Of a DNA stretch of 64,000 bases, positions 1 through 64,000 are shown one piece after another. Source of the DNA: Dermatophagoides farinae (Eukaryota > Arthropoda > Arachnida > Sarcoptiformes > Pyroglyphidae). The first letter of the stretch is position 1, and each line of letters opens with the position of its first letter. Location: assembly GCF_024713945.1 (NCBI RefSeq), contig NC_134682.1, forward strand, positions 682,001 to 746,000. Direction: 5' to 3'. Made by a program: the position numbers and the translations under genes. A model generated the notes under the pieces. The model ran no database searches, was not told the origin of the DNA, and saw only the letters and a program-made list of their open reading frames with translations.

Positions 1-1041
1 GAAATGCCGCGTGAATGAATCTGGGACAAACAAAAAAAAAAAAAAAAAATACAAATCGCTAATTAAGTATATCGAATGTTTTCGAGAAGCCAGATTTTCG
101 TTTTAGTTTTGGCGGTAATTTTTTTTCAAATAGAAAAAAAATGGACCATGAACACAAATTGTTTGGCATCACATTGTGATCGATCGTAACAGGTGGTGAC
201 AATTTTTGTTTTTTTGATGAAACAATGAAAAACAACAAATTAAATTTCGAACCAAAACCAAACACACGAACAAACGAAATTCAAACACAAATGATGATCA
301 TATGGATGGATCGTAATTAAAGAAAAAAAAAATTTTTCGAGCCACTGAGAAAATTCGAATGAAAAAGACATCAGAAAAAAACCGTCAACCGTCACACAAT
401 TGTTATTTATTTATTTATTTTTTTTTTGTTTGCTGCAACATCACATTTTCTCAGACACACACAATGAGAATAAAAGAAAGAAAGTGAAAAAAAGTGCGAA
501 AAAAATGCGCGTTTTTTTCTATTGTCAACAGCAACAAAAACCAAAACCAAAAAAAAAAAAATGAAAATTGAAAAAGTGAAATTTTTTTTTTGCAGTAATG
601 ATGATGCCAAACATCATCATCATCATTAATGGCATTTTGGCTGTTGTCAACCAAAACTTGTTCAATCATCACCATCATTCGATTTAATTCAAGAAAAAAA
701 AAATATCCGTTAATGATAAACAGATGATGATGATGAATATATCGATGATAGATTTCCAACAACAACAACAACAACAACAAATCCTATTACGGAAATATCA
801 TGGATCTATATCCGTTTTTCTTTTGTTCAAAATTAGAATGATGAATAGGTGTGTGTGTGTAAAAATGGAAAGTAAAATTTTAAAATTTGTGAAAATAAAA
901 AAAAAAATACATGAAATGAAATGAAATGAAAAGAAATGTTGAATAATGATGATGACAATTGACATTTTTTTTTGTCCTATGATATCATCTTTCTGGCATT
1001 ATATATCGGAAAATTTTAAATTTCCATTCATCACAATGTGG
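1..1041. other. Intergenic spacer, AT-rich
   Basis: No supportable gene. The stretch holds poly-A/poly-T runs, short (ATG/CAT)n tracts near 600-740 and a (CAA)n run of about 24 bp near 757-780. Short open frames here are low complexity and lack a recognisable domain. It is the 3' flank of the minus-strand MCM2 gene. Confidence 0.6.
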
Positions 1042-4036
1042 TTAGAATTTCTGCACAATTACTTTACGTGATGGATCATAATGATAATTTTGCATTGTAA
1101 ATGATCGACTTTCATAAAGATTTTTCAAATGATAAATTTCCAATTGTCGTGCCTTTAAATGAAAAAAAAAATTTTTTTTGTTTAAAAAATTCAAATTATT
1201 CACAAAAACAGCTTACCCTTTTAGCAAATTCTGGTTCACTAATTTCAACCTTTTCAATAAAATCATCATCATCGCCATCCATATTGTGATCATTACGATG
1301 TGATCGATTACGTCGTAAAACAATTTCTTCATGCATCATTTGTCGTAACAATGTGAATAATAATTCGGTATTTGAACGTGAAAAATAGCGGCTAAATGTC
1401 TAGAAATTATTGATTGTAAAGAACAAAAAAAAAATCAATTAATTTCAATGCTGAGAATTTCAAACACATACCTTCATCATTGTTTTTTGTACACTATATT
1501 TTTGTGTTTCAATAAAACTATCGATAATTGTTTGAATGGCAATATTGACATCATTTTCACCGACAGCATCACGTAGATGCATACGAGCATGAGCTTCGGC
1601 ACAACGAATTATACTTTCAATATGACGTACAGTAATAGGAATCGAACCGGTCAACATTGATTCACGACGTAATTCTGAATATAATCGTGTAATTTTATCT
1701 TTATCAATTTTAGCCAATCTTGGATGTATACGTTGTCTTGCATAGATAATATATTTACGTAATAAATCCTGTGGTATCAGTTCAAGATCCGATGATGTAA
1801 CTTCATTCATCTGTTCTTGGCTGGTCATTTGTTCTAAATTCTCTTCAAGATTTGCTATTTGATCTTGAAGATTAGCATCTTTGATTTTTTGTCTATCTTC
1901 TTCGGTTGCATGTGGATGATGACGAATATGTGATCGTACAACGAATTTTGCCAATTGTTCATCAGCATATGGATCAACAACATCACGTACGGGACAAATA
2001 ATATCAAAACGTGATATAATCGGTTCAGTTAGGTCGACATTTTGTGCAAATGTAAGGCCAACATCATAACGTCCACCATTCGGATTCGATGCTGCTATTA
2101 CAGAACAACGAGCCTGTAATGAAGCAACAATGCCTGCTTTTGAAATCGAAATAGATTGTTGTTCCATAGCTTCATGTATTGAAGTTCGATCTTGATCACT
2201 CATTTTATCAAATTCATCAATTAAACAAACACCACGATCAGCCAATACCAATGCTCCAGCTTCCAGTGTCCATTCTCTTGTCAATGGACTTTTGTGTACC
2301 GAAGCAGTCAAACCAACAGCCGATGCACCTTGACCAGTAGTGAACACGGCACGTGGAGCAATTTTGGATAAATATTTCAAAAATTGTGATTTAGCCGTTC
2401 CAGGATCACCACAAAGCAATACATTTATATCGCCTCTGATTCGATGTTTATCACCAGGATTTTTCGATTCACCACCAAACAATGCCAATGCTAGGGCACG
2501 TTTTACTTTTTTATGGCCATAAATCGATGGACCCATTGATGCAATAATACGATCAGCGATTCGATAATCTTTAGACAATTTCAAAATATCTACAACATCA
2601 TCATCCGTAATGGAGATGGCTGCAGCCCAATTATCTTTACGAAGAACATGATTACCAAGAATGACGGTGGAAAAAACAGGAAATCCATTTGCAATATTCA
2701 AAGATCCATCATAGGAATTGGAATAAACACCAGTCACTTCTACTTCATCACCAGGACGACATGAATCACATAGATCGCCTAAAAGAATAACATCTTTAGA
2801 TCGTGGAATACGACCAGCAGAAACTTTTCCCGGTGCTTCCTGGATGGTGATTCGTTGATAATTTTGATAAATAGTTTCTTCCATATTCAATGAAAATGGA
2901 CCATTACTTTGACATTCTGGACAAGAGCCAGGCCTTGTTTCGGACAATTGTGTCTGAATGAATGGTCCAAGAACATAATGACATTTAAGACAATCATATT
3001 TAGCTATAGACAATTGTGGCAGAATCGATGTAGCCGATGTGATTACACCATGTGTACGAACCAATTGATTGAGATGAAGTTGTCGTAATGAACGTATATC
3101 TTCAAGTAATGGTAAATGACTGATTCGTGCATAGATTTCTTTAGCAATTCGACTATATGCTGGATACATTTTCAACACGATATCTTTGGCAGCTGCGTTG
3201 AAAATTTCAAACATTTCAAGCGGTGCATCCGGTAAAAAATAGGCTAGAATTTGTTCTTTAGCAGCTAGAATATGATATTCCACTTCGAATGATTGGCGAT
3301 TATCTTCGACCATTGATTTGATTTTATCTCGATAAATAAAACGATTACGTTCATCACAAGTGTTGATCAAAAATTCTTTGAAACGATTGAAAATTTCACG
3401 TTTCGGTGCCATTTGTACGACCCAATCACGAACAGAAAGTCCACGAGTATCTTCGAGATTTTCAATCGATTCAACCATTCTATCTTCATCTTCTAATTCG
3501 CCAAAAATTTCGGCCGTACGTCTTGAAAATCGTTTCTTTTTCTTTGCCGATTCTAGTTCAGCATCAGCCGTTTCAGTAATTTCCGATTCATCATCATAAA
3601 TATCCAGACCACGTCTCATACGGCCAGCAATTCTGCCTTCAATTTTATCTCGTTGCCGTAATTCAGCTTCAGCAGCACGACGATCATCGGCCGATAATTC
3701 CGAATATGAAGCATCATCCAATTGATCACGTTCATAAACATCCAATTCAGGTCTTGGCAAATAATCACGTTCAAAATCATTGCCAAACAATTCTTCACCA
3801 CTTTCTTCATCATCATCATCACCTTGATTACGAACATTTCCATCACGAACAATACGTCTTGATTGTTGTTGTTGTGAAGAATCATCTATTTCAGATGTAG
3901 CATCATTGAATAATCGTTCGACTTCATCATGATATTCACCATCCATTAATTCATCTTCAGTTTGTTCTTGAAATGGACGATCTGGTGATACTAATCTATC
4001 CAGAATATTATCCGTATTTTGACTGGAAGAATCCAT
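1042..4036 (-). CDS. MCM2: DNA replication licensing factor MCM2
   Basis: Subunit of the MCM2-7 replicative helicase, an AAA+ ATPase that is loaded at origins and unwinds DNA in the nucleus. Three exons: 4036-1472, 1399-1217 and 1152-1042, joined by 72- and 64-bp introns, all phase 0, giving about 952 residues (human about 904). Visible motifs: acidic, Ser/Asp-rich N-terminus (1-120); C4 zinc finger CLKC...CPEC near 347-372; Walker A GDPGTAKS near 542; Walker B LIDEFDKM near 603; arginine finger SRFD near 671. The second and third exons complete the C-terminal winged-helix region: the last exon reads ARQLEIYHL...VIVQKF, matching the ARQINIHNL...ILQQF ending of animal MCM2. The first exon alone would give a false 858-residue protein ending in MKVCV. 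Identification is secure; only exon ends are inferred. Confidence 0.96.
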
Positions 4037-4368
4037 TATTTATGCGAATGTTGAACAAATACGAAAACAACGATTATGACGATTCAAAGTAAAATTTAAA
4101 AGGTAGAATGAGAATGCAGTATACAAACACAAGCCTTTTGTCTGTCTGTGTGGAAAAATTTGGCGCGATTTTGTTTGCTCACACACAAAACAACACACAA
4201 ACCTTTTAATCGATACCGTTCATATAGTATGTATGATTGGAAATTTTTTTAAATTGAAAATTTCTTGAATTTTATTTACATTTTAATCACGATTATTATT
4301 ATCATGATTTCGAAACTGAAATGGCTAAAATTGGCAAAAAAAAAATTATCTACAAATATTCTAATGAT
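4037..4368. other. Spacer between MCM2 start and chitinase-like 3' end
   Basis: About 330 bp holding the MCM2 5' flank and the 3' end of the chitinase-like gene, both on the minus strand. No further gene seen; AT-rich with short (ATT)n runs near 4290. Confidence 0.5.
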
Positions 4369-7300
4369 TTATCCATGAATTTTTACAACATGCAAAGATT
4401 TTTTATACGATTTTATCGCTGCTAATTCCAACACATTTGAAATTGTTTTTTGTAATGGAAATCGTTTTCCATCATCTCGACATATACCTGTGATGTGTTG
4501 ATTAGATGAAAAAAAAAATAATTTTAGAAAATAAAAAACTTTTAAAATCATTGCATCTCAAACCTTTTGTATCATCAAAATTCAGTGCAAATGTTACGAT
4601 GCCACCCATTCCAGTTTTCACTACCCATTGAGCTTTTGTAGCGACGGATAATTCATTCTCATATGAAACCCAATCAAAACCATTGTATGCATATGGAACT
4701 TGGCTATGGAAATCAAATTGTTTAACTGTTCCAGGTAGCCTTAAAAATTCACAAACACGTGTATAATTTAATTTTCCTTTTCCGATTCCAGGTCCACTAG
4801 CCGGTAAATTGATCATATTCTGTACGATAGGAACCACTAGATTATAAGTTCGTGCATATGTCGGTACACCAATCATTATTTTTCGTAATGGCATTCCACT
4901 ATTTGCCCAATATGTTGCTGTCCATGCCTGGATATTTGTATATAAAAAAAAAGACTATGAACAAACATAATTTCATTTCATCAACAATGTAAAACATACC
5001 ACATTCAACGTGCTGAAATATGCATTATCCGTAGATCGTGGATATAATGGAGCATGATGACCAGTATATGGTTTATCTGGTCGATAATAATGAAAATCAT
5101 ATGACATTAAATTGACAAAATCAACAAATCTGTTTGAATCAATGAAAAAAAAAATTTGATTGATTAATGATAAATGAAAAATCATCAAACTATTTACTTA
5201 CTTTTCAATTTCTGGTATTAAATACGATGTACTAGCAATCATTAATGGTGCACCAACAGCCAATGATATTAAAAATGATGATGATGATCCTCGATTATTA
5301 TTATTATTAATATCATTTGGCCAAATTAATTTAGACATTTGTCGTAGTTCTTTAAGAAATTGTACCAGATTCTGTTTATCACGCGATAAACCTGGTGTAC
5401 GAAACCCTGGAAATTCCCAATCAATATCGATGCCATCGAAATTAAATTCCGTACAAATATCTAATATGGATATTATGAAACGTTCACGTGTACGATTCGT
5501 ACTGGTAACAATGGAAAACATTGTACCACCAAGATCACCAATAGAAAGCATCACTTTTAGTTTTGGATATTGAATTTTCATCATTGTAGCCAGTCGATAA
5601 CGTTCACCATCTTCTAATGGTTTTTGTGCCACAACCAGACCATTTGTTGCAATTCTTGCATAACCAACAATTAGATGTGAACAAATATGTAATTCTAATT
5701 GATTTATTTCAATATTACCACCATCTTTACCACCATTAAGTAATAGATAACATACACGTTTAAATCTATGTGCAACAAGAATTTTTCCATCAATACGATT
5801 ATTATCATCTTTGATTTGATGGAATAATTCTTCATCAATTTCTTCTTCATCACCATCATCATCATCATCATCATCATCGTTATCATTATTTCGATGATTT
5901 TCAACATTTTCATGTTTCTTGTCAATAATCGATTTTGGTTTGTTTAAATTATGATTTTTTAAATTATCCACTACGACAGGATTCACTTGATAATTATCAA
6001 TTTTGCTGGCATTAATTACTTTTAAAATATGCCACAAAAATTCTTTGGGAATTTCATCCACATGATTCCATGTTTGTGTTGGTGCCATTGCAGTCGTAGT
6101 CGTAGTTGTTGTTGATGGTGGTGACGCAGAAAAAAATATCGGTGACATTGTTGTAGTCGTTGATGAGGATCCTAATGTAGCAAGAAAATTATTAAAATTT
6201 ATGAAAAAATCTGAATTTATTGGAAACGTAAGTTGAGTTGTCGCCACAGTCGTCGAGATTGTTGTTTCATCATCAATATCTTGTTCAGTTGTCATTTCAT
6301 TCGATTCTAGTGTTGTCGTTGTCGTTGTCGTTGCTGTTGTTGTTTCTAATTCTGATATTTCCGTTGTGGTCAGTTCAAGATCAGCAACATCATTATCATC
6401 ATCACCTTCTTTTTCTTCATTAACAGGTAAAGTTGTTGTTGATTCATCAATATCATCATCAGGTGATGTAGTCGTTGTGGACAGATCAACTGGTGATTCA
6501 ATATTAATGGCTGGAATAACGATTCCTTTTGATATACGAAAACTGGGCGATTTTGGATGACAACGACTCCATCCATTCTTTTTGGACCATATTTCACCAA
6601 ATTTTTTATTAGTTTTAATTTTATTCAATGTTACATTACAAAAATTTGCCTCAAATTCATCAATATCGGATGAAATACTTATTTTTTTCGGCGGTAAACT
6701 TATGATTTTTGTTTTTGTTTTTGTCTTCTTCACTTGTTTCTTTTTTGTTGTTGATTTTTTTATGTTTTTTCGAGGTTTTTCTTCTTTTTTAACGATATCT
6801 TGTTTGTCATCATCATCATCATCATCATTGTCGTCATCTGGAAGTATGGGAATTTTTGGTGTTGCAAATCGAAAATTATCTTTATGCTGATCAGTAGTAC
6901 GACGCCATGATTGTTGATATGGTAATGGTTTCTGTTGACGATTCTGTGTTGATGATGATGTTGACAATTTACGGCCATTGTTATTGTTGTTGTTTTTGTA
7001 GTGGATTTTCTTGGATTCAATTTTCTTTTTATTAATTCCGGGTTTTCTATCATTATGAACTGGATTTGAATTTCTTCGTAGAAATGGAAATGCATTTTTA
7101 AATTTTTCTTTCAATTTTGTTTGCAATGGACTCAGATCTAAACGAATCATTCTTTTTGAAATACGATGATGATGTCGAAACATTTGAATTTTAGTCTTCG
7201 TTGCTGTGAACATTCTTTTTGGTGATATTCGATCTCGTATACTCGATTTGGCAGTATCACTTTCATTTTCTAATTCATCATAATCTTCTTCTGGTTCATC

Positions 7301-8257
7301 ATCACCGGTGGTTTCTTCTGCTTCATTTCCATCATCAACATAATCTACTTCTTCATAAAGGTCACTATTTTTTCTTTTTTCATCCATTTCTTCATCATCA
7401 TGATCATCATATTCTTCTTCAGGTTCATCATCTTGAATGGTGGACGGTTGTTTTGATGATGATTTTTTCATTGTTTTTGTATCATCATCATGGCTCTCTA
7501 TATGATCATATTTCAAATTTTCACCATCAATATCATATGGTTGTTGCTGTTCATATTGAATTATTTGTCCATCGATTTGACCAGGTGGATTTGATGATGA
7601 AACTTCATAATATTTAATATTCGGATTATTTGGATCTATAATTGGTGTATATTGTTGTTGCTGTTGTTGCAAATATTGATATTGTTGCTGCATTGGTTGA
7701 GAATTTTGCAATAACAATGATAACGGTATTTGTTGATTTGATTGTGGCATTGACATCGATGACGGCGCTGATGATCGTAACAATGTTGCCAATGAATTCA
7801 AAATATTCATCTGATCAATAGGTGACGATAGTGGCGATGGCGCTATTGTTTGTGTGATTGAATTCGATTGTTGTTGTGATGGTTGTGTTTGACCACCACC
7901 ACCACTTACTTGAGCAAGTAATTGAACAATTCTTGGATCAAGATTAGCCAATAATTGTAGACTATTCGTTATTGAATTACCATTATTTGATGATTGATCC
8001 ATAATCATTGATGATGATGATGTTGATGGTGTCGAAAATTGATCTGTCGATGATGGCGATTGAGGAATCGATTGCAATGAATTTGCTGATTGAACAGTAG
8101 TAGGCATCATCTGTTGGAAACCTCTACGTAATTTATCATTATTTAGATTTGGTATTGCTTTATCCAGAAATGATCGCCACATTGTCAATGTGATTCCTTG
8201 CATAAATAATAATGATACAAGCATTGGCATTGAGCCCGTTAACAATCCTAGGACCAT
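4369..8257 (-). CDS. Long GH18 chitinase-like protein with N-terminal membrane anchor
   Basis: Four exons: 8257-5202, 5129-5000, 4927-4564 and 4487-4369 (introns 72-76 bp), giving about 1222 residues. Residues about 1-30 are hydrophobic (signal or signal-anchor). Next come about 820 residues of low complexity: Gln/Ser-rich, then acidic, Lys/Arg-rich, and Thr-rich mucin-like stretches. The GH18 barrel occupies the last ~360 residues: RFKRVCYLLLNGG at its start, catalytic DGIDIDWEF near 940-948 with the proton-donor Glu present, NLMSYDF in the second exon, IGVPTYART in the third, and GGIVTFALNFDD near the end. The catalytic acid argues for an active chitinase or related hydrolase acting outside the cell. 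In the last motif the usual Trp of the sugar-binding pocket appears as Phe. Family is clear; the subgroup and true length of the N-terminal extension are uncertain. Confidence 0.88.
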
Positions 8258-9013
8258 TATTTATAGCACTTTTTTTAATATTTATATTTTCAAAACAAAA
8301 TAACGAATTTAACATTGAAACAAAAAAAAATTATGGCTACTTTTTTTTAAAAAAAAAATGACACTATAAATATTACAATTACAATAATAACATGATCAAC
8401 ACAACCAATTTGATGTTGTTGTCGTTGTTGTGGTTATTATTCATTGAACATCAAAATTATCATATCGATGATGGTTGATGTTAGTTCGAACCACAGTTTC
8501 AATTGAACTGAATCAATCGGCCAATAATTCCCATCGATGACAGAAACAGAAGATGTAGAAAAAAAAACCAATTTGGTGAACCAGTTTCTCACACATTGTG
8601 TATTTTTTTTTTTTTTAATGATTTTTTTTTGTTGTTGTTAAAAGGTAAACCCCACACCAAACAACAGGTGATTGAAATGATTCGAATGAAAACGGTATTT
8701 TTTTCATGATTATTACTAATGATGATTGCGTGATTAACCAATATATATTGGATCATAACTTCTTCGTTTTTTTTTTTGCTGTCAATTGTGTCTAAAAATT
8801 TTTCATGTTGAACATTTTGGATTTTTTTTTCACTACTCGATTTAACACGATTCGATTCATTGATTTATCCCACGCATATATAGTAGTATATAGGGTAATT
8901 AAAATTATAACGACGACGACGACGACGATGATGATCATAATGATTATCATAATCATAATTAATTATTAGTGAAAAATTTGATTTGAAAGTAAAAATAAAT
9001 CACCACCACCATC
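8258..9013. other. Spacer upstream of chitinase-like gene, AT-rich
   Basis: About 750 bp with poly-T runs, a (GAC)n/(GAT)n tract near 8912-8935 and no supportable gene. It contains the promoter side of the minus-strand chitinase-like gene and ends at the retrotransposon target site. Confidence 0.5.
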
Positions 9014-9136
9014 ATCATCAAATTTTCCTGAATACAGAAAAGCAAAGATGAGAGATGATAAGAATTAGTCAAGAATGCCAAAGTGGATTTCATACTATGC
9101 TGCAAATTTTGACACAAAATTTTGATTTCGGAGTTT

Positions 9137-9790
9137 TCAATATCCATAATCAATTCGATTTTTGGCACGTTCAGAAGCTTTTTTATGATATGGGCATTCT
9201 TTGCTGAAAACAGAATGATTGATATCAATGTTGTTCGCCAATCCATAATTCCTTGAGGACTTCCATCGTAGACAATTAAAACATTGCGCCATTGAATTAG
9301 CTTGACAGGTTGATGATGAATGCTCATTTCCACACTTTGAGCAAACTGGCTTATTGGTACAAAATTTTGAAATATGTCCAAAACTAAGACAATTGTAACA
9401 TTGCGGGACAAATACACTTTGTTTCACTGGGCAACATTTGTAACCAATAAAGAGCTGGCCAAGTTTTGTGCAAGTCTGCCATACCTGTGGAGATGTTTCT
9501 AATATCACAAATTTCGAACCCAGACGATCCTTTCTAGAAGAAATCATTTTCATAAAATTATTCTCTTGATTTAAAATATGTTTGACATTATCATTTTGTG
9601 AAGCAATGATACCGACAATATCATTGTCATCAATATCGTTTTCAATACCTAGGATTAACAATCTGGGGTTCTTTTTTGCTGGAATCTTTGCTTTAATGCC
9701 ATTTTTGTTTTTGTTGATTTCTTCTGCAATCTTCAAACAATCAGTTCTTGAAGTGCATTTAATCAATACCTTACTTGAATAATTCTTTTA
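9137..9790 (-). pseudogene. Retrotransposon ORF1 (gag-like, zinc knuckles), 5'-truncated and inverted
   Basis: Minus-strand open frame of at least 209 residues inside the inverted part of the retrotransposon. It contains Cys/His clusters of the CCHC type (CYNCLSFGHISKFC, CSKCGNEHSSSTC, then CFNC...CPYH), as in the nucleic-acid-binding ORF1 proteins of I, jockey and R1 type elements. Upstream the frame stays open to the inversion junction near 9775-9790 with no natural start, so its N-terminus is missing. Just past its stop, the overlapping minus-strand frame (about 9028-9160) reads like the start of an ORF2 endonuclease (ILCQNLQHS...LLFCIQ), cut exactly at the target duplication. Not expected to be functional as placed. 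Confidence 0.85.
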
Positions 9791-12700
9791 ATGATTTTTC
9801 TGGTTTCAATATTGTCGCAGATTCTCATAACCCGAAATGTGCTATTGTATCTAAGTATGATCTTCTTAAATTGGATCAATTTACTAATTCCAACTGTGCA
9901 AGTGCCATTGTTAATTGTTTCAAACCTTTTGTTCTTTGTTCGGTTTATTTCTCTTTCAATGATGGTCTTGAACGTTTGGAAGAAGATCTATTGCTGGTAG
10001 AAAATTTATTATCAACATATCCATCGTATCCTATAATTGTTACCGGCGATTTTAATTCCCATCATCAAACTTGGGGAAATGGATTTAATGATGAACGAGG
10101 ACGATTAATTATGGATTTTATTTGTCAAATGAATTTAACATTATTAAATGATGGATCTACAACTTTTGACAATTTTCGACATCAAAGCGCTATCGATCTT
10201 ACGATTATAAATCAACATGCATTGAATTTTGTTTCTAATTGGAAAACTGAAGATCTAATCTCTGGATCAGATCATCATCTCATTTCATTTTATTATGGTT
10301 CCACCATATCTATTTATCCAAAATCTCTTACTAGAAAATATTACACAAAAAATATCGATTGGTCTAGTTTTATTCATATGGCATCTATCAAATTATCTGT
10401 TTTTGCCAATTCAGTGGATGACCTATCTTCGTGTGATCAAATTGATAAATTTGTAAATGATTTTATTAGTTCTATTCAACAAATTTGTGACATTAGTCTT
10501 CCTTTGTTAAAACATGGACAAAAAACCAAAAAACTATCAAACGAAATGTTGGCCAAACTTAGATTACTAAAAAATTTGAGAAGAAGATATCAAAGGCAAC
10601 GTTGTATGTCCAATAGATTATTGTGGCGAGATCGCTACTTAAATTGTGTAAATGATTTTAAAAATTCTTTACTTAAATCAAAGATAGATGCTTGCAAAGA
10701 ATTCTTTGCTTCTCTGGATAAGGATTCTATTTGGAAGAAAGCTTATCGATCTTGGAAAAAACCATCAATAATAAATCAAACTTTAAGGACCATTCAAAAA
10801 GATGATCCTAATGCCTCCTGGACTATCTCTTCGTATGATACAGCTTCCTTTTTATTGGGGAAATTTTTCCCTAATTTACCTAATGATTTGGATTCTCCCA
10901 TACATAACTGGTACCGGTCAACAAGCATAATCGATAATGACCCAGAAATTAGTATCAGAGAAGTAAATTATGCTATTAATATTGAAAATGATGCTAAAAG
11001 CCCTGGTTGGGATTCCATTACAGCTAATATCATCAAAAATATCCATCTTCTTTATCCCACATTTTTCAATTCGTTATTTAACAAATGTCTTTTATATGGA
11101 TATTTTCCTAAATGTTGGAAGAAATCAATTGTTAAGTTAATTCCTAAATCTAATGGTAATACATATCGTTCCTATCGTCCAATTTCCTTACTTCCGGTCA
11201 TGGGGAAAATTTTCGAAGGTATTATTGCTCGTCGCTTACAATTTTTCCTTCTTTCTAATAAAAAATTATCTGGCAACCAATTCGGTTTCATCCCGCAGAA
11301 ATCTACTGAACAAGCATTATATCGAATTAGCAATAAAATCAAAGCCATTTTTGAAAAGAAAAGTTTTGCTATTCTGGTTTCTTTGGATATTACGGGTGCG
11401 TTCGACTCGGCTCGTTTTGATCTCATTTTGGAGCAATTAAGACATTTTAACATTCCACCTAATTTGTATGCCATCTTATTCAATTACTTTTGTGACAGAT
11501 GGGTGGAATTACCCCTTATTGGAACATCGGCCGTGAAACAATGCTCTGGTGGTTGCCCGCAGGGTGGGAAAATTTCCCCGTTATTGTGGAATATATTAAT
11601 TGACAAATTGTTAAAATTGCCTTTGCCACACAATTGTCATCTACAAGCCTATGCGGATGATTGTCTGATTTTTTGTGAACATCCGAACGCTGATAATTGT
11701 ACTTGGCTTGTTAATAATTGTTTAGAGATTATCTATGAATGGGGATTAGCCCATGGACTAACTTTTAACCCTTCCAAATCGGAAGCTATGATTATTACCA
11801 AAAAGAGAAAATTTAACATTCCATCGATATTTTTAAACGACCAGGCTATAGGACTTGTTCCTTATATCAAAATACTTGGCTTAGTCGTTGATTCGAAACT
11901 CTCTTGGAGCCATCATATCGATTATATTTCTTCCAAAGCTACTAAGATTTTCAATATTATTAAAAGAAGATTCGGTTCACTTTGGGGCTTGTCTTTTGAT
12001 GTACTCCGCACCATATATTTACAGGCTATTGAACCGATGATCCTATATGCTTGTCCGGTTTGGCATAAACATGGTACAAATATGAAACGATTATTGAGAA
12101 TACAAAGGTCATTCGCAATTGGCATGATCCGTGCCTACCGAACCGTCTCTTTGGAAGCCTCATTGATCATAGCAAACATTCCTCCTATTCATTTTAAATT
12201 GGATTACCTGGTAAAAATGTTTTCTTTAAAAAATAACTCGACCGCTATGGATTGTTCTTATGAATCTCCTATTGCTTATGATAATTTGATCCATCCAGGG
12301 AAAATCAATCTTTCGGTTACAAATGAAAATGATACTTGTTTTCAACATCAACATTATTATCATATATACACTGATGGATCCAAATTCGAAAATTATGTTG
12401 GTGCTGCGTTTGTTGTTTTTTCAGTCCATGAAAACCGTATACCATTTTTGAGAAAAATGTTTCGTCTGGATAATCGTTGTTCAATTTACCAAGCCGAACT
12501 TTTGGCTGTTGTTGAGGCTATAAATTGGGTTGTTGATAATAATGTTCCTGGCGTTAAAATTATGTCTGATTCTCAAGCTGTATTGTTGTCGATTCAAAAA
12601 ATCTATTCTTCCAATAGGATGGTACAGCATATTTTTCAAAAAATCGTCAATTTTAATGGACATATTTGTTTCGAATGGGTTAAAGCGCATAATGGAAATT

Positions 12701-13182
12701 TTGGAAACGAATTAGCGGATTATTTAGCCAAAAGAGCTGTAGAATCGCCGATTTTGAATTACGATCTTTTGCCTTTATCCTTCTTTAAATATGAATTCAA
12801 AAAACAACTATATTGTGCCTGGAATGAGATTTGGACAACATGCTCTAATGGATCCACTACTAAAAAATTTTTTCCACTGGTAAGCATCAGATCAGGAATC
12901 AATCTGTCTCCCGATTTCATTCTTACCCAATTTCTTACAAACCATGGAAAATTCAACCAGTATTTAAACAGAATGCGAATCAAAGATCAATCGACATGTT
13001 CCTGTGGTAATCCTTCACAAACATCTTTACATTTAATTTTGGAATGTGATCGTTTTGCAGCACAGAGATGTTTTTTCGCTTGTTACTGTTCTGATATGTC
13101 TAATTCTCTATCCAATATGTTGGATGAAAATATTAGAAAATATTTTTCAAATTTCCTTCTTTCTATTTATAATTGTTTATAA
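9763..13182 (+). pseudogene. Retrotransposon ORF2: endonuclease, reverse transcriptase, RNase H (5' end detached)
   Basis: Open frame of about 1135 residues with no ATG at its left end, because the first endonuclease residues lie on the inverted segment. Numbering from 9775: AP-endonuclease motifs TGDFNSHHQTWG near 91 and SDHH near 164; reverse transcriptase with RPISLLP near 465, SLDITGAFDSA near 535, GGCPQGGKISPLLW near 592 and the active-site YADD near 625; RNase H with YTDGS near 864, the AELLAV Glu near 907, SDSQA near 931 and NELADYLA near 978; and a C-terminal CSCG...H...C zinc motif near 1075. The frame is uninterrupted to its stop. Its RNase H places it with I/LOA-type elements. It is displaced from its start, so it is called a defective copy. 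Confidence 0.92.
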
Positions 13183-13309
13183 TTTTTTGTTATATTTCTC
13201 ATTTTTATTTTATTTTTTGTAAATCTTTATCAACTCCTATTTTAAGGTATAGGAGCGTTTTGCTTTTTTTCTAAATAAATAAATAATAAAATAAAATCAT
13301 CAAATTTTC

Positions 13310-13866
13310 TGTTTTTAGAATCAAATACAGTGTATATTATTTTATTAAATGGGAAACACAGTTGAACATTTTGAAAAAAAAAAAATTTTTTTTTTTTTTG
13401 CAAATTCTCAAAAAAAAAGACACGATGATTTAAAAAATTGTTCGTTTTCGAAAAAGTTTCCCTGTAAAAAAAATCAACAAAATACTTTCTGGAAATTTTC
13501 TATTTTTTTTTTTATTTATTTTGATTCATTCGATTCGCCAATGTTTTTTTTTGTGACCGTGTCCTTTTTTCTTAGTGTCGAATTCAAAAAAAAAAAAAAA
13601 CAAAAATCTTTTGGTTGTTCAAACGCTTATTCAAAGGTTGGTTATTTATTTATTCATCCCACATCATAATCATCATCATCATTGGTTTTAATTCTTTGAT
13701 TCTTTTCTTTGTTTGTTTTCAGTTTTTTTTATTATTAATTATATGCAAAAGAAATTTTTTTTTGTCTTTGATTCAAAACTAGTGATTAAATGTTTTCATT
13801 CATTCAGATGAGAATTGGTCATTCTTTTGCTGTTGAATAAAAAATAATTCTTCTATATTAAAAATA
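13310..13866. other. Spacer between retrotransposon and KGD4
   Basis: AT-rich, with runs of up to 14 A or 13 T near 13376-13400 and 13585-13600. No gene seen. The last part is the promoter and 5' UTR of the plus-strand KGD4 gene. Confidence 0.5.
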
Positions 13867-14345
13867 ATGAGCACTGTGGCTAAAGCTTGGAAGGTTTGTC
13901 GTTTTTTTTTTGTTTCATACACCATACAAACAGACAAAAGAATTGAATTTTTTTTTTACTTTGATTCTATCAATAGGTTATCAAACCTCATGTGCCTTTG
14001 ATTCATTTTAAAAAAGGAGGTAAGATGAATATATAAATTTTAAAATGAATGATGAATTAAAATTGATTTTTTTTTGTTGAATTGGACAAACAAACAAAAC
14101 TAGGTCATCCAACAAATCAAACACATGGATCGATGGCAGCCGTATCGGCAACGACGACGACAACAACAACAAAAACAACAACCACGACAATGTCATTGAT
14201 GGATGATACACAATTACCGGCACGATTTCAACGTAAACCAATCAGTGAATTGGAAATGCAGCTGATTGAGGTTAGAATTTTGTTTGTTTTGATGATTGTT
14301 TAAATCCATTTTTTTTTCTTTCAGACCGGTGGTGTACCATTATGA
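13867..14345 (+). CDS. KGD4: KGD4/MRPS36-type 2-oxoglutarate dehydrogenase adaptor
   Basis: Small mitochondrial protein that links the E3 subunit to the 2-oxoglutarate dehydrogenase core (formerly named ribosomal protein S36). Four tiny exons: 13867-13893, 13977-14019, 14104-14270 and 14325-14345, with introns of 83, 84 and 54 bp, giving 85 residues. None is long enough to be obvious alone. The N-terminus reads MSTVAKAWKVIKPHVPLIHF, matching the VKPHTPLIRF core of the human protein. The C-terminus LPARFQRKPISELEMQLIETGG matches LPQKYRRKLVSQEEMEFIQRGG. A Thr-rich linker joins the two. Stop is TGA at 14343. Poly-A signals AATAAA lie near 14490-14512, close to the convergent RGP1 3' end. Confidence 0.9.
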
Positions 14346-14555
14346 TGACTATGATGTAATCGAATCGAATTCATTGCGTAGAATGTTTGCCTTTTTGTCT
14401 AGTAAAAGAAATGAAAAAATAGAAATTATTTAAATTTGGAAAAAAATATTATTTTATCTGCTAAATGAATTGATGATATAAAAATTTTCAAATAAAAATA
14501 ATAAATAAATCTCTTTCGTATTAATAAATAGAAAAAAAAGAATCAAAGAATATAT

Positions 14556-15965
14556 TCAAATATTCAATGTCCCAATAGAAGCCATTTGAAATCCTTTGGC
14601 CACATGTGCTGGATATGTAGCAACAATTTTGATTGGAAAATCCCATGTCATTACTTGTACTTGTAATTGTCTTGGTGCCAATGTTTGTCGGCCATCTTCA
14701 GTTTCTGTACATAAATTAATCGATGTATTTGTTGATTTTTGATTATTATTTTCAATTACAAAACTAAAATGTAAATTCCATTTTAAGGAAATTAAATCAT
14801 TTGCAAATGATGGTGTCAATGTAAATGGTATCGGTAATATCATTGGCGAATGATTCATATTTAAACAACATTCATGAAAACGTGTATGATTTGTAAGATT
14901 AATTTTTGATTTTTTTGCCGTTGTCGATGTCGTCGTCGATGATGATGATGATGAATGAACCAGATAATGTTCAGAAATTTTTTCTTCACTTTGTAATATC
15001 ACTGAATAACGTATACATTTAACTAGACCTTCGGTGAAATCAAACAGGCCGATAATATCTTCACCGAGACGATAAACAGTTTTAAATATGAAAAATTTGG
15101 CCACTCTACCAAACGAACTGGTTATATTGAAATTATGAGGTATACGATGTCCAACAAGATATTCAATACGATGTAATGCAATATCCAATGATGTACCATA
15201 ATCTTTGGATTCATCGTCAAACGTAAGTGAAGTACTATTCGTACTGGTCAAGCTTTTATTATCATCATCATCCATTTCATTCACCGTACCATTCAATGTA
15301 CGTTGATCCGGGTTTGTTGTCGTTGATGATGATGATGGAAATCCATCTATTGTCAATAAACGAATCGGTATTTTCAATAGATAAATTGGTGAACCAATAC
15401 GTTGAGCACCGATACACAGTTTGTAATAATATTTCAATCTATTACTGGAATATGAAGGATTAAGATTCGAAGGCAATGTTTCCGTATAGATAAATGTTTG
15501 ACTTTGTTGTGGTTCTAGCTGTAGATCGCAGAATAAAATTTTTGGTTTCGATGCATAAATAATGATACCACGTTCACCACGGACCAATGATTCATGGAAT
15601 GAAGTATCATTGGATGAATAGGTTTCCAATGCAATTGAATTTCGTTTCGTGTAATTATTTTTCATATAATTTCCATTATGATTGATTAATTTACTATCAA
15701 GATTTTCTTCAATAATTCGCCGACAATCGATCAATGATTCATCCACAGTACAGAAACAATGTAGTTGTACATTGGCCCAACAGATTCTTTCAATGGAATT
15801 ATTATTATCACTAGTATTTTTTTGGCCACCAATCAGACCATTTGGTGTGGAAATATTTTCATTTGTTCGTGGAATATTTTTCAATGTAATTAAACATTGG
15901 ACAGTTTCTTGGACAAAATATACAGGACCACGTAAAAGTTTGGCTTGAATTTCAATCATTTTCAA
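14556..15965 (-). CDS. RGP1: RGP1 homologue, Rab6 GEF partner protein 2
   Basis: Single-exon gene of 469 residues. RGP1 with RIC1 forms the guanine-nucleotide exchange complex for Rab6 at the Golgi, acting in retrograde endosome-to-Golgi transport. Family signatures: MIEIQAKLLRGPVYF at the start, ASKPKILFCDLQLEP near 140, YYKLCIGAQRIGSPIYLLKIPIRLL near 185-210, FFIFKTVYRLGEDIIG near 290, and the C-terminal FPIKIVATYP; each has a clear counterpart in human RGP1 (arrestin-like fold). Ser/Thr-rich and acidic inserts occur near 215-250 and 340-355. A second Met at residue 3 could be the start. It converges with KGD4 (210 bp between stops) and diverges from MNAT1. Confidence 0.93.
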   Translation of the reverse strand: MKMIEIQAKLLRGPVYFVQETVQCLITLKNIPRTNENISTPNGLIGGQKNTSDNNNSIERICWANVQLHCFCTVDESLIDCRRIIEENLDSKLINHNGNYMKNNYTKRNSIALETYSSNDTSFHESLVRGERGIIIYASKPKILFCDLQLEPQQSQTFIYTETLPSNLNPSYSSNRLKYYYKLCIGAQRIGSPIYLLKIPIRLLTIDGFPSSSSTTTNPDQRTLNGTVNEMDDDDNKSLTSTNSTSLTFDDESKDYGTSLDIALHRIEYLVGHRIPHNFNITSSFGRVAKFFIFKTVYRLGEDIIGLFDFTEGLVKCIRYSVILQSEEKISEHYLVHSSSSSSTTTSTTAKKSKINLTNHTRFHECCLNMNHSPMILPIPFTLTPSFANDLISLKWNLHFSFVIENNNQKSTNTSINLCTETEDGRQTLAPRQLQVQVMTWDFPIKIVATYPAHVAKGFQMASIGTLNI

Positions 15966-16243
15966 TTGTTAAATGATGATCAGAATCTAATTAACTTTGA
16001 CATTTGAAAAATTTTTCCATTAGTTCAAATTAAAGATGATCATTATCCACAAAAAAAACTTGTTTACGTTGCTACATCATATAAAATGGGAAAATAAAGA
16101 AACTCGAATTGAATGATACAACCACGGTAAACGAATACATTGTTTATGAACAGCTGATCAGCTTGACAATTTTCGCCGATTTTTTTTTTCGTTGAAGAAT
16201 TTGATTTGATTTAAATTTTTTCATTTTTCTTCCAACAAAAATA
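15966..16243. promoter_or_regulatory. Shared divergent promoter region of RGP1 and MNAT1
   Basis: Only 278 bp separate the start codons of RGP1 (minus) and MNAT1 (plus), so both promoters and 5' UTRs must lie here. No clear TATA box; this is inferred from spacing alone. Confidence 0.5.
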
Positions 16244-17254
16244 ATGGATAAAGAAACAAGATGTCCAAATTGTGGTACAACCAAATATGCCAATGTCAAT
16301 CTACGTATGATGGTAAATGTTTGTGGCCATTCACTGTGTGAATCATGTGTTGAATTGTTGTTCGTCAAAGGAGCGGCTAAATGTCCAACTTGTCAAGTAT
16401 TATTGAAACGTGTTCAATTTCGAATTCAACTTTATGATGATGAAACGGTGGAAAAAGATCTTGAAATTCGTCGTCGTTTAATCAAAGATTTAAGTCTAAA
16501 AGAAGATGATTTTGAAACACTTAGAGAATATAATGATTATCTTGAATTATTTGAAACATTTGTCTATAATTTAGCCAATAATATCGATGTAACGGAAACA
16601 AATCGTCTGATAGAACAATTTAAATCGGATAATGCTGCGAAATTGGCTAAAAGTAGAAATAAAATTTCCAAAGATATGGAACTGATACAACAATTACTTG
16701 AAGAAGAATTAATGGAACAAGGTAATCGTTCAATGATGTCGGTGGATAACGATGATGATATGAATCTTGCTGCGAAAAAAGTAGCACAATATAAAGAAAA
16801 TTTATTGGATGCATTAGTTCATTCGGATATGCCTGCAGAAATAATATTGCGTACACATCAAAAACAAGCAGAAAATGAATTGGCCGCAATCGATGAAATG
16901 GAACAAAAACGACAACAAGACGCATTACGTATGAAACGACAACAAATGAATAAACAAAAAATCATCACATCAACCGGTGTTCGTTTAGGACAGAATGCGA
17001 AAATTGTATTCGATAAAGAATTCAATGAAATTCAAGGTGAACGTTTTGTTTACACGCCAATTAAAATGCCAAATGCTGGTCCACAATGTCCAACACCGGG
17101 AACAATCGAACGGAAACAATATATGCAACATGTCCGAATGGCTGGACCATCAGAATTGGCTGCTGGTTTTTTTCCCATCTATCCATGTCAACGTGCACTA
17201 CAAGAAGCTATTATGGATCTGACATTTATACCACGTACAATGGAATCTAATTAA
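16244..17254 (+). CDS. MNAT1: CDK-activating kinase assembly factor MAT1
   Basis: Single-exon gene of 336 residues. MAT1 bridges CDK7 and cyclin H in the CDK-activating kinase and docks it to TFIIH, linking transcription and the cell cycle. The N-terminal C3HC4 RING finger spans residues 7-50 (CPNC...VNVCGHSLCESCVELLF...CPTC), almost the same spacing as human MAT1. A coiled middle region follows (about 60-235), with LREYNDYLE, FVYNLANNIDV and a Lys/Gln-rich stretch. The C-terminal CDK7/cyclin-H-binding part carries MQHVRMAGPSELAAGFFPIYPCQRALQEA. Stop at 17252. The 3' flank continues directly into the receptor array; a partial copy of this gene's tail is found at about 19360. Confidence 0.95.
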   Translation: MDKETRCPNCGTTKYANVNLRMMVNVCGHSLCESCVELLFVKGAAKCPTCQVLLKRVQFRIQLYDDETVEKDLEIRRRLIKDLSLKEDDFETLREYNDYLELFETFVYNLANNIDVTETNRLIEQFKSDNAAKLAKSRNKISKDMELIQQLLEEELMEQGNRSMMSVDNDDDMNLAAKKVAQYKENLLDALVHSDMPAEIILRTHQKQAENELAAIDEMEQKRQQDALRMKRQQMNKQKIITSTGVRLGQNAKIVFDKEFNEIQGERFVYTPIKMPNAGPQCPTPGTIERKQYMQHVRMAGPSELAAGFFPIYPCQRALQEAIMDLTFIPRTMESN

Positions 17255-17306
17255 CATCTGTGATCAAAATTTTTTTTTTATTTAATTTTTTTTCATCTTT
17301 ATAATT

Positions 17307-18886
17307 TTATACAAACAATTTGCTGGAAAGCATTGTAAAACGGCCATAGAAAATGATTAACTAGGTGGTAAACAAAAATAAAAATTAAAAATTTTCCTAG
17401 TTGATTTTTTCATTTATTTACCTTAATGAAAACAAATTTCGTCAATACAGCTGTTGGCCCAATACGCATACCCCATGGTGTTTTATGGTGGATGATTCTT
17501 TCATAAAAATTCATTATCTGTAATTTAAAATTGATCGTACCATTGTCACCATCATTCATTACAATGGCAGTTTTTTGCAATGATGACTGGATTTGATTCA
17601 TTTGTTGATTAAATTTTGATATAATAAACATTAACAATATGAGAACTGAATATTCTACAATCAACATATAGTACAACATGATTAGGAAAAAAAATTGACC
17701 ATTTGTCATTTGATTGATTAAATGCAATGTAAATTGGCTGGATATGAATCCAGTGATCAATGCCAATAGAATTAATTTCGATGCATATTTTTGTATGCAT
17801 TCAATCAATACGATTAAACGTGTATATAATGAAAATGAATGAATCAATCGTGTTTCGATACGATTTTGTTGTACAATTTTAATCAGAGATCTTGATCTGA
17901 TAATGTTTGATTGATAAATAGCTAGACAATTATCGATATCACGGATCAATTGTTTGGATATTTTCATCAACGATATGAAAGTGAAGCAGCCAAGAAATAT
18001 TGGCATATAGAAAATGATGAATAAATTTATACTTATGCAATAAAGATGAAAACAAATTGTTTGACAAATTATCTGCCATATCTGTCTAGTACGTAGGGAT
18101 ATATTATTAAATTTAAAGAATTGAATGCAAAATGAAAGTAAAACTGGAATAAAAAAAATTCGATAAAACATAAAATCAGTCGATTAAAACAATAAAAAAT
18201 AAACACATACGATGACAAGGTTGTGCATATTGATTCAAATAGATGAATGAGTATTTATAATTGGAAAAATTTTTTCTAATTATCAAACGGCCATAATCGA
18301 ATAGAATCAATGTGGATAAGGAATATTCAGAAAATTTTCTCGGTATCGTAAACAGAATCCGGTTATTGTGGTCAATTTCATTCCAACATTGTATCATTGT
18401 ACGAAATTCTAATGATTTTCTACAATTATATGTATAATATGATGTAAACCATAACATTATTATACAAAATATTAACAAAAACGATAAATGTATGATAGCT
18501 ATTTCACTAATATTAACCAAAATGACAAAAACATCACCAACGATGAAACGAATTGATTCTGGATAATCAATAAATTCAAAAGCCAGTGTTGAATAATAAA
18601 ATGTTATAAATACGGTAATAGTAAAACGTATTCTTTCTCTGATTGGAAATGTAAATGCAGAATAATCATTGTCGATTGTTTTCAATGCATAAATGGACAT
18701 ATAATAATCATAGATTGAATCGAATTTTTTTGGTGAATATGAACTTAAAAACATTATCGATGAAAAATAATAAAAACGTTGCATAAAATTATTGAAAGCC
18801 GTGTAGAAAATGGATATAACCGGACGAATTTTCAAATAATTCATATGCATTTCCATCTTGAATTTTTCGATAAAATTTCTTGCCAA
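17307..18886 (-). CDS. Multi-pass membrane protein, chemoreceptor-like, array copy 1
   Basis: Three exons: 18886-18211, 18143-17422 and 17360-17307 (introns 67 and 61 bp; phase 1 then phase 0), about 483 residues. The short last exon is recognised only by comparison with paralogues: it encodes LIIFYGRFTMLSSKLFV. Predicted membrane segments, by eye: RIRFTITVFITFYYSTLAF, HLSFLLIFCIIMLWF, a pair in the start of exon 2, YASKLILLALITGF, FFLIMLYYMLIVEYSVLIL and the exon 2/3 junction region, so about seven. The pattern of seven segments with a phase-0 intron just before the last one recalls arthropod gustatory receptors, but the TYhhhhhQF signature is absent. I therefore call it chemoreceptor-like by inference only. 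Start choice is uncertain; a conserved block begins at MNYLKIRP. Confidence 0.7.
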
Positions 18887-19359
18887 AATTTCCTATTGAC
18901 AATTTAAAAGAGAGTCAAGAAAAAAATGAATCACGAGAAAAAAAAACGGGGATTCCTTCTAGTTAGAACGTGAAAATTGTAATGATTTGTCATATCTTGT
19001 CTTTTCAAAATTTTTCTTCTCAACCCGTTATAGACTTTTATTATTCCAATCATAATCGAAATCGAACCAAAAAAAAAAAAAAAAAATAAAGAGAAAACTT
19101 TTCTTTTAATTTTCTTTTCCATCAAACATAATAATGGATTGAATCGATTGGTCGACCAATCGATAAATTGAGTGGATAATTTATGCTTTCGAAACAAAAA
19201 TTAAGCATTTCTTGATCTTATTATTCTAAATGTTGTTGAAATGATCGATAAAAAATATAAACGCATTAATCATATGAACTAAACAATGTACAACAATGAT
19301 AAAAGTTTTATTTTATATGAAAGAAAAAAAAACAACAACAGATCCGTACACTGCTGGTG
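18887..19359. other. Spacer between array copies 1 and 2, part of duplicated unit
   Basis: No gene. The segment about 18955-19265 is recognisably similar to about 21580-21860: shared words include CCTTCTAGTTAGAA, TTTTTCTTCTCA and GAGCATTTCTTGAT-like stretches. So the upstream flank of copy 1 was duplicated together with the gene. Confidence 0.55.
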
Positions 19360-19596
19360 AAAGAATTCGTTTAGGACAGAATTCAAATTCAAATTAAAGA
19401 ATTCAATGAAATTCAAGGTGAACGTTTGCCAAATGCTTGTCCACAATGTCCAACACCGGGTACAATCGAACGGAAACAATATATGCAACATGTGCGGGTG
19501 GAATTGACTGCTACTGGAGTCTATAAATGTCAACGTGCGCTACAAGGAGCTATTATGGATCTGACATTTATATCACGTACAATGGAATCTAATTAA
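19360..19596 (+). pseudogene. Truncated MNAT1 3'-end fragment
   Basis: Nearly identical to the last part of MNAT1: it shares TTCGTTTAGGACAGAAT, AAAGAATTCAATGAAATTCAAGGTGAACG, CCAACACCGG...ACAATCGAACGGAAACAATATATGCAACATG and the final AATGGAATCTAATTAA stop with its 3' flank. Internal deletions destroy the frame (for example, the segment between GAACGTTT and GCCAAATGC is lost). The 5' two-thirds of the gene is absent. It sits upstream of the copy-2 receptor's 3' end in the same arrangement that MNAT1 has to copy 1, so it was carried along by a segmental duplication. Non-functional. Confidence 0.93.
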
Positions 19597-19652
19597 CATC
19601 TGTGATCTTTGATCAAATTTTTTTTATTTAATTTTTTTTCATCATTATAATT

Positions 19653-21271
19653 TTATGCAAACAATTTGCTGGAAAGCATCGTAAAACGGCCATAGAAAAT
19701 GATTAACTAGATGGTAAAAAATGAAAATAAATGAAAATGAAAAATTTTCCTAATTGATTTTTTTTCATTTATTTACCTTAATGAAAACAAATTTCGTCAA
19801 TACGGCTAATGGTCCGATATGCATACCCCATTGTTTTTTACCACTAATGATTCTTTCATAAAAATTCATTATCTGTAATTTAAAATTGATCCTACCATTG
19901 TCACCATCATTCATTACAATGGCAGTTGTTTGCAATGATGACTGGATTTGATTCAATTGTTGATTAAATTTTGATATAATAAACATTAACAATATGAGAA
20001 CGGAATATTCTACAATCAACATATAGTATAATAAGATTAGGAAAAAAAATTGACCATTGGTCATTTGATTGATTAAATGCAATGTAAATTGGCTGGATAT
20101 GAATCCAGTGATCAATGCCAATAGAATTAATTTCGATGCATATTTTTGTATGCATTCAATCAATACGATTAAACGTGTATATAATGAAAATGAATAAATC
20201 AATCGTGTTTCGATACGATTTTGTTGTACAATTTTATTCGCAGATTTAGATCTAGATCTGATGATGTTCAATTGATAAATAGCTAGACAATTATCAATAG
20301 CACGGATCAATTGTTTGGATATTTTCATCAATGATATGAAAGTGAAGCAGCCAAGAAATATTGGCATATAGAAAATGATGAATAAATTCATACTTATGAA
20401 ATAAAATTGAAAACAAATTGTTCGACAAATTATCTGCCATATCTGTCTAGTACGTATGAATATGCCAAATTTAAAGATTTGCATGTAAAATGCAAATAAA
20501 ACTGTGAAGAAAAACACAAAAAAAATCAGCTGATGATTAAAACAATAAATAAGAAAAAAAATAAAATAAAAACTTACAATGACAAGATTGTGAATATTGA
20601 TTCAAATAGATGAATGAGTATTTATAATTGGAGAAATTTTTTCTAATTATCAAACGGCCATAATCTAATAGAATCAATGTGGATAAAGAATATTCAGAAA
20701 ATTTTCTCGGTATCGTAAACAGAATCCGGTTATTGTTATCAATTTCATTCCAACATTGTATCATTGTACGAAATTCTAATGATTTTCTACAATCATATGT
20801 ATAATATAATGTAAACCATAACATTGTCATACAAAATATTATTAAAAACGATACATGTATGATGGACATTTTGCTAATATCATCCAAAACGATGAAAACA
20901 TCACCAACGATGAAACGAATTGATTCTGGATAATCAATGAATTCAAAAGCCAATGTTGAATAATAAAATGTTATAATTACGGTAATAGTGAAACGTATTC
21001 TTTCTTTGATTGGAAATGTAAATTCATTATAATCATTGTCGATTGTTTTCAATGTATAAATGCACATATAGTAATCATAGATTGAATCGAATTTTTTTGG
21101 CGAATATGAACTTAAAAACATTATCGATGAAAAATAATAAAAACGTTGCATAAAATTATTGAATGCCATGTTGAAAATGGATATAACCGAATGAATTGTC
21201 AAATAATTCATATATATACATTTCCATCTTGAATTTTTTTTTTTTTTTGCAAAAAATTTCGTATCGACCAT
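19653..21271 (-). CDS. Multi-pass membrane protein, chemoreceptor-like, array copy 2
   Basis: Closest paralogue of copy 1; large parts of exon 2 and all of exon 3 are almost identical. Exons: 21271-20578, 20501-19777 and 19706-19653 (introns 76 and 70 bp; phases 1 and 0), about 490 residues. Last exon LIIFYGRFTMLSSKLFA. Differences from copy 1 cluster at the N-terminus (Lys-rich FFAKKKKN) and at scattered residues, with no disabling change seen, so both copies look intact. The high similarity, including flanking DNA and the MNAT1 fragment, marks this as the youngest duplication in the array. Function is inferred only from topology and gene structure. Confidence 0.7.
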
Positions 21272-22190
21272 CTAAAAGAGAGACAACGAAAAAATGAATC
21301 ACGAGTCTGAATGAACCAGTGACTAGATGTACGATATGGATTCAGGAATGAAATAATTATAAGACAAATAATGATGTAGTTTTTTGCTCAAATAAAGAAT
21401 TTTTTTTTTTTTGTTGCTGCGGGTAATAAAATCAATTAGTATATGGTTGACGCAAAAAATATCGATATTTTTCTCACACACACACACACACACACAATAA
21501 TAGCAAAACTTAAAAAAAACCTGAGCCAGTATGGTAATGGAATGAATGTAGAATAGATGAGATAAAAATAACCAAAATTCCTTCTAGTTAGAAAATGGTG
21601 AAAATCACAATGATTAATTTCTTTTCGAAATTTTTCTTCTCAGCCCCCATTTATAGACTCACATAATCGAAATTGAACCAAGAAAAAAAACTTTTTTTCT
21701 CATTTTTTTTCCACATAATTAAACCCAATAAACGATTGACTCATTTATATCGGCCATTAATTGAGTCGATAAAATTTATGTTTTCAAAACCAAAAAAAAA
21801 AAAAATTGAGCATTTCTTGATTTTTTTTTTGCTGTTGAAACAATCGATATATAAGAACCAAACAATGTACAACTTTTGCTGGTGAAAGAATTTTTTTTTC
21901 TTTTCATGTACAAAGACAGAAAAATTCAAATTCAAATTAAGTAGAAAAACTAAAAATTTAAATTTAGTTTTACAATGAATGTGAAATGGTATGATGAATG
22001 TTTAAAAAAAACAACCCATTATGATGAAAAAAAATGACAAATGATGATTGACTTTTTTTTCCTACCCTTTGTGTTTTTTTTGTCGGAAAATTTCCATCGA
22101 TTTCCCAAAAAGTTTTTCGTTTTCATGGCGGTACGTTTATCGATTTTTTTTTTGGCCATGTTTTTTTTGGTTGATGTCGTTTGTTAATTA
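21272..22190. other. Spacer between array copies 2 and 3, with duplicated-flank remnants
   Basis: No gene. It has a (CA)n run near 21476-21496. The part 21580-21860 is a diverged copy of the flank at 18955-19265. At about 21876-21940 there is a shorter match to the left edge of the MNAT1 fragment (TTTGCTGGTGAAAGAA...ATTCAAATTCAAATTAA), suggesting a third, older copy of the same duplication boundary. Confidence 0.5.
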
Positions 22191-23677
22191 TTAATGACCA
22201 AATAATTTCTGCCAAAGCATTGTCACACGAGCATAATAGATGATAATCTGTACATATCCGACATATTTATTTATTTATAAATGTATGAATTGAAAATTGA
22301 ATCAAAAAAAAAACTTACTTTGACGAAAATAATTTTATTCAACACCGTAATTGGTCCGATTTTTATGCCAAACGTTTTCAGATTGACCAAATAATAATAG
22401 ATGATCATCATTTTGATTTTAAAACGATTACTGGATTTTTGATTCAATGCAATAACAGTACGTCTAATGTCGTATTGTATGGAATTTAAACGATAATTGT
22501 ATGTAGAAATCATGTATGATAATAAAAACATGACAACATGTTCAAGAAACAATATGTAATATAGCGAAATCCAGATGATAATATTATCATTTTTCAGTTC
22601 ATTTATCAAATGAATTGTAAATTGACTTGTAATATAAGTGAAAAATATGGCCCATAACATCATACGTGATGCATATGATTCAATCTGTTCAGTAGAAATG
22701 ATTATACGGGTATATACATGAAACAATTTTAACAATCGTAATTGGATAAAAATATTTGATTGTTTAAGAATTTTTTCTGTTGCCATTTCATTTGATTGAT
22801 ATTTCCTGAGCAATGTGTCAATTTGTTTACGAATATTTTTTATTGTTTTCAATCCAAGCCATAGAATATATGCACTATATGTTAATGTTGAATAATAAAA
22901 TGAAAATAAAAAATTCAAAACAATGCCCATCATTTGTATGGATATTGCACGTATTAAAATTTGCCATAATGGTCGTGTATGGATAAAATCTTCTAATCGA
23001 ATGAAATGAATGAATAAATTGATGATAACTGATTGAAATGAAACGAAACGAAAAAAGACATTGTTATTGTGAAAAAAAAACAGAAACAAAAACTTACAAT
23101 GAAAAATTTGTGTAATACAAAACAAACGATTGGAAAATTGTTTAAAATTTCTATTACTATCTGGAAGTATTTGATGTATGAAATTGAATAAAAGTATCGA
23201 TGATTTTGTTAATTTTTTATATTTTTTTTCAAAATTTGGATCATCATCACGTTCATTAATATAAATTATCGTTGTACGATATGCATTCGATCGTTTTGTA
23301 TGAAATAAATCATAAACAAGTAACCAACCGATTGTTAATGCAGACCAAGCAAACAGGGCAGAATTATGTATGAGATTGTCTGATTCACCAATTATGATGA
23401 TGGTCAAATCGCCCAATAAAAAACGTTCAGTATCTGTATAATGGATTATATTCATACTGAATGTCATATAATAGATTGCAATGATGGTGGTGAGAAAAAA
23501 ACGAAATTGTTCCATTCGTGGTAATGATAACATCAAACATTTTTTATAATCAAGCAACAGAAAATGTGTATAGAAATCAAGAATGGATGGATAATATTTT
23601 GGTGAATATGAACTTAGATAGAAACCAGATAGAATATTGTGAATATAATGCAGTGTTTGATCAATGTTTTCATTCAT
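22191..23677 (-). CDS. Multi-pass membrane protein, chemoreceptor-like, array copy 3
   Basis: Exons: 23677-23098, 23028-22319 and 22247-22191 (introns 69 and 71 bp; same phases 1 and 0), about 448 residues. Reading straight through the first intron gives a false longer frame, because that intron has no stop in frame. Shared family features: LSSYSPKYYPSILDFYTHF near the N-terminus, FIHTRPLWQILIRA at the start of the second half, YASRMMLWAIFFTYITSQFTIHLINE, TFGIKIGPITVLNKIIFVK and the last exon IIIYYARVTMLWQKLFGH. Well diverged from copies 1 and 2 but collinear over its length. Role inferred as for copy 1. Confidence 0.68.
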
Positions 23678-24209
23678 TTTTTTTTATCAATGTTTTGTAA
23701 TGAAATCTCTGTGAAATGAAAATTATTTATCAACGATGATGATGATTTTGAAATTCTTTTCCCTTTTGTCATTCGTTATGGAACATTTGTTTTTTTGTTG
23801 TTGTTGTTGTTGTTTACGTTTGGTTTTGTTTGAGTTGGTTGCATTCATGTTCAGTGATGAATAAAAAATAAAGTTTTATGGAAAGTAAAAATTTTCTTCA
23901 CCATTTTTTTTTCATTGTGAATTCCCAATTTATGTAATATTTTTTTTGTATCTAATAATTGTATTGATTTTATGGCCAAAAAGTTTTTCTTTTTCGTTTA
24001 ATTTTAGCAGAAAAACCAATAATTTCATCATCATTATCGAAAAAAAAAATTCAACTCATGATGAATGAAAATAAAAAGTCAAAGTTCAATTTAATTTGAA
24101 TAATTTTTCTAGATGAAGTTTTTTTTATTCAAAATAGTCAATTTCGATAATAATCGATCGATATATAGCATGATGATGATGATGATGAGAAAATTTTCAT
24201 TTTTTTATT
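23678..24209. other. Spacer between array copies 3 and 4
   Basis: AT-rich spacer with (TTG)n near 23791-23815 and (GAT)n near 24172-24188. No gene or MNAT1 remnant seen. Confidence 0.5.
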
Positions 24210-25784
24210 TTATTTTGTCAATTTAAACGCCAACATTGTGAAACGTGCATACAGTATGATGAGCTATTTTTTTTTTTTTTTTTTTTTTTTTGATGGATAA
24301 ATCAAATTAAAAAAACAAAAAAAAAATGATTAATGAACACTTAACTTACACGAAAAAAAACCCATGTTGTCAACACTGTAATTGAACCAATTCTTATACC
24401 CCATGGTTTATTGCTAATCATACGTTCATATGTAGTGGCCATATAGAAACGAAAATGAAATGTGGCCATCCTGTTTGTATGATTTATTGTTTGCTGTATT
24501 GAAAAACGGATTGAATTGATTTTTGTATTCACTTTGGATACAAAATATGTAAACAATATCATTACAGAATAATCCAAAAATAGACAATAATAAAGCCAAA
24601 CTTTTACAATATATTTTTCATTATGAAAATGTTCATTATAAACAATAATCATTTCACTTGCTAAAAATGTAGTGAATAATGCCGATAATATTAATCCGGA
24701 TGCATAATTTTGTAAATCTTCATTGATTATAATCAATCGTACATACATGTTGAATAATGTTATTAATTTTCGTTCAATTATTGGTAATAATTGTAAACGT
24801 TTTATTGATTCAATTGTTTCATCATTGCATTCATCATTGGTCAATAGTCGTAATCGTCTTGTCCACATGATAATATTGAAACGTAATTGTTTGATGAAAT
24901 TAAATGCCAACATTATAAACTGGCCACCAATCAATAATGGAAATTGAATGAATGTATAAGTGAAATTCAATAGGCTACAAATCAATTGCATTGTAATGGT
25001 ACGCAAAATAATTTGCCATAATGGATGTGTATAATAGAATTGTTGCCAATCAACAAGATGTGCAACTATATTTAAAAACACTAAAGCCATGAATAAATGT
25101 GATTAAAATTCAACCAAAAAAAAAAAAAAAAGATTTAACCACAAAAAAACGATTCTTACGATAAAACGCGGCATTATAGCTATAGAAACGATCAATAGAT
25201 TGTTTATGTTCAGCCACACGTATTGGTATTTTTTTATTTATATAATCAAGAAACATGATTGTCACATTTGAGTATACAGAATTTGGCCATTTTCTACGAA
25301 ATTTATCCACAGTTTTTTCATTCGTTTCAATTGCTGTTTCATCATCATATAAATAAAGAATAATCGTACGAAATGCTAATGATCGATTTGTATTCATCGA
25401 TGAATAAACAATAAATGTCACTGATGCTATTGTAAATGCAAGCATTATGCACAAAATTTTCGGTATTGTACTTGTTTGATCGCTAAAAAATAATACCAAA
25501 TCACCAGCTATGAATCTAATTATGTCCGGATAATAATTGATTAAATCAAAAATGATGGCTACATAATAAAATACTACAATGAATGATAAAAAAAATTGAA
25601 ATTTTTCCTTCACTGGCAACGAATTGATTAACAAACATTCTGTTGAATCTAGTAATAAAAATTTACAATAATGATCAAATATTGAACCACCAGAATATGA
25701 AGTTAAATAAAACTTTGATAAAATGTAATAGAATCGATGCAAAAAACGATCCAAATGAAATTGTATGATTGATTTATCGCACAT
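24210..25784 (-). CDS. Multi-pass membrane protein, chemoreceptor-like, array copy 4
   Basis: Exons: 25784-25160, 25080-24350 and 24263-24210 (introns 79 and 86 bp; phases 1 and 0), about 469 residues. I chose the Met at 25784 (MCDKSIIQFHLDRF) because it matches the N-termini of copies 3 and 5; an upstream Met at 25835 is in frame. Family motifs: FYLTSYSGGSIFDHYCKF, FYYTHPLWQIILRT, YASGLILSALFTTFLASEM, YERMISNKPWGIRIGSITVLTTWVFF (in two pieces around the loop) and the last exon LIILYARFTMLAFKLTK. The frame is intact. Role inferred as for copy 1. Confidence 0.66.
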
Positions 25785-25835
25785 GATGATTCTTTCATAT
25801 ATATACACACACATGAAACGGAAATGGAGAATCAC

Positions 25836-26216
25836 TTGAAGAATTGTTGGACGACCGTTACAATGTCCAAACTTTTAGCAAATGATCCTCGGGATAGTGT
25901 TGATTCTTATCATTTTTAACTTTTTTTTTAAATTTTTTTTTATTATTTCTATAATCATATCGATTTCAATGAAAAACGGAAAAAACAAAAGTTTAATAAT
26001 GAATGAATGAATGAATGAATGAATGAATGAATGAATGTTAAATCAATATTAGCATTTTAATTTATTTCTCGTTTCTCGCATATCGATCAATTTAGTTAAG
26101 CCACTCGTTCGTTTGTTGTTGTTGTTTTTTTGCATAATAAATGAGTTTAAAAGACGAAAACAAAAAAATTAGTCTGCGAGAAATTATTACATTCCATCAT
26201 AATCATTTCGCCACAT
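25836..26216. other. Spacer between array copies 4 and 5, (GAAT)n microsatellite
   Basis: Contains a tetranucleotide run (GAAT)n, about nine units, at 25999-26037. No gene. Confidence 0.6.
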
Positions 26217-27774
26217 TCATTGAAACAATTTATTCGATAACATTGTGAAACGACAATAGATAATGATGAGCTAAAAAATTTTTCCGGAAATAATTCAATT
26301 ATAGAATAAAATACGGATAAACAAAAAAAAAAAAAACAAAAAAAAACCTTTACCTTTACAAAAACGAACCGTGTCAACACTGAAAATGGACCAATTTTCA
26401 TCCCAAATGGTTTTCTACTAACCATACGTTCATGGATGAACATTAAATGAAATTTAAAACGATCATTCGACAATGGATTTGTATGCCATATTGTTGCTTG
26501 CAGAACATATCTCAATGAATCAAGTTTTGCATTGAATTTCGCTATCCAATATGTTAATATTAACATATTTGAATAATTTAGAATTAGAAAATAATAAAAC
26601 AAACAACGTAATAGATATTGATCAGCACGTATTTGTTGTAAACAATTCCAAATAAATTGATTGGTTACAAATGATATTATTGTTGATAGAATAATTAGTG
26701 GCGAAAAATATGGTATAATTTGTTCGGAAAAAATATTCAATCGCACATACATCATATATCTATGCAGGATAAGTTTTTCAATCAATATGTTCAATTTAAC
26801 TGTCTGATTGTATTTGTGTTTACAATTCGAAGAAATCATTTGAATTTTGTTTATTGAATCCAAAAAATCTCGCCGTAACAAATTAATCGAACGTATACCA
26901 TTCATAGTGATAAAATAGCCAATCATTATTGGACAATAGGCAAATATCAGTAGGAAATCGATCGATATGCATGTAATTTGAAAGCCAAAAATACGTCCTA
27001 TAATTTGCCATAATGGTCGTTCATATATGAATTTGTCCATTTTGATCAGATGAGCTAAACAATTGACTATGACTTGTTTGGAAATGAAATCAGAATCAGA
27101 ATTAACCAATTTTTTTTCTCATTTATTGAATACTTACAATGAAAAAATCTGGCCAGACAATAAAATTTATTGAATGATGATTTAAATTCTGTGATTTTCG
27201 GATCAAATCTTCGTCGCAAATAATTGAGAAGAATGATCGTAGATCTGGATAATTGTTTTTTATTCATTCTAATGGATCTATGTAAAACATAATGATTTCT
27301 ATCAAATTCACGTAAATACATAATATATGTACGATATGCTTTCGATTCGTTTGTATTGAATGATTGATAAATAGTGAAACCAACGGTAAGAAATGCAAAC
27401 GTCGTGAACAATGAATACGTACGTCGTAATGATGAACCATATTTAACTTCAGTAATTAAACTAAAATCACCAATCAAAAATTCAAATGTATCACCATAAT
27501 GGATGAAATTATAGCCAGAAGTTGCATAATAAAATGAAATCAATATTAATAATGAAAAACAAATACGTTCCTGATAGGGTATTGCCCATATTAGCCATTT
27601 TTTGTTGGAACGATTATTATTATTATTATTATTATTGTTGTTGTCCTGTAATAGACAAAAATTGGTATGAAAATCAAAAATCGAACCATGTATATTGGGT
27701 GAAAAAGATTTCAAATAAAATGGCGATAATTGACAATAAATCCGGTATAGATAATTTTCCATTGATTCAGACAT
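26217..27774 (-). CDS. Multi-pass membrane protein, chemoreceptor-like, array copy 5
   Basis: Exons: 27774-27138, 27072-26354 and 26270-26217 (introns 65 and 83 bp; phases 1 and 0), about 469 residues. Starts MSESMENYLYRIYCQLSPFYLKSFSPN; then a poly-Asn run of ten in the first loop (a translated microsatellite); then FIYERPLWQIIGRI, MVSRKPFGMKIGPFSVLTRFVFVK and the last exon LIIIYCRFTMLSNKLFQ. Distal, most diverged member of the array, farthest from MNAT1. Same topology and splice phases as the others, which supports a common ancestor. Function inferred only. Confidence 0.68.
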
Positions 27775-28209
27775 TTTGAATCAACTACACACACACACAC
27801 AAAGAATTTTTCATCTAAACGTTTTTTTTGTCATTATTAGATGAATATATTCCATATTCTATGTCGCTTTGGTTACCAATAAAAAACAACAAGAAAAAAA
27901 AATTCCACAGTTAATTGAATGTGGTGATTAATTATTGGTTTTTTTTAATGAAATATTTCATCATCTTCAAGACAAGATCATTATAATTGTCATGTTTTTT
28001 GTTGTTGTTGGCTGTTGTTAGCTGTTGTAAGTAGTAGGTATGAAAAACAAAAACTTTTTGTCTGCCATTAATGATGATTGTGAACAAGAAAAAAATAAAA
28101 ATTTGAAATTCCAAATAAAAATTTAACAATTAAGTGTGGATAACGTCACCACATAAGTTTTTTTGTTGTTGTTGTTGTTGGTGGTAAAGTTTTTTCCTTA
28201 ATGTCATAA
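27775..28209. other. Spacer after receptor array
   Basis: AT-rich; (CA)n run near 27787-27800 and (TTG)n near 28160-28182. No gene seen. Confidence 0.5.
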
Positions 28210-31200
28210 TTATTGATTGAATGTTCCACCATGTAATATTAGAAATGAATCTCGTTTTATATTGAATAATGGATGACTTTTACCCAGTTTATGGCTAAAT
28301 TTGATTCTTGAACGTTTTTTTTCACGTTCAAAATCATGTAAATTAATACGACCATCGGTAAAACGAAATATTTTTGGCCATGACACTAAACCACCAGTGG
28401 TTGGAAAATTCGTATCAAATTCATTACCAGTAGGTATAATTTCATTAGCAAATATTGACGATGATGGTGGTGGTGGTGGTGGTGGTTGTGGTGGTGGCTG
28501 TACTGCTCCCGATAACTGTTTACCACCACCGGTTAATCTTCGTTCCATTGGTGCATCTAAATCACCGATATCATTATCAATATGATTTGAATGAAGTGAT
28601 TGCGGTAGTGGCGGCGATGGTGCTACTGGTGGTCCATTAGATAATTGTGCCATAAATTTATCAAAAAATAATGGCATCATCTGATGTAATGTTTGTGGAA
28701 ATCCTTGTTGATTAAAGATGATTTTATTTTGTTGTTGGGGTGGTGGTGATACCATCATTTGCTGTTGTAATGATGGTTTGTTGTTGTTGTTGTTTTGATT
28801 CACATTTTTTGGATGAAAATTATTCTGTCCACTATTATTGACACTGTTGTTATTTTTGTTTTTGTTGTTATTCTTCAACCGTGATGGCTGAAATTCATCA
28901 TCCAATTCAAGATCGTTGATCGACACATCCTCTTTGGAAAGACCACGATTGTTATTGTTGTTCATTTTAAATGAATTAAAATTTCGACCACGAGGCGGCT
29001 CAAGCATTTCACCAAATCGACGTTTAAATTCTTTTTGATTTCTGTTCGCATTCACATTCGATTCATCATTCAATCGTCGATCATCATCATCACGTTTATC
29101 AATTAAAGAATTATCATTATTCTCAATAATTTCCACCATTCCACCAGCATCAGTAACATTGGGTCTGGTTAATATGAATCCTTCATCATTACTAAGTAAT
29201 GGTAAACGTTTATGAAACATCATCATCATTAAACGTTGATGAGAATTCATTGGATCACGTTGATTAGCTGGTTCGTTGATGGGATTTTCGATAATCAATG
29301 GCGATGCCGTGGTCAGTTTCATCAATCGTCCAGATGATGGTGTAACAATAGACGATTGATTCATTGTCGATTCTGTTCGTGTCAAACGTTTCAATTCAAT
29401 CACCGGTAATGACCATTGTGGTTCATTGTTATCATTTTTATTACGACGATGATGATGATGTTGAGCATCTGATAATTTTTCTGGATATTGAAGATGATTA
29501 AAATTGTTTTGATTATTGAATACAGGACGACGATTATTGTGATTTGTAGTTCGCCGTACAAACGGTCTTAATACATGATCACCAGAGTTTGATGTTTGCA
29601 AATATTGGCTACGTTGTTCAACATCGTCCAATGTTTGTATTGTATTCGAATTGGATTGTGTAATTGGTGATGATACGAGATCAGATAATTGATGATTAAA
29701 CGCAGTACCATTATAATGATTTGTATAAATAACTCGATTTGTATTCGGTTCGATCAATTTTGTCATTATAAACATTTTTGAACGAAGATCAACTTCATTC
29801 GATTTGGCATTTATTGTCAATTTTTTCGGCTGATTATTAATTGAATAATAATGATTCAATGGAAATGATTCTGGTGGTGGTGGTGGTGGTGATGGTGGTG
29901 GTAAAACAATCGATTTTGGACCATCAATCGATTCACTAGAATCTAATGGCATTATAATGGTTCCTAAATTGTGGCCATCATCATAATCACCATCATCATC
30001 ATTGTAGGTTTGATTATAATGTGTTGTATTTACATCGACACTATCTTCAAACACAAGATCAACATTTAAATCACTAAATTGTTTTAAATTCGGTGACATT
30101 TTTGTTTTGTGTTTTGTTTTATTATTTTTTTTTACAATTTGATAATTGGCTTGTTTATCATCATCGTATTGATTTTGATGAAAAATATCACTATTATTTT
30201 TTTCCATTACAATTGGCAATAGATTTTTTGGTTCAACAATAAAAGTAGTGGTAGTTTTAGCCTGTGATGGACGTATCAATCGATGATTGGAATTTTTTTT
30301 CATCATATGATGAAAATCTTTAATAATATTTTGTTCATTGTTTATCGATTGTGAAATTCTATCATTCTGATGATTATGATGATGATGATGATTATTGGAG
30401 AATTTTTGTCCAAAAACAGTAACAAAATCATGACTAAACAAAATTATCATTATGATTAGAATCAATATTGATGATGATCGGTATGATAATGATGATAATA
30501 ATGGCCGTTTTTGATATCGATGATTTTGATGATGATGATGATGATGATGGTAATAATGATGATCATGATCATCATCATCACCATTAATTCGATTACATGA
30601 TTCAATCGGAAACATTGATGGTGATGGTGAATTTTTTGGATACTGGAAAAAAAACAAAGAAAATTAAAATTAATAAACAAACGAAGAAAAAAAAATGATA
30701 AATGATAGAGTTAATAATGATGTGATGCACAATAATTGTCAAACACACATAGTCGTTTTTTTTTGGTTTTTTTTTGTCAACGACGATAATTGGTTAAATT
30801 AAAAATTTTTTTCTTTCTCGTCATCGTCAATTATACATTCAAGGAAGATGAATGAATGAATGAATGAATGAACGTCGAACACAGAGCAAAACAAAAAAAC
30901 GTACCACAACAACAACAACAACAACAACATGGAAATGGGAGCCATTTTCATTTATAAAATGATGATGATGGTCATCATCATCAATGATGATAATGGTCAA
31001 CACAGGTAGTCAACAACAACAGCAGCAGCAGCAGCAGTAGCAACGATTTAAAAATACGGATGAGATTAAGACAAGCCACAAAACGATAAATAGAAATATG
31101 ATAATTTTTCTTTTTTTTTTGAGAAAAATGATCATCAACGAAAAATTTTTGTTTTGTTTTGTTTTCGTGAGAAATTAATTCATTTTTTTCGGATGATGAT

Positions 31201-34200
31201 GTATTATAATGGCTAAAAAAATGATTTCCATGTGTGTGTGTGTGTGTGTGTGAACCAAAATGACTTTTTTACTTTGTTTCATTTTTTTTTCTTTCTTTGA
31301 TGATGATTCAATTGAAACGTTGTATAAATGAATTCAACGATATTATGATCATAGAAATGAACGTGTACAAAATACATAAATATTACATTACATACATACA
31401 TAACGCATCGAGGACAATGATGAAAAAGGAAAAAAAATCACCAACAGGATCATGAAAGACGATTAGCATCAACAACAATTTTGAACCGTTTTTTTTTTTT
31501 GATTACCGTGAATCATCGAATTGTATCAAACATGACAACAACAACGATGATGATGGTGATGATTTTGGCCATCATATCATCATCATCGCCACACAAACAA
31601 GTTGGTCAATGTTGAATTTTTCGTTTTTTTTTGTCCGAATTTAACTTTTCGCTTAGATTTCGCAAAAAAAACTCCATTTAAAAAACTATAAAATTTTTTT
31701 CGATGATCTTGAAAATTGTGTCTCTAAAGAAATAAAACAAAAAAATGAAAAACAAAACAATTGAAAATGAACAGGCCAAATGAAAATGGTTTTTTGTTTC
31801 TGTTTTGTTTTCGCGTAAATTTTATGGCCCATAATTAGTCAACTTGACACCTATCATCGTCATCGTCATCATCGACAACATTTTTTTGGCATGGCATTGA
31901 CTCATTTGACCAAAATTTGATGGTGAAAACACACACACACACACACACATGGTGAACAACTAACAAACAAAAAGCCTAAACATTCGATCAATAGACAATG
32001 AATGAATCATTTGGAAAATGAACAAAATTCCAAAAAAAAACAAAAACTAAAACGAAATGAAATTTGGCCATGAATGAAAAATCATTTTTTTTCACCAATG
32101 CCAATTATTAACAAAATAAATGATTCACATTCAATTCAGCCAGTGAAATTGGATCATCATCATCATTCAAACGGATGCTTTGAATTGAATTGAAATTTCA
32201 TTTTCATATTTCTTTCTCCCTTTATCTCTCATCACCTTGTTTGTTTTTTTACCTTGTACGATGATCATCAGTCGACCACATGCTGTTGTTGTTTTTAGCA
32301 ATTTTTTTTCATTTTTTTTTCTCTTTCTCGTTTACCATTCACCATGAGTCTTCGACATTCACAACATGATCATGGTGTAGCCATCATCAAACTGATGATG
32401 TTCATGATGTTCATGATGATGATGATACAGAGAAAACATATTCAGATATCAATGTGGATATGGATTATGAATTTTTGTGATTAAAAAGATTTTTGATGAT
32501 GATGAAATGATAAAAAATGAGAAACTTTACTGGAAACGTTGTTTGTTTGTTTGTTTTTTTCATTTCCACGAAAAATTCCACATCTGACACAATAGATTAG
32601 CATCAAAATCAGATGGACAGCAAAAAAAAAGAGTTCATGAACTTTATCATGATGATAAAAAAAAGTTCAAATTTCAATCACAAAACAGATTTTTTTTTCT
32701 TGTTACTAGGTAGGCGGTGGATGAAATGAAAATGCCAAATACGAATCATTGTCGAAAGTCACGATAAATATGATTCAATGAAAAAAAAGAAAAAAAAATT
32801 TCATGATTCCATCTCCATTTCATTCAATATAAAATTTGAATTAAAATGAAATAAATTCAAATGCAAAAAAGAAAAAAATTCGTTCATGTTCCACATCACA
32901 AGGGATTTTATTATTACCATCAAATATGCAAATTGAATGATGATGATGAAGAAACAAAAAAAAAATCAACACCACTACTACAAACATTCCGGAAATGGAT
33001 GATAATAATAATAACCATCATAAATGATCTGAAACATTACAGAAAAAAAAACAAATGAAAATCGTATCGTAAACATGGGAAATGAATATCAATTAGTTGA
33101 AAGATTATGGTGATGATGATAATGATGATAATCGCTGTTGCATCACAATCACCATCATCATCAAATCAGCTGAGCCACAAAACAAAGCCATCATCATGAT
33201 CACAAAATGTACATTGATCCATTGTCCGATATCATGCTGATATATTCGTATTTAATCTGTGGTCAGCCAATGAAGTTTATTTTATTGTGTGTGTGTGTGT
33301 GTTCATGTTGATCAAATCCTTCAAAACTTCAAATCAAACAAAAACAAAGCAGATGTTAATGGTAAGTGTAAAGGGATCTTTTCTTTTTCTGTAGACTAAT
33401 GATGATAGATGATGAATTTTTTTTTGTTTCTTTTTCTTTTTTGGATTCATTTATCCGATATTATTATTATTATGGAAATATGCAAAACACACGAATTCTA
33501 TGAATAAAAACAACAACGACTGCAATACAAGGTGAATACAAAATGAAATATTCAAACAACAGAAAAAAAAACTCTAAACGTGTGCAGTGTTTGTGTGTGT
33601 GTGTGTGCTGCAAACATTGTGGTGGACAAATTGTCGTGGTTTTTTTTCCTATAAATATGATGGACTTTGATTCCGATTTTTTGTTTTCCAATTGGCTTGA
33701 CATTTTTTTTTGTTTGTTTGTTTGTTCAAAATGACTATATTTAGGCATATTGTGTGCGTGTGTATGTATTGATCATTTGACATCGATCATAATCGATTGG
33801 AAACATTTTCATCATCAACAACAACAACAGAAAAAAATGGACTATTGATTAAACAATAAACACAAACAAGCAAACGGACACACACACACACTGCACACGT
33901 CATGAATTTGAATAAACAAAACAAATCAAAAAAAAAAATTCGTGAGATTCGATTCATTCATTCATTCATGGACAAACCACGAGATACAAACAAACGACAA
34001 ACCAATGGCAGAACCACACACACACACACACACATGTATGCATATTTATGATTGTTTCGATTGATTTTTTTTTAATGAAAAATAATGATAACTGAACAGC
34101 AATCTGAAAAGGTAGACAGGTTTCATCGATAAAATTGATAATAATTTATTTTTTTTCTATACCCCGAAAAAAATGGGGAAAAAAGTCTATGTAAGCCACG

Positions 34201-36811
34201 CATTTTACGGACACTTTTCCATCCCCTGCCTTACTGTTGCTGTACAAAATTTGCCATTTTTTCCCGCTAGGATTTTTTTCAATGTATATATGAAAGAAAA
34301 ATCAAAACAAAAGAAAAAAAAACAAAAACCAATAAGGAAACATGACAACACACACACATAAACAAACAGACTGGCAGACAAAAGTCAAAAAAAAAATAAA
34401 AAAAAATTGGATGAATAAAGGCTCATTTAACTTTGATGAATGATTGAATGAATTTTTTTTTCCACATTTATCGATAATTATTTCTTCTCTACAATAAATT
34501 CATCAATAGATATATCTCACGGCAAAACTGAATGAATAAAAGAAAAAATCCATATGTGTGTGATTGAATCGATTTAACAAAGAAAAAAAAATGAAATGAA
34601 ATGAAATGAAAAATGTTTTTCTCTCAGCTGATGTGAATTGAAAACATTTTTTTTTTTCGTTGTTGTTGTTGTTGTTGTTGTCATCTTCAATGGTTGACTT
34701 ATCCCGGTGATTATGGCAATGATGATGATGATGATGATCCATTCAAGAAACATCTTTGAACTAAATAATGATGATGGCTAATCCTTTGTGTCCACTATTC
34801 GTGTATGTACAAACTGTCTTTTTTTTTTTTTTGCTTTTGATCATAAAAAAGAAATCAAGAGAATCATCATACATTTATCGCAATTATCATCATCATTTTT
34901 TTTCTCATTGTTCGGGTAGCTCAGACATAGACAGTAAAAGATAAGCCATATGTGTTTGGTCATCATTGTAATCCGAATGAATTGGATATACATGGAAAAA
35001 AAAGGTGGCAAAATAAACTTATGATGATGATGATGATGATGACAAAACGGACAATGATGATGTTGGCCTTTATTGGAAAATTGTAATGTTTTTTTTTGGA
35101 TATGCTAAAATGTTATAAAAATTCATCATCATCACATCACATACACTATTCAGTATTGGAAAAAAAAGTGATGAACCTTATCATCATCATTCTCAACGAT
35201 ATAATCATTATGAAGACTAGGATGATGATGATGATGATGATGATAATAAACGGGCATTTAGATTTGTTGTATAAAGTTCCACTCTTTTTTTCTTGTATAT
35301 TATATAGTGGATGGTTGTGAAAAAAAAAGAATGAAAAAATTACAACTGTCGATAAATGATGGTGTTGGTGGCGGTGGTCAACAACAACAGCAACAACAAG
35401 TTTCAGATTCAACAAGTTTTACATTCAACAAGTGTCTGTTTGTTTGTTTATTTGAAACATTTTTATTTACAAACCACTTGTTGTGTTTTTTTTCTGGGAA
35501 CAATTAAAACAAAAACAAACAGATGAAATGATGCAGCAAAAAAAATGGCTGATGATAAATCTTTGAAGAAAAAAAAAATGCTTTCAAACAATGATCGATG
35601 ATGTTTGTGTGTGTGTGTGTGTGTGCGTGTGTAATTTGGGTGAAAGAAATGAAAAAAAAAATTTCAATCAAAAAAAAAACTTGAACTTTTCAAAAAAAAT
35701 TTTCAAAATTTTTTCGTTCAATAACGAAAATCGGATCATGGAGAAAACAGTGATCATCAGTTTGAATTTAATCAATTTAAACTTTTGAAAAAAGCAAAAA
35801 AAAAAAACAAACAAACAGACAGAGAGATATTTTGTTGTTGTTGTTCACCACCACTAACTACAACAACAACATCCAATTTGACCTTAGACAAATAATAATA
35901 ATTTGTTAATTATGGATGGTTATGGTTTATGTTTTGTTTTGTTTTCAGCATTTGACTCTTTTTTTTCACTTCATCATCATCATCATCATCAAATTATGTT
36001 CATCGTGCATCGACATTTTTTTGTGATGGTCAAAATCAAATGTAACGAGAAAGAGAGAAAAAAAATTCCAAGATGAAAGTGTTGTGGAAATCAAAATCCA
36101 AACGAATCGAATCAATTTTCAAATCATCGATATTTGACGAATTTGATTCAAAATTTAAAATACGGAAATTTATCGATATGAACAATCATCATTCACATCA
36201 TCATCAGGATCAAAATTCACTGATGATGATGATGATGATGATTTGACGACAAAACAAAACAATGGCAACAGGAAACAAACAAAACAGAAAAATCATTTGA
36301 ATCAAAATTCCAAAAACCATTATTTTTTGTTGGAGAAAAAAAAAGAAAATCAATTTCTCCATCCATTCATTCGTAGCTCGATTGATTGATTTCCAAGTGT
36401 AGATGATGATGATGATTCAACATTGCATCATTAAGCTGGGAAAAATTTTGAAATTTTTTTTTTTTAGAAACAAAAAAAATCATGACTTACCTGATGTTGA
36501 TTTGTCAATATAATGGAAAAATTTTGCTGTTGTTGTTGTTGTTGTTGTCCGGATAAATTGTTGTCGAAACAACTACAATGGTCATCGTTTTCGTTGTCGT
36601 TGACGTTATCATGATGATGTTGATTATGGCGATTTTGATGATTTCGATGATGATGATGATGATGACCATCATTCGATTTGAAATTTGAATTTAAACATTT
36701 TCTTCGTTTATCTTTATAATTATGATATGATGCAACCATTATTGACATGATCGATGTTGACAATGATGATGATAATGTTGCTGTTGTGATCATCATCATC
36801 ATCATCATCAT
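28210..36811 (-). CDS. Low-complexity secreted/membrane protein, unrecognised, long intron
   Basis: Main exon 30642-28210 (810 residues) begins at a good acceptor (TTTTTTTTCCAG). A candidate 5' exon, 36811-36491 (107 residues), ends at a perfect CAG/GTAAGT donor in matching phase 0, implying a 5.8-kb intron; the link is inference. If the 5' exon is wrong, the start would be MFPIESCNRING at about 30615. Residues about 55-80 of the main exon are hydrophobic (ILILIIMIILF...VFGQ), a signal peptide or anchor. Most of the rest is Asn/His/Gln/Pro-rich with translated microsatellites. The last ~75 residues are normal complexity: LVSWPKIFRFTDGRINLHDFE, a basic stretch, then NIKRDSFLILHGGTF. That looks conserved-type sequence, possibly the functional part. 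I do not recognise the family. Confidence 0.55.
30643..36490. other. Long microsatellite-rich intron or spacer
   Basis: About 5.8 kb with no convincing coding exon. It is dense in (GAT/ATC)n, (CA/GT)n (31231-31252, 31930-31950, 33285-33301, 34018-34034, 35605-35623), (CAA)n near 30905-30930 and an (AGC)n run at 31019-31037. If the low-complexity gene's 5' exon is correct, this is its intron. Confidence 0.5.
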
Positions 36812-38194
36812 CTTATAAATTTAAAATAAAAAACCAGAAAATTTCATTTGGTCAATATGGATCATCATCGTCATTGCATTCATATTTTCACCAAAAAAAA
36901 TCACACCAACAAATCACCAGACACACACACTGAAACAAAATTTACTCTGAAAAAAAAATTCCATCAACAAGTGGATGAAAATAACAAATGACAACAGATG
37001 ATAATCGAGATTATGAATTGAAAAAAATGAATTTTTTTTTGTTGTTGTTGTGATATGAATCAACAACAATCACGAATTAAATGAAATGATGAATGCTGCC
37101 ATTTTACTTGTTGTTGTCATACATGGCAGCAGCAGCAAGTGAATGAATGAATGATTTGAAGCAACAACTGGCTGTGATATGATGTGCACATTCAACAAAA
37201 AGTAGAAGGAGAAGAAGAAGAAGAAAATCAAAAGAAAAAACAATAAAATGAACGAAATGAATGGGAAAAAAAGGGACCAAACTTTTTTTTTCTGAAAAGA
37301 AACAAGGCGTGTATATTATATATGTGGAAGAAAAATTTTCTTTCAATGCCTGTATGTTGTTATTCATACAATGAATGTGTAAGTGTGTATGTTGAGCATC
37401 ATAATGATTTTGGATTTTAGAGAAAAAAAAGAAAGAGAAAGATGTTGTTTTGGAACACACACACACACACACACACTTGAAACACATGAATGAAAATCAT
37501 CATCAAATCATCATCAACACAAGATTATAAATGATCAGGATGATGATCAATTCATCCACGAATTTGTGAATGTTTTTTTTTCTCTCTCTTTTTCCTTTGA
37601 ATATCATCACCAACAAAATCAATGAATTTGGATTCTTGTCTTCAAATTGATGATTGTGATTGTGTTTTTGTTGTTCATACATGTATGAGAGACAAATGTA
37701 ACAATATATATGAATGGATGACCGAATACACAATAGAGTGGATCATCATTAAATAATTTTCGTTTTTTTTTTTTTTGAAAAAAAAAGATAATCATATCAA
37801 ATCATAATGTGATGGTTTTATTTTCATTTCTTGTTTGATACAATCATCTGTTTTTATTCGATTGTTCTGTTTGTCTATTGTGTGCGCACGTATAATGATG
37901 TTTGTTTTTGTCTTTTGTACTTTATTTTTGTATTTTTATAGTCGATTGTTTTCTCAAGATAATTGGAAATAAACAAACAAACAATGAAAGATTGATGTTC
38001 TATTCTACCATTCACATATATCATATCATCATAATAATATAATTAAGCTTCTAGGTTTGATTTGATTTTTGAATTCAGATGTATTTCGATTTTTGTATTA
38101 ATAATTTCCGTGAAATAATTTTTTTCCCAGTTTATACGTTGCTAGTTATTCATCATGATGATGATATGTATAAAACAGATGATTTTTGAACAAC
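36812..38194. other. Spacer, simple repeats
   Basis: No gene. Includes (AGA)n near 37203-37225, (CA)n at 37456-37476 and several (TTG)n tracts. Confidence 0.5.
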
Positions 38195-39620
38195 AGCGAA
38201 AAAAATAGCGATGGCTTAAAATAGCGAATGAAGAAAATAGAGAAAGCCAAAAATAGCGAATGAAAATACGTATACGAAAAGAGCGAAAGTAATCAAAATG
38301 AATTTTTGAATATCAATCAATCAATTTAGTTTAGTTTAATTTAGGTTAGGTTTTTTTTAAAATTAAAAATGAAATTTTATTTAATCAAATATAATGATCG
38401 GCAATGGCCAATCAATAGTATCAACAATACAAAAATTTTAAACAAGATTAAACATCATAATCATGATGTGAGGCGAAAACAATGATGATGGATCCAGACA
38501 AATGATATGCAAATCCAGGTGGTGAAAGCGATCCAACTGGAGGATCGTAAAGCCAGTGATGATGGGGAAGGGTGATGGTGGGATTGATGGATGATGAGAT
38601 GGTTTCAACACCATGTAAACAAATTTTTGATGAAATATAAACACGAAAATTTCCAACGTCATACACAAAGAAAATTTCGAGTGGCAAATTGGCTGAGGTT
38701 AGGTGGTCTCAATTCATTAGATTAATCCAAACCTCACCGAAGGTGACTCATTCAAAAACAACGCTAAGATTCCATAGAACGCAAAGCAACATTTTTGCAG
38801 GAATTTCGGTTGATAATTTTATCATATTGTCTCCTGGAAATTGGAGCAGGTAGGTAGATCCATCAATCCACAAAACATCTCCATCCCGCTGTAACCAACA
38901 CCAATACATCGCATGGCAAACAGCAACCTTTGCTTCACTTCATATCCTTTGTTTCGGAATGTGTTTAGGAAGTTGCAAGAAGGGGTGGACTTGGTTCCAC
39001 ATTCACAAGAAATCGTAATCTTAAAACCATGTCCTTCAATAGCAGTCTCTTGAAATGTGATATCCCCATCGCATTACTTGCATATGACCTTCGTCATCAA
39101 GTGATTGAGAAAAGACCATAAATCCAAAATTCGATATCCGAATTTCGTTTCTTTGTAAACCCAGCACCGCCGTGCATCCCTTTCGAACTTTTTTGTCTCA
39201 AAAAAAATCCGACGATTCATAATGATTTAATCAACAAACAAATAATAAAAAAGTAAAAAATTCACAAACAAAAAATCTACGAGGAAAACAAGTAATGGAA
39301 ATACGATTGAAAATGTGCTTAGCACACAGAAGTCAGCTGCACTGCAATAAAATACCACTACATAAAAATTGTGACTTTCTGCGCTTTGAAATTCCATAAC
39401 TCAGCCAATTCGGCCCACAGCACCATCTAGAAACACTCTTTCAAATAAGCCAAAAAATCGGTTTCTTAATGTTTCAACACTTCCAAACCCCCTTAAATTG
39501 AATTGTTCAATCCATATGTTAAATCACTTTCGCACTTTTCGTATACGTATTCGAATTCGCTATTTTCGTTCAGTCGCTATTTTATTCAGTCGTTATTTTC
39601 GGCTTTTTCGCTATTTTGGG
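38195..39620 (-). mobile_element. Mutator-like DNA transposon relic with ~100-bp terminal inverted repeats
   Basis: The left end (38195-38294) and the right end (39523-39620, reverse complement) match imperfectly. Both contain AATACGTATACGAAAAG followed by [A/T]GCGAAAGT, and several copies of an AAAATAGCGAA sub-repeat. The interior is visibly less AT-rich than the surroundings and includes a broken minus-strand transposase domain. Long inverted ends with internal sub-repeats plus that domain fit a Mutator-like element. Size is only about 1.4 kb and the coding part is frameshifted, so it cannot be autonomous. I could not identify the target-site duplication by eye. Confidence 0.75.
38765..39085 (-). 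pseudogene. Mutator-like transposase fragment, frameshifted
   Basis: Minus-strand frame of about 80 codons from near 39080 includes KITISCECGTKS, then EVKQRLLFAMRCIGVGYSG and MEMFCGLMDLP, which match the Mutator-like transposase domain common in arthropod genomes (pattern [N/K]xRLVxAMRxIGxGxxGxEKFCxLMxLP). The frame then stops, but a shifted frame continues the expected sequence (APISRRQYDKII...NVALRSMES), so at least one indel has broken it. No upstream or downstream parts of a full transposase are seen. Function: none; remnant. Confidence 0.8.
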
Positions 39621-39819
39621 TCGGAATCCACGCACACTTGTTGTTGTTGGTAAAATTATTTTATGTATCTGGATCGGTCATGTTTTGTTGTTGTTGTTGT
39701 CGTTTGATATTTTCTCCTTTCGTTGCCTATAGAAAGGTCTCAAATTGACCCGATTGGGTGATAAATGACGCCGGTCATTTTGAAACCGGATGTCCGTCAA
39801 TTCGTGATCAGATATGAAC

Positions 39820-39955
39820 GCCGGTGTATTTCAATTGGTTAGAATGTCCGGCTTTTATTTCTGTACAAAAGTGGGTGTTGGTGTTTAAATTAACACTATA
39901 ATAGTTACAGTAACCGGAAACCGGAAGGTTTTGGGTTCGAGTCCCAACATCGGCG
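39820..39955 (+). tRNA. tRNA-like sequence, candidate tRNA-Lys(UUU) with a ~62-nt intron, or pseudogene
   Basis: Acceptor stem GCCGGTG (39820-39826) pairs over 7 bp with CATCGGC (39948-39954), with G as discriminator. Anticodon stem TCCGG (39847-39851) pairs with CCGGA (39921-39925). The T arm is TTGGG-TTCGAGT-CCCAA. A five-base variable region AGGTT sits between. The D arm is weak, with three pairs. The anticodon loop begins CTTTTA, giving anticodon TTT. About 62 extra bases then lie where tRNA introns occur (after position 37). A T run follows at once (39956-39964), as for Pol III termination. A Lys(UUU) tRNA with an intron is unusual, so a pseudogene or tRNA-derived repeat is possible. Confidence 0.5.
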
Positions 39956-40090
39956 TTTTTTTTGTTGATTTGATGTCAAATCAACTGTTTGCTGACGATG
40001 ACGATGAAAAATCATGGATTCGAGTTCCAGCATCGACGTTTTTTTTTTTGGTAGATCTCAAATCAACCGTGTGTGTTGACGATAAAAAAA
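39956..40090 (+). repeat. Partial second copy of tRNA 3' half and flank
   Basis: After the T run, the sequence TTGATTTGATGTCAAATCAACTG...TGACGATGACGAT is followed at 40013-40038 by GGATTCGAGTTCCAGCATCGACG plus a T run, a diverged repeat of the tRNA T arm and acceptor end. The same flank (CTCAAATCAACCG...TTGACGATAA) then appears again. Two tandem units of roughly 75-85 bp. Confidence 0.6.
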
Positions 40091-42536
40091 AATTAAGAAA
40101 TTCTATACACGAACGTATAATTTAAAAAAATTCAAAAGAAAAAAACTGATCGATATATTTGCATTTTGAATATTAATCAAAAAAAAAAAAAAAAAACAAA
40201 CAATCCACAAATATATGATCGACGATGACCAATGTCCAGATCTGAAATTGATGATGATGATGATGATTGTTATTTTCCATCATCGACATCATTATATTAT
40301 TAACCATCACACACACACACACACGCACACAGCACCAAAATGAAAGATGAATGGTCAGCACATAAGACAGAAAAAAACAATTTAAACAGATCAACATGAC
40401 AACACTCACACACACAAAAAAAAATCTCAATTCAAAAACAACGATGAATGAATGAATGAATAAATGAATGATAAAGATGCTCCACTTTAGATTGATGATT
40501 TATGATTTGATTGTTAATCAAGTGTGTGTGTGTGTGTGTGTGTGCGTTTGTTTGTTTTTTTTTCATTTCTATTGTTGTTGAAATACAAACGAAATATCCG
40601 AAACAAAAACAAAAAAAAATTCGCAACAAAAACGTATTGTACCTCGATTTATCATCATCATTAATTACAAATGATAATGTGATGTGATCACAAAAAAAAA
40701 CAAAGGTTTGATTTATAATAGAAATTACCAAATTGAATTGAAAAAAAGTCGTAAATTTTCGTTTTGTTTCGTTTTTTGTGAATTTTTTTTTTTTTTTTTT
40801 TTTGATTGATCGAATAAGTATTTCACATTGAACAAACGATGATGATGATGATTTGTAAATTACAATAAAAAAAATTGTTGAACACCGTCGACGACGACGA
40901 CGACGACATCTATCAATCGATCAATCAATCAGTCAATTAATCAATCATAATCAAATCAAAATAGCTATAATAATGATAATATAATAATAAAAATGATTGA
41001 TTGATTGATAAAGTGATCAACATCATTATCATAATAATAATAATAATAATAATTTGTGATAATAATTAGATTATCAATCATCATTCATTTTGATTTTCCA
41101 ATTTTTCATCATCAACTTTTATCAGATCAGGAAAAAAAAAGACAAAAACAAAACAAATTCCCAGAAATCATGGAATGGAGATATGGAAAATGCAAAATAA
41201 TTTTTACGGAAGAGAACAAAACATTAGATGTAGCCTAGTTTTGTTTTTTTTTTTTTGCCATCATTCATATCCATGTATCCATATCACATCGTTATATGAT
41301 TTTAAGGTTGGACACCACCACCATTATCATGTGTGTGTGTGTGTGTGTGGCGTTATGGAAAATGCCAAACGAAAAATGGCCACACATCATCATCATCATC
41401 ATTATTCAACCACCAAATTTTTAAAGATGATCATCATCACCAGTATTATTATTATCATATTCAAAACACAAATATCAACAACAATTCAATGAAAAATTTT
41501 CAACGCCTTATTTTTGTGCACTTTTATTTTCATCATATTGATACCGATGATTATGATGATGATGATGATGATGATGATAAAGATAACGATCCTTTTTTTT
41601 TCGTTGACCATTTACACCATGGTTTATCCATGATAATAATTTTTGGGCTAATGATAAAGATCACCATTACAATAATAACAACAACAACAACAAAACAACA
41701 ACAACACAATCAGATCATCAAAATTCATATTGTAATTGAATTATATTCACAAAATTTTGTTGACAATGAAGGGATGATAAAAAATTGCTTTTCCGGTATA
41801 TAGACGGGATGAATTGATTTAATATCCATCTATCATCACCATCCCTATTCATCATTATCTTCATCCGCGTGCACACACACACACATACATACACAAAAGA
41901 ATCTTTATATGAATGACCGACAGAAAACAAAACAAAACGAAAAAAAAAAAAATTTAATTCATTTTCATTGTATACGTGCGCGCGTTCATCACATCAAAAT
42001 CATCATTATCATCATCATTGTATAAAGAATGGATCAAAATGATAATGATGATGATGCGAGAGAGAGAGAGAGAGAAAGAAATTGTAATTGAATTCAATGA
42101 AAAATGTCTACTACTAGAGTAGAGCAAAAAAGATGAATTGAATTAAGGAAATTCAATATGATGATGATGATGATGATAATAATAATAATTACTATTGTCT
42201 GATAATGATGTTGATGATTTTAGTATTATTTGGTTATGATGAAACAATCTGTATCGGAAAAAATTCATCATCATCATCATCCAATAGGTGTGTCTGTGTG
42301 TGTGTGTGTGTATGCAGATTGTTCCGTGTGAATGCAAAAATATTTTTCTAAAATACGGTAATTGCCTTGATCATCATTAGACATATGACGACGTGTACAA
42401 AAGTTCGTTTTTTCTTTTCCTAATTAATTTGAAAAAAAAATTGTATCATCATCATCATCATAATCATCTTCAAAACATGAACAAAATTGATTTGTGTGCG
42501 TAATTATTTTTTTCTGCTCCCTTTATACTTGTTCCT

Positions 42537-42584
<48 letters not shown>

Positions 42585-43779
42585 TAATTTGATGATTCGC
42601 ATTAAAGAAAAAAAAAATTGAACTCGCGTGCCTGAACAAACACACACACACACACACACAAAAAAAGTAGACAACTTTTTTTCTGACCTGACCTTATGGA
42701 TTATTTAACAACAACGAAAAAAATTTCAATGTCGTAAATGATGATGATCATCGTACAAAAAAAAAAATCATGACTATTTTTTTTCTCCTACTTCATCTAC
42801 TACCATGAAATGTCATCAATGTGTCACCTGTGTGCGTGTGCGTGTGTGTGCGTTTGAATCCCATTTGTCATCGACCTGTAAACAAATATAAAATTTGATT
42901 TTAAAAAATGAAAAAAAAAATTTTTTCTTGTTGTCCATTTTGGAACAATGCCGTTGAGGTTTGTTTTTTTCCAATTTTGGTTTGGTCTGGTTTCACACAC
43001 ACACACACACAAACGAATTTGATGGGAAAATTTTTTTTTTTCATTCACAAAAAAAGGTCATATTTACCATGTCGAATGCGGCAATCCTGTTTGTTTGTTT
43101 GTTCAATCGATCCAATGACACACGCACACACACACACACAAAAAAAAACAAAACGTGAATTTTTTTTTCATTTAAATGAAAATTTATTTGATTTGAAAAT
43201 TTTTTTTTTCACAAATTTTCGCTGATGATCATGATGATGGTGATGATGAGCATCGCTGAATTATGAAATGAATAAAAATCCATGATGATCATATTTGACA
43301 TGGATCATCATGATTATAAATTCAAAATAAAAAAACAAAAAATTTTTTTTTTTTTGCAAATTATGAATTATGACACGTCGTATATGAATGGCTAATAACG
43401 GCTGGCTTGCTGGCTGTTTTTCTCAGTGTTTACACACACACACACACACGGCTTCATTGTAGTCGTCGTCGACAGTTTGTTGACATCGAATATTTTTTTT
43501 TTCAAAATTTTCTTTGAATCAAAATAAAATAAAAAAATGAATGAATGAATGAATTTGTTCCATCATCATTAATAAATGAACGTTTCACATACATTTGATT
43601 TATATCTATAAATTTATGTTTTTTTTTTCATCTTCAATCCATTCAATATCATCACCACAATAATAAATATCAAAAGGTCAGAATAAAAAAGAAAACGTAA
43701 GATTGACCTGTTTTTTTTGTTTTGATTTGATTTGATGCAAAAAAAATCATTCATTCATTTTTTTTAATTCTCACAATAG
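40091..43779. other. Spacer, simple-repeat rich
   Basis: No coding sequence I can support. Holds (GT)n at 40522-40545, (GAC)n near 40889-40908, (TCAA)n near 40914-40945, (AAT)n near 41031-41052, a 40-bp (CA)n run at about 42539-42580, (GA)n at 42058-42075 and further (CA)n tracts. It should include the CANT1 promoter and any 5' non-coding exon. Confidence 0.5.
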
Positions 43780-43851
43780 GTGAAATTGATCATCGTCGTT
43801 AAATGTGAAACGGTTGAAACGAAAACAAACGAACGAAAGAAAGAAAAAAAA

Positions 43852-45126
43852 ATGAATGATTGGCGTCGAGCAATTCGAACACCTATTTCATATTCAATAC
43901 CTGGTTCTAGTTCAAATCTTGTTCGACAACAGACAAATTTTGTATCATTTGTAATCATTTCTGGTGCATTTGTTTTATTGATACTTTATGCATACATGCC
44001 ACCAAGTAATCATGATACGATTGAAGCATTAAATGATGAACATGGCCATTGGCATGAAAAATTAATTGCCTGTGATTGTCTTTTGTCCAATTGTCATCAA
44101 GGACATAATGTTGATAATAATAATTTATTTATCTATAATCGAACCTATCCAATGACTGCAATTGAAACAATGAATGATGGACGTTTACGTTATAGTATTG
44201 CCGTTGTTGCTGATTTGGATAAAAAATCACGATCATTGGCCAAATCAAACACCTATTTATCATATATACTAAATGGTCAACTTGTATTCGATCCACATAC
44301 ACATAATGTTGAAGTGGAATTTGAACCAAATGAAATAGAATTAAGCTCACAATTTTCTTCTGGTGGTCGTGGAATGGAATTATCGGAATTAGTTGTTTTT
44401 AATGGTAAACTTTATACTTGTGATGATCGAACTGGTATTGTATTTGAAATTCGTGATTCTTTAATGTTACCATGGATTATTCTTCCCAATGGAAATGGCC
44501 ATAGCACTGGTAATGGATTCAAATGTGAATGGATGACGGTTAAAGATGATCATCTTTATGTTGGCAGTTTAGGCAAAGAATGGACTTCACCGAATGGTGA
44601 TAAAATTTTAAATTATGATCCACAATATGTTAAAAAAATTTCTGCATTTGGTCATGTTGAACATTTGGATTGGAGACTGCGTTATATTGAATTACGAAGA
44701 GCAGCCGGTATTGAAGCACCCGGTTATCTAGTACATGAAGCAGCCGTATGGAGTATGGAAAAAAAACAATGGTATTTTCTACCACGTCGTGCTTCTCATC
44801 AACCATATGATGATTCATTGGATGAACAACGTGGTACAAATATTTTTTTAATAGCTGATGATAATTTCACCATGGTCAACAAAAATCATTCAATTGGTCC
44901 ATTAATAAAAACGCATGGATTTTCATCAATGAAATTGTTACCATTACCAGAGGAAATTAAACTCAGCCCATCGGGTACAGAAATTGTCATTGCAATCAAA
45001 TCGGAAGAAGATGCTAACACTGTCGCTACATATTTAATGGTATTTCGTCTACCAGATGGACATTTATTGTTGCCCGAAACGAAAATAAGTACCAAACATA
45101 AATATGAAGGAATTGAATTTATTTGA
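43852..45126 (+). CDS. CANT1: Apyrase, calcium-activated nucleotidase 1 type
   Basis: Ca2+-dependent nucleoside diphosphatase of the Golgi or secretory pathway, the family that also gives arthropod salivary apyrases. 424 residues, uninterrupted (human about 401). N-terminal type II anchor at about 30-48 (FVSFVIISGAFVLLILYAY). Family motifs: SIAVVADLDKKS near 120, GGRGMELSELVVFNGKLYTCDDRTGIV near 175-205, CEWMTVKDDHLYVGSLGKEWT near 225-245, AAVWSMEKKQWYFLPRRASH near 300, DEQRGTNIFLIADD near 330, SSMKLLP near 365 and KYEGIEFI at the end. I chose the ATG at 43852; an intron acceptor (CTCACAATAG) ends at 43779, so the 5' UTR is probably spliced. The retained anchor suggests a Golgi enzyme rather than a secreted salivary one. 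Confidence 0.93.
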   Translation: MNDWRRAIRTPISYSIPGSSSNLVRQQTNFVSFVIISGAFVLLILYAYMPPSNHDTIEALNDEHGHWHEKLIACDCLLSNCHQGHNVDNNNLFIYNRTYPMTAIETMNDGRLRYSIAVVADLDKKSRSLAKSNTYLSYILNGQLVFDPHTHNVEVEFEPNEIELSSQFSSGGRGMELSELVVFNGKLYTCDDRTGIVFEIRDSLMLPWIILPNGNGHSTGNGFKCEWMTVKDDHLYVGSLGKEWTSPNGDKILNYDPQYVKKISAFGHVEHLDWRLRYIELRRAAGIEAPGYLVHEAAVWSMEKKQWYFLPRRASHQPYDDSLDEQRGTNIFLIADDNFTMVNKNHSIGPLIKTHGFSSMKLLPLPEEIKLSPSGTEIVIAIKSEEDANTVATYLMVFRLPDGHLLLPETKISTKHKYEGIEFI

Positions 45127-45579
45127 AATTAAGTTATTAGGAATTTATTTTGTAAAAAAAAATCAATCAATCAATCAATCAATTTTATTATATTATTCGA
45201 TATATATAACATAAAGTGCCTTTCATCATCATCAATGTATACATGTATCATATGTATTCATCTAGTCTGGTTTTTAATTCAATTTCAATAAAATGGAAAT
45301 GACAAACAAACAAAAAATGAATTTTATCTGGAAATTATCATTATCAATGTTCGTTTTTTTTGTATACACGCACAGAGAGAACGTTTTTGTTTCAATTAAT
45401 CGATAATATGGCCAAACTTGTTGTTGTTTTGTCGTCATTTTTCTAGTTTGAGTAGTTTGTAGCTGTAGTGGAAAAATTGTTTCAACATCTTCATACATTT
45501 GTTGTTGTGGTTGCTATTTTTTGTGCAATTTCTATTTGATTTTTTTGTTCTTCTTCCAAAATTTACCAAAAAAAAACCA

Positions 45580-46656
45580 ATGTCATTAATTGATGAATCG
45601 TATGCAAAATTCCGTTCAATTGGTTCAAAATTACCTATTGATTATCATCGGGAAAAAAATCATCATTTACCATCATGGATCGATATGGATCGAATCAAAA
45701 AAATTCGATCATTATATGATCGATATTCATATAGTATTGTTTTTAGCCATTTAAGTGGTTTATTAGTGTCGATTTTTAATCCATCCATTTATAAAACATT
45801 AAATAAAACGGGAAAATCAAAAAATTTGGTCACAACATTTTATCGTTATTATTATACAGCATTTTTTGTTCGTGAATGGTATGTGAATAAAATTTGGTTA
45901 AAAAATGATATAGCATATGAAACATTGAACATTGTAAGTGACCATTTTATTGATGAATTGATTGATTGTTTGATTGATTTTTGTTTGTCCATACAGGTAA
46001 AAAACATGCACGCCAATGTATCGGATAAACAAAATGAAGGAAAAATGCCGAATAAAGATACAATGTCCATTTCGTGTGTCGATATGACCTTAACACAGTG
46101 GGCTTTTGTTGGATTTTTGGTTCTTTATCCAAAAGAAATTGGTTTTTCATTGCGAAAAGAAGATATCGAAACAATTGTCCATTTTTGGGCCGTTATTGGT
46201 CATCTGTTAGGCATTGAAGATGAATATAATCTTTGTCTTGGTGATCTACATACGGTTCGCAAACGTTGTCAATTGATTCTGGATAATGATGTACGTCCAC
46301 ATTTTTTGAATTATGATCATGATTCAGCTACAATGGTTGAAAGAATATTGATATCATATAATCAATACATAATTGGATCAAGATTTACATTGTTCATTAA
46401 ATTTGTATTTGACACTATACAAATTGAAAAACCAATGCCCATCACAATGAATCGTATGGATATGTTTTTCTATCGCATGTTCATGTATCTGTTACAAAAT
46501 CTTTATTTCAATTATGCAATCATCAGATTTCTGATTAATCAATATAATGAATTGGTTATTTTTATTATGAAATCAAAATGGGTACGCAGATTTATTGCAA
46601 ATCGGTTACAAAAAATGGATCTGCAAAGCAACGGTAACATTCGAGTGTTGGATTGA
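45580..46656 (+). CDS. DUF2236 / mpaB-type ER oxygenase-like protein
   Basis: Arthropod member of the mpaB/rubber-oxygenase-type (DUF2236) family, haem-dependent oxygenases or proteins of unknown role, often membrane-bound. Start taken at 45580 (MSLIDESYAKF); the open frame extends upstream without ATG. A likely 63-bp intron at 45934-45996 (GTAAGTG...CATACAG) is a multiple of three without stops, so the frame reads through it. Removing it gives LNIVKNMHANVS, which fits the family's V-x-x-MH pattern, and 337 residues. Other family motifs: MTLTQWAFVGFLVLYPKEIGF, then VHFWAVIGHLLGIEDEYNLC. Follows CANT1 on the same strand and converges on the b561 gene, with only 108 bp between stops. Substrate unknown. 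Confidence 0.78.
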   Translation: MSLIDESYAKFRSIGSKLPIDYHREKNHHLPSWIDMDRIKKIRSLYDRYSYSIVFSHLSGLLVSIFNPSIYKTLNKTGKSKNLVTTFYRYYYTAFFVREWYVNKIWLKNDIAYETLNIVSDHFIDELIDCLIDFCLSIQVKNMHANVSDKQNEGKMPNKDTMSISCVDMTLTQWAFVGFLVLYPKEIGFSLRKEDIETIVHFWAVIGHLLGIEDEYNLCLGDLHTVRKRCQLILDNDVRPHFLNYDHDSATMVERILISYNQYIIGSRFTLFIKFVFDTIQIEKPMPITMNRMDMFFYRMFMYLLQNLYFNYAIIRFLINQYNELVIFIMKSKWVRRFIANRLQKMDLQSNGNIRVLD

Positions 46657-46764
46657 AAATTTTTTTTTTAATTTAAAAAAAACAATAAAACTTATACACA
46701 CGCCATCTAGTATCCAATTTTCACATTATTAGTTAGTCAAAAATTTTTATCATCATTCCGATTG

Positions 46765-47636
46765 TCAATGTGAAAATGGTGAATAATACAAAAAATATGA
46801 CAAATAATGATCAATGGTTTTCAGTATAATTTTTTTCGCCGACAATGATCGTAATCGATTTAGATCCAATTTTCGTAATAAATCTGTAAATGCTAAATAT
46901 ATGAATAGATAGCTAACAAACATCCATAAGAATTGTTTATTTTTTTTTTGATTGCCGACATTAAAATATTGATCAATGCTAACGAATGTGCCATTGTACC
47001 GATAAGCCAATGAATATAATTGAAAATGATTCGATAATCAGATTGATTATCTGGTTTCAGAAATCCAGTCATAGCTTGTATTGTAATCAATATGGTCGAT
47101 ACATAACCAATAATGGCATGTATGTTTGTTTTCAGTTTACCATCAGCTTGTATTACAATAACAATGATTGATATTGAATTACAAATGAAACCTAGAATGG
47201 CTGTTATTTGATGTAAACGATACCATAATGGTATGCCGAATAATTTCTTATCACGCCAAAGATCACCAGTACATCGGGCACATAAAATTGTCGAACTAAT
47301 ACAAGCAATCCAACCGAATAACGCAAACCAAACTTTTGTAGAAAAAATGATGATGATGATTGAATTTCAAATGTAAAACACAAAAATATTACCGTGTAAT
47401 TTAATTTTAATTGGAATCTGATGATGTTTACCGCCTTTATTTGGTGGTGGTGGTGGTGGTGGTGGTGGTGGTGTTTTCTCTTGAATTCTTATTGAATTCT
47501 CCGCCGCAGTTGTTGTTCTGTACTTATCATTAACAGATTGATTTTCAATTTTCAATGATGAAACAATTGAAACAACAACAAGCCAGAATATGATAATTAA
47601 ACTGAATGATGATGACCAGAATGAAATTCGTTTCAT
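46765..47636 (-). CDS. Cytochrome b561-domain membrane protein, apparent frameshift near 3' end
   Basis: Exon 1 47636-47393 encodes a signal peptide (SFSLIIIFWLVVVSIVSS), a poly-Pro run and KIKLH; exon 2 begins at 47332 (60-bp intron, phase 1). It carries the transmembrane di-haem b561 core: the four expected His ligands appear in KLH, WYRLHQ, NIHAIIGY and FNYIHWLIG. Such proteins move electrons across membranes (ferric or ascorbate reductases). No DOMON domain is seen. After ALINI the frame stops early at 46893, while the next frame continues with a convincing last membrane segment (FLWMFVSYLFIYLAF) to 46765. The switch lies near 46965-46978, next to a ten-A run. This may be a real indel or a sequence error. 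Confidence 0.75.
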
Positions 47637-48061
47637 TTTTGCCGGTGGTATTTACACAGAATTTAACGATGATGATGATCTGTACAAAAGATTCTCATTT
47701 GTCATTTTTGTTGGAAATTTCTATTATATAGGTATGTGTGTGTGTAATAATAAACCGGAACAAGAATGGATTTAGTGATTATTAATCACAAATCAATCAA
47801 TCGATCTAGTGGATTCAACATAATGTGGATGCATACACAACAATTACAAATACACGTGCGCATACACAAAAAAAAACAATGATGATTTTTGAAACACCAA
47901 AATTTTATCAAATCAAATACGTGATGTACTACATGGAAATTTTAATCAATTCTTACTGTTCAATCAATCGATTTATTGATAATTTTTTTTTCTTTGTTTA
48001 TCAAATATCGATATTCCTATTTCAATCATCCGATTAATATTTTTCCATTGAACACAATGAA
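47637..48061. other. Spacer between b561 and eIF4E genes
   Basis: 425 bp, AT-rich, no gene seen; contains the b561 promoter and the eIF4E 3' flank. Confidence 0.5.
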
Positions 48062-49222
48062 CTATTGAGCATCATTGGTTGAGCTACTGCAGCCACCAAC
48101 ACTATTGTTGAATCTGGCCGGAATCGATGCGGCTGATGATGAACCAGAATTGCTGTTTACAACATCATTTTCTGTATGTAATTCAAATTTTATCTGACAT
48201 TGTAAATTTAAACGTTTACGGAGTTGTTTACCCAATTCAATTATTTGATCAAAATTTGTTGATGAACGTATCCATAATGATATACGATATTTGGTTGGTT
48301 TTAAATTCAATATCATACCAACAATATTCCAATCATAATCGCCTAATGAACCACTCATGATTAATTGTAAACATTCGGTCCAATAATTTTTACTTATGAA
48401 AAAATTTTCCAATTGTTGATTGATTGATTGTTGCTGATTCAACCCTGATAATGATGATGATGATGATGACGATGATGATTGTGATGATGAATGGATGTAG
48501 TTAATATCAAAAAACCATCGTCCACCACCAGCATTACATTGATCTTCCCATTTTGGTTCAATAGAATCACGAAATATCATCACAGTGGACAATAGATTAT
48601 TATCATCATTTGTCGATAATAATCGTTGCTGTAATTGTGAATACGTTGACCAAAATGTTCGTGCCATTTTTGTTGCCATACCAAATCGTTTTACATTCCA
48701 ATCACCAAATGAATTTTCATTCACATCATTCAGTAGCCAAATTTGCCATGCAGTTGTAAATTCAAAATTATTCAATAAATTTTGTTGATTTTTACAACGT
48801 TTTCGTTGTTTCTGTCCATCATCATTTTCAACATCATCAGCATCATTATTATTGTCCATATTCTTTCTGTTTGTTAATGATGAATTTTTCATTTTTTCAC
48901 CACTATCACCAGTGGTTTTTGTTGTGGCCACCATTTTGTTGTTCGTTTCATCATTATTACTACCATTAGTTATTAGTTGGATAGGTAATTTTTGTCTTAA
49001 AATAATTGTAAAATATGGATAATTTTTCGTTTTACTTGAATTACGTTGATCTCTAATCATATTGTTGCTGTTTCTGGTGCTGCCATTCGAATTATTATCA
49101 TCAACATCATCATAATGATGATGAGATCGCCATCCTAGAGCACCACCGCTACTACCACCACCACCACCTACTTTGTCTTCTCCTCCTTCACCTACATAAA
49201 GATTATCATATTGATTATTCAT
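48062..49222 (-). CDS. Divergent eIF4E-family cap-binding protein
   Basis: Single exon, 386 residues against about 215 for canonical eIF4E. Residues 1-150 are Gly/Asn/Asp-rich low complexity. The cap-binding fold follows: TAWQIWLLND near 155, ARTFWSTYSQLQ near 187, IFRDSIEPKWEDQCNAGGGRWFFD near 215-240 (this contains the Trp-Glu pair that holds the cap and the Gly-rich turn), WTECLQLIMSG near 282, VGMILNLKPTKYRISLWIRS near 300 and a Ser-rich tail. A second loop Trp is available (GDWNVK). A Ser-rich insert interrupts the fold near 245-265. It should bind the mRNA 5' cap, but whether it promotes or represses translation cannot be said; it is not a plain eIF4E1. Confidence 0.85.
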   Translation of the reverse strand: MNNQYDNLYVGEGGEDKVGGGGGSSGGALGWRSHHHYDDVDDNNSNGSTRNSNNMIRDQRNSSKTKNYPYFTIILRQKLPIQLITNGSNNDETNNKMVATTKTTGDSGEKMKNSSLTNRKNMDNNNDADDVENDDGQKQRKRCKNQQNLLNNFEFTTAWQIWLLNDVNENSFGDWNVKRFGMATKMARTFWSTYSQLQQRLLSTNDDNNLLSTVMIFRDSIEPKWEDQCNAGGGRWFFDINYIHSSSQSSSSSSSSSLSGLNQQQSINQQLENFFISKNYWTECLQLIMSGSLGDYDWNIVGMILNLKPTKYRISLWIRSSTNFDQIIELGKQLRKRLNLQCQIKFELHTENDVVNSNSGSSSAASIPARFNNSVGGCSSSTNDAQ

Positions 49223-50540
49223 CGTTTATTTTTGCAATCTCTGGTCTCTGCTCTGGTGTTTGTTTTTTTTTTACTCAAATACAAACAAATGAAAGGAAAT
49301 GAAATGAAAAAACAAATTCAATTTACAATGATTTAAAAAAAAAAACAAACAAACAAACAAACAAATTTTTATACACATCTAACGGCCATCGAATTTTCAA
49401 TTACCATTGTGTATATATAGTAGTATTTGTTCAAGAGAATTGAATTATTCTGGTGAACAAAAATAGAAACAGAAAAAAAAATAATCAACTTTTCCAAATC
49501 GAACATTTGTTGTTGTTGTTTCGATCAACGAGAAAAAAAAACTGGAGAAAAAAAAGTTTCAAATTCAATTATATTATGATTATATGGTCGTATTGTTATA
49601 TATATATAACAACAGCATTAACAAGTTGCCTAATGGCAAAAAAAAAATTTTTTTTTCTCGTCGTTTGAACAATTTGATATTGCTACATTCATTATCAGAA
49701 GGAAAAAATGGTTTTAGGTAAAATTTCAAACGCACACACACACACACACACACCAGAATAATAAAGTGAACAACAAAAACAGAAAAAAAATGGCACTGAA
49801 ACTCTAATATGGTTTTTCTTTTCTTTTTTTTTCACCATTTTCGTTCTACAGTGTGTTTGGATAATTCATTTTTCGTGTTTGCAATGATGATCAATTTGTT
49901 GTTTTTTTTCTTCTTCTTCTTCCAACGAGAATTCATTCGGTGATTGTCCCAAATTGCCTAAGATCTGGTGATCTGGTGATCATCATCATCATCATCATCA
50001 TGATCACCAGATCAAATGTAATAAAAATGATGATGATGATGATGATGGAAAAAAAATGTCAAATTAAAAGTGACAAATTTCAATTCAATCAATTTATATT
50101 TCTCTCTGTGTATGTGTCAATGACAAAAATCAGAATCATTATTTTTTTTTAGCATGAATAAATAAATGTCAATTATAGTTGATCATGATTGATAAGACGG
50201 ATGATGATGATGATGATAAAGATCTTGTGATGTCAAATGCACACTCACATATAGACACGCACACGCAAAAAAATGACCATTCAATTTGAAAATCAATGGA
50301 AATCAATTACGGTTAATTCAAATCAAAAAAAAAAAAAAAAAAGAGAACGAATGAGAGAGAGAAAGAAATATACAATTTGTGTAAAGATGTGAATTCCATT
50401 ATAATATTTTTATTTACTGTGTTTATTTTTGGCCTTGAAACTACACTCTCTATGGATACAGGGGGGAAAAAATAAATAGAATCCACATCCATATATACCA
50501 AAGTGACTTATTTTTTTTTCTATGGCAATTCTGCATCAAT

Positions 50541-50571
<31 letters not shown>

Positions 50572-52216
50572 CGATTGCAACACATGATCGTATGATAGTT
50601 ATTTTTATTTTCTACATCCTACTTGGTGGAATGATTTCCAATTAAAAATCAATCGATCCAAAACCATTGGATTGGATTGAATGACGCATGATCATCATCA
50701 AAATACACCCACATACACACATCGTTTTTATTAATATAATTCCGTTCCGGGTATATATTGGTATATATATGAGAAATATCGTTGTTGTTGTTGTTGTTCA
50801 TCATCATCATCATCATCAAATGTTTGTCGTTCGATTCGGTTCGTTTGTTTATTTAGGTTCCACATGGATAATGGTGATGGAAATCTTATCCAACTAGAAA
50901 CCGGGATCACCATCATCATCATCAGATAGATTTCTAGCTCACATGCACACACACACATCGAATGAAATTGTTTCCGTTATAATTTCAATTGCAAATTTAT
51001 TCGATGATGATCTGATTTTCAATGTCGAGATTCATTCATTCATTCATTCATTTATCCTAAAGCTACAAAGTTTGCAAAAAAACAAACGCAACTTTTTCTT
51101 TTTTTCTTGAAATTGGAAAAATTTCATATTTTTTTTTACTGTTCTTTTGGATCACATGATCAAAACAAACACTTAACGACGATTATTCGACAAGTGGTTT
51201 GATATATGAAAATTTCAATTTAACCCAGAAAAAAAAAGAAGAAAACTTCTGTGTACACACACACACATACACAATAAACAAATTTATTCATACATATTCA
51301 TATTTTCAATAATCAATCATCACTTCAACAACAACAACAACAACAACAACGACAACAGCAACAAAAATTATATTCATCCATATAGCCATAGTTTTCTACA
51401 AATATGATGATGATGATGATGGTGATGATGAATCAACGAAAAAAAAAAGTTGTGTGACTTTTTTTTTTAATTATTTTTGCTCCGCCTCTTGTTGCGTTTG
51501 AAAAATTTCAACAACAACCACGACAACGACAACAACAATTTTTTTGTCCTTCTCTTTCATTTGTGTGTATCGTATAAATCAAAAGTTTCCAATCATACGA
51601 CGATAATTATAGACCATAATTTTCATCACCACCCGCAATCTAAAATAATTTTTTTTTTTTTGCCAAAAAAAAAAAAAGATTTATTGGAAACGAAAATCGA
51701 AAGAATATTTTAATAAGCCATTTTAAGCCATATTCTGGATTCTGTTCATTTTTCTTCTTTTTCTTTTTTCACGGCAATAAATTATTTTTTATATTGCATT
51801 AAGAATTAAACGTCGTTTGTGAATAATAATATTGTGGTAATCATTGCGGTTGTGTGCGTGTGTGTGTGTGTGTGTGTGTGCGGCCATGTTTGGGTATTAG
51901 TTACAACGATCATCATTATGATGATGATGATGATGATTTAAAAATGGTTGATGATGATAATTTCTATGTTTGATGATCATCATCATCATCATCATCATTT
52001 TTTTTTTCTAACATTACATTGATTGATTCTCAATTTTATCGTTCAAGTGTGTGTACATGTGGTACTTGACATTGAATACATATTTTTTCTTTTAATTTCT
52101 AATCATCATCATCATTGTTGTTGTTGTTATTTTTCACCTCATGAACAACAACAACAAAAACAACATTTGACAAATATAAACAAATTTTTTTTAGAATTTC
52201 AATTCATTCTCTCTGT

Positions 52217-52254
<38 letters not shown>

Positions 52255-52442
52255 ATCTGGCTTTTCTGGGTATTTCTTATTTTTCTGTTGAAATTTATCA
52301 TCATCATCATCATCATCATTATTGTCAATATTTGTGATTAACTAATTATCACCATCATCATCATCATCATCGTATCATTATCATCATCATTATATCGTCG
52401 TCTGTCATCGAATCATACTTGAAAAATTTTCTTGTATCTTAT
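49223..52442. other. Spacer, simple-repeat rich
   Basis: No supportable gene. Contains (CA)n at 50541-50570, (ATC/GAT)n tracts throughout, (CAA)n near 51328-51352, a (GT)n run at 52220-52252 and (AGT)n near 52468-52483. Ends in the globin promoter. Confidence 0.5.
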
Positions 52443-52450
52443 TATAAAAG
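52443..52450 (+). promoter_or_regulatory. Candidate TATA box of globin gene
   Basis: TATAAAAG about 220 bp before the globin ATG, with no intervening gene. The distance implies a long 5' UTR containing (GCA)n and (AGT)n repeats, or an unnoticed 5' intron. By motif only. Confidence 0.4.
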
Positions 52451-52661
52451 CAGCAGCGGCATTTAAAGTAGTAGTAGTAGTAGAACTAGCAGCAGCAGCA
52501 GCAGCAGCATTAATAGTAATATGACCTTTTTTTGCTTTTCTTTACAACACAGAATTTGATTTTTCTTTTCTCTCTCTAATTTCTAAATTTTTAAAAGTTT
52601 TTCATTTTCATTTTAATCAATTGTGAGTTATCACTTCCAAAAAAAAACATCAAAAACAACA

Positions 52662-53227
52662 ATGACGTTGACGGAAAAAGATACGGAAATTATCCAAAAA
52701 ACTTGGACAATGGTCCGCGCTGATTCTATACAAGCTGGTGTTGATTTATTTCGAAAGTATGTTGTGTACATGAATGTTTTGAATTTTTGTTCATTTGTCA
52801 TAATTTTTTTTTTTTTTTGTTCACCTGTGTGTATGTGTGTGTGTGTGGATGTAGATTTTTTGAAGCCAATCCTGATTATGTAAAACTGTTTCCATTCGAC
52901 AACCATGAAGATATAGAAGCTGTATTGAAAAGTTCAACATTAAAAATGCATGCCGGTCGTGTTATGACAGCATTATCATCCATTGTTGACAATCTTAATG
53001 ATCCAATTATGTTTGAAGAAAATTTACAAAAAATCATCATAAGCCATGTACAACGTAATATCGAGCTTAAACAATTTGAAAATCTTAAATTGGCTTTAGT
53101 ACAATTATTAATGGATAAATTAGGCACCAACATAATGGATGATCAAGCCAAAGAATCGTGGTCAAAAGCATATGACGTTATTCTTGAAACGTATAAAAAA
53201 AGTAAACAAAATTCTCAATCATCATGA
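52662..53227 (+). CDS. Globin
   Basis: Two exons, 52662-52756 and 52855-53227, with a 98-bp intron, giving 155 residues. Single-domain haem protein of the animal globin fold. Seen: MTLTEKDTEIIQKTWTMV (A helix), VDLFRKFFEANPDYVKLFPF (B to CD region, with the conserved CD1 Phe), LKMHAGRVM with a distal His at E7, and ISHVQRNI with the proximal His at F8. The intron splits a Lys codon in the B helix at phase 2, the position and phase typical of the B12.2 intron of animal globins. No signal peptide, so cytoplasmic. A poly-A signal AATAAA occurs near 53430. Oxygen transport, storage or signalling cannot be told apart from sequence. Confidence 0.93.
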
Positions 53228-54125
53228 TGATCAACGAAATGATTCAAAAAAAAAAACAAAAAATATGGAAATATTTCGACCCTTTTCAAAAATTCATGTT
53301 CCAGGACTAAAAAAAACCAAAAACCAAAAAAAAATGAAACAAAATTTTTGTTTTTCTTTCCCTAAAACACAAAATTGTAATGAAAAAAAAAGAAAATTTT
53401 AATTTCAATCAAAAAACATTGTTTTACAATAAAACAATATGTTGAATGGTGACAAGAAATTTTTTTTTTTTGGTAAAATTAATCAATTCACAAAACGATG
53501 ATCTACGGTACATTTGTTCATCAATGGCCGATGGTCATTGAAACAGGAAAAAAAAATCTAAAATTATGAAAACGGTAAAATTTCAAATTGCGCGCCAAAC
53601 CAAAGAAAAAAAGAAAGAATCTTGATGAATGCAAGAAAATCGTCATCATCATCATCATCATCATGTGTAAAATAAAAGACTGACATATAGAAGTAACGAT
53701 AGTAAAGAATTGTGTAAAAATGTTCTTGACTTTTCAAAGTGTTTTTTTGTTGTTGTTGTAAAGGGTTATCCAAAAAAAAAAAAAAAAAAAAAAAAGAATA
53801 AAGAGGAATAAAAGAGAACCAGTGTATAGAATAATAATAATAATAATAAATGGAGAGAATTGCATTCCTTGGGAATTTTTTTTTTTTTTTTTTTTTGAAA
53901 ACAAAAAACAAAAATCAAAAAAAAAAATTCCCACCAGGTACGCCCTCTAGTGTCCGGAATTGTAAACAGAATTTTTTGTTTTTGTTTTTTTTGGTTTTAC
54001 CATTTTGAATTTTTTTCTTCTTGTTTCGTCTTGTTTTTTTTTGGATCAATAAATATCATATATAATCGTGGTATAAATTCGTGGTGTGTGTACGTGTGTG
54101 TTTCATTTCATCATCATCATCATCA
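53228..54125. other. Spacer between globin and Ras-like gene 3' ends
   Basis: Convergent 3' flanks. Long poly-A and poly-T runs (53772-53793, 53878-53896), (ATC)n near 53643-53664 and (AAT)n near 53831-53849. No gene. Confidence 0.5.
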
Positions 54126-57100
54126 TCATGAAATTGTACAGTTATTATTTTTGAATCCATTTCGTAGTCTATATTCAAATTCATCTGTATCACTAAGAGA
54201 ATTTTTTCTCGATGAATCATTAAGGCTATTACAACTTCCATAGAAATCATCGCCGAAAAATAATTTTTCCGACGATATTGATGATCGTGATGGTGAAATG
54301 TCTGGATCTGATTCACTTCCTTTATCAATCGATGATGAAGTATGTGTGCTGTTGTTGTTGTTGGTGTTGGTCATAGTAGTAGCAGTATTGGTCACATTTT
54401 TTTCTTTTTCCATTCGTCGTGCTTCATTAATCAATTTTTGACGAAATAATTGGCTCAAAATACGTTTAACGTTTTCATCGTTTTTCGCTGAACATTCAAC
54501 ATGACCAAATTCCCAATCAATACTGATGATCGAATCAATAAGATTAACATCGATGACACGAGATTCAGTTAAATCTATAATCGATGAAACAATAACGTAT
54601 TACAAATTTAATTGATTTGAAAATTCAAAAAAAAAAAACAAAACAAAATATACAAACCAATTTTATTGGCCACCACAACTAATGGTGGAATATTTGGTCC
54701 ACGTAGCTTCAAAATATGTTCTTTAAGGCGGCAAATTTCATCCAATGATTCTTGATCATCCACTGCATAAACAAGTATGAATGCATCGGCTGTTTGTATG
54801 GCTAGATCACGCATTGCTATTTGAAAACAATTGATAAATGAATAATTGTCAGTGTTTAAAATTGTTAAATAATAAAATTACCAGGAAATGGATAAGTGCC
54901 CGATGTATCAAGTAAATCCAACATAATTGTCATATCTGAATTACGTGTTTTGAATTCAACTTGATGCAATTCTTCCACTGTTGGTATATGTTCATCAACA
55001 AATGTTGATGTAGGTAAAATTCTACGTACTATTGATGTTTTTCCTGATTGAATCAAATGAGATAAAAAAAATACGAAAAAAATATACCATTAATATACTG
55101 AATATATGAATTTATTTAAACAGAATTTTCAGATTCAGAATCATATCATATCACGTAATCCAAAAAAAAAAAAAATGTTTCTTTGAAATATTAATAGCAA
55201 AAAAAAAAACAATGGATCAAAAACAAAATAGAAAATTCTAAAAATAGCTACTGTTACATTGATAATAATGATGATGATGATAAACCCTATGATTCTTTCA
55301 CTTCTCTTGGAACTGTTACTGGAACAACATTCCCGAGAGAAAGAGAGAGAGAAAGCAGATCAATGATCCAATGATGATCACGTTGCATTGTGTGTGAGTG
55401 TGTGTGTGTGTGTATGAACGAATTACATGAAACACTGAATTAAATCACAAACAAAATGATAATTAAAGAAAAATTCCATTGATTTTTTTTTATATTTTGT
55501 TTGGAAATTGTCATTGTTTGTTTGTCGAGATCGATATATACATTTTTTTTTTTTTTTTTGGTTTTCATTTTCAATTTTATCCAAAAAAACAGTCATTAAC
55601 CAATCATTTGAACCGGAAAGACAACAAAACAAAACAAAACAAAAAATCACAATCTGTCAATATATAACAATTTTAGGACCAACCAACCAGCCAACCAACC
55701 AACCAACCAACAGTCCAACATGATTGTTATCCCTAGTGGGTATTCATTGGAATCCTATGATTATGACGGCTTATTCTATGTGTGTGTGTGTGTTATTTGT
55801 TTTTTTTTTCACCATCATCAAACACATTAAAATCGATCACAAGATAGACAGAATTGAAAATAAAAACATTTGCCACTCCCCTTCCCCATACATATAGCTA
55901 AAAACAAAGAATAATAAACATTCAGGAAGGAAAAAAAATATTGAGTGACAGAGAGAATTGTTTGGAAAAACAAAAACAATAGAAACTCGAAAAAAAAAGT
56001 TTATTGCACCCGATGAGATTTTTTTTTTTACAAACACAAACAAACAAACATTTCATGTGTCATGTGTGTGTGTGTGACCCTATGTTTTTCGCATTCTTTC
56101 TTCTTTTTTTTTTTTTTTTTTTTTTTTTTTGATTCTGATAATCAAAACATAAACAATCGATCAATGATGGGAAAATGTCTGTCTGTGTGTGTGTGTGTGT
56201 GTTGTAAAATACACAATCTGACAATGGATGAATTCAGAATAGAATTTTGAAAAAAAAAACAAAAACAAAAACAAAAACAAAACAAAACGACAAAAGTTTT
56301 GTTTTTGAATGTTGATTCATTCTGTCAAATATACATTGCTACCATTTTCATTTTCATTGTGTCAATATATTCCATATTGAAACAAATGATGATGATGATG
56401 ATAATTTGTATTGTTTTTTGCATCTAATACATTGAATGAGTACATTTTTTTTCAATTCGTTAAATACATGCTAATTTTACTGGCTTCTTCTTTTTATTTT
56501 CGGTTTGTCTGATTCATTCATTCATTCATTCCAAAGTAGAATTGGGTAGAACAAATAAAAATGTTAATAGATTCTGGAATAAAAAGAATATAACTTTAGA
56601 AACCAGAATTTGTTGATTAACAATGAGAAAAAAAGCCGTAAACAAAAAACTGACAAAAAAAACAATTTAAAATTGCCCTTGACAGTGAATATTTTATTAT
56701 TATTTTTTTTCAGTTTAATTTAGTCAGTTAAATTAGAAATTTGATTTGAATTCAATTTAGAATTTTATAGAATTTTCTGGAGAAAAAAAATTCAATTTAG
56801 GATGTATGAAAACATTTTTTGTTCTCATCATCATCATCTTCATTAGTGGCTGTCAAAACGTTTCCATTTTTTGATTTAACATTCAGGAGATTGAATAATT
56901 CTCTTTTTGTTTGCTAATTTTTTTTTTTTTTTTTTTTTGGTTTGAAATTTCAAATCATCTGGATGGATTTTTTTTTATCTCTCTATTTCATCTACCACCA
57001 CTACTACTACTACCTATTCTTATCAGGTATCAAACATTAATTAATTTTATGACAAATTCTTGTCGTTTACTTGAAACGAATTTTTTTTTTAAAAAGGTAG

Positions 57101-57580
57101 ACAAAAAAATTGCCTGAAAAAAATCAAGAATCAAATTTCAATCACAGAATAGATTCTATCATTATTTAGAAATTTAAAATTTAAAAATTTAATTCAACAA
57201 AATAATAATTTGACACTTTCGAAAAAAAAAACGCACACAGATCCATTATGAGATTCTTATATGGATTCCGACAACCAAAAAAATTCTAATGTGAATGACC
57301 ATGTGTGATTCATTCTGGCCAGAATCATCATTGTGAAAAAAAAAATTTAGATGCATTTTCTTTGTGAATATTCATTCTTTATTCTTTGATTATAATTCAT
57401 TCATTTATTATTCATCATTCATCATCATTTGAGATTTCTGACAGAGAGAGAAAGAGAGAGAGAGAGAGAGTGAGAAAGATATCAATGAACTTTTAAGCCA
57501 CTTTGGTATTTTTGTTTTTCTGATCCATATCTAAATCACTATAACCGATTGATGAATGGATCCGGAAACAATTGAACAAT

Positions 57581-57655
<75 letters not shown>

Positions 57656-58637
57656 AGCAAAAAGAAAACGTTGATGCGTGTGAAATGTGTTTTCACTTGT
57701 TCTCTCAATTTTTTTTGTCCGTAATAAACGATAGTAAGATGTGTGTGTGTGTGTGTGTGTACACAACAACATTTTGATTAGTATATGAATGTGCGTTAAC
57801 CATTTTTTTCCGGTTCTAGTTCTGAATCATTATCATCATCATCATCAAATTACCGATAAGACGGGAATCAAATTCCATCATGATGATATCAATGATAACA
57901 ATAAATGTAAAATATATCGTTGTGTTTGTGTGTGTGTGTGTGTGTAATATGTCAGTATACGGGAAATGTAAAAACACTCACACACACACACACACACACA
58001 CACATTTTCATGTATAGCTTAACTCTATCTTTTGCTAAACTGATAAAAACAAATTGAATAAGGGTGAATGACACACGAAAGAAAATCCCGTTATCATGGC
58101 ATCGAAACTTTTATCATTCAAATATTGTGTGTGTGTGTGTGTGTATGTTCATAATATCCATACATGTATGCAAGAAAACGAAAATTTTCTTTCCAGCCGT
58201 TTTTTTTGAATGACAGCAATATTGAGGTTTTTTTTCCCATATAGTTTGAATGTTGTCATCGTATGTTGTCGTTGTACTTTTGTTTTGAACTTAATTCTCT
58301 ATTCGTTATCAATGAATAAATTCCGTAGTTTCGTTTACATCGTCCATCCATTTAGCTGTAATGGATGTGTGTGTGTGTGTGTGTCGGTGTGCATGTATGT
58401 TGATGAAACGCATAACAAACGGAATGTGCGGGAATAAAAAAAAAAGTCTTTGATCTGAATTTTTTTTCTCGGTTCAATTTCATAAACTACACGGGTAGGC
58501 ATCCCTTGTTTCAGTGGTTGATTGATAAATAAAAAAAAAATTCTCGCCCTATCAAATTCCAACAAAAAAAAAACATCATCATCATCATCGAAGAATGGAA
58601 TGCGAGAGAATTTTTTGAAATTGCGTCTTATAATTTT

Positions 58638-58669
<32 letters not shown>

Positions 58670-61137
58670 GGAAAAAAAGGGTTAACTTTTCCAAATATAA
58701 CAGAATTGTTGGCCGAATTTTTTTTTTGGGTTCATTTTTTTATCAAAACAAAAAAAAGAATATTCTGAATGTTGAACACCTGGTCTTTTTTTGTTTTGTT
58801 TTTGGAATCAAATTTGCAACAAAAAAAAAATAAGATTTGGTTTTTTTTGTGAAAAAAAAAATTTGTTGACAAAAATGAAATTCAATGCCATGCCATGATC
58901 AAATCGTCATCATCATCATCATCATCATCATGATTTATTAAATTTCCAACGTAAAAATGCACGGATATATTCTCGATATAATCGATCCATCATTCTTGTT
59001 GCTGATGTTGTTGAATAATTGATTACTGATCACATGTCAACACAAATGGAATTGGGATTATTTTTGTATCACAATGGATATATATCTATCTATTTCATTC
59101 GTTTCAATTACTTTTTCTCCATTTGCTAAGAATAAATCTGTCTAATATTAGCGTGAGTGTAATCTGATCATCATCATCATCATTTAATAAAGGCCGAAAT
59201 TGTTAATTAATTAATGAGAGAGAAAAAGAGAGAGACAATCCTTTGTTTATCATATAAATGAAAAAAAAGTTTTTGAACTTGAAATGTGATCGTGTCGTCG
59301 TCGTTGATGATAAAAGGTTTATGACCTCCATCCATGATGATGATGATGGTGATCATTTCAAAAAATTTAATCATCAATGACAAAATTAAAAACAAGAATA
59401 AGAAGATTCTCTTTCTGCTCGTGTGTGTGTGTGTTGCAAAATGAAAAATGAAAACTAGACATGACATGCCATGATAATATGAAATCAGGAAATGAGAAAA
59501 AAAATGTCTAGATCCATCAATATCTATCTATCTATCTATCTATCTAATCTATACAGTATTGCACAATTTCATATATCAGGGATTATGAAGATGAACGTCT
59601 TTCATACATTTTTTTTTATCATTGAAAAATTTTTATTAATCGTCACCACACACACACAGACACGAATCACAAGATTCAACGCACTATATCGGCTTCATTT
59701 GTCCAAAGGTAACAGAAATGACAGTGACATTAAACTTGAAAATAAAATGAAATGAAAAAACAAAAGAAATTCTGCTGAATTGCGGCAAAAAAAAAATTAT
59801 TGTGTCCGTCAAATGAAAAAAAAATCCGAATGTACTTTTGCATTCTGGTGGATGCAAGTGATCAGAAAAAAACTTGTGCAACCATTGTTCAATGTATTAT
59901 CCACATTTATAGTGGAAAGCAAAATTTGATTTGAAATTTATTGTTTTTTTTGTTCTGTAATTGTTATCAAAAAATACAAAAGTAACTGGAAAAAATTTAG
60001 ATCCTCTATTAATGTGTTTGTATCATAAAATTATCATCACCATCATTATCGGAATGACTTGGCACCATGGACAGGACATGTATAGAAGATATGGCGAGAA
60101 TCAAGGGATTTCATTTCGTTTAGATTTTTTTTTTTTTTAGAATCAAAAAGTACAAATTGCATAATAATAAGCCAATGTTTATGATGTTCAATGTGCATTA
60201 GTCTTATTGTGTTTTTTGTTTATGCAATTTCACTAATCTGAATTTTGCTGAACAATTTCAGTGTAATTATTTAGCATCAAGTTTTATATTTAATTTTTTT
60301 TCTGCTTGCTGACACACATTGTACAATGACATAATAATAATAATAATTGATGATGATTGGTGATTGGTGATTGGTGATTGAATCTGGACATTTGTTTTCG
60401 TTTTTTTTTTTTTAATTCATTACGATTAAAAAGTATGTTTTTTTTTCAGTTCCAGGCTAATCTTAGGGTACACGGTGTTTTATTTTGTTTTGTTTTGTTC
60501 GTTTGGCAAGACAATAACAGAATAACAGAATTTGGTTATTGACATTGATTTTTGCAAGCATCATTTTTTTCTGTTTTTGAATAATAACCTAATAATAATT
60601 CTATAATCGGACTTGTTAAGCCGAAAAAAAATTGTTTTTCATTTTCATTTTCATCTTTTTTGGATCGGCCAAGACCTTCATCATTTTTGATGATGGATTC
60701 AAGGCGAAAAAAAAATTCATTTTTTTGTTGTTGTTGTTATTGTTTTTTTTTCTCTCTTGGATCATTGTTATTCAAATGTTGACATTGAAAATAACAGTGT
60801 TTGGCATGTGTGTGTGTGTGTGTGTGTGTTTGCATCTGTGTGTGTAAACACGATAAACAAGTAAACAACAACAACAACAACAATGCAAGGTTAAATTTTT
60901 TTCTATTTCAATAATCTATTTCTAATAATGTGGTTAAAATGGCTTTTTTCTTGTTTTTTTTTAGAAAAGCGGAATTTAAAAAAAAACTCATCTTTAACAG
61001 ACAGAAAAAAATGGAAAACAAAACACACACTTACCAACACGAGAACTACCAAATACGGCCACCTTGAATTGAAGATAGATACGTTCTTTGTTTTGCCAAT
61101 GAAATCCAAGCCTTGGAAATGACATTCGTGGAGCCAT
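54126..61137 (-). CDS. Ras-like small GTPase with CAAX box (Ras-dva/RASD-like)
   Basis: Four exons: 61137-61035, 55043-54882, 54816-54658 and 54574-54126; introns 5991, 65 and 83 bp, all phase 1. About 290 residues. The P loop GSSRVGKTS (30-38) is split by the 6-kb intron and restored exactly by joining. Switch I has the Thr in HIPTVEE; switch II is DTSGT rather than DTAGQ, so the catalytic Gln is missing, as in RASD and Ras-dva proteins; PFPAMRDLAI follows; NKID and ECSAK give base specificity. A Ser/Thr/Asn-rich tail ends in CTIS, a prenylation CAAX box, so the protein should sit on membranes. The match of all four exons in frame makes the gene model strong despite the long intron. Exact subfamily and partners are not decided. 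Confidence 0.9.
55044..61034 (-). other. 6-kb first intron of Ras-like GTPase gene
   Basis: Bounded by a GTAAGT donor within the P-loop exon and a TCAATCAG acceptor. No exon seen inside. It holds a (CAA)n block at about 57580-57654, (GA)n near 57443-57470, (CA)n near 57976-58003, (GT)n near 58642-58669, (CTAT)n at 59522-59547 and an (ACCA)-type tract near 55680-55711. Confidence 0.75.
57580..57654 (+). repeat. (CAA)n microsatellite, about 25 units
   Basis: The longest trinucleotide run in the window, nearly uninterrupted, inside the first intron of the Ras-like gene on the opposite strand. Open frames through it are artefacts. Confidence 0.95.
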
Positions 61138-63217
61138 TTTTTCTGATTGGATCAGTTCGTTCGTTCGTTCGTTTTTTTTTTTTTGTTTGTTAGGTTCGAT
61201 TTAGATTAAAATTTTTTTCGCTGCATTTTTTCCCACAAATATGAAAATTCGACAGGGGTAGAGAGAGGGGGAGGAAAAAATTTTTTAATGGTTAAAAATT
61301 ATCAAATTTTTTTTCAAAAAAAAATTACCAAAATTAAACAAACGCACAATGGTCAAAATAGCGGTGATGGTGGTGTTAAGTCACAAAAACAAATAAATAC
61401 CGTGATGATGACACATAAAAAATACAAAGCAATGATGATGTGAAAAAAAAACTTTTTGGTTCGAAAATTCAATTTGTCAAGATTGTAAAATTTGTTCATT
61501 GAAACAAACAACAATGATAATGTTGATGAATGATGGTTTCATTTTGTTTTGTCTTGTTTTTTTTTTCGTTGGAATAAATGGAAAAAAAATTCTTGATAAG
61601 ATTCTTTGATGGTGATGAAAAGAATTTATTCCATTTCGTTTCGTTCATCAAAATGATCAATAATAGTCAGTTCTCGATTCGATTCTCGTTTATATACTGT
61701 CTGATTGTGTGTGTGTGTGTGTGTTTGTTGATGAGATAATAATCGAATGAAAATATTGAAACAAGTGGTTGAAAAGTGGTGGCAGCAAAATGTGCGCGCG
61801 TCAATTTATTTTTGATATTCATATCGACAATTTGAAAAGTAATGTCCATAATATACCATACATATACTGAGAGAGAATATTTTCATTACATTCACGTGAA
61901 AAACTTGAAATAAAATAATAATAAAAAAAATGCAACCAAAAACATTGAATGAATATAATGATGCTATAGCTCCAATTTATATCAAATAAATAAATAAAAT
62001 ACACAGAAAGAACCTTGAACAGACAACCAGAATTTATTCATATGTGTGCGATGCTTGTACATACATACTTGCGCATCATCGATTCGGTTGTCTTGGATCG
62101 ACTTGGCATGACTTGAACTGTATTTTTTTTATTATTGTAAAATCCCCATATGTATGTACATGGTTGATGTATATATAGACAGAATATTCTTTTTTTACGT
62201 ATTTTTCATCAAAAAAAAATGAATAGTTTGATGTACTTTTTTACCATTTTTTTTAAATATCGTCAAATTCTGGATTTTTTTCCCCACTAAATGACAAGAC
62301 TTTATTTTTGGTCATTTTTTTCCGTTTCTTTCCATAGCCACAAACGGCAAAGAATCAAGAATTCATTGGATTCATTACTGATTACGGTTATTAATGATCA
62401 AAACAAGAAAAAAATGAATTCTTTGTGTGTGTGTATCAACTTGTGACTTATTTATTGTGGATTTCTTTTTTTAGATCAGAGTAAAAAAAAACGATATCAT
62501 TTTGGTTTAGTTTAAGTAACTATTGATTTTTTTTTTTTTTTTTTTTTGGTAGATAAATCGATGAATTGATGATAAAACAACATTGCCATGCAGAGATATG
62601 TTCCAAATACTTTTTGTTTGTTTGTTTTTTGCTTGCATTCAACACTTGATTTAACACCAAAGAAAAAACACAAATACATCTAGATTCTAGAACGTACTAA
62701 ATTCAGATAGCGAGCGAGAGATTAGCATTAGGATTGCAATGGATCAAGAGAAAAAAATTTCGTTTTAGCTGATTTGATACTGCTGCTGCTGCTGCTGTTG
62801 TTATTGTTATTATTACACAAACACAGCAGTCATTTTAGCCAGTCAATTTGGTCGAAAATGAATATTCTGGTCATGCTTGATGATCATAACAAACATGGTT
62901 TTTTTTTATTTTTTGTTATAGAGAACATCGAATTACTATTGTGAATTCTAATGGACGGATAAATAGATGGATTGTTGAAAAGTGTAACAAGGTCATTTAC
63001 ACACACACATAATTTGTGTTGTTGTTGTGCCGATTGATTTGACTTGAACAATTCGTATGTTTTTTTTTCTTTCATCATCATCATCATGATGATCTTTAAG
63101 TTCCAAATTTTCGTTTCTAGTTCAACAAAAAATTTTCATGTTCTTTTTTTGTTATTCTTGTTCTGTTTACTGGTCGTTTTTTTTTTTTTTTTTTGATCGG
63201 TCGAATGATGTTCTGGA

Positions 63218-63253
<36 letters not shown>

Positions 63254-64000
63254 ACGACCAACCATTAAACAGAACAATTCTGTATGTATTTGACCCCATT
63301 ATTTTTGAAAATGGATGCGTCTTTTTTTCTTCTTTGTTTGCTTGTCATGTTTTTTTTTATATATATGAACGACGATAAGTCATCGCTTGTAAATTATCAT
63401 CCATGATGATGGCGACCAATTGATGTTTATGTGTGTGTGTGTGTGTGTGCAGGCATACTGGCCATAGCCAGGAAAAATGAAACCAGAACGACCAGTGAAC
63501 CAAAGTTGGCCAGCAACAACAATAACAACAAAAAAATGGGAACAAAACCATCATCATTTTTGGTTCCTATTTGTGTGTATATAACCAGAAACAACATGGC
63601 AGAATATAGAATAAATAAATTTTAACCAAACAACGACCTTATTGGTAGAGAAGAAAAAAAATTGCGGAAATAAAGAAGATGTATCCAACGGAAGCGGAAG
63701 TTGAATCCGGAATTTCGTATCAATTCGTTTGTACTCTCAGTGCAGATTTCTCTCTCTCTCTCTCTCTGATTTATCGATGATCAATCTGAGCGATCCAGAT
63801 ATTCAATGATTTGAAATAACAAACAAGTGAAAAACAAAACAAAACAATGGCTACCACACCACACAAAACAAACGAAAAAAAAGATCAACACGGCAAAAAA
63901 AAACAACCGAAAATCCACTCATATTACATATGACATTGTTAATGGTCGTGTGTGTGTATGGTATTCAATTCAATTGAATTCAATCCAATTTGATTGTTTT
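61138..64000. other. Upstream flank of Ras-like gene, no gene seen
   Basis: AT-rich; (CA)n at 63223-63251, (GT)n near 63431-63449, (CTG)n at about 62781-62798 and (CT)n near 63749-63767. It should contain the promoter of the Ras-like gene (minus strand). No coding feature I can support. Confidence 0.5.

Follow-up and report, generated by a model that had tools for sequence, protein, structure and literature searches.

Divergent, putatively gustatory receptor-like genes in a tandem array of the dust mite Dermatophagoides farinae

Arthropod gustatory receptors (GRs; Pfam family 7tm_7, PF08395) are proteins with seven transmembrane segments (TMs), encoded in tandem arrays and with a phase-0 intron ahead of the exon for TM7. 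The available part of one study describes this intron as a general, though not universal, mark of GRs, and states that it is retained in the cryptic Drosophila genes Grl36a and Grl43a (PMC9998090). In the portion accessible to us of a second study, a broad animal TM7 motif is given as (T/S)Yhhhhh(Q/K/E)(F/L/M) and is called diagnostic, though not definitive (PMC7746228). Insect odorant receptors (7tm_6, PF02949) have, according to the literature, the architecture of the same superfamily, and the Acari have been reported to be without them in a paper, available in part, that also counts 689 GRs in Tetranychus (PMC6275457). For other mites, the sections available to us mention four GRs annotated by KEGG number in D. 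pteronyssinus (PMC12105342), one gustatory-receptor-like protein out of 13 candidates for chemoreception in Sarcoptes (PMC4930577) and one GR found by keyword search in a Tyrophagus transcriptome (PMC6065420). Among the papers listed by full-text searches on GRs and chemoreceptors of mites, none has a title or abstract that describes the present family in dust mites; supplements and most subscription papers lie outside that scope, and an earlier report is possible.

We analyzed a window of 64,000 nucleotides of D. farinae DNA (contig NC_134682.1, positions 682,001 to 746,000), in which an array at 17307-27774 comprises five genes (g1 to g5), all on the minus strand and each modelled with three exons and GT-AG splice sites. 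An earlier note on this DNA had claimed just such a same-strand tandem array, with intron phases of 1 and then 0, and the splice models confirmed the claim, phases included, for all five genes. Genes for group-5 allergens (PF11642, best E = 2.6e-53), a family typical of mites, are present in the assembly and mark it as that of a mite. The features, in window positions, are as follows.

17307..18856, minus strand, g1: exons 18856-18211, 18143-17422 and 17360-17307; splice model, 473 aa
19427..19607, plus strand, relic of a MAT1 3' end, recognized from direct repeats; source, the neighbouring MAT1 gene at 16205-17254
19653..21211, minus strand, g2: exons 21211-20578, 20501-19777 and 19706-19653; splice model, 470 aa
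22191..23677, minus strand, g3: exons 23677-23098, 23028-22319 and 22247-22191; splice model, 448 aa
24210..25784, minus strand, g4: exons 25784-25160, 25080-24350 and 24263-24210; splice model, 469 aa
26217..27774, minus strand, g5: exons 27774-27138, 27072-26354 and 26270-26217; splice model, 469 aa

The introns of these genes are 61-86 nt long, intron 1 of g3 (69 nt) being stop-free, and the predicted proteins range from 448 to 473 aa. Exon 3 measures 54 nt in four genes and 57 nt in g3, so that the 18-19 codons previously given for it hold when the stop is counted. A possible upstream ATG of g4 lies at 25814, and g5 has a second in-frame ATG at 27762. Two motifs that had been proposed for the array turned out to be more variable than described. 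In particular, the TRPLWQI-like motif is present in variant forms, with the exact form found in g3 only (g1 and g2 read TRQIWQI, g4 reads THPLWQI and g5 reads ERPLWQI), and the K[P/T]xG[M/I]xIGxxxVLT motif is looser than claimed, g3 reading VLN and not VLT.

Judging from their sequences, g1 and g2 are recent copies: they are 88% identical, whereas identity is 31-34% in each of the nine remaining pairs of window genes, and the g1/g2 comparison yields a dN of 0.059 and a dS of 0.111 (ratio ~0.53). The duplication unit is ~2.35 kb long, with direct repeats that are 93-94% identical at a spacing of 2342-2360, and the relic at 19427-19607 evidently travelled with the duplication that produced g1 and g2.

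Three genome searches, for which g5, g4 and a hand-written consensus served as queries, returned an identical set of 14 loci in four places, which we refer to as family A.

Window array, minus strand: 5 loci, genome searches
C6:2645537-2658144, plus strand: 6 loci, genome searches
C6:3492057-3497556, minus strand: 2 loci, genome searches
C7:992279-993931, minus strand: 1 locus with an uncertain start, genome searches

An extra weak match at C6:1310668 (E = 0.30, in a genome search run to E = 1) was excluded from the 14. Thirteen of the loci were modelled and aligned at full length, with the last exons of p7 and p8 modelled by hand; p10, which has extra stop-containing sequence in exon 2, was omitted from the alignments. 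Because three separate queries retrieved the same 14 loci, and because 13 of these aligned at full length, the pattern seen in the window is not a product of chance. The C-terminal signature of the 13 members is approximately YER, K, GhxIGxhxVLTxxhFxK, the intron and then hhhhYxRFTxLSxKL, with Arg at position +7 and Lys at position +14 of the last exon in every one of them.

A second set of genes, family B, was entered through a weak match to PF08395 (E = 0.077, below the cut-off; fourth of seven in the genome at E ≤ 10) that identified the open reading frame L058. A genome search with L058 gave at least 70 matches at E ≤ 0.1, and family B has at least 41 separate C-terminal places (matches that extend at least as far as query position 452, with E values no weaker than 0.0011); families A and B together thus amount to at least 55 loci, of which the earlier note covered five of family A and none of family B. 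From a sample of 12 family B loci (L062-L073, where L062 is L058) we dropped L069, a near copy of L065, and L072, which is truncated, leaving ten. The last exon of family B is tiny, with the pattern hhhhYhGhhhFhL, and was modelled with phase 0 imposed, so that the phase of the last intron is a fit and not an independent finding. The phase of the TM3 intron, by contrast, was not imposed: a phase-1 intron at the same place and in the same phase as intron 1 of family A was present in six of the nine members tested, the other three being without an acceptable model. B1 has no intron in TM3. A profile comparison of the C-terminal halves of A (13 sequences) and B (10 sequences) gave a probability of 91% and an E value of 1.1e-6 over 222 columns. 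Its score was 52.6, whereas 200 block-shuffled controls averaged 15.1 and reached no more than 29.9, and reversed B scored 19.7. Likewise, the anchored fit between A and B scored 19.6, and none of 3,000 column shuffles exceeded 4.8. The sole invariant column of a 17-sequence alignment of both families is the Tyr of the last exon (Phe in p13 of the fuller A set). These comparisons indicate that families A and B are related and have the same layout.

By hydropathy, seven hydrophobic segments were found at both thresholds in the 13-member alignment of family A and in a 6-member alignment of family B, which supports the earlier claim of about seven membrane segments in a GR-like layout. In family A, loops on the N-terminal side have a net charge (K+R minus D+E) of about +16.8 and those on the opposite side one of 0.0, a difference that leans to an inside N-terminus; the contrast in K+R density per residue is weak in family A (0.134 for N-terminal-side loops vs 0.106) and clearer in family B (0.164 vs 0.096).

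Among the six A and seven B proteins that we scanned, none had a credible Pfam match (the best chance matches had E values of 0.037 or worse) and none reached the curated cut-off of 7tm_7; a plain GR of this genome that went through the same scan scored 4.7e-8. Because their scores are below the cut-off, families A and B are not filed under PF08395, and because there is no credible Pfam match, domain-based annotation is unlikely to name these genes. Searches of PDB sequences with five A sequences, and with 17 of the 23 C-terminal halves of A and B, returned no GR or odorant receptor chain at E ≤ 10. An hhalign comparison with five GR-like proteins encoded in this genome (three from tandem copies of L056 and one each from L059 and L061, all without the TM7 intron) was not significant for A (E = 0.46) or B (E = 0.24). 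The trehalose-receptor family PF06151 matched nothing in the genome at E ≤ 10, a negative that carries no information because it did not match a control either. Unlike what would be expected of insect odorant receptors, 7tm_6 matched neither A nor B, its two places in the genome at E ≤ 10 lying outside both families. One of these places is C4:4563725.

The last exon of the window genes had been called different from that of GRs, a view that its position does not support. The comparison is with L055, a GR from this genome with matches to 7tm_7 (E = 1.6e-7) and to structures of Drosophila Gr64a (E = 3.8e-5). L055 has a phase-0 last intron situated before TM7, between FVITNASISN and TIAAVASYFLIVADF; its last exon opens with the latter, and the SY of the GR motif falls at +7/+8. 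The last intron of all five window genes is also in phase 0 and lies at the residue that matches the pre-TM7 intron of L055, so that the last exon of A occupies the position of a GR TM7 exon. (Three other GR-like places, L056, L059 and L061, continue into TM7 without this intron.) Families A and B further share with L055 a Gly at -17 from the last intron (13 of 13 A and 9 of 9 B members) and a Thr at -7 (11 of 13 and 9 of 9). We compared the sequences around the intron (-24 to +14) in an ungapped, anchored test in which the L055 segment was shuffled 20,000 times; the test covers nine of the ten B members, B10 being without an identifiable last exon. For family B, none of the 20,000 shuffles was as good as the real segment, and the true register was the best of 259 placements (16.1, the next being -4.3). 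For family A, 53 of the 20,000 shuffles were as good, and the true register was second of 259 (2.5 vs 7.4 elsewhere). Since hydrophobic order is lost in the shuffles, more weight falls on the result for B together with its register control, and the link of A to L055 rests partly on the kinship of A with B. The last exon alone was not significantly similar to that of L055 (2288 of 20,000 shuffles were as good for A, and 1015 of 20,000 for B).

Set against the broad TM7 motif, family A has Arg in place of T/S in all 13 members, Phe in place of Tyr in 11 of the 13, five residues, and then Lys and Leu or Phe, again in all 13. Thus, the observation that TYhhhhhQF is absent stands for the strict form, which is missing from all 13; the altered motif nevertheless sits in register, and its last two positions fit the broad form throughout. 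On this evidence the last exon corresponds, in all appearance, to the TM7 exon of GRs, its motif having changed to RFTMLSxKL. A phase-0 intron just ahead of that exon is generally taken as a sign of a GR, and since it is matched here, what had been a doubt over the last exon becomes support. Family A accordingly resembles arthropod GRs, L055 included, in its seven TMs, its phase-0 intron before the TM7 exon and its tandem arrays, and differs from them in its altered motif, in an added phase-1 intron in TM3, and in being linked to them neither by a credible Pfam match nor by profile search. The resemblance to Grl36a and Grl43a is of another kind: these too, in the available account, are too divergent for ordinary sequence search, keep the pre-TM7 phase-0 intron and carry a variant TM7 motif. 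Their variant motif is different, however, and their membership is backed by structures, whereas our models of A are of low confidence and the loci here, counting family B, number at least 55.

Two AlphaFold models were made, one from exon 2 of g5 together with four relatives (model 1, pLDDT 62.4) and one from g3 read through its open intron 1 (model 2, pLDDT 53.6); the latter has 23 intron-coded residues inside TM3 and is missing TM7b, which accounts for its poor N-terminal half. Foldseek found no match at E ≤ 0.001 for either of these low-confidence models. Among the best 50 VIA-align matches of model 1, the GR entries 8vc2, 8x82 and 8uvu stood at ranks 13, 24 and 28 and were alone in having at least 190 aligned residues at an rmsd below 4.5, with Z values that lie within the tool's stated helical-bundle background. 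No GR was among the best 50 for model 1 in Foldseek or for model 2 in VIA-align. With model 2, Foldseek placed Gr43a at ranks 5 and 29 (E values of 1.6 and 2.8; query TM-scores of 0.16-0.17).

The matched phase-0 intron, the altered TM7 motif, the seven TMs and the kinship with family B lead us to a reading within the GR/OR superfamily, and we consider it probable that the five genes are a tandem array belonging to a mite-expanded, highly divergent branch of the GR-like superfamily (7TMICs). The lack of a credible Pfam match or PDB sequence match among the A and B proteins searched, the non-significant profile match to the five GR-like proteins and the want of a convincing fold match would also be expected of an unrelated, mite-specific seven-TM family that had come to look like GRs through convergence. 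We nevertheless think convergence improbable, given a phase-0 intron matched to the residue, an ungapped similarity to L055 that is clear for B and weaker for A, and the ties of sequence and a shared intron between A and B. Seven TM segments are likewise a feature of GPCRs and insect-type odorant receptors, to which we attach next to no credence: neither kind of family appeared among the Pfam matches of the six A and seven B proteins, the two 7tm_6 places fall elsewhere in the genome, and the loop charges lean to an inside N-terminus. Membership in either group is, in short, unsupported by the Pfam scans and the 7tm_6 genome search.

Divergent tandem arrays are typical of chemoreceptors and not of housekeeping genes, and the distribution of family A, 14 divergent loci in four places with tandem runs of five and six, is of this chemoreceptor-like pattern. 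For this reason it is unlikely, in our estimation, that the genes belong to the same superfamily and serve a non-chemosensory role (in development or neuronal housekeeping, for example), even though many superfamily members are without an established role or channel activity according to the available part of one study (PMC9998090). That the array consists of decaying copies is very unlikely; one of the 14 loci, p10, does have stop-containing extra sequence, but in the window each of the five genes has an open frame and intact splice signals, the dN/dS of g1 and g2 is ~0.53, and motifs are kept across members that are only ~30% identical.

If the five genes do represent a divergent GR-like branch, their products would have the N-terminus inside the cell and would assemble as tetramers held together by TM7a and the cytosolic ends of TM4-6, by analogy with insect odorant receptors and GRs as described in the accessible parts of two studies (PMC9998090, PMC7746228); by the same analogy, TM7b would line the pore. 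A chemical bound in the membrane part would then open the pore and so depolarize a chemosensory neuron, and the copies may have arisen by local tandem duplication and then diverged to detect different chemicals. In Orco, according to the available text, the TY of the motif lies where subunits meet, and the last motif residue belongs to the gate (PMC7746228). If that layout holds here, the invariant Arg would likewise lie between subunits, with the Lys next to the gate. A bolder proposal, possible if doubtful, is that A and B, at least 55 loci in all, make up the main set of chemoreceptors in dust mites and have escaped notice by lying below domain-profile detection. On this proposal the pore of A would also be changed: the Arg that replaces T/S and the Lys that takes the Q position in TM7b (both in 13 of 13) could affect how subunits pair, or even which ions pass, in comparison with cation-conducting GRs.

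Dust-mite GRs have so far been counted as few, a picture that would change if a single genome carried at least 55 GR-like loci, and the present results point to an under-counting of the chemical senses of these mites. If so, searches based on 7tm_7 or TYhhhhhQF can miss much of a repertoire, and the TM7 intron and its flanking residues can find what such searches miss. Finally, these genes would supply targets for work on what attracts allergy-causing mites, makes them aggregate or repels them.

Two genes adjoin the tandem array of five seven-segment membrane protein genes, g1–g5, and a relic of one of them lies within it:

Window 14556-15968, minus strand: Rgp1 protein gene (E=3.7e-37)
Window 16205-17254, plus strand: MAT1, the CDK-activating kinase assembly factor (E=2e-39)
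Window 19427-19607: relic derived from the 3' end of MAT1

The position of this relic between g1 and g2 shows that the duplication unit extended into the neighbouring MAT1. Elsewhere in the window, Rfam returned a tRNA match of 136 bases (39820-39955, plus strand; E=6.5e-8), a site at which ARAGORN called no tRNA; the match may contain an intron.

Intron 1 of g3 (window 23029-23097) is 69 nt long, divisible by three and free of stops, such that exon 1, intron 1 and exon 2 together form a single open frame of 470 aa, which an ORF finder would call a gene.

Two loci elsewhere in the same genome, one from the array's own family and one a gustatory receptor (GR), are as follows:

G000:C6:2655570-2656030: p10, stop-containing extra sequence within exon 2 of a family-A locus
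G000:C6:143000-149000: L055, GR gene

Downstream of this extra sequence, p10 still retains the terminal part of exon 2 together with its last exon. L055 resembles the Drosophila sugar receptor Gr64a, has two introns near its 3' end, carries the TM7 motif SYFLIVADF, and is the one GR-like gene of this genome that was found to match a solved insect GR. In addition, the odorant-receptor-type profile 7tm_6 matched a 300-aa ORF (G000:C4:4563725-4564405, minus strand) at E=5.2e-4, under the cut-off.
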